Made by a program: the position numbers and the translations under genes | IMG/VR virus record: IMGVR_UViG_3300019458_000024 | Span: 98,638-162,637 of that record | DNA from: a virus | Length of the DNA: 64,000 nucleotides | Direction: 5' to 3' (one strand) | The notes under the pieces: generated by a model | Told to the model about the DNA's origin: nothing | The model's input: only the letters and a program-made list of their open reading frames with translations | Database searches by the model: none | In this document: piece after piece, positions 1-64,000 of the stretch | How positions within the stretch are numbered: the stretch's first letter is position 1 | Layout: the number at the start of each line of letters is the position of its first letter

Positions 1-170
1 ACGGTCACTACATCAATGGCGGGGATTGGATGAAAGAATGTGAATGGCTGACTGATTTTCTCAATGACTATCCTCCAGTATATCAATCAGACGATAAGAT
101 TGGGACGTTTCTGCCTTACAAACCAGAAAACAAGTTTGATTTGATCATCGTGACAGGATTGGTGGTATAA
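1..170 (+). CDS. C-terminal end of a calcineurin-like metallophosphoesterase (partial)
   Basis: The window opens inside this gene; codons are read from base 3 and stop at TAA 168-170, giving 55 residues. The segment YINGGDWMKECEW resembles the conserved C-terminal part of LpxH/YfcE-type metallophosphoesterases, where an N-x-GDW core ends the catalytic domain. The metal-binding N-terminal motifs lie outside the window, so substrate cannot be judged (phosphodiester in nucleic acid or nucleotide is the usual phage use). The next gene follows directly, consistent with one operon. The family call rests on one short motif only. Confidence 0.45.
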   Translation, partial: GHYINGGDWMKECEWLTDFLNDYPPVYQSDDKIGTFLPYKPENKFDLIIVTGLVV

Positions 171-188
171 GTGGCGGAGAGGAATCCA

Positions 189-383
189 ATGCGGTCATCT
201 CTCAAACTGTTTCCAGATACAGTTGAGAACCATAAAAAATACGACTGTAAATTCTATGAAAAGTGTCTGGATACTGCTTCGGAGAATAATTGGCCACAAT
301 TTCATTGTCGATCCTGTAAAGCCTATGAAAAGGAGGAGATAGTTCCAGACGTGTCTGGTTTTTCTATCATTTTAGATGAATGA
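189..383 (+). CDS. small putative zinc-binding protein, unknown function
   Basis: This is a 64-residue protein with four cysteines in two pairs (C-x5-C and C-x2-C, plus a nearby His), suggesting a small zinc-binding fold. I chose ATG 189 because a good Shine-Dalgarno sequence (ggagagg) lies six bases upstream; an in-frame GTG at 171 directly after the previous stop would add six residues. Its last codons overlap the next gene's start by eight bases, so the two are probably translationally coupled. I do not recognise the family. Confidence 0.6.
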   Translation: MRSSLKLFPDTVENHKKYDCKFYEKCLDTASENNWPQFHCRSCKAYEKEEIVPDVSGFSIILDE

Positions 384-1170
384 TAATAAGAAAAATAATG
401 CAGAAGCACATTGGCGCAGTCAGCCTGAGTATGTAGAACATGTAGGAAAAATGAAGCAGATTATGCTTCCTGTATACAGGGACGCTACAGACAATACTGC
501 ATGTTTTGGATGGTTATGGATAGATGATGGTATTGTGTGTGATCAAGTGGACTGTGGTCTCCGTTCTTACTGTAAACAAACTTGGCAACTAGCTCAAGTG
601 GCTAAAGCGGAGTCTGTGTCCTTTGAAAAGGAACTTACCTACACCGAAATATATAAAAAGGATCTTGTTAGCAAGACGCATTCTAAAAAGAAAAACTCCG
701 TAAACAGAGGAAAGTATAAAAACTCTCCTTTATACAATAGAAAAGGTTATTGTGATCAGGGGCGTTTGGTGGATAGGTTAGTGACGCGCTTTAAAGAGAC
801 TATAGGAACCTATGAAACGCCTCCATCCGATTGGCGACCTGCTAAGAAAACTGTAGGTAAAGTAGCTATAAAAGCTACAGCCAGTTACCATTCTCTAATT
901 GTCAATGGTGTGATAGTGGCGAGAATATGGACTGATTCTTCTAAAGTGGCGACTATAGATATTGTTCCAGAATTGGTTACATCTATGGTGCACTTGGTCA
1001 AAAGTATCAAATCTCTCAATGATTCGCAAAAAGATTCAATAAACATGCCAACTAAGATTCCAGACACTTGTTTAAATAAGACTAGGCCATGTACTCACAG
1101 AGTTTCAGTGACTACAGAAAGTTCAATTGTTAAGGTAGCGAACACTATAAAATATAGATTTCAATTTTAA
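376..1170 (+). CDS. hypothetical protein with an N-terminal cysteine cluster
   Basis: This 264-residue protein has no family I recognise. Residues around 50-70 contain three cysteines spaced C-x4-C-x6-C, followed by a basic, Lys-rich linker (about residues 95-120), then a more regular alpha/beta C-terminal half. It overlaps the preceding small cysteine protein, which has a similar Cys-rich patch, so the two may act together. It ends exactly where the conserved 17-nt element preceding the CobT-like gene begins. Confidence 0.65.
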   Translation: MNDNKKNNAEAHWRSQPEYVEHVGKMKQIMLPVYRDATDNTACFGWLWIDDGIVCDQVDCGLRSYCKQTWQLAQVAKAESVSFEKELTYTEIYKKDLVSKTHSKKKNSVNRGKYKNSPLYNRKGYCDQGRLVDRLVTRFKETIGTYETPPSDWRPAKKTVGKVAIKATASYHSLIVNGVIVARIWTDSSKVATIDIVPELVTSMVHLVKSIKSLNDSQKDSINMPTKIPDTCLNKTRPCTHRVSVTTESSIVKVANTIKYRFQF

Positions 1171-1187
1171 GTGTAGAATGACCTTAT
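1171..1187 (+). promoter_or_regulatory. conserved start-proximal element, copy 1 (before CobT-like gene)
   Basis: The sequence GTGTAGAATGACCTTAT fills the gap between two genes, four bases before the CobT-like ATG. It recurs almost identically before three other genes (5399, 8755, and on the minus strand 37558-37542). It contains TAGAAT, one mismatch from a sigma70 -10 box, but no matching -35 and no Shine-Dalgarno sequence lie nearby. It may be a phage-specific promoter giving nearly leaderless mRNA, or an RNA-level translation or processing signal. Confidence 0.7.
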
Positions 1188-1190
1188 ACT

Positions 1191-3056
1191 ATGGCGGGTA
1201 AAAATAGAAAAATCCAAATCTTTGAATCGTCCATCGAGCGTGTGGCTCGTATTTTGTCAAAGAAATGGAAGATTCGTGTTGTATTTCAAACAGATAGGTG
1301 TGAAACCTCTGGTTCTACCATTTATCTTCCAGTACTTCCAGATAACGCTAGTACAGATCTTACCAACGCCATGCAGGGCTATTTGGACCATGAGGCTGCA
1401 CATGTCGTATACACAGACTTTAAAGCGCTCAACAGGGTCAAAAAGTTGCCTAAAACTATGACGGTGCTCAACGCCCTAGAAGATCCCAGAATTGAGAAGA
1501 AGTGGTGTGATCTCTATCCGGGTGCACGGATTAATCTAAAAAGAGCCCAAGAATGGGCTCTAAATAAAGTGGCCGAAGAAAAGGAAATGGTTGATCCTGA
1601 GGATGGGGTAAAGAAGAAGATGCGGTCCTGGAACGGGCTTACTGATCTTGGTAAGTTTCTCCACGCATCCATTACATATGCCTGCAATGCTTTTGATGAT
1701 AGCCATTGGTTTCTGAAAGATATTGTTGAAGCTGACATTATGAATGATGTCAAAAAGTACTCTTCTTATTTTCAAAAAGCCCTTGCAGTTGACAGTACTA
1801 CCGAGCTTGTTCCTATCGCTAAAGAATTGCTAGAAAAACTAGGACAAGATGATCCGGAACAGCCAGACCCAGAAGAGTCTGAAGAGGAGTCCGAAGAAGA
1901 TGGTACCGGCACATCTGGAAGTCCGGCATCTAGCGGTGGAAGCTCTCCACAATCTCAAGTAATGAACAAACAACCAAAAAATCAAAAGCAGACAGGACCT
2001 AGTCAAGCTCAGGCTGTTCCAGGCATGTTTGCTGACAAAAATGCTAACAAGAGTAGGTACGACGTATCTGAAGAAGGCATTAAAAATGACCAAGATTTGA
2101 CAAATCTTGCTGATCAGATTAAAGAAGCAGCCAAGCACGAACTAGTAAAAGAAGATTGCTATCTTGTATATACCACTGAAGGTGATTCAATTGAGCGCAT
2201 CAAAGACGGAGATAGGATGCGTTATAAAGAATTCATGTTGGAATCTATTAGATTAGTAGCTCCAATGAAACGAAAAATGTCACGTAGTATGCTGGCTACC
2301 AAGCAATCTAATTGGGAGGGGGACAAGACCAGAGGTAAAATTAACCCGCGTAGGGTATACCAAGTGCCTATGGGAACGTCAAAAAGAGTGTTTCGCCAAC
2401 GAGTAGAGTCTGAAGACTATGATACATGTGTGTTGATGATGGTTGACCACTCAGGATCAATGGCAGGCCCTTCGCTGGATTTGGCCGCTAAAACTTCTAT
2501 TATTTTCGGAGAATTACTGAACCAAATTGGGGTACCTTTCTCTGTGTTGGGGTTCTCTACAGGTAGTGAATCCGTAGCCAGTGATCGTATTTCTAAAGCT
2601 TCAGATGAAGAGCGCACTTTGTATAGACGTTGGGGCAATCTATGGATTGGCGAATATAAAAACTTTGAAGAATCTTGGTCTAGTGCTGGTCCTAAGATCA
2701 TTAATATGGTTAGAAATAGTAAAATCAATACTTACGATGGTGAGAGTCTTAGGTATGGTGCACAGGTTCTTTTGGCCCGTCCTGAGAAGCGCAAAATTCT
2801 ATTTTGGCTAAATGATGGTTATCCGCAACCAAACTATGGTGATGATTATTCCGCACACACTAAGTATGCAAAAGACTGCGCTTTGGAAGTAGAAAAAGCT
2901 GTTGAGTTGTTTGCAATTGGTATCCGTACAGATGCAGTAAAACGTTTTTATAAAAATTGTGTGCAAGTCAATTCAGTTGAAGATCTTCCAAAAACGTGTT
3001 TGAGTGAACTTGACGCTCTGATTCGTAAAGGTAAAACTTATCATAGTAAGGGGTAA
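1191..3056 (+). CDS. cobT: CobT-like VWA-domain protein (cobaltochelatase subunit family)
   Basis: This 621-residue protein resembles CobT, the VWA subunit that works with the AAA+ ATPase CobS in aerobic cobaltochelatase and in related phage-encoded pairs. Visible features: an HEAAH motif at residues 67-71 (HExxH type), a very acidic Glu/Asp linker at about 218-238, a Ser/Gly/Pro/Gln stretch to about 275, and a C-terminal VWA domain with the MIDAS DxSxS motif DHSGS at 419-423. A CobS-like gene is present at 8776 and carries the same upstream 17-nt element. Whether the phage pair inserts cobalt or remodels a different target is unknown; no CobN-like subunit is in the window. There is no Shine-Dalgarno before the ATG, which is odd. 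Confidence 0.85.
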   Translation: MAGKNRKIQIFESSIERVARILSKKWKIRVVFQTDRCETSGSTIYLPVLPDNASTDLTNAMQGYLDHEAAHVVYTDFKALNRVKKLPKTMTVLNALEDPRIEKKWCDLYPGARINLKRAQEWALNKVAEEKEMVDPEDGVKKKMRSWNGLTDLGKFLHASITYACNAFDDSHWFLKDIVEADIMNDVKKYSSYFQKALAVDSTTELVPIAKELLEKLGQDDPEQPDPEESEEESEEDGTGTSGSPASSGGSSPQSQVMNKQPKNQKQTGPSQAQAVPGMFADKNANKSRYDVSEEGIKNDQDLTNLADQIKEAAKHELVKEDCYLVYTTEGDSIERIKDGDRMRYKEFMLESIRLVAPMKRKMSRSMLATKQSNWEGDKTRGKINPRRVYQVPMGTSKRVFRQRVESEDYDTCVLMMVDHSGSMAGPSLDLAAKTSIIFGELLNQIGVPFSVLGFSTGSESVASDRISKASDEERTLYRRWGNLWIGEYKNFEESWSSAGPKIINMVRNSKINTYDGESLRYGAQVLLARPEKRKILFWLNDGYPQPNYGDDYSAHTKYAKDCALEVEKAVELFAIGIRTDAVKRFYKNCVQVNSVEDLPKTCLSELDALIRKGKTYHSKG

Positions 3057-3059
3057 ATA

Positions 3060-4559
3060 ATGATTGAATTCAAGCACAATATTGATGTCCATCCCATTCA
3101 GAAAATGGGTGGAGACCACATGGTTGTAGCAGCCGCTAGGGTGTCTACACAAGGACAGGAGGCAGAAGACTTAGTCAATATGCCGGCTGATGAGCAATTT
3201 GGGTTGATCAATTATCTGATGAAGTTTCGCCACGGCACCCCTTTTGAACACAGTGCAATGACATTTTTCGTTAACGCACCAATTTTCGTTTGGCGAGAGT
3301 GGCATCGTCACAGGATTGGTTTTTGTATTGACGGCGAGACCAAGATTTGGACGCAAAGCTACGCAGCAAACTCAGGTTTAACTGTCAGAAAACAAAGCAT
3401 CAAAGAGTTGTATAACAACTGGCATAACGGTGTTATAGATTCCATAGGTAGAGTTAGATATTTGGCATCTGTTAAAGCTCAAAAGTTACGGTGCCTGAAT
3501 GAAGAAACAAAATTGTTCGAAGCAGCCTCGGCATTAGATATATTGTCCACTGGACAGAAGGAAGGTTTTTTACTAGAAACTGATCACGCTAAACACAACA
3601 ATCTTATTGCGTCAAAAGATCATAGAATTCTAACTGTTGACGGTTGGGCAACTATTAGTGATTTGCGTGGCGGCGAATTAATTTATGTGAATGGAAAAAG
3701 AAGTGCCCATGTTGGTGAACCAAAAATGCCTCCAGCGCTTCGTGCAGGCATAGGTGTTTGGACCTCTATGATGCGGCGAGATTTGATCAAAAAAGTTGAC
3801 CGTTGTTATATTTGTAACGATCAATTTAACGCGGAAGAGTTGGTTTTAGATCACGTAATTCCTGTAGTAAGTGATTTGACCAAAGCCTTGGATGTTAGAA
3901 ATTTACAACCATGCTGTGTCAATTGCCACCAACGAAAATCGGATAGCGAGCAGAAATTTGCTACTCGTGACATTAGAGCAGGTGCCGTACTGTCACGAGT
4001 AGCACGAAAGCCCATTGCAGTTGGACCTCGTGATATGTATGACGTAGTTATGCCAGATCCGTGGCATAACTTTGTTGCAAACGGAATAGTAGTGCACAAT
4101 TCGTATAATGAGGAGAGCGCAAGATATACACAGTTGAAGCCGGTGTTTTATATTCCACATCGTGAACGAGAAATGATGAAAGTAGACGGTTGGAAACCTG
4201 GTCGTCCAAAATTTGTCCGGTGTGAAGACAAATCTGTATATACCCAATTGTATTTCAATCTCGCGCATTCCTATACGGCTTCTTACGAAGCATATCAACG
4301 CAACCTTGCCCTTGGTATAGACCCAGGTTTGGCTCGCGATTGTTTACCTGTTGGTATTTATTCTAGTTGTTGGGTCACTTGCAATCCGCGTTCTCTGATG
4401 TCTTTCCTGTCTTTAAGAATTCATAACGAAGATGCGAAGTATGTTTCATACCCACTGTATGAGATTGAAATGGCTGCTAAAACTTGTGAGAAAATGTTCG
4501 AACAAGGTTGGCCACTTACTTATAAAGCATTTATTGAGAATGGTAGAGTCGGCCCGTGA
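3060..4559 (+). CDS. thyX: flavin-dependent thymidylate synthase ThyX, interrupted by an intein
   Basis: ThyX makes dTMP from dUMP using FAD, NAD(P)H and methylene-tetrahydrofolate. The 499-residue precursor contains about 240 residues of ThyX extein: an N-terminal region ending WHRHRIGF and a continuation SYNEESARY, which rejoin to the ThyX signature RHRxxSxNExSxRY. A 259-residue intein separates them. The C-terminal part (NPRSLMSFLSLR) fits the family. The gene lies three bases after the CobT-like gene and overlaps the uracil-DNA glycosylase gene by four bases. Together with that enzyme it suggests active management of thymine and uracil in phage DNA. Activity depends on splicing because the substrate-binding motif is split. 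Confidence 0.93.
   Translation: MIEFKHNIDVHPIQKMGGDHMVVAAARVSTQGQEAEDLVNMPADEQFGLINYLMKFRHGTPFEHSAMTFFVNAPIFVWREWHRHRIGFCIDGETKIWTQSYAANSGLTVRKQSIKELYNNWHNGVIDSIGRVRYLASVKAQKLRCLNEETKLFEAASALDILSTGQKEGFLLETDHAKHNNLIASKDHRILTVDGWATISDLRGGELIYVNGKRSAHVGEPKMPPALRAGIGVWTSMMRRDLIKKVDRCYICNDQFNAEELVLDHVIPVVSDLTKALDVRNLQPCCVNCHQRKSDSEQKFATRDIRAGAVLSRVARKPIAVGPRDMYDVVMPDPWHNFVANGIVVHNSYNEESARYTQLKPVFYIPHREREMMKVDGWKPGRPKFVRCEDKSVYTQLYFNLAHSYTASYEAYQRNLALGIDPGLARDCLPVGIYSSCWVTCNPRSLMSFLSLRIHNEDAKYVSYPLYEIEMAAKTCEKMFEQGWPLTYKAFIENGRVGP
3324..4100 (+). mobile_element. intein with HNH endonuclease domain, inserted in ThyX
   Basis: The intein runs from Cys (TGT 3324) through His-Asn (4095-4100), followed by Ser+1 of the extein, giving 259 residues. 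The N-terminal splicing block begins CIDGETKIW; block B is seen as SKDHRILT; the C-terminal block reads NFVANGIVVHN. A central HNH nuclease domain is visible: CYIC, then LVLDHVIPV, then CCVNCHQRK. This fits a homing intein. HNH rather than LAGLIDADG distinguishes it from the other three inteins in this window. Insertion inside the RHR signature is a typical highly conserved target. Confidence 0.92.
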
Positions 4560-5230
4560 GTGTATTACAAAAACTACCACCACCTGATGATCATGACCTT
4601 GGTCCGCTTCGCTACTTTCCTGAAGTGCAAGAAATGGTTGACTTGCATAAGGAGGCACAAGGCTGTCAAGCGTGCCCTCTTAGCCAGACCAGAAAGAACG
4701 TTGTGTGGGGCAAGGGACGAGTTGTCAGACCTTTGGTTTGTTTTGTTGGTGAGGCGCCTGGAGCTGATGAGGATGAACAGGCCCTGCCATTTGTAGGTGC
4801 GTCAGGTCGTAAACTTGATCAGTGGATTGAGTGGATGGGTCTAGGATCCAAGTCTGAGGGTACAGCCTACGACCAAGTATATATCATGAACACTGTGATG
4901 TGCCGTCCGCCCAAGAATCGGAATCCATACCCGGACGAAATAGCTTGTTGCAGTCACTACTTCTGGTCCCAGTTGAAAATTATCAAGCCGTCACACATCG
5001 TTGTTCTTGGAAAGATTGCGACTTTGACAGTGCTAGATCTTGGTTGGGATGGAGAAACTATTCGAGATCTTAGAGGAAAGTGGCATCATCATCCTATTGC
5101 ACCTGTCCGAGTCACATACCATCCGGCCTATATCAAACGCAACCCGCCTGCTGAAAATTTGGTGTTGGAGGATCTAAAAGCCGTTAGAGAATCAATAGAT
5201 AGATACACACAGTCATGTAATAATAAGTAA
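4556..5230 (+). CDS. family 4 uracil-DNA glycosylase (Fe-S type)
   Basis: This 224-residue protein removes uracil from DNA. The motif-1 sequence GEAPGADEDEQ and the late TYHPAYIKRNP motif are those of family 4/5 glycosylases, and the four cysteines needed for a 4Fe-4S cluster can be seen (CQAC near residue 37; MCRPPKNRNP with a following Cys). The GTG start overlaps the ThyX stop codon, indicating coupling. A uracil-removing enzyme next to thymidylate synthase suggests the phage excludes dUMP from its DNA, or works on host DNA. Some phage homologues are annotated as phage SPO1 DNA polymerase-related proteins, because this domain is also fused to that polymerase. Confidence 0.9.
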   Translation: MSVLQKLPPPDDHDLGPLRYFPEVQEMVDLHKEAQGCQACPLSQTRKNVVWGKGRVVRPLVCFVGEAPGADEDEQALPFVGASGRKLDQWIEWMGLGSKSEGTAYDQVYIMNTVMCRPPKNRNPYPDEIACCSHYFWSQLKIIKPSHIVVLGKIATLTVLDLGWDGETIRDLRGKWHHHPIAPVRVTYHPAYIKRNPPAENLVLEDLKAVRESIDRYTQSCNNK

Positions 5231-5241
5231 TGAGGCTTATC

Positions 5242-5409
5242 ATGGGAGCACGAGTTGAAATTCAACTTGCTGACGGCAACTGGTACCCTGGTGTGATCAA
5301 ACATGCTGCACATACCTACTCAGCTCCGTTGTGGTTTATAAAATTGGATGATGGAAGGGAAGCTATTTGTTGTAGTGAAAAGTGTGTGCGAAAAATTAGT
5401 GTAGAATGA
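5242..5409 (+). CDS. small SH3/Tudor-like protein
   Basis: This is a 55-residue protein. Its pattern of a basic start, then DGNWYPGVIKH, then a second beta-rich segment with LDDGRE, resembles small SH3/Tudor-like barrels that recognise proteins or nucleic acid; I infer the fold from pattern only. ATG 5242 has a Shine-Dalgarno sequence (gagg) six bases upstream; an in-frame ATG at 5230 overlapping the previous stop would add four residues. The final codons overlap the conserved 17-nt element at 5399-5415, so the element is partly coding here. Confidence 0.6.
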   Translation: MGARVEIQLADGNWYPGVIKHAAHTYSAPLWFIKLDDGREAICCSEKCVRKISVE

Positions 5410-5415
5410 CCTTAT
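5399..5415 (+). promoter_or_regulatory. conserved start-proximal element, copy 2
   Basis: GTGTAGAATGACCTTAT is identical to copy 1 over 17 bases. It overlaps the end of the small SH3-like gene and lies 18 bases before the next ATG (5434). Unlike copies 1, 3 and 4, a Shine-Dalgarno sequence (aagga) sits between the element and the start codon, so the element is unlikely to act simply as a substitute ribosome-binding site. Confidence 0.7.
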
Positions 5416-5433
5416 AGTAAGGAGCAACTTTTT

Positions 5434-6129
5434 ATGACTATGAAAATGATGAGTGATTTTGTAATTGAACCCTGTGTTTTGGTCCGTGACCGCATTACCT
5501 TGGATAGGGGAGTTTCGTATTATCGTAGAGATGTCCAAGTTGTAGGTAATGAGGACGGCTCTGAAGATGCCACGTGGCATACTGAACGGCACTATAAGGA
5601 CCGTACAGAGTCTAAGGATGCCGAGCGTATCTATGCCAAAGTTCGCCAAAATATCCGTCAAGTTTGTCTTTCGACGGATATTGGTTTTATCTGCCCAATT
5701 GCTAAGAAAGATGATTTGGAGAAAGTAATTCAATCATCTCGCGAACTTGTAGACGAATTTAATCTTAACGCTAAGTATTGTAAGGTTAATTTTTTGGTAG
5801 TTTGCACTAATATCGATCCCAATAATCAAGACGGGGTTACGCTGCTTAGGAACACTCTAGAAAAGAGTGTTGATACTATTAGAACTTCATTGGCAAATTT
5901 TGATGTTACGGCAGCCAGATCTGCTGTTAATGCTACTAAAAAAATGATTGATGTTATGGCTGACCCTGGCGCAAAGGACGTGCTTGCGCATACCAGAGAT
6001 GAGGTCAGTACTTTGTGCAAAGAAGTAGCTAAATTGGTAAAACAGTTTGATGGCAACATTCAAAATGCTATTGTCTCTACAAATGGTCAAGAACTTCTGA
6101 AGCGCGCCAATGCCATCTGGAACTTTTAG
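5434..6129 (+). CDS. hypothetical protein ending in NAIWNF
   Basis: This 231-residue protein is not one I recognise. It has an N-terminal beta-rich part, then a long predicted helical part (about 130-220) rich in Ala, Lys, Glu and Val. It follows the conserved 17-nt element and a clear Shine-Dalgarno (aaggag). Its C-terminus, KRANAIWNF, is nearly the same as that of the next protein, KRKNAIWNF, although the two are otherwise unrelated to the eye. A shared C-terminal hexapeptide suggests a docking tag for a common partner. Confidence 0.7.
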   Translation: MTMKMMSDFVIEPCVLVRDRITLDRGVSYYRRDVQVVGNEDGSEDATWHTERHYKDRTESKDAERIYAKVRQNIRQVCLSTDIGFICPIAKKDDLEKVIQSSRELVDEFNLNAKYCKVNFLVVCTNIDPNNQDGVTLLRNTLEKSVDTIRTSLANFDVTAARSAVNATKKMIDVMADPGAKDVLAHTRDEVSTLCKEVAKLVKQFDGNIQNAIVSTNGQELLKRANAIWNF

Positions 6130-6517
6130 ATGTACGACTGCGTTGTATTTTACCGACGCCGAAGTTACTAATTCTAGTAGTATTCACTATTTTATTGGTG
6201 TTATACGTGAGCACGGTATAGAAGACTACTACACAGCAAAGTGCTGTAGAGGTAGAATGGATGAACTTCCAAGGACTGTAGTAGATGATAGTAGTTTCAG
6301 GCGGCGTATCTTTCAAAAAGAAAATGATGCGCTCGCCTATGTTGGAAAAATGTGTGGTATTTTGATCGAAAGAGGGTGCGTACAGAAAGACCTACATTGT
6401 GTAGGCACTATTAGTGTTCCTCCTTGGTGGCCTTCGGTGAATCCCATTAGTATGGAAGCCGCTATAAAAAAAGAAAAAACTATCATTAAACGTAAAAATG
6501 CTATTTGGAATTTTTAA
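6110..6517 (+). CDS. hypothetical protein ending in NAIWNF
   Basis: This 135-residue protein of unknown function starts inside the last codons of the preceding gene and ends overlapping the primase ATG by one base. It has several cysteines (FRCTT, KCCRG, KMCG, DLHC) and two aromatic Pro-Trp segments (PPWWPS). Its C-terminus repeats the NAIWNF of the previous protein. The start is uncertain because the Shine-Dalgarno signal is weak; translational coupling is likely. Confidence 0.6.
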   Translation: MPSGTFRCTTALYFTDAEVTNSSSIHYFIGVIREHGIEDYYTAKCCRGRMDELPRTVVDDSSFRRRIFQKENDALAYVGKMCGILIERGCVQKDLHCVGTISVPPWWPSVNPISMEAAIKKEKTIIKRKNAIWNF

Positions 6518-7572
6518 TGTCATCACGACTAGATAGAGCCATTGAAGACTTGGATTTGCAAGATTGGCTGTCTGATTATTCAGACGTGAAGATGTCTGGC
6601 AATGAGTTGCGAATTAAAGAATGTCCTATCTGTGGTAATGAAAAATACAAACTATACGTAAATGTAAGCAAACCGGCATGGAATTGCAAAGTGTGTGATT
6701 GGGGGCGCGGTTTGGGTGATGTAGTTGTGCTTATGTCAGGAATCTCCGGCAGAAGTCCTACAGATATCCGATTGGAATTAATGTCTTTTGTACCTCCTGC
6801 CCCGTCTGGAGACATAACGAGTATGTTATTGACTGCTTTTGATGGAACAGAAGATGAAGAGATACAAGGCATAGATTTTGAAGAAATAGAAGTTCCTGGA
6901 GAACCGAAATTCGATGGATTGACTACGCGCAAGGTATTGGAATATGCTTATGAACGCGGGTTGACGGAGGATGATGTAAAAAGGCTATGTTTGAGAGCTA
7001 GTGGAGGTTTGCAAACCTCAAAAGGAAGGGAAATTAGAGGGCCTTTCCTTGTGTTTCCCATTACTCTTGGAGATAAGTTTGTATCGTGGCAAGGGCGACG
7101 TTTGATCAATCAAGAACCAAAATATGTATCGTATGCCAATATTAAAAATTGGCTGTATCCTCTTAATCAAGAGTTTTTCAAACACTACAAAGGCACGGTG
7201 TACTTAGTTGAAGGTGTATTTGACGCGTTAGGAATGTTGAGGCTTGGAATTCCTGCGCTGTGCACGTTTGGAACTAGTATTTCCGCAAAGCAAATGAACC
7301 TACTTATTGAGTTAAGACCTAAAACTGTTTGTTTTGCATGGGATTTAGGTGCTGGCAAAGAAGTGATTAAAACTGTTAATAGGGTATCATTTCAATTCCC
7401 TGAAACTTACGTGGCTATGGCCGACGCGGCACTACAGGACAGAAAACTTGATGCAGGTGAAGCTCTTAGGAACAAGGATGCTGAGGAGTGGGTTAAGTTC
7501 AATACTGATCTTAGCAATGCCATTAATGTAAAAAGTCCGGAGTTTTTTAAATGGCAAATGATGAAAATATAA
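6517..7572 (+). CDS. DNA primase (DnaG-type, zinc finger plus TOPRIM)
   Basis: The 351-residue protein synthesises RNA primers for replication. A zinc-binding module is clear near the N-terminus: CPIC at residues 36-39 and CKVC at 57-60, followed by WGRGLGDVV. The TOPRIM core appears as VYLVEGVFDALGMLRLG (about 228-244), and the second acidic strand as CFAWDLGAG, where the usual DxD is reduced. No helicase domain is fused, and no replicative helicase is present in this window. ATG 6517 overlaps the previous stop (TAATG); an in-frame ATG at 6505 is less likely. Confidence 0.85.
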   Translation: MSSRLDRAIEDLDLQDWLSDYSDVKMSGNELRIKECPICGNEKYKLYVNVSKPAWNCKVCDWGRGLGDVVVLMSGISGRSPTDIRLELMSFVPPAPSGDITSMLLTAFDGTEDEEIQGIDFEEIEVPGEPKFDGLTTRKVLEYAYERGLTEDDVKRLCLRASGGLQTSKGREIRGPFLVFPITLGDKFVSWQGRRLINQEPKYVSYANIKNWLYPLNQEFFKHYKGTVYLVEGVFDALGMLRLGIPALCTFGTSISAKQMNLLIELRPKTVCFAWDLGAGKEVIKTVNRVSFQFPETYVAMADAALQDRKLDAGEALRNKDAEEWVKFNTDLSNAINVKSPEFFKWQMMKI

Positions 7573-8231
7573 ATAAAACTTGTCCTAAACACGGACCGCA
7601 GGAGGTAGTTGGTATTATGAGAGATCCAAAATCTGGGATCTCTCATATTAATTTTCAATGTGGGTGCATTGTAGAGGCGGTTGAAAAAATTCTCAATGTT
7701 GGTGACGCTGTTATGTGGAGCGGTGAGTTATATAGGCTTGATGATATAGACGGTACAATTGGTATCATATTAAATATTTATGGAGAAAAGCGTGTAGTTC
7801 TGAATTACTTGAAATATATTGGCAAAGATACCTTAACTAGTGCCAAGAAGATTGAAGTCATCAATACAGAAGTAAAGCGCAAAACTTCCCACAGACATTC
7901 TCAGTCGTGGGATCCTGATGAAGGATATAGTTATGAGAATGCGTCATGGCACGCACCCCCTCGCACTAAAAGTAGGCACGAAACGACAAGAGCAATTAAA
8001 AAGGACAGTATATCAACCTCTTCTTTGATTGAAAACGAGGTCAAGGAATTGAAAAAGGAAGAGGGCAGTCATACTCAATACAATGAATTTACTGGAGAAG
8101 CTGAGCACTCTGGAAACAGAGAGGAGAATAAAAATTCTCGCCCACTAAAAACTAAAGCTCCTACACAGAAGAGTAAGTCAAAGGAAGATGCCCCTACCCA
8201 TGTGGTGACAAAGCGCAAGGGAGTATGGTAA
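7551..8231 (+). CDS. hypothetical protein with N-terminal CPKHG motif and disordered C-terminus
   Basis: This 226-residue protein starts inside the primase gene. The N-terminal 100 residues look folded, with a possible zinc site (CPKHG, then CGC) and a beta-rich segment (VGDAVMWSGELYRLDD) reminiscent of a small barrel. From about residue 110 it is charged and low in complexity (Ser, Lys, Glu, Thr), so probably disordered. Its position after primase suggests a replication accessory role, but that is inference. Confidence 0.6.
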   Translation: MANDENINKTCPKHGPQEVVGIMRDPKSGISHINFQCGCIVEAVEKILNVGDAVMWSGELYRLDDIDGTIGIILNIYGEKRVVLNYLKYIGKDTLTSAKKIEVINTEVKRKTSHRHSQSWDPDEGYSYENASWHAPPRTKSRHETTRAIKKDSISTSSLIENEVKELKKEEGSHTQYNEFTGEAEHSGNREENKNSRPLKTKAPTQKSKSKEDAPTHVVTKRKGVW

Positions 8232-8749
8232 TGAGTGACCTTCTCAACGAAAGACCAAAACGTAAAATTTTAGGAAATCCTATTAGTAACAGCAGCGATG
8301 TAGTATATTTCGTGTCTACTTCCTTGTTCATGAAACGAGGAAAAAAGATGGAAGTAACAAATGAAATATCTACTGACACTATTTCTGCATTATCGACTCT
8401 TTATCCTAATAGTATTTTTCTAATCATGGCGCTGCCCGCTAATAAAGAGTTGGCAGAGCGTATCTACAGCAGCAAAGGATCCTTGGATATTAGGATTTTT
8501 AATGTAGATGAAACTAATATTAGGGACACCAATCTTAGGTTAAAGAAAGCACTAGAAGGGTTGGGTTTACAACTGTTTCATATTAAAAATCCTAGAACTG
8601 TGTCGTACCTAAACATACACAAATTTGTAGTAGATTCTAAACTAGTTCGTATAGAGCCTGATGATTATGCAAGTTTAAAAATTAGTCCGGAAAAAGAGGC
8701 TACGTTTGAAGACCTTGCACGTGTTAGGCGTAAAAAAGCCTGGATATGA
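8231..8749 (+). CDS. hypothetical protein
   Basis: This 172-residue protein has an alpha/beta pattern: the strands VVYFVST, SIFLIMAL and LDIRIFNVD alternate with helices. This suggests a Rossmann-like or restriction-like fold, but I cannot assign a family. ATG 8231 overlaps the previous TAA; an in-frame ATG at 8225 is also possible. The gene ends just before the third copy of the conserved 17-nt element. Confidence 0.6.
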   Translation: MSDLLNERPKRKILGNPISNSSDVVYFVSTSLFMKRGKKMEVTNEISTDTISALSTLYPNSIFLIMALPANKELAERIYSSKGSLDIRIFNVDETNIRDTNLRLKKALEGLGLQLFHIKNPRTVSYLNIHKFVVDSKLVRIEPDDYASLKISPEKEATFEDLARVRRKKAWI

Positions 8750-8754
8750 AAACA

Positions 8755-8771
8755 GTGTAGAATGACCTAAT
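8755..8771 (+). promoter_or_regulatory. conserved start-proximal element, copy 3 (before CobS-like gene)
   Basis: GTGTAGAATGACCTAAT matches copies 1 and 2 at 16 of 17 positions and is identical to the minus-strand copy. It lies four bases before the CobS-like ATG at 8776, with no Shine-Dalgarno between. Sharing this element with the CobT-like gene argues that the two subunits are co-regulated despite being separated. Confidence 0.7.
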
Positions 8772-8775
8772 AAGT

Positions 8776-9855
8776 ATGGAAACTCAACTCGAAATGAAGA
8801 ATGGTAACGGAATGTCTAAAAAGCCAGAACGCAAAGCGGCACATGTAGTTCAACCAGTTGAACGCCTTACTAAGAAGTTTGGTATCAGTGCAACTTTCGG
8901 AATTGATTTAGGCCCAGAATTAGATGACAACGACAATCCAATTCTGGACGCCTTTGGCAAGCCTGTTATGAAGGAACGGGAAGTCACAGGCTTCGTGGAG
9001 CCGGGACCAGAGACCCCTCAAATTGACCCCCACTACGTCTTCCCAGATGAAGATACCAAGATGATTCTTTTGGGTCTTGAACTTAGGGACCGAATTTTGC
9101 TGACGGGAATGACCGGTACTGGTAAAACTTCTATTCTAGAACAGATTGCAGCACGGCTTAATTACAACGTAATTAAAATCAATTTTGACGGTGCTATTAC
9201 CAGACAAGACCTTATTGGAGAGTGGGTAGTTAAGCCTGGTACGCAGGGTTCCGGATCTATTATGGAATTTCAATACGGAATTTTGCCACACGCATTTCAA
9301 ATGCCTGGAACTATTATTATTTTGGACGAGTGGGATACTATCAGTGGGGAGTGTTCTTTTGTTCTTCAGCGCCCATTGCAAAAGGACGATGGTAAGTTGT
9401 TGATTCTTGAGAATGGAGGGGAACTTATTCCTCTACACCCACAAAATACTATCATCGCTACGGCAAATACCTGTGGTATGGGTGACGACACTGGACTACA
9501 TACACAAGGAACTAAAGTTCAGAACTATGCTCAACTAAATCGTTTTAGCATGACTGTCAAAATGCAGTATCTGAAAGCTGAAGATGAAGTTAAAATGATT
9601 CAGAAAAGGTTTCCAGACCTTAAGTCTATGGAATGCGAGGTTTTTGTAAAAGCTATCAATTTGATTCGCGAAGCGTACGTTAGCGGCCAAATTTCCGCTC
9701 CTCTATCATCTCGTGATTTAATTAATTGGGTTGAAAAGTTTGTACTACTGGGCGACCCTATGCGAGCTGCAACTTATTGTTTTCTTAATAGAATGCCGGC
9801 AGAGGATGCAGAAACCGCCTATTCAACCCTTCAACGAAATTTTAAGGATTCATAG
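8776..9855 (+). CDS. cobS: CobS-like AAA+ ATPase (MoxR/CobS family)
   Basis: The 359-residue protein is an AAA+ ATPase of the CobS type, which partners CobT-like VWA proteins. Walker A is GMTGTGKTS at 111-119 and Walker B is IIILDEWD at 180-187; a sensor-1 segment (IIATANT) and an arginine-containing region follow. The N-terminal 90 residues are phage-specific. The CobT-like partner is encoded at 1191 under the same upstream element. In cobalamin synthesis CobS/CobT drive metal insertion into the corrin ring by CobN; here the substrate is unknown and a protein-remodelling role is equally possible. Confidence 0.9.
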   Translation: METQLEMKNGNGMSKKPERKAAHVVQPVERLTKKFGISATFGIDLGPELDDNDNPILDAFGKPVMKEREVTGFVEPGPETPQIDPHYVFPDEDTKMILLGLELRDRILLTGMTGTGKTSILEQIAARLNYNVIKINFDGAITRQDLIGEWVVKPGTQGSGSIMEFQYGILPHAFQMPGTIIILDEWDTISGECSFVLQRPLQKDDGKLLILENGGELIPLHPQNTIIATANTCGMGDDTGLHTQGTKVQNYAQLNRFSMTVKMQYLKAEDEVKMIQKRFPDLKSMECEVFVKAINLIREAYVSGQISAPLSSRDLINWVEKFVLLGDPMRAATYCFLNRMPAEDAETAYSTLQRNFKDS

Positions 9856-10200
9856 ATGTACGAATACAAAGCAAGATATATCAAAGTAGTAGACGGAGAT
9901 ACGCTGGATCTTGATGTAGACTTGGGTTTCCATACGAAGACATCCCTACGTTTCAGAATCCTTGGAATCAATACCCCAGAAAAGAATTCAAACGATCCAG
10001 AAGAAAAGAGGAAAGCCCTCGTGGCAACACAATACGTTCAGGACCTTCTGGCTAAAAATCCTCCGTTAACTATTAGAACTGAAAAATCAGACAGCTTTGG
10101 ACGCTGGTTAGCGGAAGTTTGGATAACTAACGATGATAAAAAGATAAATTTAGGAGAAGAATTGTTGGCGAAAGGACTAGCAGTTCCTTATAAGAAATGA
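9856..10200 (+). CDS. SNase-like (thermonuclease) nuclease
   Basis: This 114-residue protein matches the staphylococcal nuclease fold: VVDGDTLDLDV, then RFRILGINTPE, then DSFGRWLAEVW. The catalytic triad equivalents Arg34, Glu42 and Arg83 are visible; the calcium ligand corresponding to Asp40 is Asn. No signal peptide is present, so it acts inside the cell, perhaps on host DNA or RNA. It starts immediately after the CobS stop codon and overlaps the next gene by four bases. Confidence 0.88.
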   Translation: MYEYKARYIKVVDGDTLDLDVDLGFHTKTSLRFRILGINTPEKNSNDPEEKRKALVATQYVQDLLAKNPPLTIRTEKSDSFGRWLAEVWITNDDKKINLGEELLAKGLAVPYKK

Positions 10201-10490
10201 AAACTTTCACTGTATGGCTGTGTAAAGAATCCAATAACAAGGCACCAGAGTATGTATTTGTTGATAAAGACTATACATTCGCTGGAGAACTTGACGCGTC
10301 AAGCCCCAAAGAAGTTGTGAAATATATTGCATATACAAACCCTAAAGACTCAGAATTATTGGATCATAAGACACTAAGAACAGGAGATGTGCTGGAGGAT
10401 GAAGTTGGCAACGGCTTCATTCTTACGCCTTTTGGGGTGTGGGCTACTGTAAAAATATTACGTACAGGTCACGATATCGTTGACGAGTAA
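10197..10490 (+). CDS. hypothetical protein
   Basis: This 97-residue acidic protein has a beta-rich pattern (FTVWLCKES at the start, LEDEVGNGFILTPFGVWATVKIL near the end). I recognise no family. It overlaps the nuclease gene by ATGA, so it is probably translated with it; it could be a partner or inhibitor, but nothing in the sequence shows this. Confidence 0.6.
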   Translation: MKTFTVWLCKESNNKAPEYVFVDKDYTFAGELDASSPKEVVKYIAYTNPKDSELLDHKTLRTGDVLEDEVGNGFILTPFGVWATVKILRTGHDIVDE

Positions 10491-10514
10491 AGGGTTATAC
10501 GTCAATATGTAAGG

Positions 10515-10781
10515 GTGATAACAAGAAAATCAGCCCCGAAGACGGTAGCAAACAATCTTATTACAGAACATGGACGGGACGGCTTTCAGCGCCTTATTGA
10601 CATGTTCAGAAACAACGAAAGTGGAACCAAAATTGGACAGCTCTTTGGCGTGTCTAGACAGCGTGTTTCCCAATGGAAAGCTGCACTTGGTAAAGAGTTA
10701 GTAACTTTTGAAATTCATCCTGATATCCAAGATCTTGTAGATCAGGCAGATCCAAAAGGTCTGAACAGAACTCTTATCTAG
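10515..10781 (+). CDS. small helix-turn-helix DNA-binding protein
   Basis: This 88-residue protein contains a helix-turn-helix at about 36-57 (SGTKIGQLFGVSRQRVSQWK), typical of transposase/sigma-like or Cro-type DNA-binding helices. The N-terminus is basic. It starts at GTG after a short Shine-Dalgarno-like aagg. A role as a phage transcription regulator is inferred. It could be the factor reading a phage-specific site, though no site is adjacent. Confidence 0.65.
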   Translation: MITRKSAPKTVANNLITEHGRDGFQRLIDMFRNNESGTKIGQLFGVSRQRVSQWKAALGKELVTFEIHPDIQDLVDQADPKGLNRTLI

Positions 10782-10828
10782 AGCAATTTTTGTGTTCATG
10801 GTAAGATTCGGAGTAATATAGGACAGTT

Positions 10829-11026
10829 ATGAGTGAGTGTCCTCATTGCCATGATTTTCTTCCAACTGTAGGAACTACTATGGTTTTGTGTAGTTGCGCG
10901 GAGAGCCGTAAACTTGAAGCCGAACAAAGACAACAGCGCAAAATGTGGCGCGCAATGCGCACGGTAGCTATGGAAAAACAATTTGAAATTAGACGCATGT
11001 CGCGTCGTACTAAAACTAAGGACTAG
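10829..11026 (+). CDS. small zinc-binding basic protein
   Basis: The 65-residue protein has CPHC near the N-terminus and CSC at about 22-24, forming a plausible zinc ribbon, followed by a highly basic helix (ESRKLEAEQRQQRKMWRAMR). It may bind nucleic acid. ATG 10829 follows a short gap after the helix-turn-helix gene. I do not recognise the family. Confidence 0.6.
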   Translation: MSECPHCHDFLPTVGTTMVLCSCAESRKLEAEQRQQRKMWRAMRTVAMEKQFEIRRMSRRTKTKD

Positions 11027-11040
11027 GAGAATAAGACATC

Positions 11041-11757
11041 GTGTACAATCCCGTTAGATTCAATCAACCGTATAGAAACAACAACAAGCGACGAGCGCGC
11101 CAGCTTGATCCTAAAGCAGGTATCAAACACAGTGATATCATGCGCCGTCAAGGGCTAGGACAAACCATCCCTTTGATGGGTAGAATTTCAACACCATATG
11201 GGGTGTCTGCTGAAATTTTTGCTGGAGAAGATTTTACTGTTCGTTCTGAGTTTATCAATTCAGGTAATAACTTGGGGTATGGCGTAAACAAGAAAGCAGA
11301 ACGCGTTTACCAAGTAGCTAAAGGCGTACTTTATGTTACTTACGATAATAATGGAGCTAGAAATATAATTCAAATTCAAGAAGGTGGCACTTTTAGGGCT
11401 CCTAAAGGATTGGCCCATAGTGTTTCTTCTTCCAATTCTGACGTTGAACTTATCGTCATTGAAAGTTCAGGCTATATGAAAGATTGGAAGGTGTTGATGG
11501 ATGAGGAAGTGGTCACTTCTACCGTACCTAGCTTGTTGGCAACTACGCCTGACGTTCCAGCGACTCCGAGGAGAAAAGATCAATCCAAGGCTAAAGCAGC
11601 TGCTGAACAGCAAGCGCGCAAGAGGGCACGAAGTACTTCTCCAAACGTTGCCGCATCTGGTAAAATTGGAGTAAATAAAATTAGGTCTTCTAATTCGGCA
11701 AACGTAGTTGGTGTTAATCCACGGCCGGGCGGTCCAGGAGCTTATAGCGACGAATGA
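11041..11757 (+). CDS. cupin-domain protein
   Basis: The 238-residue protein has a cupin-like beta-barrel in its centre (about 75-145): EDFTVRSEF, then RVYQVAKGVLYVTYD, then GGTFRAPKGLAHSV, matching the usual two cupin motifs though with fewer metal-ligand histidines. The C-terminal third is basic, Ala/Lys/Ser-rich and probably disordered. It starts with GTG after an aggag sequence. It lies just before the head genes and overlaps the next gene by ATGA. It may be virion-associated rather than an enzyme. Confidence 0.65.
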   Translation: MYNPVRFNQPYRNNNKRRARQLDPKAGIKHSDIMRRQGLGQTIPLMGRISTPYGVSAEIFAGEDFTVRSEFINSGNNLGYGVNKKAERVYQVAKGVLYVTYDNNGARNIIQIQEGGTFRAPKGLAHSVSSSNSDVELIVIESSGYMKDWKVLMDEEVVTSTVPSLLATTPDVPATPRRKDQSKAKAAAEQQARKRARSTSPNVAASGKIGVNKIRSSNSANVVGVNPRPGGPGAYSDE

Positions 11758-12158
11758 GTATCATAAAGCCAGCGTCTTTTATTAACCAGTGTGATTTGAT
11801 TCGCTCTAATTCTAGTTTTGCTGACGAAAAGGCAAAACAAATGATGGGAGCGGCAAACCCGCTTATTGGTTCCGACATTCGCAAACCTGCTAGTACTTTT
11901 TGCAGTGGTTGTGGTCGCTGGCACCGACCTGGAAACATGTGCCCAGCAACTAATAAGTCACAGATTACTGAAGGTAAAAAAGCGCTACCTGGATCGTTGC
12001 ATCAAGATAGTTTTTTAAGTTATCAATCAGAACCGCCTACACAAGAAAGTACAGAAGATCAACAGCAAAATTTTGTAGATTCAAGCGCGTATATGCAGAA
12101 TCAACAAGAGAATTATTTGAACGCTTTAAGAGTTTGGCAGGCTAAATTTGGCGCATGA
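11754..12158 (+). CDS. small protein with a zinc-knuckle-like motif
   Basis: The 134-residue protein contains CSGCGRWHRPGNMC (about residues 49-62), a C-x2-C-x3-H-x5-C pattern like a zinc knuckle. The remainder is polar and Gln/Ser-rich. It overlaps both neighbours by four bases, immediately upstream of the portal cluster. Function unknown; nucleic-acid binding during packaging or head assembly is possible. Confidence 0.6.
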   Translation: MSIIKPASFINQCDLIRSNSSFADEKAKQMMGAANPLIGSDIRKPASTFCSGCGRWHRPGNMCPATNKSQITEGKKALPGSLHQDSFLSYQSEPPTQESTEDQQQNFVDSSAYMQNQQENYLNALRVWQAKFGA

Positions 12159-13066
12159 ACGAAGAACTAAATAAAGAGATGATGGTGAGTGAGTCTGATC
12201 CTCAGTCTTTGGAGGAACATAGTCATCATGAGCCTGATTCTTTTATGTACATCTATCGTTCTATAGACATTAGTCGCGTGCAAGAAGATGTTGATTTTGT
12301 AGATAAATGCGTGCGAGCTGGGGTGATACCTTCTTCATTACGATATGGTGTAATGCAGCGTAATCAAATGGTAGCGTATCGGGGCATAGTTAAATCTACT
12401 ACAGATAACTATTACTACTTCAATTGGGCTCCTCAAACTGATTTTAGATTAGTTCCAGCGGATGACGCCACTAAACAGTGGGAAGCTCAAAAACTTTTTA
12501 AGACTTGTTCTTTTGGTTGTGATATGCGCAAAGCAGAGGCTCCTCTTTCTCCTGGTGAGTCTATTGAAGGTTGCGAAGAGGAAGAAGTCAGTGAAGACGA
12601 CGCGGACAAAGCAAACGCACCTAACATTTGGCCGGCCGGTAGCCCTTCTCGCGACGAAGACAAAGATATAAGAGAACAAGAATCTGATATTACAGATGCG
12701 CACCCTGGCGCCACGATAGCGCGCACTCCAGATGACCCCAATATTGGAAGGATATGGCATGAAAAAGCTCTATCTAGACCTGGGGATGGGGCCATGCCAT
12801 TAGCCACTAACGATGGGGAACAGCATTGGAACACTGCGGATTTAATGAAAGCATGGGGAAAAAAGCTTCAAGAGTCCGCTCCGGTTGTACAGCCGCAAAT
12901 TACTCCATTGGAGTCTAGGTATTTGCAAGAAGTAATGGGAATGTCTCAAGCTGATGTTAATAAAGGTTTGCGCATTCCAGCTCGCCACAGAATTTCTTTC
13001 GAACAATGGAAATCTGGTCAATTGCGTTCAAACATAGATAACTTAAAATCTTGGCTTAAAAAGTGA
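12155..13066 (+). CDS. hypothetical acidic protein upstream of portal
   Basis: This 303-residue protein has a folded-looking N-terminal domain (FMYIYRSIDISRVQEDVDFV to YYYFNWAPQTDFRLVPAD), an acidic middle (EEEEVSEDDAD), and a C-terminal part with short motifs. Its last bases overlap the portal start, so it is likely a head or packaging protein expressed with portal. I do not recognise it. Confidence 0.6.
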   Translation: MNEELNKEMMVSESDPQSLEEHSHHEPDSFMYIYRSIDISRVQEDVDFVDKCVRAGVIPSSLRYGVMQRNQMVAYRGIVKSTTDNYYYFNWAPQTDFRLVPADDATKQWEAQKLFKTCSFGCDMRKAEAPLSPGESIEGCEEEEVSEDDADKANAPNIWPAGSPSRDEDKDIREQESDITDAHPGATIARTPDDPNIGRIWHEKALSRPGDGAMPLATNDGEQHWNTADLMKAWGKKLQESAPVVQPQITPLESRYLQEVMGMSQADVNKGLRIPARHRISFEQWKSGQLRSNIDNLKSWLKK

Positions 13067-16065
13067 GTAGGCGGAAAAAACATAAAACTTCATCTGCCCC
13101 GATGGACATGAATCACATTGTTCGTGATGTAACTGCTATGCAACTAGCATCGCAGCATATTCCGGCTCTTGTTGCACAGGAAGTTAGAAAGGCGTGGAAA
13201 CAACTTCCTAATGTTGACCCCAAACAAGGTCCAAAAAGTTGGTTTCATGATCCGTTGTCTTTACAGTACTCTCTAGGATATAAAGACAGGAGATTTAGCC
13301 TAACCTATGACACTCTGCGCAGAGTAGCAGGCCAACTTTCAATTATTAGCGCCATTATTAATACCAGAGCCGCTCAGGTCGCTGCTTTTGCACAACCATA
13401 TAGGTGGACTAAAAGTTTAGGTTTTACTATTCGTCACAAGGACTCGGACAGACAAACTACTCCAGCTGAAGTTGAATTTATTAAAGAGTTGGAGCAGTTT
13501 ATTCTTAATTGTGGGCGTTCAGAGCGTAACCCATTTAGTAGGGTTCCTCGTGATGATTTTGAAATGTTTTTGAGAAAAATGGTTCGTGACTCACTTACAC
13601 TAGACCAGTGTTGTGCCGAAATCGTTCCAGATAAAGTTGGTTTGCCTTATGAATTTTATGCACTCGATGCGTCTACTGTAAGGATAGCGGCAGACGATCG
13701 CTATGTAGGAATAAATTCATCTTATCAAAATCGTACTGGATTTGTTCCTGATATGCCGTCACGTTTTCTTGGCTTGTGGGAAGGCAGAAAATACGGAGAG
13801 GAGAATGGAGAAAAACCAATCTCATTCGTCCAAGTAATTAATGGACAGATTGAAAATGTTTACTCGCGAGATGAATTGATGTTTGGGGTTAGAAACCCTA
13901 GAACTGATATTTGGATTCAAGGTTATGGATACAGTGAGCTTGAACAATTAATTACTATTGTTACCTCTCATCTGTACGCAGAGGAATACAACCGCCGATT
14001 TTTCTGCATGTGCGCAGAATCATTAGTAAATACAAAAAATGGCATGATACCAATTGTAGATTTGGTAGATAAAGAATTTGAGGTATGGAATGGCAAAGCA
14101 TGGCGTCGCGCAACAGCTTTTGAGACAGGTAAGCGCAATGTACGCCGCACCAAACTATGGAACGGGCTTGAACTCAGAACCAGTCCAGACCATAAATTTC
14201 ACGTAATTCCGCGTGATAGTTTAGATGGATCGGTGGAGTGGCGCACGCAAGACGCGCTAAAAACAGACGACTATGTACTAGTAAATTATACACGAACCGA
14301 TTGTCCGCTAAATTTGGAAGCACTGTTAGTGGGGAAGACATATCAGAATACGCAAGGCAAGCCTTGGACAGTGACAGAAGAAACTGTTAAAGATGTTGAA
14401 TTTTGGGAAATGATAGGTTTCGCGTTAGGGGACGGTTTGTGGCCTACTTTTTCTGATGGTCGCAGCTCCATGATGATTTACCCTCACCACACTAAAGATG
14501 CCAAATTATTTGAGAAATTTTTGAAAATATGCGACAGACATGGAATAAATGCTAAGCAAAAGCAAATAAATTTACACGTCACTAGAGTTTCTGATGGGGA
14601 GACTGGCTACCCATCAATCGCAATATTTCACACTACATTTTCTGAATGGTTGCGTGAGTTAGGCTTTCGACCGTCAAATCAATCTAGACAAATCCCCAGA
14701 TTCCTATTTTCACAACCGGCATGGATGAGGGAAGCGGTGTTAAGAGGGTTGTTTAGTGCTGACGGGCACAGGCCCGCACATAAATCAGGTTACAATACAC
14801 CAACCGTATTTTCTGCGTGTCCTAGTTTTCAGGCTGATATTGTGTCTTGTCTGTGGTCAGTTGGTGTGTCTGCAAATTTAGTCGGAAAGGGATGGAATCG
14901 TAATGGCAGTATTGACATACAAGATATAGATAAATTTGTAGAACATATAGGTTATCTACAAGATTATAAGAATGAAAATATAAAACGTGCGCCTGAGTCT
15001 AAACATAGGTGGGATAAGCTGCACCCCGTCTATTGTGTATCTTTAGCAAGAAAAATAAAAGACTCCCCAAATTGGGATCGTCTTTCTCGTAAAGACCGTG
15101 ATCTAGTTTGTAAGGTGGCTCGCAATCAGTGTCAAATAAGCAGACCCAGGGCTATTTCAATATGTGCAAATCTCGGCATTGATGGAGGGGACGCTTTGAA
15201 GTATGTTCATGCACCGGTTGATGTGTTGGATCACAAATCTTACGGCACTGAAATGATGTATGATGTTGAAGTTTTTGATGATGAGCATATTTTTCTTGCT
15301 AATCACATGGCTGTACACAATAGCGCAGGCTCTTCTGCAAAGGGTATTTTGAACTTGAAAGGAGATAATTTTACTCCTGAGATGTTGGAGGGCTTCCGCA
15401 GACAGTGGCTAGCTCAAGTCTCCGGAGTAGAAAGTTCCTGGAAAACTCCTGTGCTACAGAGTGAAGGTCTTGAGTATATTGATCTCAATAAGACCAATCA
15501 AGAAATGGAGTTCGGTAAGTGGATGGAGTATCTACTTAAAGTAGCGGCTGGTGTCTACTTAATTGACCCTCAAGAAATCGGTTTTAATATGCAGGGCTCG
15601 ACTCAGCATTCGCCAATGTTTGAATCTAGCCAAGAATGGAAGATTAAAGCTAGCAGAGATAGAGGTCTAAAACCTCTTTTGCGTTTTTTGGCTAAAATGA
15701 TCAATACCAATATTATTGATAAAATTGATGATCATTTTACTCTTGAGTTTGTCGGTCTTGACGAATTGTCTGAGAATGAAAAGCATGAAATGCTCGTTGA
15801 GCAAATCAGTTCTTATATGACTCTTAATGAAGGTCGCAGGACGCTTGGATTAAATGATCTGCCTGGTGGTGATATTCCAATGAACCCAGTATACCAGCAG
15901 GCACTGCAGCTACAAGCTCAGCAAGGAATGGGTCAAGTCTCTGGAGCGGCACCTCCTGAGCAGACTTCAAATTTACCACCTGGTCCTGGTGGAGAAAGTG
16001 GAGTCAAACCTTCAAGCCCTCGTTACAGTGGTTTATTTGGCCATGATGATTCTGGAGAAAACTAA
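13063..16065 (+). CDS. portal protein, interrupted by an intein
   Basis: The 1000-residue precursor holds a 563-residue portal extein and a 437-residue intein. The portal forms the dodecameric DNA gate at the capsid vertex. Supporting features: N-terminal SIISAIINTRAAQVAAFA, a middle segment FGVRNPRTDIWIQGYGYSELEQ, the junction NRRFFCM joined to SAGSSAKGILNLKGD, and a C-terminal Gln/Pro/Gly-rich tail. These match large-phage portals that carry the phrase YNRRFF near SKGIL. Position upstream of the MuF-like, protease and capsid genes agrees. Splicing is needed for function. Confidence 0.9.
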   Translation: MSRRKKHKTSSAPMDMNHIVRDVTAMQLASQHIPALVAQEVRKAWKQLPNVDPKQGPKSWFHDPLSLQYSLGYKDRRFSLTYDTLRRVAGQLSIISAIINTRAAQVAAFAQPYRWTKSLGFTIRHKDSDRQTTPAEVEFIKELEQFILNCGRSERNPFSRVPRDDFEMFLRKMVRDSLTLDQCCAEIVPDKVGLPYEFYALDASTVRIAADDRYVGINSSYQNRTGFVPDMPSRFLGLWEGRKYGEENGEKPISFVQVINGQIENVYSRDELMFGVRNPRTDIWIQGYGYSELEQLITIVTSHLYAEEYNRRFFCMCAESLVNTKNGMIPIVDLVDKEFEVWNGKAWRRATAFETGKRNVRRTKLWNGLELRTSPDHKFHVIPRDSLDGSVEWRTQDALKTDDYVLVNYTRTDCPLNLEALLVGKTYQNTQGKPWTVTEETVKDVEFWEMIGFALGDGLWPTFSDGRSSMMIYPHHTKDAKLFEKFLKICDRHGINAKQKQINLHVTRVSDGETGYPSIAIFHTTFSEWLRELGFRPSNQSRQIPRFLFSQPAWMREAVLRGLFSADGHRPAHKSGYNTPTVFSACPSFQADIVSCLWSVGVSANLVGKGWNRNGSIDIQDIDKFVEHIGYLQDYKNENIKRAPESKHRWDKLHPVYCVSLARKIKDSPNWDRLSRKDRDLVCKVARNQCQISRPRAISICANLGIDGGDALKYVHAPVDVLDHKSYGTEMMYDVEVFDDEHIFLANHMAVHNSAGSSAKGILNLKGDNFTPEMLEGFRRQWLAQVSGVESSWKTPVLQSEGLEYIDLNKTNQEMEFGKWMEYLLKVAAGVYLIDPQEIGFNMQGSTQHSPMFESSQEWKIKASRDRGLKPLLRFLAKMINTNIIDKIDDHFTLEFVGLDELSENEKHEMLVEQISSYMTLNEGRRTLGLNDLPGGDIPMNPVYQQALQLQAQQGMGQVSGAAPPEQTSNLPPGPGGESGVKPSSPRYSGLFGHDDSGEN
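14011..15321 (+). mobile_element. intein with LAGLIDADG homing endonuclease, inserted in portal
   Basis: The element starts at Cys (TGC 14011; CAESLVNTKNG) and ends with VHN at 15313-15321 before Ser+1, giving 437 residues. Block B is TSPDHKFHV. Two LAGLIDADG-type helices are visible, IGFALGDGLW and LRGLFSADGH, so it is a full homing intein. It interrupts the conserved segment just before SAGSSAKGIL of the portal. The C-terminal block reads DVEVFDDEHIFLANHMAVHN. Confidence 0.93.
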
Positions 16066-16068
16066 CTT

Positions 16069-17019
16069 ATGTCTTTTTTAGATAAATTGTTGAAAAGTAT
16101 TGAACCTGATTTTGGCAAACCTCTTCCAAAAAAAGAACCACGAGAAGGGGAGACAAAATTTGAGCACAAAATTCGTCAATGGACTGATGAAGTAAAAGAG
16201 AGACCAGGTAGGTTTCCTGGCGGACAGAAGCAGGCCATTGCCATTGCTGCCCAACAGTCTGGTGTGTCTAAGGGGTCTGAAGGCGAAACTGAAAAACATA
16301 AAGAGAAGATGAGAGTTTTTATTGATGAAATGGCCGAAGAGTATGCTAAAGCCGGTGTAGGTAGTTCAGGAATCCGGCAAGCAGGCGGCACTGGTTTTAG
16401 TGTTGGACAAGGTATTGGTGCCGGTTTAGATAGACCAGGGGGTGCAGCTACTGGTGTTGCGAGTGGTGTTAATCCAACTGTTAGTGCTATTTCCGGCAGT
16501 GGCGGTAACTATAAACCTTCTGGTGGCCGTACAGCGCCTAAAGCAGCTACTGCTCCAAAAGCTCCTACTGCACCTGCTGCGCCTACCTCGCCGCCTACAT
16601 CATATCCCACCGCAGGGATGGAGCTAGGACCGGCCGGTAGAGCTAGAATGTCTGTAAAATCACATGGTTGCGATAAATGTATGAAAGGTGAATGCCCACA
16701 CGGTGGGGAGGAAGGGCACGAAGAAATAGAAAAAGCATTGACTTCGCGTGCCTTGTCCATTCCAGCTCATCTTAGACAGCCTGCTGCCTATGATTTTGAT
16801 GCTATTAGGCGATCAGCGACTCAACAGACTTCTAGAATGTACACCTCTCTTTCCCCGGGTGCTGCAGAATCAATTTTGAATGCAGCTGAACAAGAGAACA
16901 AAGATCCTAGAGTTAAAGCTGTGAAATCACAGGAAGAATCTTCTAAAAAAGTACAGGAGATGCGAGATAAAATCGCAGCTGCTATGGTCCCCCGCACAGG
17001 AATTAAGTTCGTTAGGTAA
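16069..17019 (+). CDS. hypothetical head-region protein with Pro/Ala-rich linker
   Basis: The 316-residue protein has a short N-terminal helix, a segment PGRFPGGQKQAIAIAAQQSG often seen in short phage proteins near head genes, a Gly-rich section, and a Pro/Ala/Thr/Lys-rich linker (about 160-185). A possible zinc site CDKCMKGECPHGG follows, then a charged helical end. It follows portal by three bases. It could be a minor capsid or scaffold accessory protein. Confidence 0.65.
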   Translation: MSFLDKLLKSIEPDFGKPLPKKEPREGETKFEHKIRQWTDEVKERPGRFPGGQKQAIAIAAQQSGVSKGSEGETEKHKEKMRVFIDEMAEEYAKAGVGSSGIRQAGGTGFSVGQGIGAGLDRPGGAATGVASGVNPTVSAISGSGGNYKPSGGRTAPKAATAPKAPTAPAAPTSPPTSYPTAGMELGPAGRARMSVKSHGCDKCMKGECPHGGEEGHEEIEKALTSRALSIPAHLRQPAAYDFDAIRRSATQQTSRMYTSLSPGAAESILNAAEQENKDPRVKAVKSQEESSKKVQEMRDKIAAAMVPRTGIKFVR

Positions 17020-17031
17020 AGGAGAGATAGG

Positions 17032-17367
17032 ATGAGATTATACATAAATAAGCGTCCGAATCCGACTCTCTATTTAGGGACTTCGGGCGCTCCAGCACTG
17101 ATTTTAAAATCAGACCAAATTGTAGATTTGGAAGAATTGACGCCTGAGGCTATGAAAGCGTTTCGCAGCCACTGGCTTAGGAAAGTAATAGAAGTAGAAC
17201 CCTACTTGTATTTAGAAATAGACAAAGCTAATTCAGTTCGTGATCCTAGTCATGGGCAATATATTTCCGGTGGCGCCCATAAATCAAAACCAAAAGATAT
17301 GTCTGAAGTTGTAAATGATCTTATGAGCAAACTTCCCGGAGAAAAGTTGGACAAGAAAGATGAGTAA
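17032..17367 (+). CDS. hypothetical protein
   Basis: This 111-residue protein has a beta-rich first half (MRLYINKRPNPTLYLG, then IVDLEELTPEAMKAFRSHWL) and a charged tail. The ATG has a good Shine-Dalgarno (aggagag). The ELTPEAMKAF segment resembles small head-region proteins but is not diagnostic. It overlaps the following gene by eight bases. Confidence 0.6.
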   Translation: MRLYINKRPNPTLYLGTSGAPALILKSDQIVDLEELTPEAMKAFRSHWLRKVIEVEPYLYLEIDKANSVRDPSHGQYISGGAHKSKPKDMSEVVNDLMSKLPGEKLDKKDE

Positions 17368-17845
17368 AAACAATACATTTTCAAGAGTGCCTATTCACGT
17401 GCAAGACCCTAGTCTTGCAAAAGCTAATTCTCATAAAAATCCTTCTTATGAGAGTTTCCGGCCTCATCAGGTACACAACGTAGAATATAAGTACCAGGGT
17501 GAAGATCGTCCTAACACTCATATGATGAGCGTTATGCGACGCAATCCGGATGGTTCATTAGACTATGAATGGGCCAAGAATATGGTTGTGGATGCTATTC
17601 ACGGAATGTCTTTTCCACACGCACTTCGTCCCATTCATCACGCACTGCTAACTGTGTGTTTTCCTGATAAATATCGAGGAATGATGCCACAGGAAGCTGA
17701 CCTCAAAACCCAGCTTAGCGCTTCTGAAAAGGCTAGAGTTCGTGACATGGTTGAAGAGCATCTTCTTGAAGAGGAGAATTGGAACGTTGGTGGAGGCGGA
17801 GGGTCCGTCGCAGGACGCTCCAAAACTAGAGACGGTACCCCTTAA
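17360..17845 (+). CDS. hypothetical protein
   Basis: The 161-residue protein has an N-terminal His-rich polar region and a helical middle (LDYEWAKNMVVDAIHGMSF, then HHALLTVCFPDKYRGM), ending in a Gly-rich tail (GGGGGSVAG). I do not recognise it. It lies between portal and MuF-like genes and overlaps both neighbours, so is likely part of head assembly. Confidence 0.55.
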   Translation: MSKNNTFSRVPIHVQDPSLAKANSHKNPSYESFRPHQVHNVEYKYQGEDRPNTHMMSVMRRNPDGSLDYEWAKNMVVDAIHGMSFPHALRPIHHALLTVCFPDKYRGMMPQEADLKTQLSASEKARVRDMVEEHLLEEENWNVGGGGGSVAGRSKTRDGTP

Positions 17846-18018
17846 TGGATTGTTTTGACCCAAACAAGAGAGCTGAAGAAAAACAAGATTCTCGCAATGA
17901 GGATACAGAGGATTTAGTTTCAGGAAAAAAGAGCAGAGAAGAACTTAGACAAGAAAATGGCATTTTTTCATTTCCTGATGCGAAAATAGACTGGTCAAGA
18001 GTAGGCAGGCTCTCTTAA
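17845..18018 (+). CDS. small charged protein
   Basis: A 57-residue protein starting at the ATG that overlaps the previous TAA (TAATG). It is highly charged (EEKQDSRNEDTED and KKSREELRQEN) and ends IFSFPDAKIDWSRVGRLS. Perfect overlap with the upstream stop and a following Shine-Dalgarno for the next gene support it as real. Function unknown. Confidence 0.55.
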   Translation: MDCFDPNKRAEEKQDSRNEDTEDLVSGKKSREELRQENGIFSFPDAKIDWSRVGRLS

Positions 18019-18033
18019 TAGGAGTTATTGATT

Positions 18034-19470
18034 ATGGCAAAAAATACTAATAATTACGGTAGTAGGAAACCATTGAATTGGACTAAGAAAGAACTTTCTA
18101 ATGGTCCTGTTAAGAAAGCTGTGTCTCATACAGAATTGATTGAAAAAGCACATAGACAAGGTACCCCTATCACTACCAGAGGTTCTTTTAATGGATACGT
18201 GTCTAAATTAGGACCCAATCCTAATATTGCTGAGATCAGACCTGCTCTTTTTTTAGACGTAAACAAAGCGGCGCCTGCTAGTTCTAGTGGAGAACTTCAA
18301 GAACAGCAATCTCTTCCTCAACAAGCTGCTGACACGAGAGAGGAACAGCAAGAAGGTCAAGAACGTAGGCAAGATTATTTGGTAGGAAGACGTGGTGGTA
18401 AGATTATTGGACACTCCCAAACGGGTCGTCCCATTTATGCAAAGAATAAGTCTTTGAAGGATGGTGTTGTAGATCGTGCTCTGGACAAAGCTTTTATGAA
18501 CAAAGCACTTGGAGTTCCACAAGTGCCACTTCGTCCAGAACAACAGCAAGGTCAAATGCAGCAGGGCACCCCCTTGGCGCAACCAAAAATCCCTGGATTT
18601 AATCAAATGACCCAGCCAGTGATGGCTATGCAGCAACAGGGACAGCCTATGGGACAGACTCCTCAAGGTCAACCAACGTTTAATGATCCTTTCCATCCTG
18701 CACATCAGCAGTTTGGTAAAGAAGAACATGATGCTGCGTCTAGTCAACAGCAGGCGCAGGGAAATCAAATGGCTGCTAATGCCCATTCACAAATGGGTAA
18801 AGACGCACAAAGTCCAATGGAAAGAGCTGGTGACCGGTTTGGACAGGCTGGAGGCCAGCCTCCTCAAAAAGCTCCTGAAATGAAGGGTACGCAACAGCCT
18901 TATGGTATCCATCCTGATCAGGGAAAACCACAGGCGCCTCCACAAATTGGTCCTGATAGAAATGGTCCAAAACCTGGTATGCATGAAGTTGTCCCAACTG
19001 GACAACCAATTGGACAACCAGCAGGGCATATGGCACCCCCCGGTCAGCAGATGCATCAACAGCCTAATTCTCCTCCTCCTGGTCATATGGGCACGCCCGG
19101 TCAGCCAGGACAAACTAGTACTCAAGATTTGTTGAGATTGATTGAGTCTCTTAAACAATTAGTTATGCACGAGTCAGGAGAACAGCAACAAGGTCAAATG
19201 CAACCTCCAATGCCTCATATGCCTCCTGCACCTATGATGCAAAGCGCTCCACAATATCCTGGTCAGGATAAACAAGCAGGACCGTCAACCGGTCCAATGT
19301 CCAGTGGATCTTCGCCCCCAATGGGCGCCAGCAGTCACCAAGAGCCACTAGGCGCACCCAGACCACAGAAACAAACTGGTTCTAGTGCACCTCCTACGAA
19401 TGCAGGGGATCAAAAGACTCCTATTGAGCCTACTGCTAGAAAGAGTATTTTCAAAAGTCTTGGATGGTAA
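18034..19470 (+). CDS. Gln/Pro/Gly-rich low-complexity virion or scaffold protein
   Basis: The 478-residue protein has about 150 ordered residues, including GRRGGKIIGHSQTGRPIYAK, a motif common near phage head proteases and virion proteins. A long stretch rich in Gln, Pro, Gly, Met and His follows (about 165-460), and a short conserved-looking end (RKSIFKSLGW). ATG 18034 follows a Shine-Dalgarno (aggag). The repeats are of composition rather than exact sequence. A scaffold or capsid-internal role is inferred. Confidence 0.65.
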   Translation: MAKNTNNYGSRKPLNWTKKELSNGPVKKAVSHTELIEKAHRQGTPITTRGSFNGYVSKLGPNPNIAEIRPALFLDVNKAAPASSSGELQEQQSLPQQAADTREEQQEGQERRQDYLVGRRGGKIIGHSQTGRPIYAKNKSLKDGVVDRALDKAFMNKALGVPQVPLRPEQQQGQMQQGTPLAQPKIPGFNQMTQPVMAMQQQGQPMGQTPQGQPTFNDPFHPAHQQFGKEEHDAASSQQQAQGNQMAANAHSQMGKDAQSPMERAGDRFGQAGGQPPQKAPEMKGTQQPYGIHPDQGKPQAPPQIGPDRNGPKPGMHEVVPTGQPIGQPAGHMAPPGQQMHQQPNSPPPGHMGTPGQPGQTSTQDLLRLIESLKQLVMHESGEQQQGQMQPPMPHMPPAPMMQSAPQYPGQDKQAGPSTGPMSSGSSPPMGASSHQEPLGAPRPQKQTGSSAPPTNAGDQKTPIEPTARKSIFKSLGW

Positions 19471-19473
19471 TGT

Positions 19474-19608
19474 ATGGATACCCCAAAAATTCCATATGGG
19501 GTAATCCACCCAGATCCTTTTGATTACGACCCAGACGCGTTCAGTGATGAAGAAATTGATGACGGTTTAGAAGAACCGCCTGAGGAAGTGGTAAATGAAC
19601 AAAACTGA
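19474..19608 (+). CDS. small acidic protein
   Basis: A 44-residue, strongly acidic protein (FDYDPDAFSDEEIDDGLEEP). It begins four bases after the previous stop and overlaps the next start by 14 bases. The coupling and the composition support translation, but it is short and unrecognised. Confidence 0.45.
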   Translation: MDTPKIPYGVIHPDPFDYDPDAFSDEEIDDGLEEPPEEVVNEQN

Positions 19609-22165
19609 GCCACTTCTACAAAGAGCTGCGCTACTCCAGGAAGCAGCTGCCGCATTATCAAAAGCGGCAAGACTAGTCACAGAAGAGGAAAGCGAATGTG
19701 GTACCTGCTGCTCTTCTTGTGAGATTGGAAAATCTTGTAGTGATACACCGGATGATGGTCTTTGTGTAGATGAATTTGCTCATGATTTATTGGCCATCGG
19801 CATTGCCCACGAACTGGAAAACACTACCAGTCAATCAGTTGCACAAGACCTTGCTATAGAAAATCTCAAAAAAGATAAGAATTACTATAGTAATACCGAT
19901 AAAGTTAAAAAATCTAAAACCTTCAATTGGAAAGTTAAAAAGAATTTTAAACCAGTTAGAAAAATCAACTTTCAAGGGTTAGATATTTCCATTGAGCATG
20001 ACACTGGAATGGTTCGCCATTGGAAAGACGAAGCTACTGGTGAAGAGGGTTTTAGAAAGATGCATTTTCCGTATGGCTACATTTGCAGAACAGATGGGGC
20101 CGATAACGAACAGCTCGATTGTGTGCATCCGTCTACAAAGATAACCATGTCAGACTTGTCTTTGAGAACTGCGAACGAGGTGTCGATAGGCGACTCAGTT
20201 TTAGCTTTTGATGAATTGCCACATGGTAGAGAAAATCCACGCCGGCTAAAACACAGCAAAATTACAAATATCAAAAAGGGAACAGCTAATTCGATAAAAT
20301 TCACGTTTGAAGACGACTCAACATTAATAACCACTCTTGGTCATCAAAATTTGGTGTTTTCGGGTAAGGACGCTACGTGGAGAAGATCCGACAAAATTAC
20401 TGTAGGTCAAGAGTTTTGTAAACTGTACGCAACAGTTGAAAATCAGATAACTAAAAAGTACGCGCAAGGTTACTTGTATGGCGCGTACTTGGGTGATGGA
20501 TCTGTTAGATTGAACCATCCTACGCTCAATTATATCGACATATCAGTAGTCGTATCGGATCATGCCATCATAGAAAGAATTTCCCAATTTTGGAAATTAC
20601 TGGGAGTGCAAACTGACACAGTTTCTAGAGTTTTTACCCCCAAGCAATCTACTGCAGAAATAGAGCCTGGACGTATAGTAAAATCGACACAGGATATGAT
20701 TGGCTTATTTCTTCGTAAAAAGCGGGTTATTAGCGACTGCGCAGCAACATTACAGACAATTGAGGTGTCGAATGAGCAGTGGTGTAGGGGGTTTTTAGCT
20801 GGATTGTTCGACACCGACGGATGCTTGGTACGTGGACGAGAGGTTTGTTTTACACAAGTAAAAAAACAAGAAGAAACATTTTCACTAATTTCCAGTGCTT
20901 GTGAAAAATTAGGATATAAGACTTCTAAACGAAACTTACATCTTTTCGTTTTGACTAACAATCTTAACAATTTACATGCTTTAAGTTTTTTGAGCATTAT
21001 TAATCCAGTGCTATTAAGAAAAAAAGATTTAACAGGAAAAGTGGTGCGTTTCGACGCTAGCAAAGTTCGAAAAATTGAGTATCTGAAGACAGAATTTGTA
21101 GCCATTGAAACGGACGCCCAAACATACATAGCTAATGGTTTAGCTACGCACAACTGCTTCGTTGGTCCAGACGACAAATCGGACAAAGTGTACGTTGTTC
21201 ATCAGATGAAAAAACCTGATTTTAAGCAGTACGATGAGGATAAAGTAATAGTAGGCGCAGGCAGTGTTAGAGAAGCAAAAAACATTTATTTAATGCACTT
21301 TGACAGTCCAAAATTCCTTGGGTCTATGACGACTACCACAATGGCCGATTTTAAAAGAATGTTTATAAACAAAAGCGGACTTTTAAAAGAATATGAAGAG
21401 CTTCGTAGAAGTGTAAAAGATGAAAAAGACGCACGGCTTAAGGGCATGTGGACCAAGATTAAAGATGCCTTCTCCGAAGAGGAGATAAAACCCACCAAAA
21501 CTTGGGTTAGAAACAGTAAAGACAAGTGTAAAACTGGGGTGTGTGAGCGTTTAGACGGTCAAAAAATATCTATTGATGATACGTTTGAAGCTATGAAAGG
21601 TATGCAGGTAGACGGTCCTCCTGCGCACACAGGTTGTAAATGTGGTTTATTTTTTGAAGTATCTAAATCTATAATGCCTGAAATGGGTACGAACGTACCT
21701 AATATGGGTATGCCAATGGTAAGGATGATTGATCCTCACGACGTAGAAACTTTTGAAGGAGTTCAATCACTTATAGGACGAATGGGTTCAGTAAAAGACC
21801 CAGAACTAATGGAAATAGCGAGTAAAATATGGGGAGACGGTTACAACTTCGAAGGAAAGCGACCAGATCAAGCGAGGGCAGAGATTCTTGGATTCCTGAG
21901 GGATCAGAGAGACCTACTAGGGGTGCAGTACGTAGAGACTTCGATACTAGAGTCACATCCTATGCTAAATTCACAGGACACGGCATCCCCTGGATCATCA
22001 GACTATTACAACGAATCTCCGAACTCGGAAAAGCAGGAGGCCCTGGGGCAACCAGAGGGCAACTCCTTAGGAGAGGAGTCTCAGGACACACAATCGACGA
22101 ATTGGTCGGATCAGGACTCCTCAAAGAAACCAAAGACGGATTCATCAGAAAATACAGTGTTGTAG
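19595..22165 (+). CDS. InPase-domain / MuF-like head morphogenesis protein, interrupted by an intein
   Basis: The 856-residue precursor carries a 345-residue intein. The extein joins PYGYICRTDGADNEQLD to CFVGPDDKSDKVYVVHQ, which matches the inorganic-pyrophosphatase-like (InPase) domain found in phage polyvalent proteins, continuing to YDEDKVIVGAGSVREAKNIY. Further on, CKTGVCERLDGQKI and PPAHTGCKCGLFF match the C-terminal cysteine motif of MuF/SPP1 gp7 head morphogenesis proteins. The N-terminus has a Cys-rich patch (CGTCCSSCEIGKSC). The last 65 codons are Ser/Gln/Asn/Glu-rich and overlap a better-looking reading frame (see the entry at 21829), so the true C-terminus is uncertain. Confidence 0.8.
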   Translation: MNKTEPLLQRAALLQEAAAALSKAARLVTEEESECGTCCSSCEIGKSCSDTPDDGLCVDEFAHDLLAIGIAHELENTTSQSVAQDLAIENLKKDKNYYSNTDKVKKSKTFNWKVKKNFKPVRKINFQGLDISIEHDTGMVRHWKDEATGEEGFRKMHFPYGYICRTDGADNEQLDCVHPSTKITMSDLSLRTANEVSIGDSVLAFDELPHGRENPRRLKHSKITNIKKGTANSIKFTFEDDSTLITTLGHQNLVFSGKDATWRRSDKITVGQEFCKLYATVENQITKKYAQGYLYGAYLGDGSVRLNHPTLNYIDISVVVSDHAIIERISQFWKLLGVQTDTVSRVFTPKQSTAEIEPGRIVKSTQDMIGLFLRKKRVISDCAATLQTIEVSNEQWCRGFLAGLFDTDGCLVRGREVCFTQVKKQEETFSLISSACEKLGYKTSKRNLHLFVLTNNLNNLHALSFLSIINPVLLRKKDLTGKVVRFDASKVRKIEYLKTEFVAIETDAQTYIANGLATHNCFVGPDDKSDKVYVVHQMKKPDFKQYDEDKVIVGAGSVREAKNIYLMHFDSPKFLGSMTTTTMADFKRMFINKSGLLKEYEELRRSVKDEKDARLKGMWTKIKDAFSEEEIKPTKTWVRNSKDKCKTGVCERLDGQKISIDDTFEAMKGMQVDGPPAHTGCKCGLFFEVSKSIMPEMGTNVPNMGMPMVRMIDPHDVETFEGVQSLIGRMGSVKDPELMEIASKIWGDGYNFEGKRPDQARAEILGFLRDQRDLLGVQYVETSILESHPMLNSQDTASPGSSDYYNESPNSEKQEALGQPEGNSLGEESQDTQSTNWSDQDSSKKPKTDSSENTVL
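20120..21154 (+). mobile_element. intein with LAGLIDADG homing endonuclease, inserted in InPase/MuF protein
   Basis: The intein begins CVHPSTKITM (TGT 20120) and ends LATHN at 21154, followed by Cys+1; 345 residues. Block B is TTLGHQNLV. LAGLIDADG helices are YGAYLGDGSV and LAGLFDTDGC. It splits the InPase-like signature between NEQLD and CFVGP, the most conserved part of that domain, as homing inteins usually do. Confidence 0.93.
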
Positions 22166-22176
22166 AAATATTGTAA
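21829..22176 (+). CDS. alternative-frame C-terminal domain or overlapping gene (winged-helix-like)
   Basis: This frame lies -1 relative to the InPase/MuF gene and encodes 115 residues from ATG 21829. From about 21950 on it looks like a folded domain (GIPWIIRLLQRISELGKAGG, then RGQLLRRGVSGHTIDELVGS, then a KETKDGFIRKYSVVEIL end), resembling a winged helix. The other frame there is low in hydrophobic residues. Either a separate overlapping gene or a -1 frameshift extension of the upstream protein would explain this. There is no convincing Shine-Dalgarno before ATG 21829. Which frame is used needs protein data. Confidence 0.45.
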   Translation: MGRRLQLRRKATRSSEGRDSWIPEGSERPTRGAVRRDFDTRVTSYAKFTGHGIPWIIRLLQRISELGKAGGPGATRGQLLRRGVSGHTIDELVGSGLLKETKDGFIRKYSVVEIL

Positions 22177-22186
22177 AGTCACACCA

Positions 22187-22216
22187 TTGACATGTAAATT
22201 TAAATATTGTTATAAT
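22187..22216 (+). promoter_or_regulatory. sigma70-type promoter before the topoisomerase IB-like gene
   Basis: A perfect TTGACA at 22187-22192 and a perfect TATAAT at 22211-22216 are separated by 18 bases, with TGt directly before the -10 (extended -10). Transcription would start near 22223, giving about a 20-base leader before ATG 22243. This is the best host-type promoter in the window and implies direct recognition by host RNA polymerase. Confidence 0.85.
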
Positions 22217-22242
22217 TTACCTCTTTCTCGGGGTAAAAAACT

Positions 22243-25056
22243 ATGTTAATTCCAAATCTTGACTTAGAAACCCTGATGAAGGCAGCGCAGCCTACTTCAC
22301 CTCCACGTGGTGGAAAATACTTACATAGGGAGTGGGCGGGTGAAAGGTGGAGATATTATTATAATGATGATAAATCACCGGCGCATGGGTTCACTGCCGT
22401 AGGCAATATAAACGACACTACGTTTGCCCACAGCTTGTCCTCTGTAGCAGAGAATTTATCAGGAGATCCTGAAAAGGACTATAAATCTGCTTTAGAAAAA
22501 CTTATAGCTAATCCTAATGTAAAACATCCCGTAGCTAACCCTCAAGGTGGGGATGATTTGATTTTGAGCACTATTGTCTCTAAATCAGGTACTAGGATAC
22601 TGCGAATGTCAGACAAGTCTGGTAGTAAAATTAAAGACTTCAGTAGTAGGGGCGCTTACGAACTGTGGTACCTTGGAACATCTAACACTACGCAATTCCT
22701 AGATCACACTGGTATGCCGATGTTTGAAGTTCGTCCAAAAGTAGGCAGAGTGGTTGATGGAGAGTTTGTACCGAACACTACTAAGACAGTTAAAAAACTG
22801 GCTAGTGGAGTAGAAAAAGAATACGCCGCTAACAAATGGTGGGTTGAGTATTGTAAAGACTATCCTGCTGAAAAAAGACTAGGAAAAGTTGAAAAATGGC
22901 AAAAGTCATCTAGACAAAATGCTGAGATCTTTGTTCGTAAATTGATTAGAGATCAAGAATTGTCTGCCGGTGTTCCTCAAAAGAATTTTGAATTATCAAA
23001 AGACGAAACTATAGCAGTAGATGGAGCCAAAAAAGACACAGCTCACGCCTCTCCAGGTTCTGTCGCTGATAAAATTCAGAGCGGAGCCTTCAAATGGCGC
23101 ATTAATAAAGAGACCGGTAAGCGTGAATTAGACTTAGACCAGAGTAAAAAAGACGCCCTTATTGCGCAAACAACTAAAGAATATTATAAAGTTGTAATGT
23201 CATTGGCTAACCAAATGGCTAGTAACGAATTGTTTACTAAAGACAATAGAACTAGTATGTATGGCAGTACTGGCAAGTGGGGATGGATTGAGCGATTTTT
23301 GGGGTCTGATGCTGTGGAGCGTTCTACTCCACCAGACTTCATATTTCCTTCTCCAGAGTCTCCCACGTATAAGGCAGCTAACCACGCGCTAAATACCTTC
23401 GATCCTGCTATGGGCGTCGGCTTTACTGGGTATTTTGCTGGGAAACAAGGTATTTTATATTGGAAAATGCGACTGTCGCAGGATGAATTTATAAATGAAA
23501 TTAAAACCGAAAGCGACACGTCACGTAGCAAGGAAGGGGAGGAGTACCAGTCTGAATTGAGCGCAACGGATGAACAAAGAGAAACCAGTGCACATCTTCA
23601 AACTACTGAAAATTTATCTGAAGATAGTGATGTGGAAACTTGGACACAGTCTATTAAAAATTTGATAGATAAGTGGGAAGAAAGCGCACCAGACTACCAA
23701 AAAGATAAGAGAGAAAAGATTAAAGAGGTTTTAGCCTCATTTTTACAGCTTAAACCCATTGATCAACCTAAATACATGCCGCATGTGAATGAAATTCTTA
23801 CAGAATTGGTAGATTGGCGGTCAATTTTAGGTAAGGCACTTGAACTTTCAGCAATGGACTTACTTAAAGCTGATATGGCACTCTTAACAAGAGATAAGAA
23901 AGTAGCGCCCGATCATGAGTATTCTCATATGGAAGGGGAAAAGGATAGTAATCCTAAATACTATTATAAAGATCCAGTAGGAAACGTTATCAGATATTCT
24001 AATGCACCTACGGGACACTCAGACAGATCACAGCAGTATGGAGAAGCTGCGCCACATTTTACAGAGCCACAATTTGACAGTAACCCGGAATATTTCACCC
24101 CGGATGGCCGAAAGTTGAGTAGGTGTCCTGACTGCGATCCTAATGCCGTAGAATGGAATTCTAATTACAGTCAATATGACCCGCAGAATCTGTGGGTGGG
24201 TCGTTGGATTGACCCTATTACTGGAAAGCAACAATATACTTATCTAGACGCAGATTTAAGAAATTTTCCTAGACTAAGAATTCATCAACAAAACGCCATT
24301 ACTGATGTGCGACTACCTGCGCTTAGGGAGTATGCAACATCTTTGTTTGTTAGTGATCGTCTCAAAGACCAGTTAACAGCTTTGGCGCTAGTACTATTGG
24401 ATCAGGGTCGCATGAGGGTAGTGGAACTAGCTACCTTAACACCTGCTCATATTGTATTTGAGGGTTCTATTGTAAATTTAGGAAATAGAAAAATATATGC
24501 AGATAATACGCTACGATCTGCTTTGGAAATTCTGAAGTTGAAAAAGAACCCTGATGAGCCTCTATTTGCAGTGCCTCTGCAAAAACAAGATGGGAGTATT
24601 GATACATCTCTTCAGAGGCTAATAGGTCCAAACTATTTATCATCTGTATTGGATCAATTGGGAATACCTCTTCTTGGATTGCAAACTTATCATGCAACTA
24701 TGTGCTTCACAAGAAAACTGCAAAGACTAGTTTCTCAGTATGCGGTTCCGTGGGATCAAGCAGTTCAGCAAGCCCTACTAGCATCAGCATTAGAATGGGG
24801 ACATGATTTTAGTCAAGAAGTAAGTGCACCAATGATTTTACAACTTACACAGTCTGTGTTGATTGATCCTGTTGTAGTAGACGCTTTGAAAAGATCTGCA
24901 AATGAACAAGGATTGCTATACAATATTCAGACTCAAGAACTTCCCGCAAGTTCTATCCCCATTCCTTATGTCTCTCTAGAAATGACTGGAAAAACTTCTG
25001 AAGAGATAGAGTTTAGTAAGTGGCTACATTCCACTCCAATTCACGAGTATGCATAA
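22243..25056 (+). CDS. topoisomerase IB-like protein with large N-terminal extension
   Basis: The 937-residue protein has a C-terminal region (about 630-860) resembling eukaryotic/poxvirus-type topoisomerase IB: WVGRWIDPITGKQQYTYLD, then LPALREYATSLFVSDRLKDQ, then ALALVLLDQGRMRVVELA, then IVNLGNRKIYADN. The segment LQTYHATM aligns with the signature FRTYNAS, but the catalytic Arg is Gln (residue 814) and I find no clear active-site Tyr. It may therefore be inactive as a strand-cutting enzyme. A CPDC motif and a roughly 600-residue unknown N-terminal region precede it. It lies within head genes under its own sigma70 promoter. A virion or DNA-organising role is inferred. Confidence 0.7.
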   Translation: MLIPNLDLETLMKAAQPTSPPRGGKYLHREWAGERWRYYYNDDKSPAHGFTAVGNINDTTFAHSLSSVAENLSGDPEKDYKSALEKLIANPNVKHPVANPQGGDDLILSTIVSKSGTRILRMSDKSGSKIKDFSSRGAYELWYLGTSNTTQFLDHTGMPMFEVRPKVGRVVDGEFVPNTTKTVKKLASGVEKEYAANKWWVEYCKDYPAEKRLGKVEKWQKSSRQNAEIFVRKLIRDQELSAGVPQKNFELSKDETIAVDGAKKDTAHASPGSVADKIQSGAFKWRINKETGKRELDLDQSKKDALIAQTTKEYYKVVMSLANQMASNELFTKDNRTSMYGSTGKWGWIERFLGSDAVERSTPPDFIFPSPESPTYKAANHALNTFDPAMGVGFTGYFAGKQGILYWKMRLSQDEFINEIKTESDTSRSKEGEEYQSELSATDEQRETSAHLQTTENLSEDSDVETWTQSIKNLIDKWEESAPDYQKDKREKIKEVLASFLQLKPIDQPKYMPHVNEILTELVDWRSILGKALELSAMDLLKADMALLTRDKKVAPDHEYSHMEGEKDSNPKYYYKDPVGNVIRYSNAPTGHSDRSQQYGEAAPHFTEPQFDSNPEYFTPDGRKLSRCPDCDPNAVEWNSNYSQYDPQNLWVGRWIDPITGKQQYTYLDADLRNFPRLRIHQQNAITDVRLPALREYATSLFVSDRLKDQLTALALVLLDQGRMRVVELATLTPAHIVFEGSIVNLGNRKIYADNTLRSALEILKLKKNPDEPLFAVPLQKQDGSIDTSLQRLIGPNYLSSVLDQLGIPLLGLQTYHATMCFTRKLQRLVSQYAVPWDQAVQQALLASALEWGHDFSQEVSAPMILQLTQSVLIDPVVVDALKRSANEQGLLYNIQTQELPASSIPIPYVSLEMTGKTSEEIEFSKWLHSTPIHEYA

Positions 25057-25475
25057 TGAAAAAACTTCCAAGAGAACTATTAGGACTTACTAAAGAAACG
25101 CTAGAAGATACTTGCCACAGGTGTGGTTTGTGCTGCTATTCCTCTGTAAAATTTGACAAGGGAAATATTTTCCTGCCTGAGCTAAGATGTCGTCATCTGG
25201 AATTCGATGAAAATAAGAAATCTTGTTGTAATGTTTATGAGAACAGGCATGAAGTGACGAAGGGGTGGTGTTTACCTTTAGTAGATGCTATTGAGAAAGG
25301 TGTGTTCCCAGACAATTGTCCTTATGTTAAAGACGTAAAAGATTACGTTGGAACTGCAGTTCTTTCTGAAGAAGCGTATCAAATGGTACGCCCAACTATT
25401 CAAAAAGCGCTTGCTGAGGGTGGCAAGCCAGAATGGGTTAACGAGGACCATTGGAACGAATTTCTCAAGAAGTAA
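25056..25475 (+). CDS. CxxCGxCC (YkgJ/UPF0153-type) metal-cluster protein
   Basis: The 139-residue protein contains CHRCGLCCYSSV near the N-terminus, followed by CRHLEFDENKKSCCNVYENR and GWCLP, the pattern of the YkgJ/YcgN family thought to bind iron or zinc through conserved cysteines. Its biochemical role is not established in bacteria. ATG 25056 overlaps the topoisomerase-like stop codon. Phage copies may participate in metal or redox handling. Confidence 0.8.
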   Translation: MKKLPRELLGLTKETLEDTCHRCGLCCYSSVKFDKGNIFLPELRCRHLEFDENKKSCCNVYENRHEVTKGWCLPLVDAIEKGVFPDNCPYVKDVKDYVGTAVLSEEAYQMVRPTIQKALAEGGKPEWVNEDHWNEFLKK

Positions 25476-25672
25476 TTCTTAGATGTACTTGCTCTGAGGT
25501 AGTCATGAAATCTCGTGAAGGCGAGGAGATTATCAGAGCTAAAGTATTGATTATAAAAGAGAATCAGGTTTACGCAGTGTGTAAAAAGTGTAATTCTGAA
25601 GTTGAATTACCGCTTAAAAAGTCTGAACACAGGTCTGACGACTACGGTCCGGAACTATATCTGGATAAGTAG
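25451..25672 (+). CDS. small zinc-ribbon protein
   Basis: The protein has about 73 residues if started at TTG 25451, overlapping the upstream gene. Two cysteine pairs, CTC (C-x-C) and CKKC, separated by a beta-rich stretch, form a zinc-ribbon pattern. The start is uncertain because no strong Shine-Dalgarno is seen. Function unknown. Confidence 0.5.
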   Translation: MERISQEVILRCTCSEVVMKSREGEEIIRAKVLIIKENQVYAVCKKCNSEVELPLKKSEHRSDDYGPELYLDK

Positions 25673-25679
25673 GTTCATG

Positions 25680-25753
25680 TAAATAATTGTAATTTTTTGC
25701 TTGACGTGGCGTTGTCAACATCATACGCTCATATAAGCAATTACAATTATTTA
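25680..25753 (+). ncRNA. long imperfect hairpin (candidate structured RNA or operator)
   Basis: TAAATAATTGTAATT (25680-25694) is perfectly complementary to 25739-25753. After a four-base T bulge, GCTT (25699-25702) pairs with AAGC (25735-25738). The enclosed sequence holds a smaller TTGAC...GTCAA hairpin (25701-25718). This 15 + 4 bp stem lies in a 142-base non-coding gap and is followed 17 bases later by an intrinsic terminator. It could be a small non-coding RNA, a leader of the protease gene, or a DNA operator. No homologous RNA family is recognised. Confidence 0.5.
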
Positions 25754-25770
25754 GCATGATGCTCCAATAA

Positions 25771-25811
25771 AGGGAGGCTTGCCTAGCAGAGGTTTGCCTC
25801 CCTAATTTTTT
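25771..25811 (+). terminator. intrinsic terminator before the prohead protease gene
   Basis: AGGGAGGC (25771-25778) pairs with GCCTCCCT (25796-25803), followed by six T residues at 25806-25811. The T tract ends three bases before ATG 25815, so read-through transcripts would have the protease start inside the terminator. It probably separates the upstream transcription unit from the capsid unit, or acts as an attenuator. Confidence 0.8.
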
Positions 25812-25814
25812 ATA

Positions 25815-26633
25815 ATGAAGCTTACAGAAACCAACGGTAAAAAACTTTTAGTGAACGGAAATGATTTTCATTTCTTTGTTCCTATAGAAGTTGTCAAAAA
25901 AGCTGAAGGTAAGGATAGCGACAGAGTTATCCAGGGTATTGCTTCTACTGATGATAAGGATCTTCAGGGGGAGGTAGTTTACCAAAAGGGTATTGACTTC
26001 TCCTATTTCCTTGAAAATGGTTATATCAACGATGACCACAAAGAAGGCCCGGAGCATAAAGTTGGTGAGCCTTTAGATTGTAAAATGACTGCAGATGGTC
26101 TTTGGATTAAAGCCAAACTATATAAAGGAAAGGCGAGATCAGACTATTGGTGGGAGCACATTAACACTCTTGCTGCGAATGAGTCTAACAGGAAAGTTGG
26201 CTTTTCCATTCAAGGTAAAATTCTTAGACGAGAAGGTCACACTATTCTTAAGTGTTGGCTACAAGATGTGGCTATTACCGCCAGTCCAGTAAATACACAT
26301 ACTTGGGCAGAGATTGTTAAGTCTTTGTCAAAAGAAACCTGGTGCAAACATCCTTGGGAAGATAATTGTGTCGGTGGCTGCTGCGCTTGCAATGGTCCCC
26401 TCCATGAAGATGTAACTAAAGAAGAAAAAGCGCTTTCCGCTGGTGGAATGGGTAGAGTTATCACTCCCCAATCCCTGGAAGGCCGAATGAAAGTTCAAAC
26501 GTTTAAAAGTAATAACGTTGAACGAATCTCCTTTGATGAGGCGATTCGATATATCCAAGAAAATAAAGGATATAACTATATCACGGCAAAAGCATTAGCT
26601 GATGCCATTTTTGTAACGCATGGAATCCACTAG
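25815..26633 (+). CDS. prohead maturation protease (S78/HK97-type)
   Basis: The 272-residue protease cleaves scaffold and capsid proteins during head maturation. The family pattern is visible: GIASTDDKDLQGEVV near the start, His75 in INDDHKEG, Ser131 in RKVGFSIQGKI, and an acidic residue in LQDVAITASPVN. A Cys-rich insertion (CKHPWEDNCVGGCCACNG) follows the protease core. It is followed by the scaffold-like and major capsid genes, the canonical order. The start codon abuts an intrinsic terminator, suggesting post-transcriptional control. Confidence 0.9.
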   Translation: MKLTETNGKKLLVNGNDFHFFVPIEVVKKAEGKDSDRVIQGIASTDDKDLQGEVVYQKGIDFSYFLENGYINDDHKEGPEHKVGEPLDCKMTADGLWIKAKLYKGKARSDYWWEHINTLAANESNRKVGFSIQGKILRREGHTILKCWLQDVAITASPVNTHTWAEIVKSLSKETWCKHPWEDNCVGGCCACNGPLHEDVTKEEKALSAGGMGRVITPQSLEGRMKVQTFKSNNVERISFDEAIRYIQENKGYNYITAKALADAIFVTHGIH

Positions 26634-26645
26634 GAGGATAAAATA

Positions 26646-27695
26646 ATGTCGAGTATTGCAAAGTCTGACTTCCATGCTGCCCTCCAGAACCTGGAAAACA
26701 TGGCTAAAGCACAGGGAGCAACCCAGCTTTACCACACTTCTAGTGATTCCGATCCGGGCAGCCATGCTGGGACTAACACCAGTGACTATCAAGATGAGCA
26801 TGAGGATGGTATTGATGATAACGGCACCGATTATAATGGTGTGAAAAAGGCTCTTGCGGCCAAGGTTGAGAAGTCTCAGGCTCTCACCCCAGCTGAAGTT
26901 GCTATCGTCAAAGGCCAGGATCCTCGGCCATTTATTGCAGATAAGGTGGCCAAAGGTGCTACTCTAACTGCTGCTGAATCGTGGGTCACCAAGGGTGGCT
27001 ACGATAAGATGACCAAAGGTAATGATAAGCCCCAACCGGCCGGCACCCCTGGTGAAAATAAGGACGCTAACAGCGTTCCAGATTCCCATGGTGGCGACAA
27101 TGATGATGACGAAATTGAAGCTGACGCTAAGAAGTCACTTCAGGGTGCGATTGCAGAAAGCACCAACCTTCGCAAAGGTATTGAAATGAGCGCTATTCTT
27201 GCCGAGTTTGCTCGTGCAATGGGTACTGCTCTTCAAGGTACTGAAGCAAGGGTTGCTAAGAGCGTTCTTGCAGCTATTTCTCCGGTTGTGGAGAGGGTTG
27301 CTGCACTTGAAGCATCTCTTAGCAAGTCGGTTCGTTCTCAAAATGAATTCAACAAGGGTCTTGCTGAGACTGTTGTTGGTATTGGTCAGCACATTGCCGG
27401 TGGTTCTGAACTGGCGGCTAATCAAGCTTCTCAGCCCGCTGGTGGGCCCAAGAGCCAATTCCGAAGTGGAACTGGCAATGGCGTGCAAGCTGTTGAGAAA
27501 TCCTTTGGTCCAGGTGGCGTCCCGAACGGACGTGAAGCACTTGCCAAATCGCAAATTGTCGATTCCATGTATGAGTTGGTGAAGAGCAATAAGCTCAATT
27601 CGCTTGAACTCTGCAAGTATGAGATGACTGGCGAAATTTCCCCAAATGTTCAACAACTGGTGATGGCCCACGTTAGTGGTCCTCGGCAGTCCTAA
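26646..27695 (+). CDS. putative scaffolding protein
   Basis: The 349-residue, Ala/Lys/Asp/Glu-rich, largely helical protein sits between protease and major capsid genes, the classic scaffold position. It has an acidic N-terminal part (DEHEDGIDDNGTD), a linker rich in Pro, Gly and Asn, and a long helical C-terminal half with small residues. Strong Shine-Dalgarno (aggagg). Codon choice here is richer in C-ending codons than in neighbours, as in the capsid gene, suggesting high expression. Confidence 0.75.
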   Translation: MSSIAKSDFHAALQNLENMAKAQGATQLYHTSSDSDPGSHAGTNTSDYQDEHEDGIDDNGTDYNGVKKALAAKVEKSQALTPAEVAIVKGQDPRPFIADKVAKGATLTAAESWVTKGGYDKMTKGNDKPQPAGTPGENKDANSVPDSHGGDNDDDEIEADAKKSLQGAIAESTNLRKGIEMSAILAEFARAMGTALQGTEARVAKSVLAAISPVVERVAALEASLSKSVRSQNEFNKGLAETVVGIGQHIAGGSELAANQASQPAGGPKSQFRSGTGNGVQAVEKSFGPGGVPNGREALAKSQIVDSMYELVKSNKLNSLELCKYEMTGEISPNVQQLVMAHVSGPRQS

Positions 27696-27726
27696 CCCCG
27701 AATCTTAGTTAAGGAGATAAAATAAA

Positions 27727-29172
27727 ATGACTATTAGTCTTTCACACTATAATCAGGGGGGTCTTAATGGATTCGGAACTGATCAGTCTGCTAGCGTTGC
27801 TGAACTTCAGAAAGCGCTAGAAGCTGGCTACCAAATCTCTAGTCAGACTGGTGGATCGGCACTTCGCGTTGAGTCTCTTGAGGGTTCCCTCAAGGTCGTG
27901 ACGTATACTGCCCATCACATCAAGTTCTGGAAGAAGATCCCTAAGAGCCCCGCATACAGCACTGTTGAAGAATACAACCAACTGGTTGACTACGGCAGTG
28001 ATGCAACGGCCTTTGTCCAGGAAGGCGAGCTTCCCCCGACTCAGGATACTACTTATGCTCGTAGGACCAGCCTCGTTAAGTACATTGGTACTACGCGAGA
28101 GGTTACGCATCCAATGACCGTGGTGCACCCCGCTCACGGCGATGTTATCGCTCTGGAAAACCAGAACGGTATCCTCTGGCTGCTTGAGCGTATGGAGAAT
28201 GCACTCTTCCACGGCGACAGCTCTCTTGCTTTCGACGGTGAGAGTGAGTCCTGGGATGGTCTTGACGCTCTGATTGACCCAACCTCTTTTATCGATCTTG
28301 AAGGACAACCCCTTCAGGAGGCGGATATTGAGGAAGGTGCTAATCAGCTTGTTGAGAACTTTGCGTATCCAACGGACTTGTGGCTTGGTACTCGTGTTGC
28401 TAGTGACTTGGTCAAGACGTTCTATCCTAAAGAGCGCGTGCAGCTTCCTGCCCCGCAAAATGGGATGGTTGGTCTGTCCATCAATAGCGTCATGACTCAA
28501 GCTGGCGTTATGGAACTTAATCCTAACGTGTTCCTTAAGAGGAATCCTTCGCCTCCGGCTGCTGCTACTAGCGCCAGTGCTCCTGCGGCTCCTGCCACGG
28601 TTGCCAGTGCTCTTGCGGCTACCGGTGCTGGTGATTTCAATAAGGCTGCACCGGCCGGTACTAATGAGTATGCTTATGCAGTGACTGCGGCTAACCGTTT
28701 TGGTGAGTCGGCTCCGGTTCTTATCGGCGCTAATCAGTCAATCTCTCAAGCCCTCAAAGATGCTGGTAACCAGATTAACGTTACTATTACCAATCCTGGT
28801 GCCATTGGCCCATTCCCCCCGGAATTCTTCCGTGTTTACCGCACCCGTCCCTTGGCTGTCGGTGCTGGTGTCCCGGCAGACCTTAGTCAATACTCATTGA
28901 TCATGCAACTTCCTGCGGCTTCGCAGGCGGCTGCTGGTGCTACGGTAGCGATGGATGTTAACTTCATCCTTCCGTTCACTGAGGTGGCGTATATGGGTGA
29001 GATGACTCCATCGGTGCTTACGTTCCGACAACTGCTGCCCATGCTCCGCATGGACCTTGCAGTGTTGGCTCCGGCGTTCCGTTGGATGATCTTGCTGTAC
29101 GGTACTCCCTTGCTGTTTGCGAGCAAAAAGTTCCTGCGTTTTGTTAACGTGGGCCGACTTGAACGCGCGTAA
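27727..29172 (+). CDS. major capsid protein with internal Ig-like insertion
   Basis: The 481-residue protein has the position, expression signals (aaggag Shine-Dalgarno, strong terminator after it) and overall pattern of an HK97-fold major capsid protein: N-terminal arm, then SALRVESLEGSLKVVTYTAH, YIGTTREVTHPM, and a C-terminal RMDLAVLAPAFRWMILLYGT. Between about 275 and 420 an Ala/Pro-rich linker leads into a beta-rich insert (NEYAYAVTAANRFGESAPVL to FRVYRTRPL) resembling an Ig or fibronectin-type domain, probably surface exposed. Cleavage by the upstream protease is likely. Confidence 0.88.
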   Translation: MTISLSHYNQGGLNGFGTDQSASVAELQKALEAGYQISSQTGGSALRVESLEGSLKVVTYTAHHIKFWKKIPKSPAYSTVEEYNQLVDYGSDATAFVQEGELPPTQDTTYARRTSLVKYIGTTREVTHPMTVVHPAHGDVIALENQNGILWLLERMENALFHGDSSLAFDGESESWDGLDALIDPTSFIDLEGQPLQEADIEEGANQLVENFAYPTDLWLGTRVASDLVKTFYPKERVQLPAPQNGMVGLSINSVMTQAGVMELNPNVFLKRNPSPPAAATSASAPAAPATVASALAATGAGDFNKAAPAGTNEYAYAVTAANRFGESAPVLIGANQSISQALKDAGNQINVTITNPGAIGPFPPEFFRVYRTRPLAVGAGVPADLSQYSLIMQLPAASQAAAGATVAMDVNFILPFTEVAYMGEMTPSVLTFRQLLPMLRMDLAVLAPAFRWMILLYGTPLLFASKKFLRFVNVGRLERA

Positions 29173-29198
29173 ACTAAGTAATTAGTTAAAAGCAACAA

Positions 29199-29241
29199 GC
29201 CCGCACATCAAATAAATCGCTTATTGATGTGCGGGCATTTT
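29199..29241 (+). terminator. strong intrinsic terminator after the capsid gene
   Basis: GCCCGCACATCAA (29199-29211) pairs with TTGATGTGCGGGC (29224-29236), with the stem extended by TAA/TTA around a one-base bulge, followed by ATTTT. It would end transcripts from the capsid unit. Confidence 0.9.
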
Positions 29242-29286
29242 AGCTAAATACGTAAAATTTATAGAAAAGTAGTACTAAAAATTAGC

Positions 29287-29316
29287 TTAGCTTAATTTTC
29301 TATTTAACCTTATAAT
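29287..29316 (+). promoter_or_regulatory. possible promoter after capsid terminator
   Basis: A perfect TATAAT lies at 29311-29316 in an AT-rich, otherwise featureless gap (29242-29334). The sequence 18 bases upstream, TTAGCT at 29287-29292, is a weak -35. It would drive the gene group starting at 29335. The AT-rich context makes chance matches likely. Confidence 0.4.
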
Positions 29317-29334
29317 ATTATTCGGTATATCTTT

Positions 29335-29877
29335 TTGGACTCAGAGCATAAACAACGCAAGGCCATTAAACGAAGTAGTACCCAGCCAAAAGGGCTTCAT
29401 GACTTAATGCGACAACTTGCTACAGCACAACACAAGCAGCCAATGAATAAAGAACCAATTAAAGGTAAAGTTTTACAGGCATCGTCTAAAAGACTAGCAG
29501 GACGAACTATTGTTGTTGGTAATACTAATTTTTCTTTTGACAAAAACGGTATTTGCACTAATAAACCGAACGGTCGCGCAAGCCGAGGTGCTGATTTTAT
29601 TACTCTTTGTAAAATGCACGGAGTTGCTGATATCTCTGAACAAACGACAGAATTGGCATTTGAACAAGAACAACCTGCTTCCCCACTAACCGTGGCTGAG
29701 GAAAAGTTTGTTGAAGAGTTCATGGAAGAGAATAAAGAACTGATGCAAAGTTTAGCTTCTCAAGAAGCAGAACAAGCCGTAGAAAGTGTTCCTGAGGGGC
29801 ATATTGACTCTCAAATTAAATGGCTTGAAAATACAGAAAAGAAACGCGCAAAGCGCACTAAAAAGGAGAATGAATAA
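29335..29877 (+). CDS. hypothetical charged protein
   Basis: This 180-residue protein would start at TTG 29335, close to a possible promoter; an in-frame ATG at 29407 gives a shorter 156-residue form. It is basic at the N-terminus and strongly acidic and helical in the C-terminal half (EEKFVEEFMEENKELMQSLA), ending in a Lys/Arg-rich tail. I recognise no family. Confidence 0.55.
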   Translation: MDSEHKQRKAIKRSSTQPKGLHDLMRQLATAQHKQPMNKEPIKGKVLQASSKRLAGRTIVVGNTNFSFDKNGICTNKPNGRASRGADFITLCKMHGVADISEQTTELAFEQEQPASPLTVAEEKFVEEFMEENKELMQSLASQEAEQAVESVPEGHIDSQIKWLENTEKKRAKRTKKENE

Positions 29878-30113
29878 TGGCTCTTGGAAATCCCCATAAA
29901 ATTGTTGAAGACGATCCGTCAGAAGTTGTCCGTTTGTCGCGCAAGGAGCTTAACAAACTCCTAGACGCGTTTTCGGCTCTTGTTGATGCTTCGCAACTTG
30001 CTACGTTTGCCGCTTTTCAAACCGCAGTCGCGGCTATTGACATGACGGCCCTTCGTAAGGTTTTGATGACGTTTGAACGTCCGCCTGCCCCCGAGTCAAG
30101 ACTTACTCCGTAA
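29877..30113 (+). CDS. hypothetical small protein
   Basis: The 78-residue, mostly helical protein (LSRKELNKLLDAFSALVDAS, then FAAFQTAVAAIDMTALRKVL) has a clear Shine-Dalgarno (aaggag) eleven bases before its ATG. It could be a small head decoration or assembly factor. A terminator hairpin follows it. Confidence 0.55.
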   Translation: MALGNPHKIVEDDPSEVVRLSRKELNKLLDAFSALVDASQLATFAAFQTAVAAIDMTALRKVLMTFERPPAPESRLTP

Positions 30114-30127
30114 TTTAACTGACGACT

Positions 30128-30157
30128 ACTGGTGTTTATTGTAAACACCAGTGTTTT
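30128..30157 (+). terminator. intrinsic terminator hairpin
   Basis: ACTGGTGTTTA (30128-30138) pairs perfectly with TAAACACCAGT (30142-30152) across a three-base loop, followed by GTTTT. It lies between two small genes, so it may act as a partial terminator. Confidence 0.75.
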
Positions 30158-30176
30158 GTCACAATGGAGGACGGGT

Positions 30177-30434
30177 ATGCAATCTCAAAACGCACATCAT
30201 TTTAATGGAACTGCTACGACTACGCCTGCAAAGGTTGAGCTTGGTCGTCTAATGCAGCATTTAAATATTAGAAATCTTGACACTACTGATGGGCTTGAAG
30301 TGTCTTTTAATGGCGGACAGAGTTTTTATACTATTCCAGCAGGCCAGTTTCTATCAGAATCTGTGCGTAAGCATGAGTTTTGGGTAAGGGCCACTGCCGG
30401 TACGGTTGATTACTGCGCTATTGTATTAGGATAA
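30177..30434 (+). CDS. small beta-rich virion-type protein
   Basis: The 85-residue protein starts at ATG 30177, which has a Shine-Dalgarno (ggagg) at the right distance; longer readings would begin inside the terminator hairpin. The sequence (RNLDTTDGLEVSFNGGQSFY, then PAGQFLSESVRKHEFWVRAT) fits a small beta-sandwich of the kind used for capsid decoration or tail tip. This is inferred from pattern only. Confidence 0.55.
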   Translation: MQSQNAHHFNGTATTTPAKVELGRLMQHLNIRNLDTTDGLEVSFNGGQSFYTIPAGQFLSESVRKHEFWVRATAGTVDYCAIVLG

Positions 30435-30440
30435 AATAAT

Positions 30441-30707
30441 ATGGAAGCCATAGTTACAGCACTCCTGGAACATGGTCTTCTTGGAATGGCTGTTATTGTT
30501 TTAGGCGTAGTTATTAGGACCCTATACAAGCGCAATCAAGAAATGGTGGAGGAAAAGGAACAACTTCACCTAACTTATCAGAAAAAATTAGACGAACTCT
30601 CAGAGAGGTACGTCACTAAGATTGAAGCATGGGCTGAAAAGAATAGAGAAATGGCAGCCGGCTCTAATGCCATTTTGGATGCGTTAATCCATAGGAAAGG
30701 TGATTAG
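30441..30707 (+). CDS. small membrane protein with coiled coil (possible lysis or anchoring protein)
   Basis: The 88-residue protein has one N-terminal transmembrane segment (LLGMAVIVLGVVIRTLY), followed by a charged coiled coil (EEKEQLHLTYQKKLDELSER). This is the architecture of some holin-like and spanin-like proteins, though no lipobox is seen. It overlaps the next gene by one base. A second holin-like gene is at 62182. Confidence 0.6.
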   Translation: MEAIVTALLEHGLLGMAVIVLGVVIRTLYKRNQEMVEEKEQLHLTYQKKLDELSERYVTKIEAWAEKNREMAAGSNAILDALIHRKGD

Positions 30708-30958
30708 TGTCTGCTAAGCGTAAGTATAAAAACGGCGCAAATGGTGTTAATCATTCACCAATTCTAAAAACGGAGCTACTTGAACACGCAGACGGCAAAG
30801 CAGACGCGTGTATTGAAGAATTGGGAGAATTAGGTGCCCAACTCATTGCAATTGCTGCTATTCTTAAAGACAAAGACACTGAAGATATGTTTAAGGATTG
30901 TAAAAACTTGAGTGAGTGTATAGAAAGAGCCCGAGAGATTTATAATCGAGACCACTAA
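30707..30958 (+). CDS. hypothetical small helical protein
   Basis: An 83-residue protein with a GTG start overlapping the previous TAG. The basic N-terminus precedes a helical acidic domain (ELLEHADGKADACIEELGEL). It overlaps the next gene by one base (TAATG). Function unknown. Confidence 0.5.
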   Translation: MSAKRKYKNGANGVNHSPILKTELLEHADGKADACIEELGELGAQLIAIAAILKDKDTEDMFKDCKNLSECIERAREIYNRDH

Positions 30959-31554
30959 TGAGCTGTCAACAAGTAACACAAAACATTGCGGATGATATTA
31001 TTGTATTACTCACTAATGGAAGTGTGGCGGTTACTGGTTTGACCTTTTCAGATGTTACTGCACAGTTCCGTAAAGAAGGTGGTGCATTTCAATCTAAAAC
31101 TCTCACTGCTTTAAATTTTACAGAAGTGGGAAATGGATTTTATGAAATCGATTTCACAGCGTCTGAACTTAATACACTAGGGCAATTTTTAGTAGTAGTG
31201 GACGGCGTTGCAATTGACCAATCCAACACTATGGTAGAAGTTGTTGGTTCTTCTCAACCTACTACTTCAACATCTCTTTCTACTTGCGTAGTGTATGGTC
31301 ATTTATTTGACGCTGGTGGTGATCCTTTAGTTGGGGCAGCAGTTAGTGCCAGACCTGTTGGATTGCCGGCAATTGAGCAAAGTGCAGCCGCGATTTCCGA
31401 TGATTTAGTGACAGCAGTTACCGATAGTAATGGTGAATTTTTTCTAACACTCATTAGATTGGCGGATATGGAAGTATTCATTCCTGCGGTTGGTCTTAGA
31501 AAGCGCATAGTTGTCCCTAACGCGTCTACAGCTCGGCTGTACGACATTCCATAA
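30958..31554 (+). CDS. virion protein with carboxypeptidase-regulatory-like domain
   Basis: The 198-residue protein has an N-terminal beta-rich half and a C-terminal segment (VYGHLFDAGGDPLVGAAVSA, then VTDSNGEFFLTLI) characteristic of CarboxypepD_reg/transthyretin-like beta-sandwiches, which phages use on virion surfaces. It directly precedes a larger structural protein. Confidence 0.65.
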   Translation: MSCQQVTQNIADDIIVLLTNGSVAVTGLTFSDVTAQFRKEGGAFQSKTLTALNFTEVGNGFYEIDFTASELNTLGQFLVVVDGVAIDQSNTMVEVVGSSQPTTSTSLSTCVVYGHLFDAGGDPLVGAAVSARPVGLPAIEQSAAAISDDLVTAVTDSNGEFFLTLIRLADMEVFIPAVGLRKRIVVPNASTARLYDIP

Positions 31555-31557
31555 AAG

Positions 31558-33303
31558 ATGGCGGCACCTACTTCCATAACGGTCGAAGTCGATAGGACCG
31601 AATACGCAAGACAGGAGCCAGGGAGAAACATTGTTCTTGTAACAATAGCTGTTGAAGGCAGCAGCTTATCTGGTGAGCAAATACAAGTTCAGTTAATTAA
31701 AGCCAGATACAATAGAGATGTTGTGGTTACGTCAAAACTAGTGACTTTGACTACTAACGGTCCTCACTTTGTTCAAGTGTCCTGGGATTTGTGCGAGATT
31801 ATTGATGAGAAAGCTGTTCCCAAAGTTAGGAGGGGAAAATACTTTGTTAGAGCAACTAGCGTAGCTAATCCACTAGTAACTGCTGATTCTGCTAATTTTC
31901 GTGTATCTCTTATCACTGTAGAAGCTCTTAAAGCTTCATTTTTGCATGGCGCCATTCTCTCTTCTGCTGAAGTGTTATTTGTTGTGAATCAACCACAATT
32001 TATAACTGGCGTGCATATTGATGAAGTTTCTTTTGGGCACCCTAAAGGTGCACATACGCTGGCTTACAATTACGTAATTGATCAAGCGCCAGAGGTATTG
32101 GGGGTAACCACAGAGCCGTTTGCACTAGTAGACGGCCAAACACTAGTTCTTAGATTGAATGGGGGACCTGCATTAACAGCAACTTTTAATACTGCTGAAT
32201 TTGCTGCAATTGGAGCAGCGACCGCTGCTGAAGTAGCTGCTGTTATAAATGCAGAAATTCCTGGTGTGATTGCAAGTGATGACGGTACTGGAAAAGTAAA
32301 AATTGTTGGAGATTTAGTAGCCGGTACAAGATCTATTTTTGTAGACTCTTCCGGAACCGCAACCACTACTTTAGGTCTGTTAAATCAAAGTTCTACTGCT
32401 AATGTCGTTAGGACGTTGTCATGGTGTGGAGGTCCTACGCAAACTATTGAAGCAGGGGTTAAAACTTATATTCTACGAAGAGGCACTACAGCAGCATATA
32501 TAAAAGTTAGAATATCTTCTATAGCTGAACTACCATCTCAGTCACATGCAGAGATTATTATAGTTGATAGAAAACCGTTGGATGATGCTGCGATTCAAGG
32601 AATTATAGATCAAGCTATCTCATGGGTGGAAGATGTTGCAATTTCTGTGTTTCTTGAGCCAACTCGTATTGTCACCGAAATCGATCCAGATGCCATTGTG
32701 TTTCCTCCGGATGAAAGTACGCCGATTCTGGTTGGTGCTGATTGGGATAAAGTTGTGGATGCTCTCACATATACAACCCCATCGGCGGGTCACTGGATCA
32801 ACTTCAGATGCCCCTATTACCCCCTCATCTGTTTTGAAGAACTCTACGGAAAACTGTCAAACACCAGAATCGTTGATGTTGCCCTAGAGTGGATCGAAGC
32901 ACATGAAAAGACTGGATTTGTAGAACTGGTTCCCTTTAACCAAGAAGTTGCTTTTAATTTTATTGGCCTCATGTGGGTGGAGTCTCTTCGTGGTCCCGTG
33001 CCTTTGCCTAATTTTTGGAACTTTACTGCATTAGTAGGTTTTAGAAAAACTCCGGCTGTTCTTATTGAATTGGCAATGAAAAAAGCCATCATGGATCTTT
33101 TAACTATTGCTGGACAGGCGTACAGAGGTGGAATTGCCAGTACAGCACTCAGCAGAGACGGAGTTTCCGAAAGTGTATCTTTTACAGCAGCCGGCATGTG
33201 GGGCATTTATTCAGCTGCGATTGAGAATTATAGAAAATGGATTGAATCTGAATTAATTAGGATTCGAGGGGCTTTTAGAGGCCCTAACATGGTGGTTTTA
33301 TAA
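31558..33303 (+). CDS. virion structural protein
   Basis: The 581-residue protein has tandem beta-rich domains: an N-terminal Ig-like part, then a segment (RLNGGPALTATFNTAEFAAI through ATAAEVAAVINAEIPGV) typical of phage virion proteins, and a C-terminal helical portion (AIMDLLTIAGQAYRGGIAST). It is probably a capsid-associated or head-tail connecting protein. Exact role not determined. Confidence 0.6.
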   Translation: MAAPTSITVEVDRTEYARQEPGRNIVLVTIAVEGSSLSGEQIQVQLIKARYNRDVVVTSKLVTLTTNGPHFVQVSWDLCEIIDEKAVPKVRRGKYFVRATSVANPLVTADSANFRVSLITVEALKASFLHGAILSSAEVLFVVNQPQFITGVHIDEVSFGHPKGAHTLAYNYVIDQAPEVLGVTTEPFALVDGQTLVLRLNGGPALTATFNTAEFAAIGAATAAEVAAVINAEIPGVIASDDGTGKVKIVGDLVAGTRSIFVDSSGTATTTLGLLNQSSTANVVRTLSWCGGPTQTIEAGVKTYILRRGTTAAYIKVRISSIAELPSQSHAEIIIVDRKPLDDAAIQGIIDQAISWVEDVAISVFLEPTRIVTEIDPDAIVFPPDESTPILVGADWDKVVDALTYTTPSAGHWINFRCPYYPLICFEELYGKLSNTRIVDVALEWIEAHEKTGFVELVPFNQEVAFNFIGLMWVESLRGPVPLPNFWNFTALVGFRKTPAVLIELAMKKAIMDLLTIAGQAYRGGIASTALSRDGVSESVSFTAAGMWGIYSAAIENYRKWIESELIRIRGAFRGPNMVVL

Positions 33304-33314
33304 AGAATTTTTTA

Positions 33315-33346
33315 TTCTTGAACAATTAAAAACTATTGTGCAAGAA
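33315..33346. repeat. inverted repeat between virion and DUF2283-like genes
   Basis: TTCTTGAACAAT (33315-33326) is complementary to ATTGTGCAAGAA (33335-33346) with one mismatch across an eight-base AT loop. No T-run follows on the plus strand. It could be an operator, an mRNA hairpin upstream of the next start, or a weak terminator. Confidence 0.45.
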
Positions 33347-33356
33347 TACGGGTCCT

Positions 33357-33689
33357 ATGATCAGAGTGAAAATTCCAGTAGAACTTGAAATTACCTACGA
33401 CCCGGAAGTGGATATGTGCAATATCTATTTCACACCTCCTGAAAAATGGCCTGTATTTGAAAAGAATAAAGGCTGGGATGACGCTGTGCCTTGTATTACT
33501 CGTACCGGCAGAACCTTTGCCGTCTGTGACTTCAGGAGAGAGGCACTTGTAGGTATTGAAGTATTTGGTTTTCGTAGACTGCCTCGTGAAATTAAAAGTT
33601 ATCTCTATAATAACAACTACTTACTTGAATCTAATATGGACGCTTTGGAAAATTTGACGACAAAGAATAAAAAGATTGTTGACGAGTAA
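33357..33689 (+). CDS. DUF2283-like protein
   Basis: The 110-residue protein (ATG 33357) has the pattern of DUF2283: an early strand with YDPEVDMCNIYFTPP and a final AVCDFRREALVGIEVFG. Family function is unknown. It lies directly before the structured gap and the Rsr gene. Confidence 0.65.
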   Translation: MIRVKIPVELEITYDPEVDMCNIYFTPPEKWPVFEKNKGWDDAVPCITRTGRTFAVCDFRREALVGIEVFGFRRLPREIKSYLYNNNYLLESNMDALENLTTKNKKIVDE

Positions 33690-33714
33690 AACAGATTCCT
33701 GTAGTGTCTTTTTC

Positions 33715-33785
33715 AGACAGTAGTGAAGAGGTCGGTTACTTCATATGGTTGAAACTCCCCGCTCTCATTAGTTCTCTGTCTTTTT
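33715..33785 (+). ncRNA. candidate Y-RNA-like hairpin upstream of the TROVE/Rsr gene
   Basis: AGACAG (33715-33720) pairs with CTGTCT (33776-33781), and TAGTGAAGAG (33721-33730) with CTCTCATTA (33762-33770), leaving a bulged A on the 5' strand and a five-base bulge (GTTCT) on the 3' strand. A large loop of about 31 bases closes the hairpin, and five T residues (33781-33785) follow. Y RNAs bound by Ro60/Rsr proteins share this plan: paired ends with a bulged helix and a 3' U run, and in Deinococcus the Y RNA gene sits upstream of rsr. This is inferred from structure and location; no sequence homology is claimed. The hairpin may equally serve as a terminator. Confidence 0.5.
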
Positions 33786-33798
33786 ACAATTTATGTTT

Positions 33799-33896
33799 TC
33801 CGGAAGTGAGATGTTCGGTTACTTCTTACTTGAATTGAGAGAAGGTGGGAGCTTTTGCTCTCCATCTAAAACTACCCGAATACAGTATTCTCCGGA
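33799..33896 (+). ncRNA. second structured element upstream of Rsr (branched)
   Basis: TCCGGA at 33799-33804 can pair with TCCGGA at 33891-33896, enclosing several hairpins: CTTCT/AGAAG (33822-33826 with 33840-33844), a strong stem GGGAGC/GCTCTCC around a TTTT loop (33847-33863), and GAATA/TATTC (33878-33890). An 11-base sequence TCGGTTACTTC occurs here (33815-33825) and in the first hairpin (33732-33742). The branched arrangement recalls the tRNA-like module of YrlA RNAs, but the resemblance is only architectural. Confidence 0.4.
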
Positions 33897-33924
33897 TCTT
33901 TTCTAATAAAAAGGGGTAATTAGA

Positions 33925-35523
33925 ATGGCAACGCCGAATAAAAAGAAAGTCTCCAAGACCGAAACTACGAAGCATTTGAATTGGATGGGAGGTGCTTCAT
34001 ACTTCTCTAGTAATCCAGTTCAATCCCTTAGATTGATTGCCTCTAGTTGTTTTTTTGGAGAGCCTCAATATTATCATAAAGATTCATCTGTAGTAGGTTC
34101 GCGCCTTACAGAGCGACAATTGACAAGTTTGCGTGAGAGGCTTAATGCACTGGACCCCCAAGAGTGGAGAAGTAAGTCTCCTCAAGAATGTATGATTAAC
34201 GCTATTGATGATGCGTTAAATCATAGTGTTGAGCAAACACTGCAGGAGGCTGTTCGTCTTCGTCAAGAAGACAATATTCGCACCACACCCCAAGTTATCC
34301 TTGTACGTGCTGCCCACCACAAAAATGCAAAAGGTACGGGACTAGTTGGAAAATACGGTAAGGATATTGTGATTCGTACTGACGAACCTTCCGTTGGATT
34401 GGCCTATCATATTGAAACATATGGAAAAGATGCGCCCATTCCCAACAGCTTGAAGAAGGTGTGGGCACGCTATTTGGAAAAGAGGTCTGAAAAGGACCTC
34501 GCTAAATACAAGATGGATACTCGTGGTGTGAAGACTGTTGATGTGGTCAACCTAGTTCATCCCAAGAGAACGCCGGCTATACACAAGCTTGTTAGAGGTG
34601 AACTTAAACTTGAGGCTAGTACTTGGGAATCTTTGATTTCCTCAAACGGTTCTAATTGTAATACTTGGACGCAAGCTGTTGACATTATGGGTCATATGGC
34701 ACTTTTGCGCAATGTTAGGAATTTACTAGACAATAAAGTCGAGCAAAGATTGTTTTTGTCTAAACTTGTAGACGGTGCAAAGACAGGTAAGCAACTTCCG
34801 TTTCGATACTATTCCGCATTTAGAGCTATTCCCGATGCGCCCGGCACGGTCAAAGATGCTATTGAACAGTGTATGGAAATCACTATGGAAAATGTTCCTA
34901 ACTTTTCCGGACGTGTAATGTCCCTATGCGATAATAGCGGCTCCGCTCAGGGAACTACTACTTCTTCTATGGGAACTATGAAAGTTTCTACTATAGCTAA
35001 TCTCACTGGTTGCATTGTCGGTGCTAAGGCAGACGAGGGTTATGTAGGAGTGTTTGGTGATCGTCTAGATGTTATGAGCATTCGCAAAAAGTCTTCTATT
35101 TTTGACAATTTGGAAAAGGCAGAAACACTTGCTGAGCGCGTAGGTCAAGAAACTGAAAATGGTATTTGGTTATTCTGGGATAAGGCTATTCGTGAGAAAG
35201 AGCATTGGGATCATGTGTTTGTTTTTTCCGACCTGCAGGCTGGACACGGTGGCCTATACGGTATAAACGCACAGTCTTACAAAGACTACGCGTGGGATAA
35301 TGGAAGACACATTGATGTTTCTAAACTCATCAATGCCTATAGGTCTAAAGTCAACCCACTTGTTAACGTGTATTTGGTACAAGTTGCGGGCTATAAAGAT
35401 ACTATTCTTCCTGAGTTCTACGATAGAACTTTCATTCTCAGTGGATGGGGTGAGGGTGTACTGAAGTTCGCGGGTCAAATGACCAGTGTTATGAACCAAG
35501 TTTCACAGAAAAAAGCTGTTTGA
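33925..35523 (+). CDS. rsr: TROVE-domain Ro60 orthologue (Rsr) with VWA domain
   Basis: The 532-residue protein matches prokaryotic Ro60: an N-terminal TROVE HEAT-repeat ring (LNWMGGASYFSSNPVQSLRL, then QVILVRAAHHKNAKGTG, DVVNLVHPKRTPAIHKLV, MALLRNVRNLL) and a C-terminal VWA domain with the MIDAS motif DNSGS at residues 336-340. Ro60/Rsr rings bind misfolded RNAs in the central channel and Y RNAs on the outer face, and in bacteria associate with exonucleases. Here the gene stands after a 235-base structured gap. Phage copies may protect phage RNA or redirect host RNA decay. Shine-Dalgarno gggg precedes ATG. Confidence 0.93.
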   Translation: MATPNKKKVSKTETTKHLNWMGGASYFSSNPVQSLRLIASSCFFGEPQYYHKDSSVVGSRLTERQLTSLRERLNALDPQEWRSKSPQECMINAIDDALNHSVEQTLQEAVRLRQEDNIRTTPQVILVRAAHHKNAKGTGLVGKYGKDIVIRTDEPSVGLAYHIETYGKDAPIPNSLKKVWARYLEKRSEKDLAKYKMDTRGVKTVDVVNLVHPKRTPAIHKLVRGELKLEASTWESLISSNGSNCNTWTQAVDIMGHMALLRNVRNLLDNKVEQRLFLSKLVDGAKTGKQLPFRYYSAFRAIPDAPGTVKDAIEQCMEITMENVPNFSGRVMSLCDNSGSAQGTTTSSMGTMKVSTIANLTGCIVGAKADEGYVGVFGDRLDVMSIRKKSSIFDNLEKAETLAERVGQETENGIWLFWDKAIREKEHWDHVFVFSDLQAGHGGLYGINAQSYKDYAWDNGRHIDVSKLINAYRSKVNPLVNVYLVQVAGYKDTILPEFYDRTFILSGWGEGVLKFAGQMTSVMNQVSQKKAV

Positions 35524-35526
35524 CTA

Positions 35527-35877
35527 ATGGATGATGATAAGATCTACATAGAGTGTAGTTGCAGCTCTAAAGATCATGTTATTTGTGTATCTTTGTGCAC
35601 CTGGGAATGGAAAGGTGTTAAGGAAACTGATCTTTCTATAGACACACAAATGCGACCATGGCAAAGTTTTCTAAACAGAGTCAGAACTGCATTTAAATAC
35701 ATTTTTAGTTCAACCCCATGTAAATATGGGTATTGGAACAACACAATCCTGTCAATCGAAGACGCAAAACGCATTGCTGGGTTGTGTAATAGATGCATTT
35801 CCATGCGTACTGAAGAATTAAAACAAATTGAATACAAAGCAAAGCAAACAGCATTGCAAAAGGAATCCTGTGTTTGA
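35527..35877 (+). CDS. hypothetical protein downstream of Rsr
   Basis: This 116-residue protein begins with a Cys-rich beta segment (KIYIECSCSSKDHVICVSLC) followed by a helical segment (WQSFLNRVRTAFKYIFSS) and ends with CNRC. Similar small proteins are common in phage accessory regions, but their function is not known. It follows Rsr by three bases and may be co-expressed. Confidence 0.55.
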   Translation: MDDDKIYIECSCSSKDHVICVSLCTWEWKGVKETDLSIDTQMRPWQSFLNRVRTAFKYIFSSTPCKYGYWNNTILSIEDAKRIAGLCNRCISMRTEELKQIEYKAKQTALQKESCV

Positions 35878-36208
35878 ATGTGTTTTGAGTGAGGACGAAT
35901 GGGCAAATTTACGATGTAAGAATTGTGGAGTGGAGTTTACCGTAGATGCTTGTTTTGAAGAAAATTTAGTCTTCTGTATTAATGCCAAAAGATTGAAACC
36001 TCGTTGTCCTAGTTGTGGTATTACAGAAGCTTTGTTACAAATTGAAACTCCTCCGATGCCGGAATTTCCTTTAACAGAGCCATTAGAGGTCACCGAACAC
36101 GACGGACCAGTCAAGATTACAGGTAAATTTGAAGATAGAAATGAAGGACTCTACTACAACGACGAGTCTACTGTTTGGGGCAATTATAAGAAAAGATCAA
36201 AGAACTAA
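35870..36208 (+). CDS. zinc-ribbon protein
   Basis: The 112-residue protein starts at GTG 35870 (Shine-Dalgarno agga six bases upstream), overlapping the previous gene. CKNC (about residues 16-19) and CPSC (about 47-50) form a zinc ribbon; the rest is acidic and Pro-rich. It overlaps the next tiny gene by one base. Function unknown. Confidence 0.55.
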   Translation: MFECVLSEDEWANLRCKNCGVEFTVDACFEENLVFCINAKRLKPRCPSCGITEALLQIETPPMPEFPLTEPLEVTEHDGPVKITGKFEDRNEGLYYNDESTVWGNYKKRSKN

Positions 36209-36297
36209 TGAGCAAGTTCGTAATCATCGATCCTCCAGAACTGAGAACGGCAATAGAACTTCTTAGTCGTATTGATGAAAAGGATTGGGGATCTTAG
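36208..36297 (+). CDS. very short ORF (29 residues)
   Basis: An ATG overlapping the previous TAA opens a 29-codon frame (MSKFVIIDPPELRTAIELLS then a short tail). It overlaps the next gene's start and could be a coupling leader peptide. Supported only by its position. Confidence 0.3.
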   Translation: MSKFVIIDPPELRTAIELLSRIDEKDWGS

Positions 36298-36658
36298 ACC
36301 TGATATGCGGTTAAAGAAAAACAGTAGTAATTACCACGCGTCTAGCCTAAAAGTTAAGGATGCGAGAAATGACAAATCTTTTGACGGAGCTACTGGAGGC
36401 GCAAAAAAGAAAAAGAATACCAAAAAATGGTGTTTAGGCATTGAAGGTAGGCACCACGTACCTATATGGACAGAAGCTGTTAAATTACGCGGGTGTAGCG
36501 GTATATTAAGAACAAGACCACCTATTATGCAAGTTTCTTGTGAGAATTGTGATAAGGTTTTTGAAACAGATTTCGGATTTTGGGGTCGTCCCAAACTCGG
36601 CAGAGATGTACTGTTGGAAAAATGGCGAAAGAAACTAGGAATCGATAAAGATAAGTGA
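36275..36658 (+). CDS. basic zinc-binding protein
   Basis: The 127-residue protein is Lys-rich at the N-terminus (GAKKKKNTKK) and has a C-terminal cysteine pair (SCENCDKVFETDFGFWGRPK). The CENC segment resembles the zinc ribbon of the gene two upstream. The start is uncertain (ATG 36275, with a later in-frame ATG at 36305). It may bind RNA or DNA. It is followed four bases later by the release-factor gene. Confidence 0.5.
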   Translation: MKRIGDLRPDMRLKKNSSNYHASSLKVKDARNDKSFDGATGGAKKKKNTKKWCLGIEGRHHVPIWTEAVKLRGCSGILRTRPPIMQVSCENCDKVFETDFGFWGRPKLGRDVLLEKWRKKLGIDKDK

Positions 36659-36662
36659 AAAT

Positions 36663-37329
36663 ATGTCTATCATTGTAGAAGTAAGAGCCGGCGAAGGTGG
36701 CACAGATGCTAAACTACTGGTAAAAGACCAGTTTGTGATTTACTCGAAGATGGGAGCCCGGAGGGGTCTTTGAGGTTGAATTACTAGATGACAGACCAGG
36801 GTTGCTTATCTTCAAAGTGACTGGTAAAACAGCCGCTGAAGCGTTTAAAAATGAACCAGGCGGTCATAGAGTTCAAAGAATTCCACCCACTGAACGGAGT
36901 GGAAGGGTGCATACATCAACAATAACTGTATGCGTCTTACCTGAACCCACAGAAACTCAAATTAAACTAGATGATCAAGATCTAGAGTGGCAGTTTTGTA
37001 GGGGCTCAGGAGCAGGTGGTCAAAATCGTAACAAACGGTCAACTGCCGTACAGCTAACCTATAAACCTACCGGCTTAATGGTGCGTTGTGAGTCTGAGCG
37101 GGCTCAGGATGCTAATAGGCGCGGAGCTTTGTCTATTCTTAGGGCAAAGCTTTGGGAGGCTAAAAACAGCGCTAACGCTGCTACAAGGGCGTTTGACCGC
37201 AAGTCTCAAATAGGGTCAGGACAACGTGCTGATAAGATTAGAACTATAAGATACCAGGATGGAGTGGTTACGGACCATAGATTGAACAAACGTTGGAATC
37301 TTAAGGATTATTTGCGTGGGAATTTCTAA
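36663..37329 (+). CDS. short RF1-type peptide chain release factor with programmed +1 frameshift
   Basis: The first 36 codons (MSIIVEVRAGEGGTDAKLLV...) end at TGA 36771; after +1 slippage at CTT 36768-36770 reading continues with GAG 36772 to give about 221 residues. The joined product matches domains 2-4 of class I release factors: HRVQRIPPTE, with PPT (residues 74-76) at the RF1 PxT codon-recognition position; GSGAGGQ with the catalytic GGQ (118-120); and an RF1-like end, RTIRYQDGVVTDHRLN. Domain 1 of normal RFs is missing, as in short release or rescue factors such as PrfH. The shift site copies the layout of E. coli prfB (SD-like, spacer, CTT TGA). Confidence 0.88.
36760..36773 (+). promoter_or_regulatory. 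prfB-like programmed +1 ribosomal frameshift site
   Basis: The coding order is CGG AGG GGT CTT TGA G: a Shine-Dalgarno-like GGAGG(GG) separated by three bases from CTT TGA, as in prfB (AGG GGG TAT CTT TGA C). Slow UGA termination would favour the +1 shift. The base after the stop is G rather than C. Confidence 0.85.
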
Positions 37330-37537
37330 CACTCATCCTATGTACGTGAATGTATGTAATTATTGAATCTTCGATATTAAGTTCTTGAAGAACCATACGT
37401 AAAGCTTGATTAGCAGTATACGAAGATTCCACAACTTCAATATCTCTTTCAATATCTCTAAGGTAGTCGTTTGACGCTTCTGGACTTGGTAACCATTTGA
37501 CAGCAACACACCAATCTGATTTCTCTACTTTCTTCAT
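37301..37537 (-). CDS. minus-strand hypothetical protein under the conserved element
   Basis: This 78-residue acidic protein (MKKVEKSDWCVAVKWLPSPE, helical middle, IITYIHVHRM) is the only convincing minus-strand gene. Support comes from the perfect match of the 17-nt element directly upstream of its ATG. It converges with and overlaps the release-factor gene by 29 bases, so the two transcripts could interfere. No family recognised. Confidence 0.7.
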   Translation of the reverse strand: MKKVEKSDWCVAVKWLPSPEASNDYLRDIERDIEVVESSYTANQALRMVLQELNIEDSIITYIHVHRMSVRNSHANNP

Positions 37538-37541
37538 GCTT

Positions 37542-37558
37542 ATTAGGTCATTCTACAC
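37542..37558 (-). promoter_or_regulatory. conserved start-proximal element, copy 4 (minus strand)
   Basis: Reading on the minus strand from 37558, GTGTAGAATGACCTAAT is identical to the copy before the CobS-like gene. It lies four bases before ATG 37537 with no Shine-Dalgarno between. The rest of the divergent gap (37559-37651) shows no clear sigma70 promoter. Confidence 0.75.
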
Positions 37559-37651
37559 TGCCTTTACATGTAACAAATAAAGTCTCTTGTCGTGGAAAGT
37601 ACGATGAATCTTTAGCTTGACTTACGCGCGCCTACAGCAGAAACTTGGTAG

Positions 37652-38467
37652 GTGGCATCACTGTTTGGCAACAGTCTAGGCGTAGATTGGGTAGTTGGGC
37701 TTCAAGAGGGTCTGATTACAGATCGTGGATCTTTTATGGTTCATGAAATGGGTCTAGCGTGCCCTCACTGCCGTACCTCTGATGTTCACGCCAACATGCT
37801 TAGGGACGGACAGTCACAGACGCGATCTCCCAATTGTTCAAAATGTGGAGGGGATGGATTTTTGTTTCGCAGTCCAGACCTTATACGCGGTCTAGCTGTG
37901 TCAATCAGACAGCAAAGAAATGTTCATGACGTAGGAGAATCCCAACCTGGTGATATGCAATTTTCTATAGCACCCGACTTCGGCGGTTGTGGTTCTAATG
38001 GGTTCAGGCGCATCTCACGAGACGATAAATTTACTGCTACATGGGATCAGCCCTTACACGAAGGACAAACTATTGTTCGTGGTGCAGCTACCATGAATGA
38101 AAATTTGCGTCTATCGAATAATGTTTCTCTAAATGAAGACCGGCTTTGGTATGAACCATCGGATTCTTTGTGGTGTGAGGACCAAAATGGCGTCGTATAT
38201 CATAAAGACGCAGATTTTGTACTAGGACCTGGAAAGGTTATTAGATGGGTGGGTAATCAACCAGTTAAAGGCACTAAATACGTAATTAAATACACTGCTT
38301 TTTTTGAATGGATTGTTTGGGCGCCTCCTATGGATCGAGTAGATCGGGATAATAGAGATCTTGGCCCACTGGTATTTTTACGCAAAAGACACATTGCTTA
38401 CGTAAATGACTCTCCAACAATTACAGATTTGGATCGTGTGCCATTGTCTACACGAATTACTTGCTAA
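37652..38467 (+). CDS. neck/tail-completion region structural protein with zinc motif
   Basis: The 271-residue protein starts at GTG 37652, directly after an in-frame TAG. It carries a zinc-ribbon-like CPHC...CSKCGGDGF (about 42-72), common in phage head-tail joining proteins. The remainder is beta-rich (VIRWVGNQPVKGTKYVIKYT). It begins the neck/tail gene series. Role inferred from position. Confidence 0.6.
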   Translation: MASLFGNSLGVDWVVGLQEGLITDRGSFMVHEMGLACPHCRTSDVHANMLRDGQSQTRSPNCSKCGGDGFLFRSPDLIRGLAVSIRQQRNVHDVGESQPGDMQFSIAPDFGGCGSNGFRRISRDDKFTATWDQPLHEGQTIVRGAATMNENLRLSNNVSLNEDRLWYEPSDSLWCEDQNGVVYHKDADFVLGPGKVIRWVGNQPVKGTKYVIKYTAFFEWIVWAPPMDRVDRDNRDLGPLVFLRKRHIAYVNDSPTITDLDRVPLSTRITC

Positions 38468-38988
38468 TGTCATCGGACACTAAATCAATAGGAATTCCAT
38501 CAGTTAACACGCAATTTGGACCTGAAGTTCCGAATGTAAATTGGAATACTGTTCGTAAAGACTTTGATCAAGAAGTCGATGCAATGATGCAAGAGTTTAG
38601 TGCCGAACTTGAAAGACAATGGACAGACATGGCTAAAGTCTCTATGGCTAGCTCTGCTGATCGATATATGGAAGGTGTTTCGTTTAATGTACGCGGCGAC
38701 AATGTGGATGTGACTATAGAAGGTTGGTTGCCGGTAGCGTTAGAGAGTGGTTCTGATGCTTTCGATATGAAACCCGGTCATTTGAAAACTCGAAGTTTAA
38801 GAGTGATTAGACTAGAAAAAACCGGAGAATTCAGAACTATGTCTACTAGGTCCGCTCCTTGGAGTTGGTGGCACCCTGGCATTCAAGCACGCAGTATTGC
38901 CAATAGAATGGAATCTGAAGTGGACAACATTATTGAGAAGACAGTAACTCCGCGTGTTGAGGACTTCTTCGCCAGACAGGAAATATGA
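38467..38988 (+). CDS. head-tail joining (neck) protein
   Basis: The 173-residue protein has the pattern of neck proteins that close the head before tail attachment: a helical N-terminus, then VTIEGWLPVALESGSDAFDM, KPGHL, and WSWWHPGIQARSIANRM. ATG 38467 overlaps the previous stop region. Confidence is moderate because the family is judged by pattern and position. Confidence 0.65.
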   Translation: MSSDTKSIGIPSVNTQFGPEVPNVNWNTVRKDFDQEVDAMMQEFSAELERQWTDMAKVSMASSADRYMEGVSFNVRGDNVDVTIEGWLPVALESGSDAFDMKPGHLKTRSLRVIRLEKTGEFRTMSTRSAPWSWWHPGIQARSIANRMESEVDNIIEKTVTPRVEDFFARQEI

Positions 38989-39974
38989 GTTTAATGCCTG
39001 AATTTATATTTCGTGCTGTAATCGCTCGCGGCATGAGGACTATTCGTCAAGATACTAGATTTCTTGATCAGTTGTTTAGAAACCTTGATCAACAAAGCGC
39101 GGCAGATATGAGAAATTTTATTCTTAATAGTAAAATTTCTATTGATGTTAATTACCCCAGAGACATTCTAAAACTACCTGCAATTATTATTCTTCTAAAA
39201 TCTGAGAATGAATCACAAGCGTTTTTGAACGACCAAATGGGCATAGATTCAGTGCCAGATGAAATGACTTATGATGATTTTAGTGGGTCTGGATATGATG
39301 TATTGGGCGGTGCGGCTTCTGCTTCTGGTATGACAGGTCTTGGGCTCCTAAAGTCTGGTCCGCACCAAGTAGCAGCAGCCACGAATAACACTATTAGGAT
39401 TGCAGATTCTCCATGGCGAATTGATCAATGGAAAGTTGGAAAACATACTGCTGCAATTCTTAGTGGCACTGGGGTTGGACAAAGGCGAGAAATTGTTGCA
39501 AACGGCCAAAACAATTTGATGGTATCACCTAATTGGACAGTGAATCCAAACACTACCTCTGTGTTTGAAATTAGAGGAGCTGCTGGAGAAATTATAGGCG
39601 AGCCTAGAAGTATTTATACAAGAGAGTCTGCGCATCACATTGAAAGATTGGGTGGATACTACAACATGTCTTACCAAATTCAAATAGTGGCGCAAAACCC
39701 AGAATTAGCAATTTATTTGCACGCTATTATTAAATCAATTTTTACACTATCCAGAGTTTTTCTAGAAAGCCAGGGCATCATAAATATGAAAATGGGTGCT
39801 ACTGATTTTATTCCACGCACCGAATATCAGCCGGATCACGCATATATGCGCGCTCTAAATATTGATTTTATACATCCGTTTGACGTGTTTGTTGAACTGC
39901 AAGGACTTGCTGAGAATTTAAGACTCGTACTAGAAGATTCTATTGAAACAATTCTCAGCGATGTTGAATTTTAA
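38985..39974 (+). CDS. neck or tail-completion structural protein
   Basis: The 329-residue protein overlaps the neck protein by four bases. Middle residues contain a beta module (NTIRIADSPWRIDQWKVGKH, then VGQRREIVANG) like those repeated in the baseplate proteins downstream. A C-terminal IDFIHPFDVFVELQGLAENL is typical of tail-terminator-type proteins. Precise role uncertain. Confidence 0.55.
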   Translation: MSLMPEFIFRAVIARGMRTIRQDTRFLDQLFRNLDQQSAADMRNFILNSKISIDVNYPRDILKLPAIIILLKSENESQAFLNDQMGIDSVPDEMTYDDFSGSGYDVLGGAASASGMTGLGLLKSGPHQVAAATNNTIRIADSPWRIDQWKVGKHTAAILSGTGVGQRREIVANGQNNLMVSPNWTVNPNTTSVFEIRGAAGEIIGEPRSIYTRESAHHIERLGGYYNMSYQIQIVAQNPELAIYLHAIIKSIFTLSRVFLESQGIINMKMGATDFIPRTEYQPDHAYMRALNIDFIHPFDVFVELQGLAENLRLVLEDSIETILSDVEF

Positions 39975-39986
39975 AGGAGGATGGAA

Positions 39987-40280
39987 ATGGCAAAACAGAA
40001 AAAAGATGAAAATATGAATGAAGGTGTTAAAGAAAAAGCAGTTGTGGAAATGAAAACCTCACCTGAGGTTAAACCTTCCAATGGTACTAAATCACAAGAT
40101 GACCCTAAACCACAAGATGCCCCTAAAACACAGGAACTAGTTTTTACATTTGATCGTTATTTTTCGTCTCTAAATAAACCTCTTCACCACAAATCTGGAA
40201 TGAAGGCATTTCTTAAGGGACGTGTGGCTAATAGTAAGAAAACGGTTGCCGAATGGAACCGATTGTTTGAAAGATATTAA
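39987..40280 (+). CDS. hypothetical protein upstream of sheath
   Basis: The 97-residue protein has a disordered Lys/Pro/Asp-rich first half (KPQDAPKTQE) and a helical end (FTFDRYFSSLNKPLHHKSGM). ATG 39987 has ideal spacing to aggagg; ATG 39981 is too close. It is probably a small neck or tail accessory protein. Confidence 0.55.
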   Translation: MAKQKKDENMNEGVKEKAVVEMKTSPEVKPSNGTKSQDDPKPQDAPKTQELVFTFDRYFSSLNKPLHHKSGMKAFLKGRVANSKKTVAEWNRLFERY

Positions 40281-40305
40281 AGCAGGAATTTCGGAGGAAT
40301 AAATT

Positions 40306-42639
40306 ATGTCGAGATCAGTATCGTTTAATGGAGTTACGGCTTTCCGTCCAGGAGGGCTAACTCGTATAAATGCCAACGCGTTGACTCCTATTGGATTGTC
40401 AGCTACTGGTATTGTTCATTTGCTTGGTGAGGCGGACGGAGGTGCTCCTGGTACTGGTGGGGTAGCAATCATTGATGATCCTGCTTTGGCTAGGGAAATT
40501 TTCAGAAGTGGTCCACTGGCGGATGCAATCAGAGCTGCTTTTAATCCTAGCGGCGATGTTCGTATTCCCGGTGGTGCTTTCCGAGTAGTTGCTTATAAAA
40601 CTAATGCTTCAGTTCAGAGCGGTACACAACTACCTGGAGACGAAGCTGAACTCGCAGGAACCGCAGCTGCCGGGTCAACTACTACAGTGATTAATTGGAC
40701 TGGTGGTGGTTTGGTAGTTAACGCACACACTGGGCGGTGGTTGCAGCATGATAACCTTTCTGAAAAGAGGCGTATTGTGTCCAATACCGCAACTGCCATC
40801 ACTGTTTCTCCAGGTTTCTCGGCTGTACCTGCGGCTGGAAATCCCCTATCCATTCTTGCTAGCCAACTAATCCTCACCTCCAAGGATTATGGTGCACATA
40901 CTAATCAACTTTCTGTTGAACTTGAACCAGGCACTGGTGAAGGTGTAGTTGTTACACTAGCGTTTGAAGACACTGTTGAACAGTCCGGTGAGTTGGGTGG
41001 AAATTCTCTTTTGAACCTTAAATACATCGGCGGGCCAGTGTTCGACACTGGTATTGTAGACGTTCTAACTGCCACTACTTTGAATCTGGACGTAGCTGTT
41101 GCACCCGTTCTTAACTCATACGCAGGCATGATTATTCGATTCTCAGACGGCACGCAAAGACTGGTGTTGTCCAATTCAGCTGCGGATCCTTCATTAGTAA
41201 CGTTGGCAGTAGGACATGGTCTCAGTACAGAAGATCAATTGGCCCTAGAAGGTACTACCGCTCAGATTATCAATGTAACGTCTGCTACTGCAAGTATTAC
41301 AGGCTCTAATGGAGTATCTACAAACCTTACCTCCGTAGTTGCACCTACGGCAGATAACTTGGCAATTAGTTTTTCTACTCTTGAAATTACTACACTTCGT
41401 CAGTTGGTTGACTATATCAATGGTAATACTAATTACGAAGCTAGTATTCCAGATGGAGTAAATCCAGATACTACGCTAGCGTCTGAGTATGATTTCGGAG
41501 ATAGAAACACGGCAGTTGATGTTAGGTTCGATGATGAGATTGATCCAGACAATAAAGGATCTTTTCGTCAAGATCTTCAAGCAGTTGTAGATTGGTTTAA
41601 TGACTTTAGCCAACTTGCTGCTGCTGCCAAAGCAACTACTGGAACTGATGAGGGTTCTGAGCTTCCTTCATTTACTGGTGGTGTTTCAGGAACCGTTCGT
41701 GATCTGCCTGTGTTCTTTGTAGGCGGGTCTCGGGGAACTTCCAGCAATTCCTCATTCCAGGCCGGTTTTGACCAGCTACTTCAACTACGCGGTAACCACA
41801 TCGTTCCTTTGATTTCAGAAAATCTAGAAAATGAAGGTAATGGTTCTAACGCTACTTTTGCTTCAGTAGCCGCACAGCTTAAAGAGCATGTTAAAAAAGC
41901 CAGGACTACTGATAAAAATGAAATGGGTGGATATATAGGTTTTAAAGGTACTAAAACTCAGATTATTGCCCAGGCAGCTGCGTTTAACGACACTGATGTT
42001 CAACTCATCCCTCAACAGATGAGTTTCTTGAATGTTGATGGTGACCTTACTACCTTCCCAGAGTGGGGTTCTGCTGTGGCAGCTGCTGGAATGCGGTCTG
42101 GTACGGTTGAAGTAGGTGAACCACTTACATTCAAAACTATCAACACTTCAACACTGCTTCAGGATTCTAGTTGGAGTCCTACTAGCAGAACAGACGCAAA
42201 TCAGCTTATTCAAGCAGGTGTAATGTTTGCAGAAGTTACTAATTCTGGTGTTGTTCGTTGGGTTCGTGACATTACTACCCATATTCAAGATGACAACATT
42301 GCCTTTATTGACGGCAATACCCGTGAAGCGGTGCGCTTTGTCGCCTTTGATCTTCGACAATTCTTGGAAGACCGATTCACTGGTGTGAAGGCTACTCCAG
42401 CCAATGCAGCATCTATTAGAGACTCTGTAATGGCTAAAATGGCAGAGTTTTTGGACAACAACATTATCGTACAATCCTTGGATCCGGAAACTCAGTCCAA
42501 GGTGTTGCCAGGCTATAGGAATCTTCGTGTTTTCATCGAAGGTAACGTAGCCACTATTAGAGTTGAAATCTTCCCAGTTACTGGAATTGTGTTTCAACTC
42601 ACGGATATTTTTCTTAGTCTTCCCAGAATTGCTGCGTAA
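40306..42639 (+). CDS. tail sheath protein (contractile tail)
   Basis: The 777-residue protein is the contractile sheath subunit. The N-terminus (SRSVSFNGVTAFRPGGLTRI, then GLSATGIVHLLGEADGG) and the C-terminal region (FDLRQFLEDRFTGVKATPAN, then VFIEGNVATIRVEIFPVTGI) match phage sheaths. Internal beta domains (VTSATASITGSNGVSTNLTS) form the exposed part. Its presence defines a myovirus-type particle. The last codons (PRIAA stop) are duplicated beyond the following HNH gene. Confidence 0.92.
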   Translation: MSRSVSFNGVTAFRPGGLTRINANALTPIGLSATGIVHLLGEADGGAPGTGGVAIIDDPALAREIFRSGPLADAIRAAFNPSGDVRIPGGAFRVVAYKTNASVQSGTQLPGDEAELAGTAAAGSTTTVINWTGGGLVVNAHTGRWLQHDNLSEKRRIVSNTATAITVSPGFSAVPAAGNPLSILASQLILTSKDYGAHTNQLSVELEPGTGEGVVVTLAFEDTVEQSGELGGNSLLNLKYIGGPVFDTGIVDVLTATTLNLDVAVAPVLNSYAGMIIRFSDGTQRLVLSNSAADPSLVTLAVGHGLSTEDQLALEGTTAQIINVTSATASITGSNGVSTNLTSVVAPTADNLAISFSTLEITTLRQLVDYINGNTNYEASIPDGVNPDTTLASEYDFGDRNTAVDVRFDDEIDPDNKGSFRQDLQAVVDWFNDFSQLAAAAKATTGTDEGSELPSFTGGVSGTVRDLPVFFVGGSRGTSSNSSFQAGFDQLLQLRGNHIVPLISENLENEGNGSNATFASVAAQLKEHVKKARTTDKNEMGGYIGFKGTKTQIIAQAAAFNDTDVQLIPQQMSFLNVDGDLTTFPEWGSAVAAAGMRSGTVEVGEPLTFKTINTSTLLQDSSWSPTSRTDANQLIQAGVMFAEVTNSGVVRWVRDITTHIQDDNIAFIDGNTREAVRFVAFDLRQFLEDRFTGVKATPANAASIRDSVMAKMAEFLDNNIIVQSLDPETQSKVLPGYRNLRVFIEGNVATIRVEIFPVTGIVFQLTDIFLSLPRIAA

Positions 42640-42640
42640 T
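42625..42640. repeat. direct repeat, copy 1 (end of sheath gene)
   Basis: AGAATTGCTGCGTAAT ends the sheath gene, including its stop codon. A 15/16 copy lies at 43293-43308, on the other side of the HNH endonuclease gene, as expected for duplication at insertion. Confidence 0.8.
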
Positions 42641-42646
42641 TTATCC

Positions 42647-43294
42647 GTGAGAAAACTACAACTAGCGGGCCAAACGTTTGGAAAATGGCTTGTAATAGAA
42701 AGCACAGACAAACGCGTTAACGGACGCGTGATTTGGTCATGTATATGTAGTTGTGGGCGCACCGGATTGGTTATCAGTAGTAATTTAGTGAATGGTACAT
42801 CTACACAGTGTGTTCATTGTGCTGCTGTTGAACGCGGCAGTATCAGCCGGCATGGGCATACGAAAAATAGACGCGCTACGCCTGAGTATGTTATTTGGCG
42901 TGGCATAAAACTAAGATGCTACAATAAAAAACATTCAAGTTTTTTGGATTATGGTGCGCGCGGCATTTATATGTGCGATCAGTGGAAAGTTAGTTTTGAG
43001 ACATTTCTCTCAGACATGGGTCCACGCCCATCACCAACACACCAAATTGATCGAATAAATAATTATTTAGGCTACACCCCAAGTAATTGCAGGTGGGTAT
43101 TGCCTAAAGATAATCAACGTAATCGTAGAAATAACAAATTAATTACCTTTAAAGGAGTTACAAAACCGCTATCGGAATGGGCGGAATCATGTGGAATAAA
43201 ATATAGCACATTTCGTGCGCGCATAAGGGTAGGTTGGGATATGGACAAAGCTCTTAACACGTCCGTAAAAATACTTGGTATACCAATTGCCTAG
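42647..43294 (+). CDS. free-standing HNH homing endonuclease
   Basis: The 215-residue protein starts at GTG 42647. It has a Cys-rich beginning (WSCICSCGRTG, CVHCAAVERG), a nuclease segment (GARGIYMCDQWKVSFETFLS, then HQIDRINNYLGYTPSNCRWV) and a C-terminal DNA-binding region (PLSEWAESCGIKYSTFRARI). This is the layout of phage HNH/AP2-like endonucleases. It is inserted between sheath and tail genes and flanked by a duplicated sheath 3' end, a sign of recent mobility. Confidence 0.88.
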   Translation: MRKLQLAGQTFGKWLVIESTDKRVNGRVIWSCICSCGRTGLVISSNLVNGTSTQCVHCAAVERGSISRHGHTKNRRATPEYVIWRGIKLRCYNKKHSSFLDYGARGIYMCDQWKVSFETFLSDMGPRPSPTHQIDRINNYLGYTPSNCRWVLPKDNQRNRRNNKLITFKGVTKPLSEWAESCGIKYSTFRARIRVGWDMDKALNTSVKILGIPIA

Positions 43295-43308
43295 AATTGC
43301 TGCATAAT
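43293..43308. repeat. direct repeat, copy 2 (after HNH gene)
   Basis: AGAATTGCTGCATAAT overlaps the last two bases of the HNH gene and differs from copy 1 (42625) by one base. It marks the right boundary of the inserted endonuclease segment. Confidence 0.8.
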
Positions 43309-43399
43309 AAAAACTTGCATATATTTAATGCTTGAGTTTAATATTAATGACTACTAGTAGAAACAATAACTTAACCACTAATTAGAGGAATAAAAAACA

Positions 43400-43780
43400 A
43401 TGGCTAATCTAACTGATGCCCTTCGGGGCGCCCTAAGTCCGGAAAGTCTTTCCGAACTAAATAACGCGGCAACGCGTAATTCGGAAGCGTCTCAAATTGA
43501 GACTAAGACTTCCGGTGCCTGCAGTCCAGCTGTAGGTCTTACCCTTGTGAGTGTTACTGGCACTCAAGCTTATACCTTGGCAGCTGGTGCTCGCGCTGGT
43601 CAACGGAAACAGTTCCGCGTGACCGTGGCGGCTTCGACGCCAGCCGGCACCCTTACTCCAGCCAGTTTCGCAGATGGTACTAGCATTAGTCTAGACGCCG
43701 TGAACGAATACTGTGAGCTTATGTGGACTGGCACTCAGTGGCGTCTTGTTTGTATTGTTGGCGCGACTGTCACTCCGTAA
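43400..43780 (+). CDS. small beta-rich tail-region protein
   Basis: The 126-residue protein (SVTGTQAYTLAAGARAGQRK, then CELMWTGTQWRLVCIVGA) looks like a small beta-sandwich decoration or fibre-associated protein. It has its own Shine-Dalgarno (gagga) and is followed by a terminator, so may be strongly expressed. Function not assigned. Confidence 0.6.
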   Translation: MANLTDALRGALSPESLSELNNAATRNSEASQIETKTSGACSPAVGLTLVSVTGTQAYTLAAGARAGQRKQFRVTVAASTPAGTLTPASFADGTSISLDAVNEYCELMWTGTQWRLVCIVGATVTP

Positions 43781-43804
43781 TAATTAATAATTACTAAAAC
43801 TTAG

Positions 43805-43839
43805 GCACCTAGGAGGTTTTCTTAGGTGCTTATTTTTTT
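43805..43839 (+). terminator. intrinsic terminator
   Basis: GCACCTA (43805-43811) pairs with TAGGTGC (43823-43829), followed by a run of T (43832-43838). It separates the small tail protein from the tail-tube unit. Confidence 0.85.
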
Positions 43840-43841
43840 AT

Positions 43842-43870
43842 TTGACCTTTGTAGGTATTTAAGCTAATTT
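43842..43870 (+). promoter_or_regulatory. possible sigma70 promoter before the tail-tube gene
   Basis: TTGACC (43842-43847) is followed after 17 bases by TAATTT (43865-43870), a weak -10. It lies just after a terminator, and the rest of the gap to 44004 shows no other clear element. The leader would be long, about 130 bases. Confidence 0.4.
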
Positions 43871-44004
43871 ATAAGTGTCTGTACGGCAATGCGCCGCAGC
43901 AATTAGCAACTCGCGATCTCCGTCCCGTAGTTGTCCCTTTTAAAAAAGTGATAGTTAAATTCTTAATATATTAGGGATTTTTAGGTTTGACGGAGGTAAT
44001 TTAG

Positions 44005-44421
44005 ATGGCGAGTAATGTGTTTTCCGGCAGTAGGGCAAGATTCAAAGTTAATGGATCTGTAGTTGCCTTTGCTGGTGGTGTTTCAGGTTCTGAGTCGGTT
44101 GACTATGAACCTGTAGATGTTTTGGATCTACTTGAAGTTAGGGAGTTCGTACCGGTGGCGTATCGGGCAACCCTTAATGCCCAAGTTTTCCGAGTTATTG
44201 GTTCTTCGTTGAAACAGCTCGGTATCTTTCCGGTTGAGGAGAATATTCTCACTAGTGGAGATCTTGACTGCTCTATTGAAGACCGAATTACTGGTTTGAC
44301 TATGGCTACATTCCAGAACTGTAAGGCCCAAGAGCATTCTTGGGACGTTACAGCTCGCGGGATTGTTAGCGAAAACGTAACCTTTGTAACCATCAGAGTT
44401 CGTGATGAGAGCGAAGTATAG
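44005..44421 (+). CDS. tail tube protein
   Basis: The 138-residue protein forms the inner tube inside the sheath. The sequence (SNVFSGSRARFKVNGSVVAF, then LDLLEVREFVPVAYRATLNA, GLTMATFQNCKAQEHSWDVT) matches the small beta-barrel tube proteins of myoviruses, which lie between sheath and chaperone genes as here. Good Shine-Dalgarno (ggagg). Confidence 0.8.
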   Translation: MASNVFSGSRARFKVNGSVVAFAGGVSGSESVDYEPVDVLDLLEVREFVPVAYRATLNAQVFRVIGSSLKQLGIFPVEENILTSGDLDCSIEDRITGLTMATFQNCKAQEHSWDVTARGIVSENVTFVTIRVRDESEV

Positions 44422-44469
44422 GTAATTATTAAGTTCACATCTTCTTAGTTGAGTAGTATTCTTGTTTAC

Positions 44470-45138
44470 ATGACACAATCATGTAAACCTAAAAATTGTA
44501 AAGTGTGCTCTATGGAATTCCAACCTATATCCAGAAACCAAATGCGGTGTCAAACATGTATTGTTAATAATGTACATAGTTTGACACCTCCTCTTTGCAA
44601 ATGTGGTTGTGGAACTCCTCTAATCTATAATCGCGGTCGAAAAGGTTACGGTGAATATTCCTGGGGACATCGTTTAAAGCATGATCTAGAAATCAATAGA
44701 CAAGAAACTATTGACTCAATGTCACACGCCAATCCTCGCAAAGGAAATATTACTTATTACGAACACAATTGTGACATGTGCAGTGCTTTTTTTAGAAATC
44801 AATTCAAAGAAGCAAAATATTGTTCTCAGAACTGCTATCACGCAGAATACCGTGGTGAAAAACATCCTTTTTACAAACATGGAAAAGGACGAACTAAATA
44901 CAAGTATTACACAGAAAATGGAGTATTAAAAAGAGTGCATAGACGCGTAATGGAAGGAATGATTGGTAGACCTTTGCGCTTTGCAGAAGAAGTACACCAT
45001 ATTGATGAAGATGGATTGAATAATGAACCTAACAACTTGCACCTATTCCACTGTCGTGGATGTCACATGTTTCACCACAGTAGAAAGGCCCCATTACAGT
45101 ATGAATATACTGAAGCGCATGAAATTCCCAGTAACTAA
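44470..45138 (+). CDS. free-standing HNH endonuclease with zinc fingers
   Basis: The 222-residue protein has several Cys pairs (CKVC, MRCQTC, CKCGCG, CDMC, KYCSQNC) and a nuclease core RRVMEGMIGRPLRFAEEVHH, then IDEDGLNNEPNNLHLF, CRGCHMFHH. This is the group of phage HNH endonucleases with zinc ribbons. It lies between the tube and chaperone genes. ATG 44470 is preferred. No flanking duplication is obvious. Confidence 0.88.
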   Translation: MTQSCKPKNCKVCSMEFQPISRNQMRCQTCIVNNVHSLTPPLCKCGCGTPLIYNRGRKGYGEYSWGHRLKHDLEINRQETIDSMSHANPRKGNITYYEHNCDMCSAFFRNQFKEAKYCSQNCYHAEYRGEKHPFYKHGKGRTKYKYYTENGVLKRVHRRVMEGMIGRPLRFAEEVHHIDEDGLNNEPNNLHLFHCRGCHMFHHSRKAPLQYEYTEAHEIPSN

Positions 45139-45162
45139 CAACAACAGAAAGAAAATATATCT

Positions 45163-45651
45163 ATGATTGGCAAGAATACAAAGACATTTACTATAACTTA
45201 TAAAGATGACAATGGAATAGAGCAAACTGGTCAATTTACGACTAAGCGCCTTTCCATTAAAGATCGTGCAAAAATTGGTGTTCGCAAAAGTCAACTAACT
45301 GGCGGTCAGTACTGCGTTAAAGATGATGCAGGAAATCCAACAGGTCAGGGGATTGATGAAGATACTGATTATTTGAATGCAATGATTGCTCATCTTGAAA
45401 TCAGTTTAGTTCAAAAACCAACTTGGTTTAACTTGGATGAAGTTGCTGAAATAAAAGTAGTCCAGGATGTTTACCAGGAGGTGATGGACTTCGAAATGTC
45501 CTTCTTTCGTGACAAAATCAGGGAAAATAATCCAGGGGAACATGACAGAGTGGGCCAAGGAAACAGCGGCACAGAATCTTCGGGAACCGGACCTGGAAAC
45601 ACTCCTACGCCGGTGGTGGACCAAAAAGTACAAGCTGCCTTGGACGCATAA
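45163..45651 (+). CDS. tail assembly chaperone, upstream frame (gpG-like)
   Basis: The 162-residue protein lies directly upstream of the tape measure and starts with a beta-rich then helical domain (RLSIKDRAKIGVRKSQLTGG, then YLNAMIAHLEISLVQKPTWF), typical of tail assembly chaperones that coat the tape measure. From about residue 125 the frame becomes Gly/Ser/Thr-rich while the overlapping +1 frame looks coding, so the two products are probably joined by frameshifting. Confidence 0.7.
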   Translation: MIGKNTKTFTITYKDDNGIEQTGQFTTKRLSIKDRAKIGVRKSQLTGGQYCVKDDAGNPTGQGIDEDTDYLNAMIAHLEISLVQKPTWFNLDEVAEIKVVQDVYQEVMDFEMSFFRDKIRENNPGEHDRVGQGNSGTESSGTGPGNTPTPVVDQKVQAALDA

Positions 45652-46087
45652 TAGCGTACAAGGATCAACTCTCGAAGATCTTTTAGTCGAGTACTATGAA
45701 GACTACTTTGAGAAATATCCAAATGAAGCAAGAAAAGCACTGTCCGGAGATGATGGATTTTTCTTCTCTAACACTGGAGATCCACTAATCGATAAGTGGG
45801 AAGAGGAGCTAGCCAAAGGAATACAACCTGACCTTGAAGAAGGTCTTAACCAACAGACTAGAGAACAGCTTAAAAAAGAAAGATCAAAATATAGTCAAAC
45901 AAATACAATACTATCAGAAATAGAAAAGCCACACCAAAACCCACCCCAAGACGCGATGTATGCTAGTAAATTTGTTACACCAGGAAGCCAAGAAGAAAAA
46001 AGACTTCTCAAACACAAAGAACAGCAGAAATTCCTTGGGGTGGGTAAATCTTCAAACGATTGGGTTGATCTTTTAGGCGACGAATAA
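45542..46087 (+). CDS. tail assembly chaperone, downstream frame (gpT-like)
   Basis: This frame (+1 relative to the upstream chaperone) encodes MTEWAKETAAQNLREPDLET and a charged helical C-terminal region with DPLIDKWEEELAKGI. In most tailed phages this part is made by frameshift from the upstream gene. A candidate is the GGGG at 45535-45538, where tRNA-Gly could slip +1, giving a fusion of about 307 residues. Independent start at ATG 45542 is the alternative. The frame ends just before the tape-measure ATG. Confidence 0.65.
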   Translation: MTEWAKETAAQNLREPDLETLLRRWWTKKYKLPWTHNSVQGSTLEDLLVEYYEDYFEKYPNEARKALSGDDGFFFSNTGDPLIDKWEEELAKGIQPDLEEGLNQQTREQLKKERSKYSQTNTILSEIEKPHQNPPQDAMYASKFVTPGSQEEKRLLKHKEQQKFLGVGKSSNDWVDLLGDE

Positions 46088-48223
46088 ATGCCAAATACTC
46101 CTAAATCCATTACTTCATCCTTTAATGCAAAACTTAAACCTATCAAGGACATGTTTAAGTTGTATGAGGGTTTAGGGTCTAAAACCTGGAAAGAAACGCA
46201 AAAGCGGACAAAGTTAGAAAAACAACGATACAAAGAACAACAAAAAGAATTAAAAGATTCTCATAAACTACGCCTAACTCAAATTAAAGAGGAAGTTAAG
46301 GCAGATACTGCTGCGCATAAAAATAAAGTAAAAGGATTCAAAGAGCAGGAAAATCTTCAAACTAAGCAAGACAGATCTTCTAAAAGACAAAGACGAGAAG
46401 AGGCAGAGCACCTAGACGGAATAAATAGAAGATTGTCCAGAGGACCTCTTGGACGAGCCGGAAACTTCTTAGGACGTACTGCTGCTTTTGCCGGTGGTGG
46501 TCTTGCTGGCTTGGTTGTTGGTGCTGCATTGCGCGGTTACCAAAACTACACAGCATACCAACAAGCGCTTGGTCCTACTATAGGGTTGGGCGGCAGAGGT
46601 GGACGTGAAGCAGCGCGCGCCGGAAGAGGAAAGGGCGGAAATCTAGGTTTTAATATTATGGAACGTGCCCAACTCATACCTGCCATGGCCAGATCTACTG
46701 GAGTTGTAAGTCCTCGGGCCATGATGCAAGGTATGCGTGCTACGGGTATGGAAGCCGGAGAAGTAGCCGAAATTTTTGGAGCTATTAGACAGGGAGGCAC
46801 TCAGTTTGCAGGCACTGCTGATGTTTTTGGAGGAAAAAAAGACAGAACTGTACAACTAAAAGGGCAAGGTTCCCGAGAATTTTCAAAAATGATTGCTGCT
46901 GGGATGTTCTCTGGTCTTGAAAAAGCGCGCCTTCCTGAGTTCATGTCAGGAATAGCACAATTGATGAAAGTACAAGGTACGATGGCAGCGGGTACCGTCA
47001 CCGGAGGAGATTTTGCAAAATTAGGAGCTGTTTTTGGAAGAACTGGATTAGAAGGTATGAAGGGCGCTCGCGGCATGGAATTAATGAGCAAACTTCAACA
47101 AGGAATTCTTGCTCCTGGTGGTGGCGAGAGTGGTATGGCCTTTATGAGACAGGCTATGGGTTTTGGTAAACCAGGTGGCGGTGCGTCTTTTTATGAGGCA
47201 GAAAAACGACGAGAAAAAGGCTTATCTGGTGAAAACTTTGGAAGGGTGATGGGAGAATTGAAATCTCAATATGGAGGAGGACAAGACGCAGCATTAAAAA
47301 TGAGAGAACTTTTTGGCGTTTCACTGAAACAAGCAGAAACATTAATGAAAATTTATGATTCTGACAAAACTATGGAAGAGAAAGAAAAAGAAGCGCAAAA
47401 AGTTATGGAAGAGTCCAAATCTTTAGAACAAAAATCTTATGAAGAAATGAAAAAAGCAGGGACCAATTTAACTAAACAAGCAGCATTATTTGATGATTCT
47501 GTTAAAATTGGGTCTGAAACGAAAGGCTATATCGAAGGGATAGAAAAAGCGATAATGGATTTGACTAAGTTTTTAATTAAACATATTCCTGACATACTTG
47601 CAGTTTTAAAAATTATAGCCAGAACGGCCATCATAGCATATAACAAATCAGTAGGATGGGTATTTGGTAAGCAGATACCGATGCCGGATGTTTTGAGAGA
47701 GCCTTGGGAAAAAATTTACGGGACAGAGGAAGAGCAGACTAAGTCAATACAGGACTATATACAAAATGTTTTGGGCAATACTAGAAACGATGCTATGGCA
47801 CAAACCTTCGCCAGAAAAGAATTACAAGCAGCCATTGCTGGTGACACAAAATCTTCAACACTAGATACTCTATTCAAAATAGGGCCGCAAATAGAAAAAT
47901 TGGAACGAAATGTTGCGTTACGCCCAAAATTCGGAACTTTTAAAAGTGATGAGGAAAAAGAATTAGAAGAAATGAGAAGAGTGCAAGGTATTTTGGAAGA
48001 GGCTGTGGCTGCTGAGCAGGACGCTGCTGCCCGTAAAAAATTCTTTAAAGATTTGAAAGAAGGTGGAGATAAAGACGCACCACCAACAGAACTTATTTTA
48101 GATCCTTATGGCAAGCCTATGCTGATAAGTGGAACTTTAGACGTTAAAAATGGAGTAGGTTCAAAAACGCAAAAAGTTCCTGTTGGTAACACAAAACAAA
48201 GAGAAGACAGCGATGGCAACTAA
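46088..48223 (+). CDS. tape measure protein
   Basis: The 711-residue protein sets tail length. It has a basic coiled-coil N-terminus (KEQQKELKDSHKLRLTQIKE), a Gly/Ala-rich hydrophobic segment (GGGLAGLVVGAALRG), Gly/Arg-rich repeats, and a second hydrophobic segment (IPDILAVLKIIARTAIIAYN). Such membrane-active regions are common in tape measures. It is short for a phage with this many genes, suggesting a fairly short tail. It overlaps the hub gene by 11 bases. Confidence 0.8.
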   Translation: MPNTPKSITSSFNAKLKPIKDMFKLYEGLGSKTWKETQKRTKLEKQRYKEQQKELKDSHKLRLTQIKEEVKADTAAHKNKVKGFKEQENLQTKQDRSSKRQRREEAEHLDGINRRLSRGPLGRAGNFLGRTAAFAGGGLAGLVVGAALRGYQNYTAYQQALGPTIGLGGRGGREAARAGRGKGGNLGFNIMERAQLIPAMARSTGVVSPRAMMQGMRATGMEAGEVAEIFGAIRQGGTQFAGTADVFGGKKDRTVQLKGQGSREFSKMIAAGMFSGLEKARLPEFMSGIAQLMKVQGTMAAGTVTGGDFAKLGAVFGRTGLEGMKGARGMELMSKLQQGILAPGGGESGMAFMRQAMGFGKPGGGASFYEAEKRREKGLSGENFGRVMGELKSQYGGGQDAALKMRELFGVSLKQAETLMKIYDSDKTMEEKEKEAQKVMEESKSLEQKSYEEMKKAGTNLTKQAALFDDSVKIGSETKGYIEGIEKAIMDLTKFLIKHIPDILAVLKIIARTAIIAYNKSVGWVFGKQIPMPDVLREPWEKIYGTEEEQTKSIQDYIQNVLGNTRNDAMAQTFARKELQAAIAGDTKSSTLDTLFKIGPQIEKLERNVALRPKFGTFKSDEEKELEEMRRVQGILEEAVAAEQDAAARKKFFKDLKEGGDKDAPPTELILDPYGKPMLISGTLDVKNGVGSKTQKVPVGNTKQREDSDGN

Positions 48224-50489
48224 TAGGCAACGTACCCGTGTGATTGCGATAGTTCATTCACACGTAAATTTTGAGAAAAGCGGTCCTACAGGACGTGTAG
48301 TAGACCTTTCAAGAGATTTAGTGTCGTTGCAAACTTCAAAAACTACTACAGCAACTGGTAGGTTTCAATTTCAGTTAGTGCCGCGACGAAATTATTTAAA
48401 CCTTATATTTCCTAATGATGTAGTGAATATTTATATCGATCCTGGGGACGGAAAACGCGGCTTTGTACGCACACTATTTGGGTATGTAGACCGAGTGGAC
48501 AGGTCCATTACCACTGATCAAGATGGGTCTACTACAACTACGTTTACAGTAATAGGATCTGATTTTCAAAAAGCAATAGATAAAACTAGTTTGTACTTCA
48601 ACGCTTATATGCGACAAAACCTAGATGAAAGATTTGCTCGTACAAGTGAAGGCGCTGTAAGAGGTTCTTTTAGAAATGACGCAGAAGGGTCTATTTTAAG
48701 AAACGCAGGTGTTACTGCGTACGGCAGTCCGGCTGATTTTATAGAAAACTTCTTGTTAGTATTACTAGGATTTGGACAACAATGGAGACTTCCAGATGTA
48801 TATCCAAAACATGTAGATTTAATTAATCAAAATCAAGCAACTAGAAAACAAAGAGCATTCGCTAAAATACCCCAAAACTTGGTTAATTTAATTGACAGTC
48901 TTGGAATGCGACGAGAATTAATCGATGCAAATGTGGAAGCAATCAACAACAAATTTTTTGAAATTGGAATAGATGTAGCAACGCCCACTGAGAAAAGTGT
49001 AAATTCTGCGCTGAATAGACTTAAAGCAGCGACTTTGTTTATCAACAGTCCAGAACTATTAGCATACAGAGCATCTTTACCAAAAACAGATGCGTCACAG
49101 CCTATTAGTATATTAGATCTTATTACATTTGATTTTATTGAATCTTTATGTATTGACGGTTTTCAGTCTAACGCCGCTATAACACAAACCGGATCAGCTA
49201 CTCTTGGTCAATTTCTTTATGGAAATTGTAATGATTTTATAAATGAACTAATTTTTGACCTTCGTCCAGTGTCAATGGGGCCTAATGGTAAAGATGGAGG
49301 ACTGCAAGGAAGCCATGGTATAGCCGGGTATTCTACACAACCAGATGAATTAAGAGTAAACGCAGAAGGAACTGTTGATATGCCACCGTCTGCGCAGGCG
49401 ATCAAATATGTTCCTGCAGTTGTGTTTAGAGAATACCCATATTCTGTAGTACCTGGTCTTGATTTAACGGGACTAATGATTCTTCCAGCTGGAATTGATC
49501 CTAAAGGTAGTACATATTCTGGAACAGTGCCATTCGGACCTATATTTTCAGTAGGCGTAGAACAGCCCGGTAGGCATATATTTAACTATGGAGAACCTAT
49601 ATCAGTAGTGTCGTGTCAATACCATAAAGAAGCAAAGCCATATAAACATTTAGACGTACTAACCATAGAAAATTCTGACGTTATATCTGAGTCTTTGGGT
49701 CGAAGTGATGAAGACACTTTCAATGTTATGCAATTGACGCCACAAAGCATCACAAACGCAAGCGACCAATATAGATCTGTATTGACTAATTTTTCTCCAA
49801 TTTTAAATCAAGTTTCTATTGCAAGACATGGTTTGCGTGTTTGGGAGGGGACCACTCAGTTTGCAAATTACAGCTCAGACCTCCAATGCCATAAAGTAGG
49901 AGGCGCAATAGACAACGCTCAAATTAGAAGAAATTTGGTGCGTTGGTCACTGTTGATGGATCACTGGTATCAGCATAACATTGAATATTTGAGCGGTACT
50001 ATCACCCTTAGAGGAATGCCAGAAATCCGCGTAGGCTATAGACTAGATTGGAAAGGTAGAAATGAAAGTTATTATGTAGAAGGTGTTTCACATAGTTGGC
50101 AATATCCTAATGCCCTACAAACTACTGTTTCTGTAGCTCGCGGCCAGCGAAATGACCCATTTCCGGTGTACATACCTCCTAAATTTTTAAATCCTTCTAA
50201 TGAGGTTGTACAAGCCTCCGGAGATCGTTCTGAGACTGGAAGATTGGGAAGATTTTTTCTAATTAAAGATACCCAAGCTACTACACACTCTACCCAGAAA
50301 GAAGGTCCTTTTAGTTTAGGGGAAAACTTCATAGATAAGATATCTGACACTACTGGTATCCGTATAAAAGCAGGAGAAGGGCATCCCTTGATAAGTTCTA
50401 TTAATGATGCGGTTGCTTTAGGTTTGCCTGCTCCTGGAGCGTTCATTGCAAACAGCAAAAAACTAGAAAATAGTAAGAAATTAAAATGA
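48213..50489 (+). CDS. baseplate hub protein (gpD/gp27-like)
   Basis: The 758-residue protein starts at ATG 48213 (Shine-Dalgarno agagaag). It opens with a beta domain (SKTTTATGRFQFQLVPRRNY) and contains FGYVDRVDRSITTDQDGSTT, matching tail hub proteins at the tail tip. The C-terminal MPEIRVGYRLDWKGRNESYY and YVEGVSHSW segments are typical. It overlaps the OB-fold spike-base protein by four bases. Confidence 0.8.
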   Translation: MATNRQRTRVIAIVHSHVNFEKSGPTGRVVDLSRDLVSLQTSKTTTATGRFQFQLVPRRNYLNLIFPNDVVNIYIDPGDGKRGFVRTLFGYVDRVDRSITTDQDGSTTTTFTVIGSDFQKAIDKTSLYFNAYMRQNLDERFARTSEGAVRGSFRNDAEGSILRNAGVTAYGSPADFIENFLLVLLGFGQQWRLPDVYPKHVDLINQNQATRKQRAFAKIPQNLVNLIDSLGMRRELIDANVEAINNKFFEIGIDVATPTEKSVNSALNRLKAATLFINSPELLAYRASLPKTDASQPISILDLITFDFIESLCIDGFQSNAAITQTGSATLGQFLYGNCNDFINELIFDLRPVSMGPNGKDGGLQGSHGIAGYSTQPDELRVNAEGTVDMPPSAQAIKYVPAVVFREYPYSVVPGLDLTGLMILPAGIDPKGSTYSGTVPFGPIFSVGVEQPGRHIFNYGEPISVVSCQYHKEAKPYKHLDVLTIENSDVISESLGRSDEDTFNVMQLTPQSITNASDQYRSVLTNFSPILNQVSIARHGLRVWEGTTQFANYSSDLQCHKVGGAIDNAQIRRNLVRWSLLMDHWYQHNIEYLSGTITLRGMPEIRVGYRLDWKGRNESYYVEGVSHSWQYPNALQTTVSVARGQRNDPFPVYIPPKFLNPSNEVVQASGDRSETGRLGRFFLIKDTQATTHSTQKEGPFSLGENFIDKISDTTGIRIKAGEGHPLISSINDAVALGLPAPGAFIANSKKLENSKKLK

Positions 50490-52336
50490 GAATTCGTAGA
50501 TCAGGATCGGTAATGCAAGGCGGTTTGAGTTTTCAACCCGCTGATTACGGACATTTGAATATGTCTAATCCTGTTATGGGTGTAATTTTAAATGTGTTCT
50601 CTGCTGATGATTCTTTGAATGAGGCTGCGAAGGCTTTTCACGACCATAAAGGATCATTCTGTGCGGCCAAAGTATTAGTACTACAAGACGGCACAGACTC
50701 TCCAATTCTTCTTCCTAATGTAATTATTTTACCTCCATCAGGATCCGGACACGATGATTACGCTGAAGAAACTCCACGAGGAACTACAGGTACTATTGAT
50801 GGAAGTGTACTAAAGACCGGTTACAGAGATGTACCTCCGTGGAAGTTAAATGGGGATTGGTGCGTAAGTCCTGAAACCAAAATTTTATGCAGTGATTTAA
50901 CTTGGAAGAAGGCGTGTGACGTAACTGTTGGACAAGAACTTGTAGGGTTTAATGAAGATTTAAAAGATAAAAAACTTAAAGGGAGTGTTGTTGAAGCAGT
51001 AAAAAAATTAATAAAACCGTGTGTTAAAATAACCACTACCAAGGGTAGTATTGTTTGTAGTAAAGACCACATGTGGGTAATTCGAAAACCATATGGAAAC
51101 GTAAAAAACCAAGCTGGTAAATGTGGGTGGGTAAAAGCAGAAGACGCTAAAGAAGGAGATCAAATTTCATATTTTACGGATCCTTGGGAAGTGGAAAATT
51201 CACATGATGCAGGTTATTTAGCTGGATTTTTTGATGGAGAAGGATGGATAAGTCCAAAAAAATGGAGATCTGGAATAGGATTTGGACAAAATCCAGGACC
51301 AGTGTTAGATAAAATACTAGCTTTATTGTCTGAAAGAGGATTTAACTTTACTAAAAAAGAGACTAGAGACTATACATCGTTCAATCCAGCCACATATAGG
51401 TGTGAAAAATTTAAAATTACTGGACTAAGTAGACCTTCATTGCGGTTTCTAGGCAGTATTAGACCTACTAGACTTTTGACACATAGCCGATTTCAATGGG
51501 AAGGAGCGTCATGGAAGGGACCTAGAAAAGATATAGTTAAAATATTAAGTGTTGAAGACGTGGGCGACCAAGAAGTAATTGCTATTCAAACTAGCACTAG
51601 GACCTTTATTGCGGACGGGTACCTTTCTCATAATTGTGTGTGCTTGTTTTTAGGCGGAAGCATACACATGCCTATTATGATTAATTATTTTCCACATCCA
51701 GGTAATAGAAAAGATCCTTGTACTAATGGAACATCTCCAGATTCGTTGATTCAAGGAAGGCGCATTGCCAAAAGATTTCAGGGAACTAGGGCGGTTCTTA
51801 CCTCTAAAGGAAGCTTGCTATTAGATACGTCAAAAGCGGGCCACGCTCTTGAGGATAATCGACTAGATAGAAAAGAAACAAACGAAGGTGGAGACATAAA
51901 ATTAACCGTAAAAACAGACAGAGAATTAGAGGTTAATTTTAATAAACCTGTATTCGATGAAAATGAACCTGATTTCCTTTGGGATCGTAGAGAAATCAAT
52001 TCTAAGGAAGATAGGGACGACACAGCCACTAGGCTTCTTATGAACAAAGACTTCATACGAGCACTAGCTGGGCAGGTTGTAGAGATAGCTTCCGCCCAAA
52101 ATATTTATTTAGGAACGCAGGCTACCGCAACGGAAAATTTTGTATTAGGACAAGAACTTAAATCATTACTTATAACAATTCTTAATGCTTTGATTTCTCA
52201 TAAACATCCAACTGGAGTAGGACCATCTGGTCCGCCACTGCCTCCTGAACTCAGTGATTTTACCTCCGCTTTATCTGATGTAAATGCTGAGACTATTCTA
52301 AGTACTTGGATTTATGGACAAAAGGACCCACCATAA
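50486..52336 (+). CDS. baseplate OB-fold (gpV/gp5-like) protein, interrupted by an intein
   Basis: The 616-residue precursor contains 358 extein residues and a 258-residue intein. The joined segment PPWKLNGDW plus CVCLFLGGSIHMPIMINYFP is an OB-fold element of baseplate hub/spike base proteins. C-terminal residues (FIRALAGQVVEIASAQNIYL, then LLITILNALISHKHP) fit this class. It lies between the hub and the gp25-like genes. Splicing is needed because the intein splits the OB barrel. Confidence 0.75.
   Translation: MRIRRSGSVMQGGLSFQPADYGHLNMSNPVMGVILNVFSADDSLNEAAKAFHDHKGSFCAAKVLVLQDGTDSPILLPNVIILPPSGSGHDDYAEETPRGTTGTIDGSVLKTGYRDVPPWKLNGDWCVSPETKILCSDLTWKKACDVTVGQELVGFNEDLKDKKLKGSVVEAVKKLIKPCVKITTTKGSIVCSKDHMWVIRKPYGNVKNQAGKCGWVKAEDAKEGDQISYFTDPWEVENSHDAGYLAGFFDGEGWISPKKWRSGIGFGQNPGPVLDKILALLSERGFNFTKKETRDYTSFNPATYRCEKFKITGLSRPSLRFLGSIRPTRLLTHSRFQWEGASWKGPRKDIVKILSVEDVGDQEVIAIQTSTRTFIADGYLSHNCVCLFLGGSIHMPIMINYFPHPGNRKDPCTNGTSPDSLIQGRRIAKRFQGTRAVLTSKGSLLLDTSKAGHALEDNRLDRKETNEGGDIKLTVKTDRELEVNFNKPVFDENEPDFLWDRREINSKEDRDDTATRLLMNKDFIRALAGQVVEIASAQNIYLGTQATATENFVLGQELKSLLITILNALISHKHPTGVGPSGPPLPPELSDFTSALSDVNAETILSTWIYGQKDPP
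50861..51634 (+). mobile_element. intein with LAGLIDADG homing endonuclease, inserted in baseplate OB protein
   Basis: The intein begins CVSPETKILC (TGC 50861) and ends LSHN at 51634 before Cys+1; 258 residues. Block B is CSKDHMWVI; a LAGLIDADG helix is seen as YLAGFFDGEGW, with only one clear copy, so the endonuclease may be homodimeric or partly decayed. Its final block is VIAIQTSTRTFIADGYLSHN. Confidence 0.92.
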
Positions 52337-52866
52337 TGGCTATGTCAGAAACACTGTTAGCGAGTCAATTATTGAATCTTTCTTCTAATCCAACCGACGT
52401 GGAAGCAGACGCTATTACACGCTTTCTAAGCGCATACGGCACGTTTTTAGTAGGTACGGGGGTGGGTGACGGAGCTACCGCAAATGGAGTCCCTATAAGC
52501 CCAGCAGCTGTCACCGCAGCAGCAGCCGCAGCAGGTCCAACTCTAGTAGGAATGTCTGCTCCTGGTCCATTTAACATGTATCATCAAGCACTTACAAAAA
52601 TCCCACAAGCCGTATCCCAAGGCGCAGCATCGTTCTGGGGAGCCCTAGCAGCTAACCCAAGTGCGGCCTTTCCAGGAGCAATTGCAATGACCCCACCTCC
52701 TCATGCTGGATTATATTCACAATTTCCAGTAGTTATGGCTGATAATACATCAAATGCAGCCACTGCTCAAGAGGCAGCGGATAATACAGCAGCGTTGCTG
52801 TACGCAGAAGCAGTAGTTGGTGGTACAGTAACCTTCCCAGGACCCGCAGTATTTCCTATAATTTAG
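52336..52866 (+). CDS. hypothetical Ala-rich baseplate-region protein
   Basis: The 176-residue protein starts at an ATG overlapping the previous stop. It is very Ala/Pro/Gly-rich (PAAVTAAAAAAGPTLVGMSA) and weakly charged. Its position between OB-fold and gp25-like genes suggests a baseplate or tail-tip component. I do not recognise it. Confidence 0.55.
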   Translation: MAMSETLLASQLLNLSSNPTDVEADAITRFLSAYGTFLVGTGVGDGATANGVPISPAAVTAAAAAAGPTLVGMSAPGPFNMYHQALTKIPQAVSQGAASFWGALAANPSAAFPGAIAMTPPPHAGLYSQFPVVMADNTSNAATAQEAADNTAALLYAEAVVGGTVTFPGPAVFPII

Positions 52867-52873
52867 TGTAGTT

Positions 52874-54724
52874 ATGAGTAGTGACAAAGGCAGCACAATA
52901 ACTAGTTTAGAATCTGTTAGAGCTAATTGGAACATTTCCACTAGATCTAATAGTAATAAACTTTATAGACTGGCGCTGCTAAATGCAGAAGAGTTGGATG
53001 TAGTTTCTCCTCATCTAGCACCCGGTGTTTCTTCTAGATTTTTAGAAGGGGAACCTGTTGAGTTTGTCTTTGATGTCAATCCTAAGTCTATTGATGTGGA
53101 AGAGCCGGCTGCAGTGCAGATTATTCCCACACAGGATGGGTCACAATTTGTAGAACATCAAGGAAATATTTACAAAAATATCCTTATTGCGGGAACAACA
53201 GGGCTTCGACCTAACAAAAGGAATACAGGATTAATTCCCATACTGGGTATTCCTAATCCTTTTGCTGCGCCAAACACTATTGAAAATGCAAATTCAGGGT
53301 TGCCACCTGGAGAAGTTAGTGGTTTTGAATCACTACTTAAACTTAGAAATTTGTTTAGAGCGTACAACGACATAAAAAGAGATCCTAATTTTGCATCTAA
53401 AGTAGTGATGATGTGGGAAAACGGAAAAGAAGGAGAATTTTATGTCGTAGAACCTGTATCTTTTAAAACTCGCCGTGACTCTAGTTCTCCGGTAACGGCC
53501 ATGTACGAGATTCAGCTAAGAACTATAGGAAAGTTAAATTATTTTATTTTTCCAAGGGAAACAGACTCTAGATTGAACCTTACAGGAGTATTAAGTATTC
53601 CAGCGCAGTTTAATGAAATTGCAAGAAAATTAAATTTTGCGCTTTCTACACTAGCATCAATCCCAGACAATCTTGTTGGTGTTACTCAGGCAGCGTTGTC
53701 AACTGTCATTATTCCAGCAACGAGAGTATTCAATAATATTACCAGTGTTTCAAACGCTGTGGGCAGGGCTTTTACGGTACCAAGAAATGCTGTGTCTCTT
53801 TTGTCAACTAGTTCTTTAGATTTGATGGTTTCCTTGCAAAGAATAGAAGCAGAAAGGAATGCCGGTAATCAAAGAGGAACTACTACACTGCACAGCACAG
53901 CATGGAAAGCTGCTAAAGATATTTTCAGAGCTGCGGCACAATCATTTTCAATAGATTCTTTGTACGCAGAAGGTGCTGGAGAAAAATTTAATACAAGAAA
54001 TTCTGCTTATTTTGATCCTGTAACTGGGGCGCCTAGAACAGGCGGTAGTCCAACAAATCTTTCTGAAGTAGCGACGCCGGGCGGTACGGAAATTGCAACA
54101 GTATACAATCATGATACTATTTTTACTTTAGCGTTGCGATTGTTAGGCGACGCTGCTAGATGGAAAGAATTGGTAATTCTTAACAATTTGAAATATCCGT
54201 ACGTAGATGTTACTGGTGATGGAAAAGACATACTTCGTCCAACTGACCAAATACTTTTTCCTTCAAATTTTACAGGAGGAACGTCTGCGGTAGTTCAAGA
54301 CATCAATAAGGACGAAACTCCACTCACCAAACGACTAGGAAGAGATTTAAAATTACAATCTATACAGGAATTAAGTGGGATAGAAACCTTTGATCTATCT
54401 ATAAATACTAAAGGAGATTTAGAGCTGATAGATGGTGTAGAAAACCTTAAACAAGCGGTTAGGATTAAATTCTCTACAGAAAAAGGAAGTTTGCCTACGC
54501 ATCCTAGATTCGGTTTGTCCGCTCCAATAGGAAGAAAAATCAGTATTCGTTCAATTATTGGATTTCAAGTTGACACAAGAACGTCCTTGTTACAAGACTC
54601 ACGAATATCAACTGTAAATGGTTTAAACTTTAGTGTAGACGGTAATGTCCTATTTATTAAAGCCAGTCTGGGCGTAGTTGGAACTGATAATTCAGTTGGC
54701 GTGGTCTTAGAGGCGAGGAGATAG
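52874..54724 (+). CDS. baseplate protein: LysM-like plus gp25-like wedge domain
   Basis: The 616-residue protein combines a large N-terminal region, a LysM-like peptidoglycan or docking motif (YNHDTIFTLALRLLGDAARW through RPTDQILFPS, about 412-470), and a C-terminal gp25/gpW-like wedge domain (RDLKLQSIQELSGIETFDLS through FSTEKGSLPTHPRFGL). In many phages gp53/LysM and gp25 are separate genes, so this is a fusion. It lies directly before baseplate J, the usual partner of gp25. Confidence 0.82.
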   Translation: MSSDKGSTITSLESVRANWNISTRSNSNKLYRLALLNAEELDVVSPHLAPGVSSRFLEGEPVEFVFDVNPKSIDVEEPAAVQIIPTQDGSQFVEHQGNIYKNILIAGTTGLRPNKRNTGLIPILGIPNPFAAPNTIENANSGLPPGEVSGFESLLKLRNLFRAYNDIKRDPNFASKVVMMWENGKEGEFYVVEPVSFKTRRDSSSPVTAMYEIQLRTIGKLNYFIFPRETDSRLNLTGVLSIPAQFNEIARKLNFALSTLASIPDNLVGVTQAALSTVIIPATRVFNNITSVSNAVGRAFTVPRNAVSLLSTSSLDLMVSLQRIEAERNAGNQRGTTTLHSTAWKAAKDIFRAAAQSFSIDSLYAEGAGEKFNTRNSAYFDPVTGAPRTGGSPTNLSEVATPGGTEIATVYNHDTIFTLALRLLGDAARWKELVILNNLKYPYVDVTGDGKDILRPTDQILFPSNFTGGTSAVVQDINKDETPLTKRLGRDLKLQSIQELSGIETFDLSINTKGDLELIDGVENLKQAVRIKFSTEKGSLPTHPRFGLSAPIGRKISIRSIIGFQVDTRTSLLQDSRISTVNGLNFSVDGNVLFIKASLGVVGTDNSVGVVLEARR

Positions 54725-54727
54725 ACA

Positions 54728-56560
54728 ATGGCTTTTGTACCACGCGGTTATCAACAAATTCGGGATGACATGTTGGCATTTATTAGAATGCAAACTGAGC
54801 TTACGGATTTTGAAATCGGTTCAGTAATTCGAACTATTGTAGAAGCAGCTGCCCTAGAGGATGATGAGCAGTATTTTCAAATGGTTCAACTGCTGGATGC
54901 CTTCAGGCTGTCCTCAGCATCTGGGCAAGACCTTAATGACCGTGTTGAAGAATTTGGACTTATTAGACTGCAGCCCGCATCGTCGTCAGGAACGATAGTA
55001 ATAACTGACGGTACATTAGTAACAGACACACTTGCTTTCAACTCTCCAGCAGGCTCCGCTACTGTTACATTGGATGATAGTACAGACTTTCCGACCACCC
55101 CTTTTGTTTTAAGAATTGGCGAAGGTACCGTAGTAGTTGAAGACGTGTCTATCGCTAGTAACAACACTGGAACAGGTGTATTAACTCTGGTGGGGTTGAC
55201 TGCAAATGCGCACGACGCTGGAGAACGCGCTTCTGTAGTTTCTGGCGCTGCTGATAAACTACTTTCCTCTGGCATTAGGGTGCAGGTTCCTGCTACAGGA
55301 GATGAAGAGGCCATAACGTTTGTTACTGTGGAAGAAGGAACATTAGTTAATGGCAATTTTGACAGCACATCTATAAGAACCAGAGCAGAAGTTCCAGGGT
55401 CTGTTGGTAATATTGGCGTTGGTAAAATAGAAGAATTTATATCCAGTCCTCCATTCGATGGAGCCAGTGTTACAAATAGAGTCAATTTTGGTGGTGGTCG
55501 CGACCTAGAAACAGATGCACAACTCAGGGATCGTGCTAGATCTGCAATCCAATCGTTGTCGCGAGGAACTGTTCTTGCTTTAAAAGAAGGCGTAATCGGT
55601 GTTGCAGATGAGGTCACTGGTCAAAGTGTCACAACGTCTAATCTTTTAGAATCATTTGTAACTAATGAAGTGACTGTTTTTATTGATGACGGAACAGGTT
55701 TTGTACCAGACCAAGTTCAATTGGCGCGTACTGAACTTGCAGTGGCTACATTAATCGGCGCCACTATGTTTACTGTGGTAGATGCTACAGACTTTCCTGA
55801 AGAGGGAACTTTAATTGTAAGTACAGAAGACCCTGGTCAAATAGAAATCCTTGATTTTTCTGGAGTAAACTATACCACTAATATTATTTCATTAGTTAGT
55901 CCTACTACAGCTGTTCATGACATTGCTGATGAAGTTTCTGTAGTTGATTTAATTGAAGATGATTCTGAAGCTGGTCGAAACTTTTTCCAAACCAGCAATT
56001 TTCCTATAGTAGAAAATTCTCAACGCATCTGGTTAGACAGTGGCGGTGGCGGGTCTCCAGTTTTACAAGCAGAGAATACGGATTACAATTTCAATCGTGG
56101 AACTGGACAAATTGAATTTATTGGAGCTGGAGTAGCCCAAGATTCCATTATAGTAGCGCACTACAACTACTACACTGGCTTGTTAGCTACTGTTCAAAAA
56201 GTAATAGACGGAGACCCAGACGATCCTGTTAATTTTCCAGGAATTCGCGCAGCAGGTATTAGAGTTTTTGCGGAAACTCCCATTATCAGAAGAATTACAG
56301 TTCGTGCCTCTATTGTAGCTATTCCAGGAATCCAAGAAAATGATCTGATTCCTTTGGTGCAAGAGGCATTGGAAAGCTACATAAATGGTTTAGGAATTGG
56401 CGAAGATGTTATTGTTGCTGAATTAATTGAACGTGCTATGCGCGTTGATGGGATGTTGGACGTTACTATATCTTTGCCAACCGGCAATGTCGTTATTCTA
56501 GAAAATGAACTTCCTCGTGCTTTTGATACAAATGGCAACTCATTGGTGGATGTCGCTTAA
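54728..56560 (+). CDS. baseplate J-like wedge protein
   Basis: The 610-residue protein fits the J family: an N-terminal helical part (YQQIRDDMLAFIRMQTELTD, then DFEIGSVIRTIVEAAALEDD), a RDLETDAQLRDRARSAIQSL segment, and a C-terminal AIPGIQENDLIPLVQEALES. Two beta modules of about 60 residues (around 100-165 and 345-400) are inserted and recur in the next two proteins. It overlaps the following gene by one base. Confidence 0.88.
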   Translation: MAFVPRGYQQIRDDMLAFIRMQTELTDFEIGSVIRTIVEAAALEDDEQYFQMVQLLDAFRLSSASGQDLNDRVEEFGLIRLQPASSSGTIVITDGTLVTDTLAFNSPAGSATVTLDDSTDFPTTPFVLRIGEGTVVVEDVSIASNNTGTGVLTLVGLTANAHDAGERASVVSGAADKLLSSGIRVQVPATGDEEAITFVTVEEGTLVNGNFDSTSIRTRAEVPGSVGNIGVGKIEEFISSPPFDGASVTNRVNFGGGRDLETDAQLRDRARSAIQSLSRGTVLALKEGVIGVADEVTGQSVTTSNLLESFVTNEVTVFIDDGTGFVPDQVQLARTELAVATLIGATMFTVVDATDFPEEGTLIVSTEDPGQIEILDFSGVNYTTNIISLVSPTTAVHDIADEVSVVDLIEDDSEAGRNFFQTSNFPIVENSQRIWLDSGGGGSPVLQAENTDYNFNRGTGQIEFIGAGVAQDSIIVAHYNYYTGLLATVQKVIDGDPDDPVNFPGIRAAGIRVFAETPIIRRITVRASIVAIPGIQENDLIPLVQEALESYINGLGIGEDVIVAELIERAMRVDGMLDVTISLPTGNVVILENELPRAFDTNGNSLVDVA

Positions 56561-59025
56561 TGAGAAATAAAGTACAAAGCGCCATTAGAGAGTGTCGAGA
56601 CCAACTTTTTCTTGATACGGCGGATGACATTAGACTTGATGTCGTTTCCAGTAATCTTGGAATGGACAGATCTAATGTTAATTTCAGTGATGACGAATGG
56701 CGATATGCAGTAAAGGAAATAGCACTTCAAGGCAAACAAGTTAGAAACATATTTTATAGGGCTCTAGAGGTCATATTAGGACCACAAAAGACTAGAATCG
56801 CAAATCTTGACATTGCTCCATTTGTAGATGAGGAAATAGTTCATTTTGAAGATTCCAGTAATTTACTTCAACTAGGAACGCTAATATTCGATCCAGGACT
56901 CACTACAGAAGAGACGGTAGCATTTTGTTTTCGAGATTTGGAAACTAACAAAGTATTTTTAGAGTCTGCGTTGTTGTTTGATCATGCTGCGTTAGACCCT
57001 GCGTCTAACTTGTTAGAAAGTGATCACTCTGCAGGAGTAACAACGTTAAACTTAGTAAATTCAAACAGTTTTCCAACTACCGGGTTTCCTTATCCAATTA
57101 TTGTAGATAGAGGTACAGAGTTTGAAGAAACATTAGTGGTAACTGCTAATAATACTATTTCAGATACACTAACCCTTCAAAATCCAACAATGTTTGACCA
57201 CGCTGGTCCGAAGTCTACCTTTGTTAGAAAGCCCCTCAACGCAGCGGCACCGGACGGACGGACATTTTTACAATTGGACAACGAAGATACCAGATCCTTT
57301 CCAGCTGCCGGTTATGTGCGATTGGCTTTTGGTGATCCTGGAGAAGAGACTATTGAATTCATTGAAAATTCCATAGAAGATGATGTTCTATATCTTAGGA
57401 CACCTCTCATATTTTCACACGTTGCAGGAGAGTCAGTAGAACTAGTTACTCCAGGAGCTGAAGTAGAAACATGCTCAGTAATTCAACAAGGTGTTGATTG
57501 GAGTATCCATGAAACTACTCCTAATAAAATTATTATTGTAGTTCCTGCAGGGTCTCTAACTATAACTCTCAGAGATGCTTCTTATCTACATGACGCTGTT
57601 TTGCCTCCTTACGCCACTGCACTGTCATCAAATCTTATGTCAACAGATGTTGTTATTGAGGTTGTTGACTCTAGTGGATTGCCTGTTGCTGGAATTGTAG
57701 AAATAAATGGAACGCATATTTTTTACATAGACAAAGACGACACTACAGATACGCTTTTTCTTCCTAGGGACGCAGGAATTGCCGCACTAGCTGGATCAAC
57801 TGTAAATTTAGTGAGACCTGTATACTCAGGCACAGACTTAGAAGAAGGAAATCTCAGGGATGCTTTTGGAAACATACAAGCAGACCAATTTTCTGGACCT
57901 TATTTATTTGATATAACACAACAAGCACCAACTATAGTATCTTCAAGATTGAATGAAACACTACCAACTCCTACCAGAGTTGCATTCGCGCAAAGTACAG
58001 GAAACACGGCTATAGAGGTTAAAGATGTTTTTGATTGGCCTGCACCACCGTTCACTCCTTTTCCCGTTAGAATAGGACTGGGCACAGGTTTTGAAGAGAC
58101 TACTACCTGCATTGATAGAACCCTTAGAGTTGGCACAACCACCTCAGTTCTAGGTGTGCACCCTCCAACTACTACCATTCAAGCTTCTGATACCACAGCT
58201 TTTCCTCAATCAAATGGAGTAGATCCAGCAGGATATAGAATAATTATTAATCAAGGAGGACCTGCCGAAGAGATTGTAATTGTTTCTAGTGTAATATCTG
58301 GAGCGCCCGGATTCTTTAATCTTGTCAATGCTACTGTTTTTCCCCACACCACAGGGCAATCTATTAGACTTTTAAACGACGTATTGTCAGTTGACCCATT
58401 AACACAACCACACGCTGCTGATCAAATAAATCCTAGTGTTTTTGGACACTTAGTTGAAAAACTTGTCGAAACTTTAGAATTGGAACCTGGCGGAGGTACA
58501 CAATTTCCTGATAATGGAACTGTTTATCTTAATTTTGGTAAAGAGAGGTTAACTGTAAGACAGAAAATTGTAAGTGCAACTCCTACAATTCTTACCATGT
58601 CAAACACTTCTATATTCCCAACTACTGATTTTCCCTATAAAATAGTGGTGGGACAAGGTTTGCCGCAAGAGGAAATAACGTCAGTTACAGCAAACAACAC
58701 TGGGCTTAATCAATTAACTGTAAGTCCAGCTTTGGTAGGCAGTTTTGCAGCAGGAGATTATGTAGTGTTTGCAGCAGGTTTACCGACTACAGTAGACTAC
58801 AACAATAAGGTGGTAGATGTATTAGAATTGTCTACACCAACCGGTTTTACTTCTGGCTATACTAATGGTGAAAATGTAGTGCTTACTGGAGGAGCTAGCG
58901 AACCAGATATATCTGGCAATTCTTTTTCTTTTAAATTACCTCCAAATCCTGCTGATAGAATAAATTTTCTTTTCGATTTGATCCGGGCTGCCGGTGTTGA
59001 AATTGTTTTTGTGGAAGACAGGTGA
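56560..59025 (+). CDS. baseplate wedge protein with repeated beta modules
   Basis: The 821-residue protein starts with a helical domain (about 1-70) and continues with about six variable copies of a 60-residue beta module with the pattern sFPttG...I..G...EE...v....n.LTL......H.aG..v; for example NSNSFPTTGFPYPIIVDRGT and NTSIFPTTDFPYKIVVGQGL. The C-terminal LFDLIRAAGVEIVFVEDR is like baseplate wedge ends. It lies between baseplate J and the fibre, so it likely links baseplate and fibre. Confidence 0.7.
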   Translation: MRNKVQSAIRECRDQLFLDTADDIRLDVVSSNLGMDRSNVNFSDDEWRYAVKEIALQGKQVRNIFYRALEVILGPQKTRIANLDIAPFVDEEIVHFEDSSNLLQLGTLIFDPGLTTEETVAFCFRDLETNKVFLESALLFDHAALDPASNLLESDHSAGVTTLNLVNSNSFPTTGFPYPIIVDRGTEFEETLVVTANNTISDTLTLQNPTMFDHAGPKSTFVRKPLNAAAPDGRTFLQLDNEDTRSFPAAGYVRLAFGDPGEETIEFIENSIEDDVLYLRTPLIFSHVAGESVELVTPGAEVETCSVIQQGVDWSIHETTPNKIIIVVPAGSLTITLRDASYLHDAVLPPYATALSSNLMSTDVVIEVVDSSGLPVAGIVEINGTHIFYIDKDDTTDTLFLPRDAGIAALAGSTVNLVRPVYSGTDLEEGNLRDAFGNIQADQFSGPYLFDITQQAPTIVSSRLNETLPTPTRVAFAQSTGNTAIEVKDVFDWPAPPFTPFPVRIGLGTGFEETTTCIDRTLRVGTTTSVLGVHPPTTTIQASDTTAFPQSNGVDPAGYRIIINQGGPAEEIVIVSSVISGAPGFFNLVNATVFPHTTGQSIRLLNDVLSVDPLTQPHAADQINPSVFGHLVEKLVETLELEPGGGTQFPDNGTVYLNFGKERLTVRQKIVSATPTILTMSNTSIFPTTDFPYKIVVGQGLPQEEITSVTANNTGLNQLTVSPALVGSFAAGDYVVFAAGLPTTVDYNNKVVDVLELSTPTGFTSGYTNGENVVLTGGASEPDISGNSFSFKLPPNPADRINFLFDLIRAAGVEIVFVEDR

Positions 59026-59028
59026 TAG

Positions 59029-61584
59029 ATGCCTAAAGACGTAATACTGCGCCCTAATATGCGAATTGATATCCCCGATTTCGAGGATAAGACTAGTGTA
59101 TTTTCAAGGGAGAGTGACAAGTTAGAACTTGAGCGCTTTATTCTAGATAATCAATCTGTTGCAACTGAAGGTTTTCGTGTAGAAATTGCTAACCAAGGCA
59201 CAGACCCAGGTCTTTTTACTATTGTTAATGGGACTGCTTTTAACCGAGCTGGACAACTAGTTAATAATGAAATTGATACTATAGCTACAAGATCAGCTAC
59301 TTTATCAGTAAACGCTACTTATTTTGTTGAAATAGAGTTCATTGAAACAGAAAGTGATACAGATGCCAGAGCGCACTGGGATCCTACTTACAACAATGGC
59401 ACAGATCCTAGCGGTGACGTTCGTCCCGACGGCAGAGAATTTAGCAGAGCGGTTGCGACTAGACGCACTCCAGATTGGCAAATTGTAACACCTATATCAA
59501 CTTCAGGCTTTGCCCGGACTACTAACCCAAACAGTACTAGGGTTCCGATTGCAGTATTAACTTTGTCTGGAGGTGTGATTACAGGAGGCACTACCACACC
59601 GCTCCGCAGTGTAATTACCACTTCTATTCCAATATCAAGTTCTGTGGTCCGTCTTTTTAATACTAAGGAAATGCCTGATAGTTTCACAATCAGACTTAAT
59701 CCTGGTGGCGCTACACAAGAAGATGTTGGTGTGATTACTAATGACAGAGACAACCATATCTTGACATTAGGGAGTAATACTTTATTTGCTCACAGTGCCG
59801 GGGAAAGGGTTGTCGTAGCCGGTGTTACTCCTGCGGAATACTTAATTGAAAGGACTACTCCTGATTTGCCTATAGCAGGCACGGCAGATGCTAGGCCACG
59901 GTTTTTTCAGGGCGACGCGGCCAGGGGTTCTTATATAGCAATAGATCCTGCTGGTTCAGGATCAGACAGATCTGATAATCAAATTATAACTCTAAAACGC
60001 TATGTTGATTTCTTGGCAGGTCAACTTAGAGAATTGAAATTTGGTGGAGGAACTTCTACTACTGTTGGTAATACCGCGCCACCTTCTGCATTTACTAATG
60101 CTACCGACTATTTTGACTTTTCAGGATCGGTTGTAGGTGCTCGTACCAATACTGTTTCGGTTGGCGATGGAATTACTTCTTTTGGTGATTTTAATACAAC
60201 CACTTCAGGAAGCGCCGCAGCGGCCATAAACGCTGCACTGGATGTTTTAGGAGGCTCTTCCGGAAGCGGTGTTTTATATATCAAGAGGGGTACGTATCTA
60301 CTTAGTTCCACTATAACTGTTGATCATCATGTTAAAATTATGGGAGACGGACTAGGTAATGCTGGAACGATACTGCGGGGAAACAGCACTGGCGCTGTCT
60401 TTAACATAAATATTCCAACGCTTGGTGGCGCAACAGCTACTGTAGTGTTTGAAAGTTTACAAATGGATATGCCAGGAACGGGGCCATTTTGTTTGACCAT
60501 TACTGCTATCCAAGCAAACAGTAAAATCACTATCAACAATTGTCAAATAGCTGGAATGCACCTGACTGACAATATGTTGATTCAAGACTCAATTATTGGA
60601 ACAACCAGCAATTCAGATATTGCAATTACACATAAAACAGGAAGCACGGCCGTAGCGTTAGTAGCGTTCAGAAATTGTTATTTGTTTAATCCTACTACAG
60701 GAGCTTCAAAACGCATTGTTCAATTAAACACTGCAGACAGTATAGAGTTTGACAACTGCAAAATCATACAATTTGGGACGGCTACATATTTGATAGAGTT
60801 TCAAGGAGTGGCAACTAATATACGAGCAGTGGCATGTTCAATTGACACTACTGGCGTTAACGCAACCGCAGTATTTCAATTTACAGGAACACCAGTCAAT
60901 ATAATGTTGGGACCAAATAATCTTAATACGGCTGGGCCTCTTAGCAACGTATTCTCCGGCAGTGAGACACTGTCCATTGTAGGCAACATTGCGCTAGCAT
61001 CTGGCGTACGGATGAGGGAGGATTTTGTAAACGGCACACAGTATGTTGGGATAAAGCCGCCTTCGTCCATTGCGTCAAGTTTTGATCTTGAATTACCCAG
61101 CGCACTACCATCTCAAACTTCATTTTTGAAAGTTACTGCAGCCGGTGTGTGGACGTACAGTGCAGACATCACTCACGGTGATCGTTTACTAATGATCACC
61201 CCACATGCAGGATCAAAAGTAGAACAGCTTCTTGGTGGTGGTGTAAGAGACTCAGGTGGTAGGTGGGTTTCTCAAGGTTCTAGTCATGTTTGCCAACTTG
61301 ATGTTGGTCTTTTTGTAGGATGTAGAATCAAGCGCTTCAGATGTTTCATAAATGGTGCAAGTGCTGGGTTGAAAAGGATGAATCTAGTCTCATTGTCTAA
61401 TGGAGGGCTGGCCGGAACACCTGAAGAATTCACTAGCACAGCAACAGGGGATACGGTCATAGATAGTGGAGTGTTGCCGACTCCATACACAGTCGTAGCA
61501 GATCCAATATATTTTGTTTCATTTAGAGCTGCTGTGTCTGGAGATGAATGCTACGGTTTTGAAGTTACTTATGACTTACCATAA
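59029..61584 (+). CDS. tail fibre/spike with beta-helix domain
   Basis: The 851-residue protein has an N-terminal baseplate-binding part, one copy of the shared beta module (about 208-270), and a central pectin-lyase-like right-handed beta-helix (GVLYIKRGTYLLSSTITVDH, then VKIMGDGLGNAGTILRGN, KITINNCQIAGMHL). A C-terminal domain contains two Cys. Such beta-helices are used for host surface binding or glycan cleavage; catalytic residues cannot be assigned. Confidence 0.82.
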   Translation: MPKDVILRPNMRIDIPDFEDKTSVFSRESDKLELERFILDNQSVATEGFRVEIANQGTDPGLFTIVNGTAFNRAGQLVNNEIDTIATRSATLSVNATYFVEIEFIETESDTDARAHWDPTYNNGTDPSGDVRPDGREFSRAVATRRTPDWQIVTPISTSGFARTTNPNSTRVPIAVLTLSGGVITGGTTTPLRSVITTSIPISSSVVRLFNTKEMPDSFTIRLNPGGATQEDVGVITNDRDNHILTLGSNTLFAHSAGERVVVAGVTPAEYLIERTTPDLPIAGTADARPRFFQGDAARGSYIAIDPAGSGSDRSDNQIITLKRYVDFLAGQLRELKFGGGTSTTVGNTAPPSAFTNATDYFDFSGSVVGARTNTVSVGDGITSFGDFNTTTSGSAAAAINAALDVLGGSSGSGVLYIKRGTYLLSSTITVDHHVKIMGDGLGNAGTILRGNSTGAVFNINIPTLGGATATVVFESLQMDMPGTGPFCLTITAIQANSKITINNCQIAGMHLTDNMLIQDSIIGTTSNSDIAITHKTGSTAVALVAFRNCYLFNPTTGASKRIVQLNTADSIEFDNCKIIQFGTATYLIEFQGVATNIRAVACSIDTTGVNATAVFQFTGTPVNIMLGPNNLNTAGPLSNVFSGSETLSIVGNIALASGVRMREDFVNGTQYVGIKPPSSIASSFDLELPSALPSQTSFLKVTAAGVWTYSADITHGDRLLMITPHAGSKVEQLLGGGVRDSGGRWVSQGSSHVCQLDVGLFVGCRIKRFRCFINGASAGLKRMNLVSLSNGGLAGTPEEFTSTATGDTVIDSGVLPTPYTVVADPIYFVSFRAAVSGDECYGFEVTYDLP

Positions 61585-61596
61585 AGTGGAATATAA

Positions 61597-62169
61597 ATGC
61601 CAATTCTAGAATACAACAATAACAACTTACAAAACGGTGTCGATGATCCTGGCAAACTGTTGGAAGAGCTGAATAAGCTACAGTTGGCCAAAACCACCAT
61701 ACAACAAGTCGGGTTTTCTCGTACTAATAATATAATTAGTATCTTTGTAGATAAAGATCCAACTGATTCAGACAGAAGTTTGATTGACACCGCAGTTAAT
61801 GAACATACTGGTGGCGTAGTACTTTCCGAGTACAAAACACAAGCTATTATGAGTGTAGATGCAGCAACTAGACTACTTATAGCAAATGGTTTCGACTATA
61901 GGAGCAAAAAATTTAGTTTATCAGCAGAAGCTCAACTTAAAATGAATGGAGCATTAGTTGCAAAAGATATTTTGTCTTACCCAGTGGTGTGGAGCAACTT
62001 GGATAATACAGATACAATTACTATTAGCAATAAAGAGGAAATGGAATCGTTTTGTGCAACCGCATTAAACACAATACGACAACATTTGGACAAAGGTACC
62101 GAGTTAAAAAGTTCTATTAGATCCGCAACAACAAAAGAAAACGTGGACATTATAGCAGCCAAAAGATAA
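61597..62169 (+). CDS. tail fibre-associated protein (DUF4376-like)
   Basis: The 190-residue protein follows the fibre gene. Its C-terminal half (QLKMNGALVAKDILSYPVVW, then NKEEMESFCATALNTIRQHL) resembles the DUF4376-type domain of tail fibre assembly or tip proteins. A chaperone or fibre-tip role is inferred from position. Confidence 0.6.
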   Translation: MPILEYNNNNLQNGVDDPGKLLEELNKLQLAKTTIQQVGFSRTNNIISIFVDKDPTDSDRSLIDTAVNEHTGGVVLSEYKTQAIMSVDAATRLLIANGFDYRSKKFSLSAEAQLKMNGALVAKDILSYPVVWSNLDNTDTITISNKEEMESFCATALNTIRQHLDKGTELKSSIRSATTKENVDIIAAKR

Positions 62170-62181
62170 AAGGAATAAAAA

Positions 62182-62622
62182 ATGAAGAAAATTAATTATA
62201 TTATTGTACTGTTTGTATTGCTTATGACTTCTAGTGTGGCATTTGCACAGAGTGAAGGAGCGTCCGATCCGGCTGCATTCACTCTTCTCAATCATGCACT
62301 GGAGATTGCAGGAGCGCTTCTTATGCTCCTAGCAACTTGGGCTACGCACAAAGTTAGTGGACTTTTGAAAAGCAAAACTGGTGTAGAAGTTGATTCTTTG
62401 TTGGAGTCATTTGCTACCAAAGCAGTACATTTTGCAGAAGAGAAGGCGCATCAGCAACTGTCTTCTAAGAAGAAAGCACTTAAAGGTCCTGAGAAGATGG
62501 AAGTAGCTCTTGGATTCGCTCTTGCTCTTGCAGAGCAGAACAAGCTTCCTGCTAAAGCCAAGGAGAAGATGGCAAATTATATTGAAGCCAAACTTGGCGA
62601 AACACGATATACTAAATTTTAA
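62182..62622 (+). CDS. holin-like protein (LLH-type)
   Basis: The 146-residue protein has an N-terminal signal-like hydrophobic stretch (YIIVLFVLLMTSSVAFAQ), a second hydrophobic segment (AGALLMLLATWATHKVSGLL) and a long amphipathic helical tail (KAVHFAEEKAHQQLSSKKKA). This matches LLH-type phage holins, whose C-terminal helix is rich in Ala, Lys and Glu. It lies after the fibre genes, the usual lysis position. Confidence 0.7.
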   Translation: MKKINYIIVLFVLLMTSSVAFAQSEGASDPAAFTLLNHALEIAGALLMLLATWATHKVSGLLKSKTGVEVDSLLESFATKAVHFAEEKAHQQLSSKKKALKGPEKMEVALGFALALAEQNKLPAKAKEKMANYIEAKLGETRYTKF

Positions 62623-62648
62623 TTAAATCAATAGCTTAACAATTAAAG

Positions 62649-63851
62649 ATGGCCACTACTCCAATTATACAGAGTACTGGCTCTGTTTCAGGAGCCGGAA
62701 CCCCTGGTCAAGGTCGAAAAGACCTTGATATCGGGGAGACTGTAACTTTAAGTGACACCGAAGCTGCAAACTCTGGTGCATCATATGTGTGGACATTTTT
62801 AGACATACCGATTGGCTCTTCGTCAGTGTTAATAGGTCCTACTACTGCAACTCCAACTTTTATTCCAGACGTTACCGGGTCATACAATGTACAAGCAGTT
62901 GTAAATGGGCTATATACCTCTGAAGAGGTTTTAGCCGTTCCTCTCCCTATTACCGGAGCTAGAATTCCATCATTTGAAGAAAGATTGGAATATGATGGTG
63001 GGGGAAATACAAAAGGTTGGCATGAAGCAATGACTGAATTCATGCGGCAGGCTGATTCTTTACTCGGAACTACTAGCACTACAGATCTATTCTCCCCACC
63101 TGAAATGTGGGCACAAACAGACATACCAGCAGGGCAATCCTCTACAATGCTAACTACTGGTGTGTCTCAATTATTTAATGATTTTCAGGTGATACGAGCT
63201 GGCTCTATTGTTGGTATTAACTTAAGATTTAATGGCAATCTTACCGGCGGGTCTGCTACTGCCACTGTTGCTGTTAACGGGTCTCCTGGAACATTGGCTA
63301 CCACTGTAAATTCTGGATCTTCTTCAGGGAGAAACACTCAGGGAACAGGTATTGACGTGGTTAGCCCAGGAGATACTGTTAGTATTTTTCTATCCACTAC
63401 AGGGGGTTTTGGACCTACCACCTTAGACGCAGAAGCAGCTCTGGAAATACAAAGGAGTGGAGCAGGAACGGCTGATATATATTCACTACCTGAAGTGTGG
63501 ACACAGAATGATGTTCCAGCGTCCCAAGCAGCTACTCCTTTATTCAGCAATACGTCTCAACTATATGACGATATTCAAGTAGTTCGTGCAGGCTCTATTG
63601 TCGGGTTAAATGTTAGATTTACAGGAAACTTAACTGCAGGATCGGCTACAGCAACCGTGACAATAAATGGTATTCCTGCTACACTGTCGGTAATTGTAAG
63701 TTCTGGGTCTTCTAGCGGAAGATCGATTCAAGTAGCTGGAATAGATACGTTAATTGCTGGAGATAGAATTGGCGTACAATTGTCAACAAATGGAAGTTTT
63801 GCACCTACAACTCTAGATGTAGATGCATGGTTAGAAATACAGAAATCCTAA
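62649..63851 (+). CDS. Ig-like and duplicated beta-domain virion/fibre protein
   Basis: The 400-residue protein has an N-terminal PKD/Ig-like domain (GETVTLSDTEAANSGASYVW) and two tandem copies of about 120 residues (about 155-276 and 281-400). Both contain a QLF/QLY N/D D.QV motif followed by RAGSIVG and TGNLT or NGNLT. They are about 55-60% alike by eye. Such duplicated lectin-like domains are common in fibre tips. It ends before another fibre-like gene. Confidence 0.65.
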   Translation: MATTPIIQSTGSVSGAGTPGQGRKDLDIGETVTLSDTEAANSGASYVWTFLDIPIGSSSVLIGPTTATPTFIPDVTGSYNVQAVVNGLYTSEEVLAVPLPITGARIPSFEERLEYDGGGNTKGWHEAMTEFMRQADSLLGTTSTTDLFSPPEMWAQTDIPAGQSSTMLTTGVSQLFNDFQVIRAGSIVGINLRFNGNLTGGSATATVAVNGSPGTLATTVNSGSSSGRNTQGTGIDVVSPGDTVSIFLSTTGGFGPTTLDAEAALEIQRSGAGTADIYSLPEVWTQNDVPASQAATPLFSNTSQLYDDIQVVRAGSIVGLNVRFTGNLTAGSATATVTINGIPATLSVIVSSGSSSGRSIQVAGIDTLIAGDRIGVQLSTNGSFAPTTLDVDAWLEIQKS

Positions 63852-63896
63852 TATATTTAGAATAAATTATTAATTAATAAAGGAGATTAGAATAAC

Positions 63897-64000
63897 ATGA
63901 GTAGTATTGTAAGGAGAGCGAGTTCTAAGCTCGCAAAGTTCCTGGAAAGGGCTGCCGATCCAGGTGGTGTAACAGATACTGTACAAGTTTACGGTAAAGA
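63897..64000 (+). CDS. start of a further gene (partial), possibly a virion or fibre protein
   Basis: Only the first 34 codons are visible (MSSIVRRASSKLAKFLERAA then DPGGVTDTVQVYGK). The ATG has an aaggag sequence about eleven bases upstream. The end DTVQVYGK resembles the starts of phage proteins that continue with fibre or tail-tip repeats, but too little is seen to assign it. Confidence 0.5.
   Translation, partial: MSSIVRRASSKLAKFLERAADPGGVTDTVQVYGK

Follow-up and report, generated by a model that had tools for sequence, protein, structure and literature searches.

The locus described here raises the question of whether a phage encodes, next to a Ro60 (Rsr) protein, Y-like RNAs of its own. 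The window, i.e., the whole stretch of DNA analyzed, is 64,000 nucleotides long and covers bases 98638 to 162637 of a 162,637-base virus record; positions given below are those of the window. An initial annotation had described a TROVE-VWA gene preceded by a 235-base gap and had placed in this gap two Y-RNA-like elements (33715 to 33785 and 33799 to 33896) sharing the sequence TCGGTTACTTC; a release-factor-like gene 1.1 kb further on had suggested an RNA-repair or ribosome-rescue island. The gap was confirmed as a noncoding interval between two open reading frames (33690 to 33924).

The gene following the gap (rsr; 33925 to 35523, plus strand) encodes a protein of 532 residues with a TROVE domain and a VWA-type domain carrying D336-x-S338-x-S340. 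The product matched the TROVE family PF05731 (E value, 3.4e-7) and PHROG 850 (phrog_850, RNA-binding protein; E value, 1.1e-32). AlphaFold was used to predict the structure from an alignment of 22 rows, and the resulting model had a mean pLDDT of 83.4 and a pTM of 0.82. When the predicted fold was compared with the PDB by Foldseek, all 13 matches with E values of ≤0.001 were Ro60/TROVE structures, including the human and Thermus phage phiLo Ro60 proteins and the Rsr of Deinococcus. In the VWA-type domain, all 22 rows have the same DNSGS motif. The predicted protein thus unites the TROVE domain, the VWA-type domain with DxSxS, and the Ro60-like fold, and because of these domain, fold, and motif results the gene is assigned as a phage Ro60 orthologue, a predicted member of a ring-shaped RNA-handling protein family. 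A survey (PMC7824862) reports TROVE proteins from a small subset of jumbo phages. When the Rsr sequence alone was used to query viral_contigs, nothing was retrieved; a three-row Rsr alignment used as the query yielded 64 viral loci, and an alignment search also yielded 64 bacterial rsr loci.

The gap contains two candidate Y-like RNAs, both on the plus strand. RNA 1, a short form (33714 to 33782; covariance model score, 36.8 bits; E value, 1.4e-7), is predicted to comprise an outer helix (33715-33720/33776-33781), the conserved 5' loop UAGUGAA (33721 to 33727), an inner helix formed by GAGGUCGG (33728 to 33735) and CCGCUCUC (33759 to 33766) with one U.C mismatch, the sequence UUACUUC (33736 to 33742), and the 3' linker AUUAGUUCU (33767 to 33775). 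The minimum free energy structure of isolated RNA 1 favors pairs somewhat different from those of the family structure. RNA 2, a medium form with one hairpin (33797 to 33898; 45.6 bits; E value, 5.5e-10), has a predicted outer helix (33799-33803/33892-33896), the 5' loop AAGUGAGA (33804 to 33811), an inner helix of UGUUCGG (33812 to 33818) and CCGAAUA (33876 to 33882), UUACUUC (33819 to 33825), the hairpin at about 33843 to 33867, and the 3' linker CAGUAUUCU (33883 to 33891). The limits first annotated differ from the outer helices by no more than a few bases, and the shared sequence is present exactly, with one copy per element (33732 to 33742 and 33815 to 33825). As judged from the sequence, the gap holds two copies of one predicted RNA element. 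Members of the family generally consist of an outer helix whose sequence is free, a conserved asymmetric internal loop (consensus, 5' GHWGYRR and 3' ..UUCU-C), an inner helix, UUACUUC, and a variable part; the unpaired GHWGYRR loop, UUACUUC, and UUCU are among its most conserved parts. The short form of the window, UUACUUCAUAUGGUUGAAACUCCCCG, is very similar to the one in the myxobacterium Paraliomyxa. Comparison of folding energies with those of shuffled sequences gave ambiguous z-scores, i.e., -0.61 for the whole gap, -1.45 for the first element, and -3.29 for the second, so that energy alone was insufficient and the comparison with relatives was decisive.

The window contains the spaced 5' core GHWGYRR-N6-8-GWTACTTC at two sites, both inside the gap. 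In 200 dinucleotide-shuffled versions of the window, with both strands counted, the mean was 0.045 occurrences and two were never reached, and the elements are therefore considered real. In many rsr loci, the motif recurs upstream at a nearly fixed distance behind GHWGYRR. The strict core was found 118 times in 183,134 bases upstream of rsr versus 35 times in 901,731 other bases of the same strand and 2 times in 1,084,865 bases of the opposite strand of rsr loci; the loci lacking rsr contained a single copy in 2,130,090 bases, counting both strands. The core was present upstream in 68 of 131 rsr loci; these occurrences are not independent events, as the loci are related to one another and near copies were counted.

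A covariance model (R1), whose E values are rough, was trained on 18 elements, all of them from rsr loci of genomes other than that of the window. Searching the 64-kb window with R1 at an E value of ≤10 returned exactly two matches, 33797 to 33898 and 33714 to 33782, and the full 162,637-base record added a single weak one (E value, 0.11). No match at an E value of ≤10 was obtained from 78 related phage loci in which rsr had not been detected (1,065,045 bases). At an E value of ≤0.1, R1 produced 129 matches in 100 rsr loci (the two of the window included), 128 of which had the orientation of rsr, and 111 were located no more than 1500 bases upstream. Matches at this level were present in 52 of 54 viral rsr loci with ten near copies left out, and in 41 of 43 when the training loci were removed as well; in the two unmatched viral loci, the rsr match begins at base 281 in one and at base 8 in the other. 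What began as a guess from the letters has thereby become a defined RNA family accompanying nearly every sampled phage Rsr of the clade. Among the bacterial rsr loci, 29 of 43 and 7 of 21 were matched at an E value of ≤0.1 (36 of 64), one of the 29 (L163) solely by a weak match on the opposite strand, and 14 of 43 and 14 of 21 showed no R1 match. For distant phage rsr genes (about 25% identity), R1 detected elements upstream of L220 (34.3 bits) and upstream of L222, L214, and L216 (22.8 to 23.9 bits), each with an E value of 0.0025 or better; six of the ten distant loci (L215, L217, L218, L219, L221, and L223) gave nothing better than 0.2. Nitratidesulfovibrio phage SRB7757 has an Rsr with 36% identity, and no Y RNA was recognizable in 9.5 kb of its DNA. 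The elements of the window can be recognized because matching ones lie near related genes in many phages and bacteria.

The initial annotation had expected its candidate RNAs to show compensatory changes in related phages, and such changes are seen. In the 123 distinct matches, 83.1% of the cells pair versus 52.8% after shuffling, 594 cells are changed on both sides versus 222, and the covariation score is 0.771 versus 0.218 for shuffled and 0.08 to 0.24 for slid alignments. The numbers of pairs and pair types were not clearly above those of shuffles (13 versus 13.0 and 58 versus 55.9, respectively), all pair counts being derived from an alignment that was fitted to the structure and includes related rows and training elements. 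On this evidence, a conserved stem with an internal loop appears to be maintained by compensatory change. A free two-helix parser was rejected as too permissive, as 44% and 7% of random positions equalled the two window elements, and was replaced by a core-anchored parser whose score includes a bonus for UUCU. With the latter, the median score was 39.5 for true halves versus 26 for 5' halves combined with downstream DNA of other elements, and 105 of 125 elements exceeded the 95% level of the mismatched-half controls.

The RNA loop was also compared with the phylogeny of Rsr, using a quick tree of 100 proteins in which 42 rows lack a core recognized by the regular expression and long branches, above all that of phage SRB7757, are unsure. 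On this tree, the AGUGA-type (GT) loop, present in 18 rows, requires 2 changes versus 16.8 after shuffling, indicating that loop type co-segregates with Rsr clade. The Rsr protein of the window clusters with those of two phages (L082 and L135) and a Chloroflexota protein (support, 91), near Myxococcota.

The variable part ranges in relatives from about 20 bases up to a permuted tRNA. In L087 and L082 it comprises a T-arm, a closed acceptor hairpin, and a D-arm, and 27 of 77 core-element loci (near copies included) have a T-arm motif behind the core; neither a T-arm nor a D-arm motif was found in the window gap. Circular permutation of a tRNA by a bacterial Y RNA (PDB 6CU1) has been described (PMC11472068). 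Rfam searches of the window, its gap, and the gap of Bacillus phage G gave no meaningful match. Specifically, the YrlA model (RF02553) did not match the window at its gathering score, was not among the Rfam matches with E values of ≤10 in 33650 to 33960, and matched nowhere in the whole record at an E value of ≤1; the 69-bit gathering score was reached in none of the 15 rsr loci scanned. The family thus goes uncalled at threshold by Rfam models in the window, or as YrlA in the loci of 15 relatives. Nevertheless, the YrlA model has a similar order of lower helix, internal loop, and upper helix, and the long family member L087 aligns with it via T-arm, acceptor hairpin, and D-arm (26.5 bits with a cut-off of 69; E value, 0.0012 for 411 bases). 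YrlA matches below the cut-off were also obtained in 13 of 14 control genomes; the score is therefore weak, and the link rests more on the arm sequences. The Y-stem of YrlA aligns poorly, and the window RNAs differ from YrlA in having neither a tRNA-like domain nor a match to the model.

Rfam tRNA matches of 127 to 144 bases were observed at L146 3736-3862, L155 3639-3768, L118 8131-8262, and L217 (crAss001) 5465-5608. In these four, a Y-type stem with GTTACTTC occupies the anticodon-arm position and the acceptor is open, i.e., the opposite circular permutation to the closed-acceptor form; in crAss001, the motif was seen by eye, without an R1 match. Another stretch of L118 (5963-6072) was considered as a full permuted tRNA form and rejected, as it has a T-arm-like hairpin without acceptor hairpin or D-arm. 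As a separate observation, L105 263-904 contains a ROOL RNA (277 bits) and six tRNA matches, and five core elements lie downstream of rsr in this locus.

Comparison with other systems places the window RNAs more precisely. Bacillus phage G has an Rsr (gp540) 37.6% identical to that of the window and RNAs of the same family: its gap before rsr contains a run of elements with GTTACTTC and outer helices closing them, and R1 matched six times in the 9.6 kb fetched, four of these in the gap directly upstream of rsr. The phage G RNAs differ in copy number, which is higher, in their GCGG-type loop, and in at least one T-arm motif. Thermus phage phiLo likewise has a Ro60 (PDB 9l5y; ranks 2 and 3 among the structural matches), but its identity in the structural alignment is 18 to 20%, and the phiLo locus gave no R1 match at an E value of ≤5. 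Vertebrate Y RNAs share a lower-stem Ro60 site with unpaired bases, which is described as a 7-bp helix with one bulged C and a 3-nt bulge opposite (PMC4726728), whereas the window RNAs have 5 to 6 bp and an internal loop of 7-8/9 nt. Rfam found no vertebrate Y RNA (RF00019) in the window elements, which also lack the 7-bp/bulged-C site. For Listeria phage CKA15, the authors of PMC12282133 propose abundant noncoding RNAs near the Rsr-like CKA15_055 as possible Y RNAs and report this protein from purified particles. We took gp165 of Listeria phage P100 (L225 21571-23091) as its counterpart by size and place; it is a DUF2828/DUF7788 protein, not PF05731. Three stretches of P100, which leave about 28 kb outside, yielded no R1 match better than 0.5, the best having an E value of 0.53 in 55 kb, and the Listeria phage was rejected as an expression surrogate.

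Taken together, the predicted Y-RNA-like form stands with respect to the bacterial and phage Y RNA family and fails with respect to a vertebrate-type Y hairpin or an Rfam YrlA match; of the covariance searches, those with the Rfam Y and YrlA models that the initial annotation had suggested found nothing, and the model from other rsr loci found both elements. The literature examined on Y RNAs, Ro60, and phage G describes neither this locus nor the GHWGYRR/UUACUUC consensus, which Chen et al. 2014 (RNA 20:1715) may contain, and the RNAs are therefore counted as additions to a known kind. Judged by sequence, the window elements join the bacterial/phage Y RNAs already known, below the YrlA threshold of Rfam. 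They are encoded near a Ro60/rsr gene, as is characteristic of Y RNAs, and the core claim, a Ro60 gene with two Y-like RNAs, is strongly supported by the comparisons. As a whole, the locus very probably specifies a Ro60 (Rsr) ring together with its two cognate Y-like RNAs.

In an alternative reading, which we consider unlikely, the hairpins are Rsr-binding sites in the leader of the rsr mRNA that serve autoregulation and are not free RNAs. The match of RNA 2 ends only 26 bases before the rsr start codon, and many relatives have their elements no more than 500 bases upstream of the gene, as expected for a leader; however, 7 of the 129 matches are located downstream of rsr (e.g., those of L105 at 193 and 822 bases past the gene and those of L118 at 328 and 2,555 bases), 10 of 129 are more than 1.5 kb upstream, one locus has six matches, and tRNA-like arms are common among the relatives. 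A much poorer explanation is that the elements terminate transcription or serve as hairpins for mRNA processing, with no protein partner: a T run directly follows RNA 1, but a scan found no promoter-like or terminator-like site around the gap, the unpaired GHWGYRR, UUACUUC, and UUCU are among the most conserved bases, and the element is absent from related loci without rsr. Chance folding of an AT-rich gap, with which the z-score of the whole gap would agree, is refuted by the R1 matches in the window and the empty control loci, and the shuffles also speak against it.

For a Ro60 ring with free cognate RNAs, the following mode of action appears most likely. The two elements would be transcribed as separate RNAs, each folding into an outer helix, an asymmetric internal loop, and an inner helix that continues into UUACUUC. 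As in the Ro60 RNPs already characterized, Rsr would bind the stem and loop, and the rest of the RNA (the short loop of RNA 1 and the hairpin of RNA 2) may gate RNA access to the ring or tether a partner, e.g., a nuclease. The RNA would then shield or gate the Rsr ring, and an arm, where present, may tether a partner. In Deinococcus, a Y RNA tethers Rsr to PNPase (PMC4726728, PMC7790460). The complex could act in RNA decay or quality control during infection, presumably with a benefit for the phage. With short, hairpin, and tRNA-like forms in one family, the Ro60-binding and effector parts could be separated, and since the exact RNAs and the exact bases to mutate are at hand, the use of a Ro60-Y RNA machine by phages becomes testable.

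The block containing rsr, its RNAs, small genes of unknown function, and the release factor gene (33304 to 37651, plus strand; 4,348 bases) is flanked by two virion-type genes. In four close capsid relatives, the same interval measures 6, 94, 130, and 1,501 bases and has no rsr match, so the cassette is likely an insertion. None of the 78 capsid-relative loci has rsr in the stretch fetched, many of these stretches being short. A DNA-level relative of the block was not found in the phages collection, and PADLOC gave no match for four proteins. The cassette is perhaps expressed late. A more far-reaching reading, which we regard as rather doubtful, is that the Y RNAs of this lineage shed a tRNA-like effector arm, kept the Ro60-binding stem, and act mainly as lids or assembly scaffolds, and that the Ro60-Y RNP is produced late and travels in the virion as cargo for the next host; late synthesis and virion cargo are suggested by the position of the cassette between virion genes.

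The release-factor gene is real (36663 to 37329) and starts about 1.1 kb beyond rsr. Its frame opens with ATG at 36663 and is interrupted by TGA in CTT TGA G (36768), preceded by GGAGGGG; reading in +1 at 36768 restores the PCRF domain. We take this interruption to resemble the programmed frameshift site of RF2 (prfB). The protein, which has PPT and GGQ, aligns from position 105 of 347 only and scored 237.3 and 229.4 bits with RF1 models (cut-offs of 400 and 423.25, not reached), 137.6 bits with prfB, and 60.5 bits with prfH (cut-off of 166.65, not reached). It is thus predicted to be RF1-like, though below the cut-offs of all models, and the ribosome-rescue factor PrfH was rejected, as the best scores are those of the RF1 models, far above prfH. 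RtcB (PF01139) had no match in the 162,637-base record, which may be incomplete, and none of the three proteins encoded between rsr and the release-factor gene received a repair assignment. An RNA-repair operon (rsr-yrl-rtcBA) or ribosome-rescue island, as initially suggested, was therefore rejected, given the lack of RtcB and the RF1-like release factor. Among 223 loci, a relative of the release factor near rsr was found only in L108 and its near copy L109. In L108, a release factor with 39% identity lies at 5319 to 5975, about 0.6 kb downstream of rsr (match at 3200 to 4738), and its frame contains two in-frame stops in table 11, possibly reflecting stop-codon recoding.

Follow-up and report, generated by a model that had tools for sequence, protein, structure and literature searches.

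An RF1-type release factor gene of a phage is interrupted by an in-frame stop codon within a prfB-like +1 frameshift cassette, and a stop gate recurs in relatives carried by phages, megaplasmids, and myxobacterial and other bacterial chromosomes. The analysis confirmed that this stop-gated RF1-like switch is real and widespread, with the shift itself being predicted from sequence. We consider it reasonably probable that the gene encodes an accessory RF1-type class I factor lacking domain 1, whose synthesis would be gated by its own in-frame stop.

The gene in the window

The window, a stretch of 64,000 nucleotides, is part of an IMG/VR virus record of 162,637 bp. The ATG of the RF1-like gene, at 36663, follows the TGA that ends the upstream ORF by four bases, and the parts of the gene are listed in Table 1. 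The original prediction held that this gene reproduces the layout of the prfB switch and that the +1 frame carries on the class I release-factor sequence, and both points were borne out. GGAGG is found exactly 3 nt before CTT TGA (36768–36773), and the presence of all elements of a prfB-type +1 cassette (an SD-like element, a 3-nt spacer, a CTT-stop, and continuation in the +1 frame) is confirmed. Omission of T36771 gives a joined product of 221 aa, and the Pfam domains PCRF (residues 2–89, 1.1e-22) and RF-1 (PF00472, residues 97–206, 2.6e-29) cover it across the joint. The joined protein also matches RF1s of solved structure on both sides of the joint (phmmer 1.9e-50 to one of them, residues 3–219). 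Its N-terminus corresponds to approximately residue 87–112 of these RF1s and domain 1 is therefore missing. The absence of this domain and the presence of PPT in the PxT position of RF1 had both been predicted, and both were found in the product, together with HRVQR containing Gln181. Gln181 and the Thr of PxT are marks of RF1 in RF1/RF2 decoding. The product has the GGQ motif and RF-1 domain of the class I release factor superfamily, and it scores under the cut-offs for RF1 equivalogs (NF001859, 237 of 400 bits; TIGR00019, 229 of 423 bits).

Table 1. Parts of the RF1-like gene (positions in the window)
Feature	Position	Strand	Description
Zero-frame segment, ATG to CTT	36663..36770	+	36 codons; N-terminal part of release factor domain 2; MSIIVEVRAGEGGTDAKLLVKDQFVIYSKMGARRGL
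SD-like stimulator GGAGG	36760..36764	+	within the CGG AGG codons
Spacer GGT, 3 nt	36765..36767	+	length equals that of host prfB, e.g., CGGAGG CAT CTTTGAC
Slippery CTT and gate stop TGA	36768..36773	+	predicted +1 slip from CUU to UUU, one base skipped
+1-frame segment	36772..37329	+	rest of domain 2 with PPT, GGQ domain, stop TAA at 37327–37329

A contractile tail is inferred for the window phage from its tail sheath, and portal and major head proteins are encoded nearby. The phage has no tRNA genes across its 162 kb. Several other genes of the window are worth recording. The portal gene (13063–16065, 1000 aa) contains an insert of approximately 400 aa, probably an intein, whose match to Pfam Intein_splicing is below the cut-off. 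A second probable intein, this one with an HNH endonuclease, interrupts a ThyX-type thymidylate synthase gene (3060–4559). The gene for a TROVE (Ro60-like) RNA-binding protein (33925–35523) precedes the release factor gene by a few genes. A CobT-like VWA protein (1191–3056) and an ATPase (8776–9855) with a match to a phage family labeled "porphyrin biosynthesis" perhaps form a cobaltochelatase-like pair.

Relatives of the gene

A scan of viral contigs with the single protein gave no matches, and a profile built from an alignment was required. The first relative was found in the 485-kb phage LR745208 as a match starting exactly at the joint, and the frame upstream of it ends in ...RRGL* with the identical CGGAGGGGTCTTTGA. 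When viral contigs were scanned with this 15-mer, it occurred in 66 stretches, more than 12 of which, from different phages, carry it at the equivalent position within an RF1-like gene. Profile-based protein searches, run on viral contigs as well as on bacterial and archaeal genomes, yielded 193 usable loci, and 145 non-redundant relatives remained after those more than 90% identical had been merged. A +1 break at a CTT-stop is found in 101 of these relatives, in-frame TGA without a break in 35, and the other 9 are uninterrupted. The CTT-stop lies at alignment position 35–37 in 87 non-redundant members, the total of 101 being reached when all positions are counted. The original prediction had pointed to a homologue search for the co-occurrence of the shift site and PxT, and this co-occurrence was observed: the 101 shifted relatives have RF1-type recognition residues, mostly PPT. 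It had also named uninterrupted homologues with an SPF-type motif as contrary evidence, but just 9 of the 145 relatives are uninterrupted and SPF is absent from every member of the family. These nine relatives do indicate that some lineages can do without the gate.

Bacterial hosts of the accessory gene also encode canonical RF1 and RF2 in those genomes where the fetched loci permitted the check, and the RF1-like factor is therefore accessory. Several phage copies are situated among tRNA genes. Neighborhood comparison revealed no conserved neighbor gene of the family, and Pfam and PHROGs annotation of the neighbors indicated no clear prophage around the chromosomal copies. In the copy of Nannocystis pusilla Na p29 (L225:5000–5130), the slippery run is one T short and a second deletion seems to lie nearby; both are probably assembly errors.

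Conservation of the shift site

Statistics on the stimulator were obtained from 88 non-redundant shifted members, and since these had been recovered by protein search, they carry no bias from the DNA pattern. GGAGG was observed 1–4 nt before CTT in 40 of the 88 genes compared to 2.8 expected from synonymous shuffling, an excess of approximately 14-fold, and the spacer is exactly 3 nt in 39 of these 40 copies. CGG AGG encodes 35 of the 42 Arg-Arg pairs found in the shifted relatives. CTT accounts for 0.8% of codons elsewhere in the shifted genes, yet it precedes the stop at every accepted site; CTT was a requirement for accepting a site, and in the unfiltered table of frame breaks it is found everywhere except at a few damaged or misassigned loci. 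Binding to the anti-Shine-Dalgarno sequence is highest just upstream of the shift site in the family, and approximately 20 of the 101 shifted sites are without a recognizable stimulator. Conservation of the GGAGG-CTT-stop layout in relatives excludes chance as its origin. Both segments are under purifying selection, each in its own frame only: upstream of the joint, dN/dS is 0.22 in frame 0; just downstream of it, the +1 frame gives 0.24, and values in the alternative frames exceed 1.5.

Nearly all canonical prfB genes checked in the same genomes have GGAGG or GGGGG, 3 nt, and CTTTGAC. Such a shift site is absent from all of the approximately 11 canonical prfA genes checked in these genomes.

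Gate stops and recognition residues

On the tree, the stop-gated RF1-like family is a single clade (SH-aLRT 98), and RF1 (87) and RF2 (100) stand apart from it. Of the 101 non-redundant shifted members, 76 have UGA as the gate stop, 23 have UAG, and 2 have UAA. The gate stop switches at least 22 times on the family tree, the exact count being soft because only 48 of the 151 inner branches are starred. UAG-gated members hardly cluster on the tree, with 63 of 500 shuffles giving a value as low. Gln181 is found in all 101 shifted members, most have PPT, residue 194 is Thr or Ser, and every aligned member has GGQ. Nearly all members have Asp in place of Glu119, and approximately 40% of the shifted ones have Gln in place of His193. 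No correlation of the gate stop with H193Q or PxT was seen in a test of little power.

Since the gate stop switches while the RF1-type residues stay, the conserved property is a stop that needs to be bypassed rather than the sensing of RF2. The proposal of an RF1 gated by RF2 stands for the window gene, where the UGA gate implies RF2 sensing, but does not extend to the family, as the gates of relatives can be UGA, UAG, or UAA. The original prediction is, in this respect, partly supported, being right in outline and too narrow, with the RF2-gated RF1 as one case of a broader principle.

A separate observation concerns the close shifted relatives L002 and L118 (485-kb phage; L002 2891–3546), which have lost the PxT tripeptide (HRVQRTSNGRIHSS) and kept the shift site and GGQ. 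Their product may no longer read stops in the manner of RF1.

The gate is also found at other positions. The CTT-stop lies at the extreme N-terminus in L004, L090, L091, L096, L098, L099, L108, L110, and L117, and also in L146, with N-terminal gates being carried by the "FGEGGDDSKLF" group, and it lies near codon 47 in L239, L240, and L247. Another 17 of the 145 relatives have a single in-frame TGA without a shift at position 37, 38, or 48, either on contigs where TGA serves as the stop of other long ORFs or in bacteria using the standard code. Copies of this kind (Thalassospira xianhensis, Rhodovibrio sodomensis, Jiella, Variovorax megaplasmids) are annotated as two ORFs, and UGA readthrough is probable for all 17. 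The UGA at position 37 occupies the tryptophan site of RF1, which makes readthrough by tRNA-Trp the natural guess. Finally, 18 of the 145 relatives are found in genomes, mostly of huge phages, that apparently read TGA as Trp, as judged from several in-frame TGAs and TAA as the main stop in the flanks. In the apparently UGA-recoded huge phages of L003, L005–L007, L085, L087, L092, and relatives, TGAs lie inside the RF1-like gene itself.

Comparison with known systems

The closest counterpart of the family is the switch of prfB, which encodes RF2 (PMC12421855, PMC3711429). The two share GGAGG/AGGGGG, the 3-nt spacer, the CTT-stop, and the +1 direction, and the prfB cassette is found in the same host genomes. 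Unlike prfB, the family encodes an RF1-type product without domain 1, its gate is usually at approximately codon 36 in domain 2 rather than in domain 1, and some members have in-frame UGA instead of a shift. UAG gates occur in the family, whereas a 2025 survey of 8,164 prfB motifs found TGA in 98.6%, TAA in 1.4%, and TAG in none (PMC12421855). The same survey reported no programmed shift in prfA (PMC12421855), and a 2016 review described a UGA-readthrough RF2 gene and a UAG counterpart in release factor 1 genes as unknown (PMC5009743). Compared to RF1 encoded by prfA, the window product has domains 2–4, PxT, Gln181, and GGQ in common, but it lacks domain 1 and falls in a separate clade, and prfA is without a frameshift (PMC12421855).

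Among viruses, the class I release factor of Mimivirus and Megavirus (PMC3521657) is the nearest precedent and is kin in principle, as a viral release factor gene expressed via frameshift and readthrough. It differs in being of the eukaryotic/archaeal type, in belonging to viruses of amoebae, and in not being homologous to bacterial RF1. Lak megaphages carry a release factor 2 (PMC6784885), which is likewise phage-borne and linked to stop-codon use; it is an RF2 in UAG-recoded phages, whereas the family members in apparently UGA-recoded huge phages are RF1-type. The original prediction knew of no described phage gene combining these features. This stands for the open-access literature searched, where no report of a phage-encoded release factor with a frameshift was found, but the gene is not exclusive to phages, as bacterial chromosomes and megaplasmids carry it too. 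PrfH/RFH (PMC1586002, PMC6514570) resembles the family as an accessory, sporadic class I factor without domain 1. Unlike PrfH, the family keeps PxT, has a stop gate, and has no conserved partner gene, which for PrfH is RtcB.

Alternative explanations

Single-base frame breaks are common in assemblies, and a few copies (L088, L225) do have extra indels, but the identical CTT-stop break is shared by 101 non-redundant genes whose assemblies are independent and include complete chromosomes, and selection is purifying on both sides of the joint. The shifted accessory gene is present in isolate or complete genomes of Minicystis rosea, Nannocystis exedens, N. poenicansa, and Pyxidicoccus fallax, which excludes an assembly error, and the chance that the gene is simply broken or misassembled is practically negligible. 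Another explanation is that two proteins are made, with GGAGG serving as a ribosome-binding site for a shorter +1 product. GGAGG is a strong motif of this kind and a TTG at 36802 opens an ORF of 175 aa. The window has no +1-frame start codon 5–9 nt from GGAGG, however, purifying selection sets in right after the joint, and the distance between GGAGG and CTT is fixed at 3 nt, all of which make internal initiation very improbable.

Two further explanations accept the gate and differ in what the product would do. If the factor were omnipotent and also released at UGA, any gate would provide direct negative feedback and the choice of gate stop would be neutral. This would account for the free switching of the gate stop (22 changes) and for recognition residues that do not track the gate, and E119D, PPT, and H193Q depart from canonical RF1. 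We consider it unlikely, as the RF1 markers Gln181 and the PxT Thr are retained and the RF2-type SPF motif is absent. It is quite unlikely that the product serves ribosome rescue, with slippage occurring upon general stalling and the product clearing stalled ribosomes as proposed for PrfH, a likeness raised in the original prediction. The lack of domain 1 is shared with PrfH and ArfB, E119D and the partial H193Q change could be read in this way, and a lineage without the PxT tripeptide exists (L002/L118). Against this, Q181, PxT, and T194 are retained in nearly all members, and the likeness to PrfH proved weak, with a score far under the cut-off (60.5 compared to 166.65 bits) and no conserved neighbor such as RtcB. 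The ArfB score is also low (49.8 of 100 bits), and the presence of the PCRF domain means that the architecture is not that of ArfB.

Proposed mechanism

For an RF1-type accessory factor gated by its own stop, the mechanism can be modeled on prfB. With slow release at the gate stop, GGAGG would pair with the anti-Shine-Dalgarno sequence of 16S rRNA, and on the ribosome strained in this way the peptidyl-tRNA-Leu would slip from CUU to UUU, so that the full factor is made. Quick release at the gate stop would instead yield a 36-aa peptide. In the window gene, host RF2 would be the rate-limiting factor at UGA and the gate would read RF2 activity. From few residues, we infer that the product is specific for UAA/UAG; RF1-type residues and GGQ suggest that it would add release capacity at these stops, presumably as a backup factor for the phage or the host. 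With UAG or UAA gates, a product reading UAA/UAG would close a direct loop. UGA gates would respond to lost RF2 in an open loop, unless UGA is also read by the product, and the UGA-gated majority would be without autoregulation if the product reads UAA/UAG only.

Because the gate of the family can be any stop, bypassed by a +1 shift or apparently by UGA readthrough, the switch would respond to insufficient termination. That the gate stop switches freely speaks for sensitivity to failing termination as the property kept by selection. The evidence is about evenly balanced for the widest statement, that this is a mobile, widespread RF1-like accessory family switched on by termination failure at any stop, with a +1 or readthrough gate at three or more positions, with the factor unavailable in UGA-recoded phages until UGA is decoded as an amino acid, and with a UAG-gated RF1 counterpart of prfB among its members.

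Significance

Within the literature covered, prfB is the only bacterial release factor gene with a stop-gated switch. The family adds RF1-type genes gated by UGA, UAG, or UAA, together with release factor genes that have a conserved in-frame UGA, and through this natural variation the autoregulation hypothesis can be put to the test. In phages and some bacteria, a spare factor is apparently kept in reserve for times when termination falters, a sign that the capacity for termination may be limiting, or under attack, during infection.
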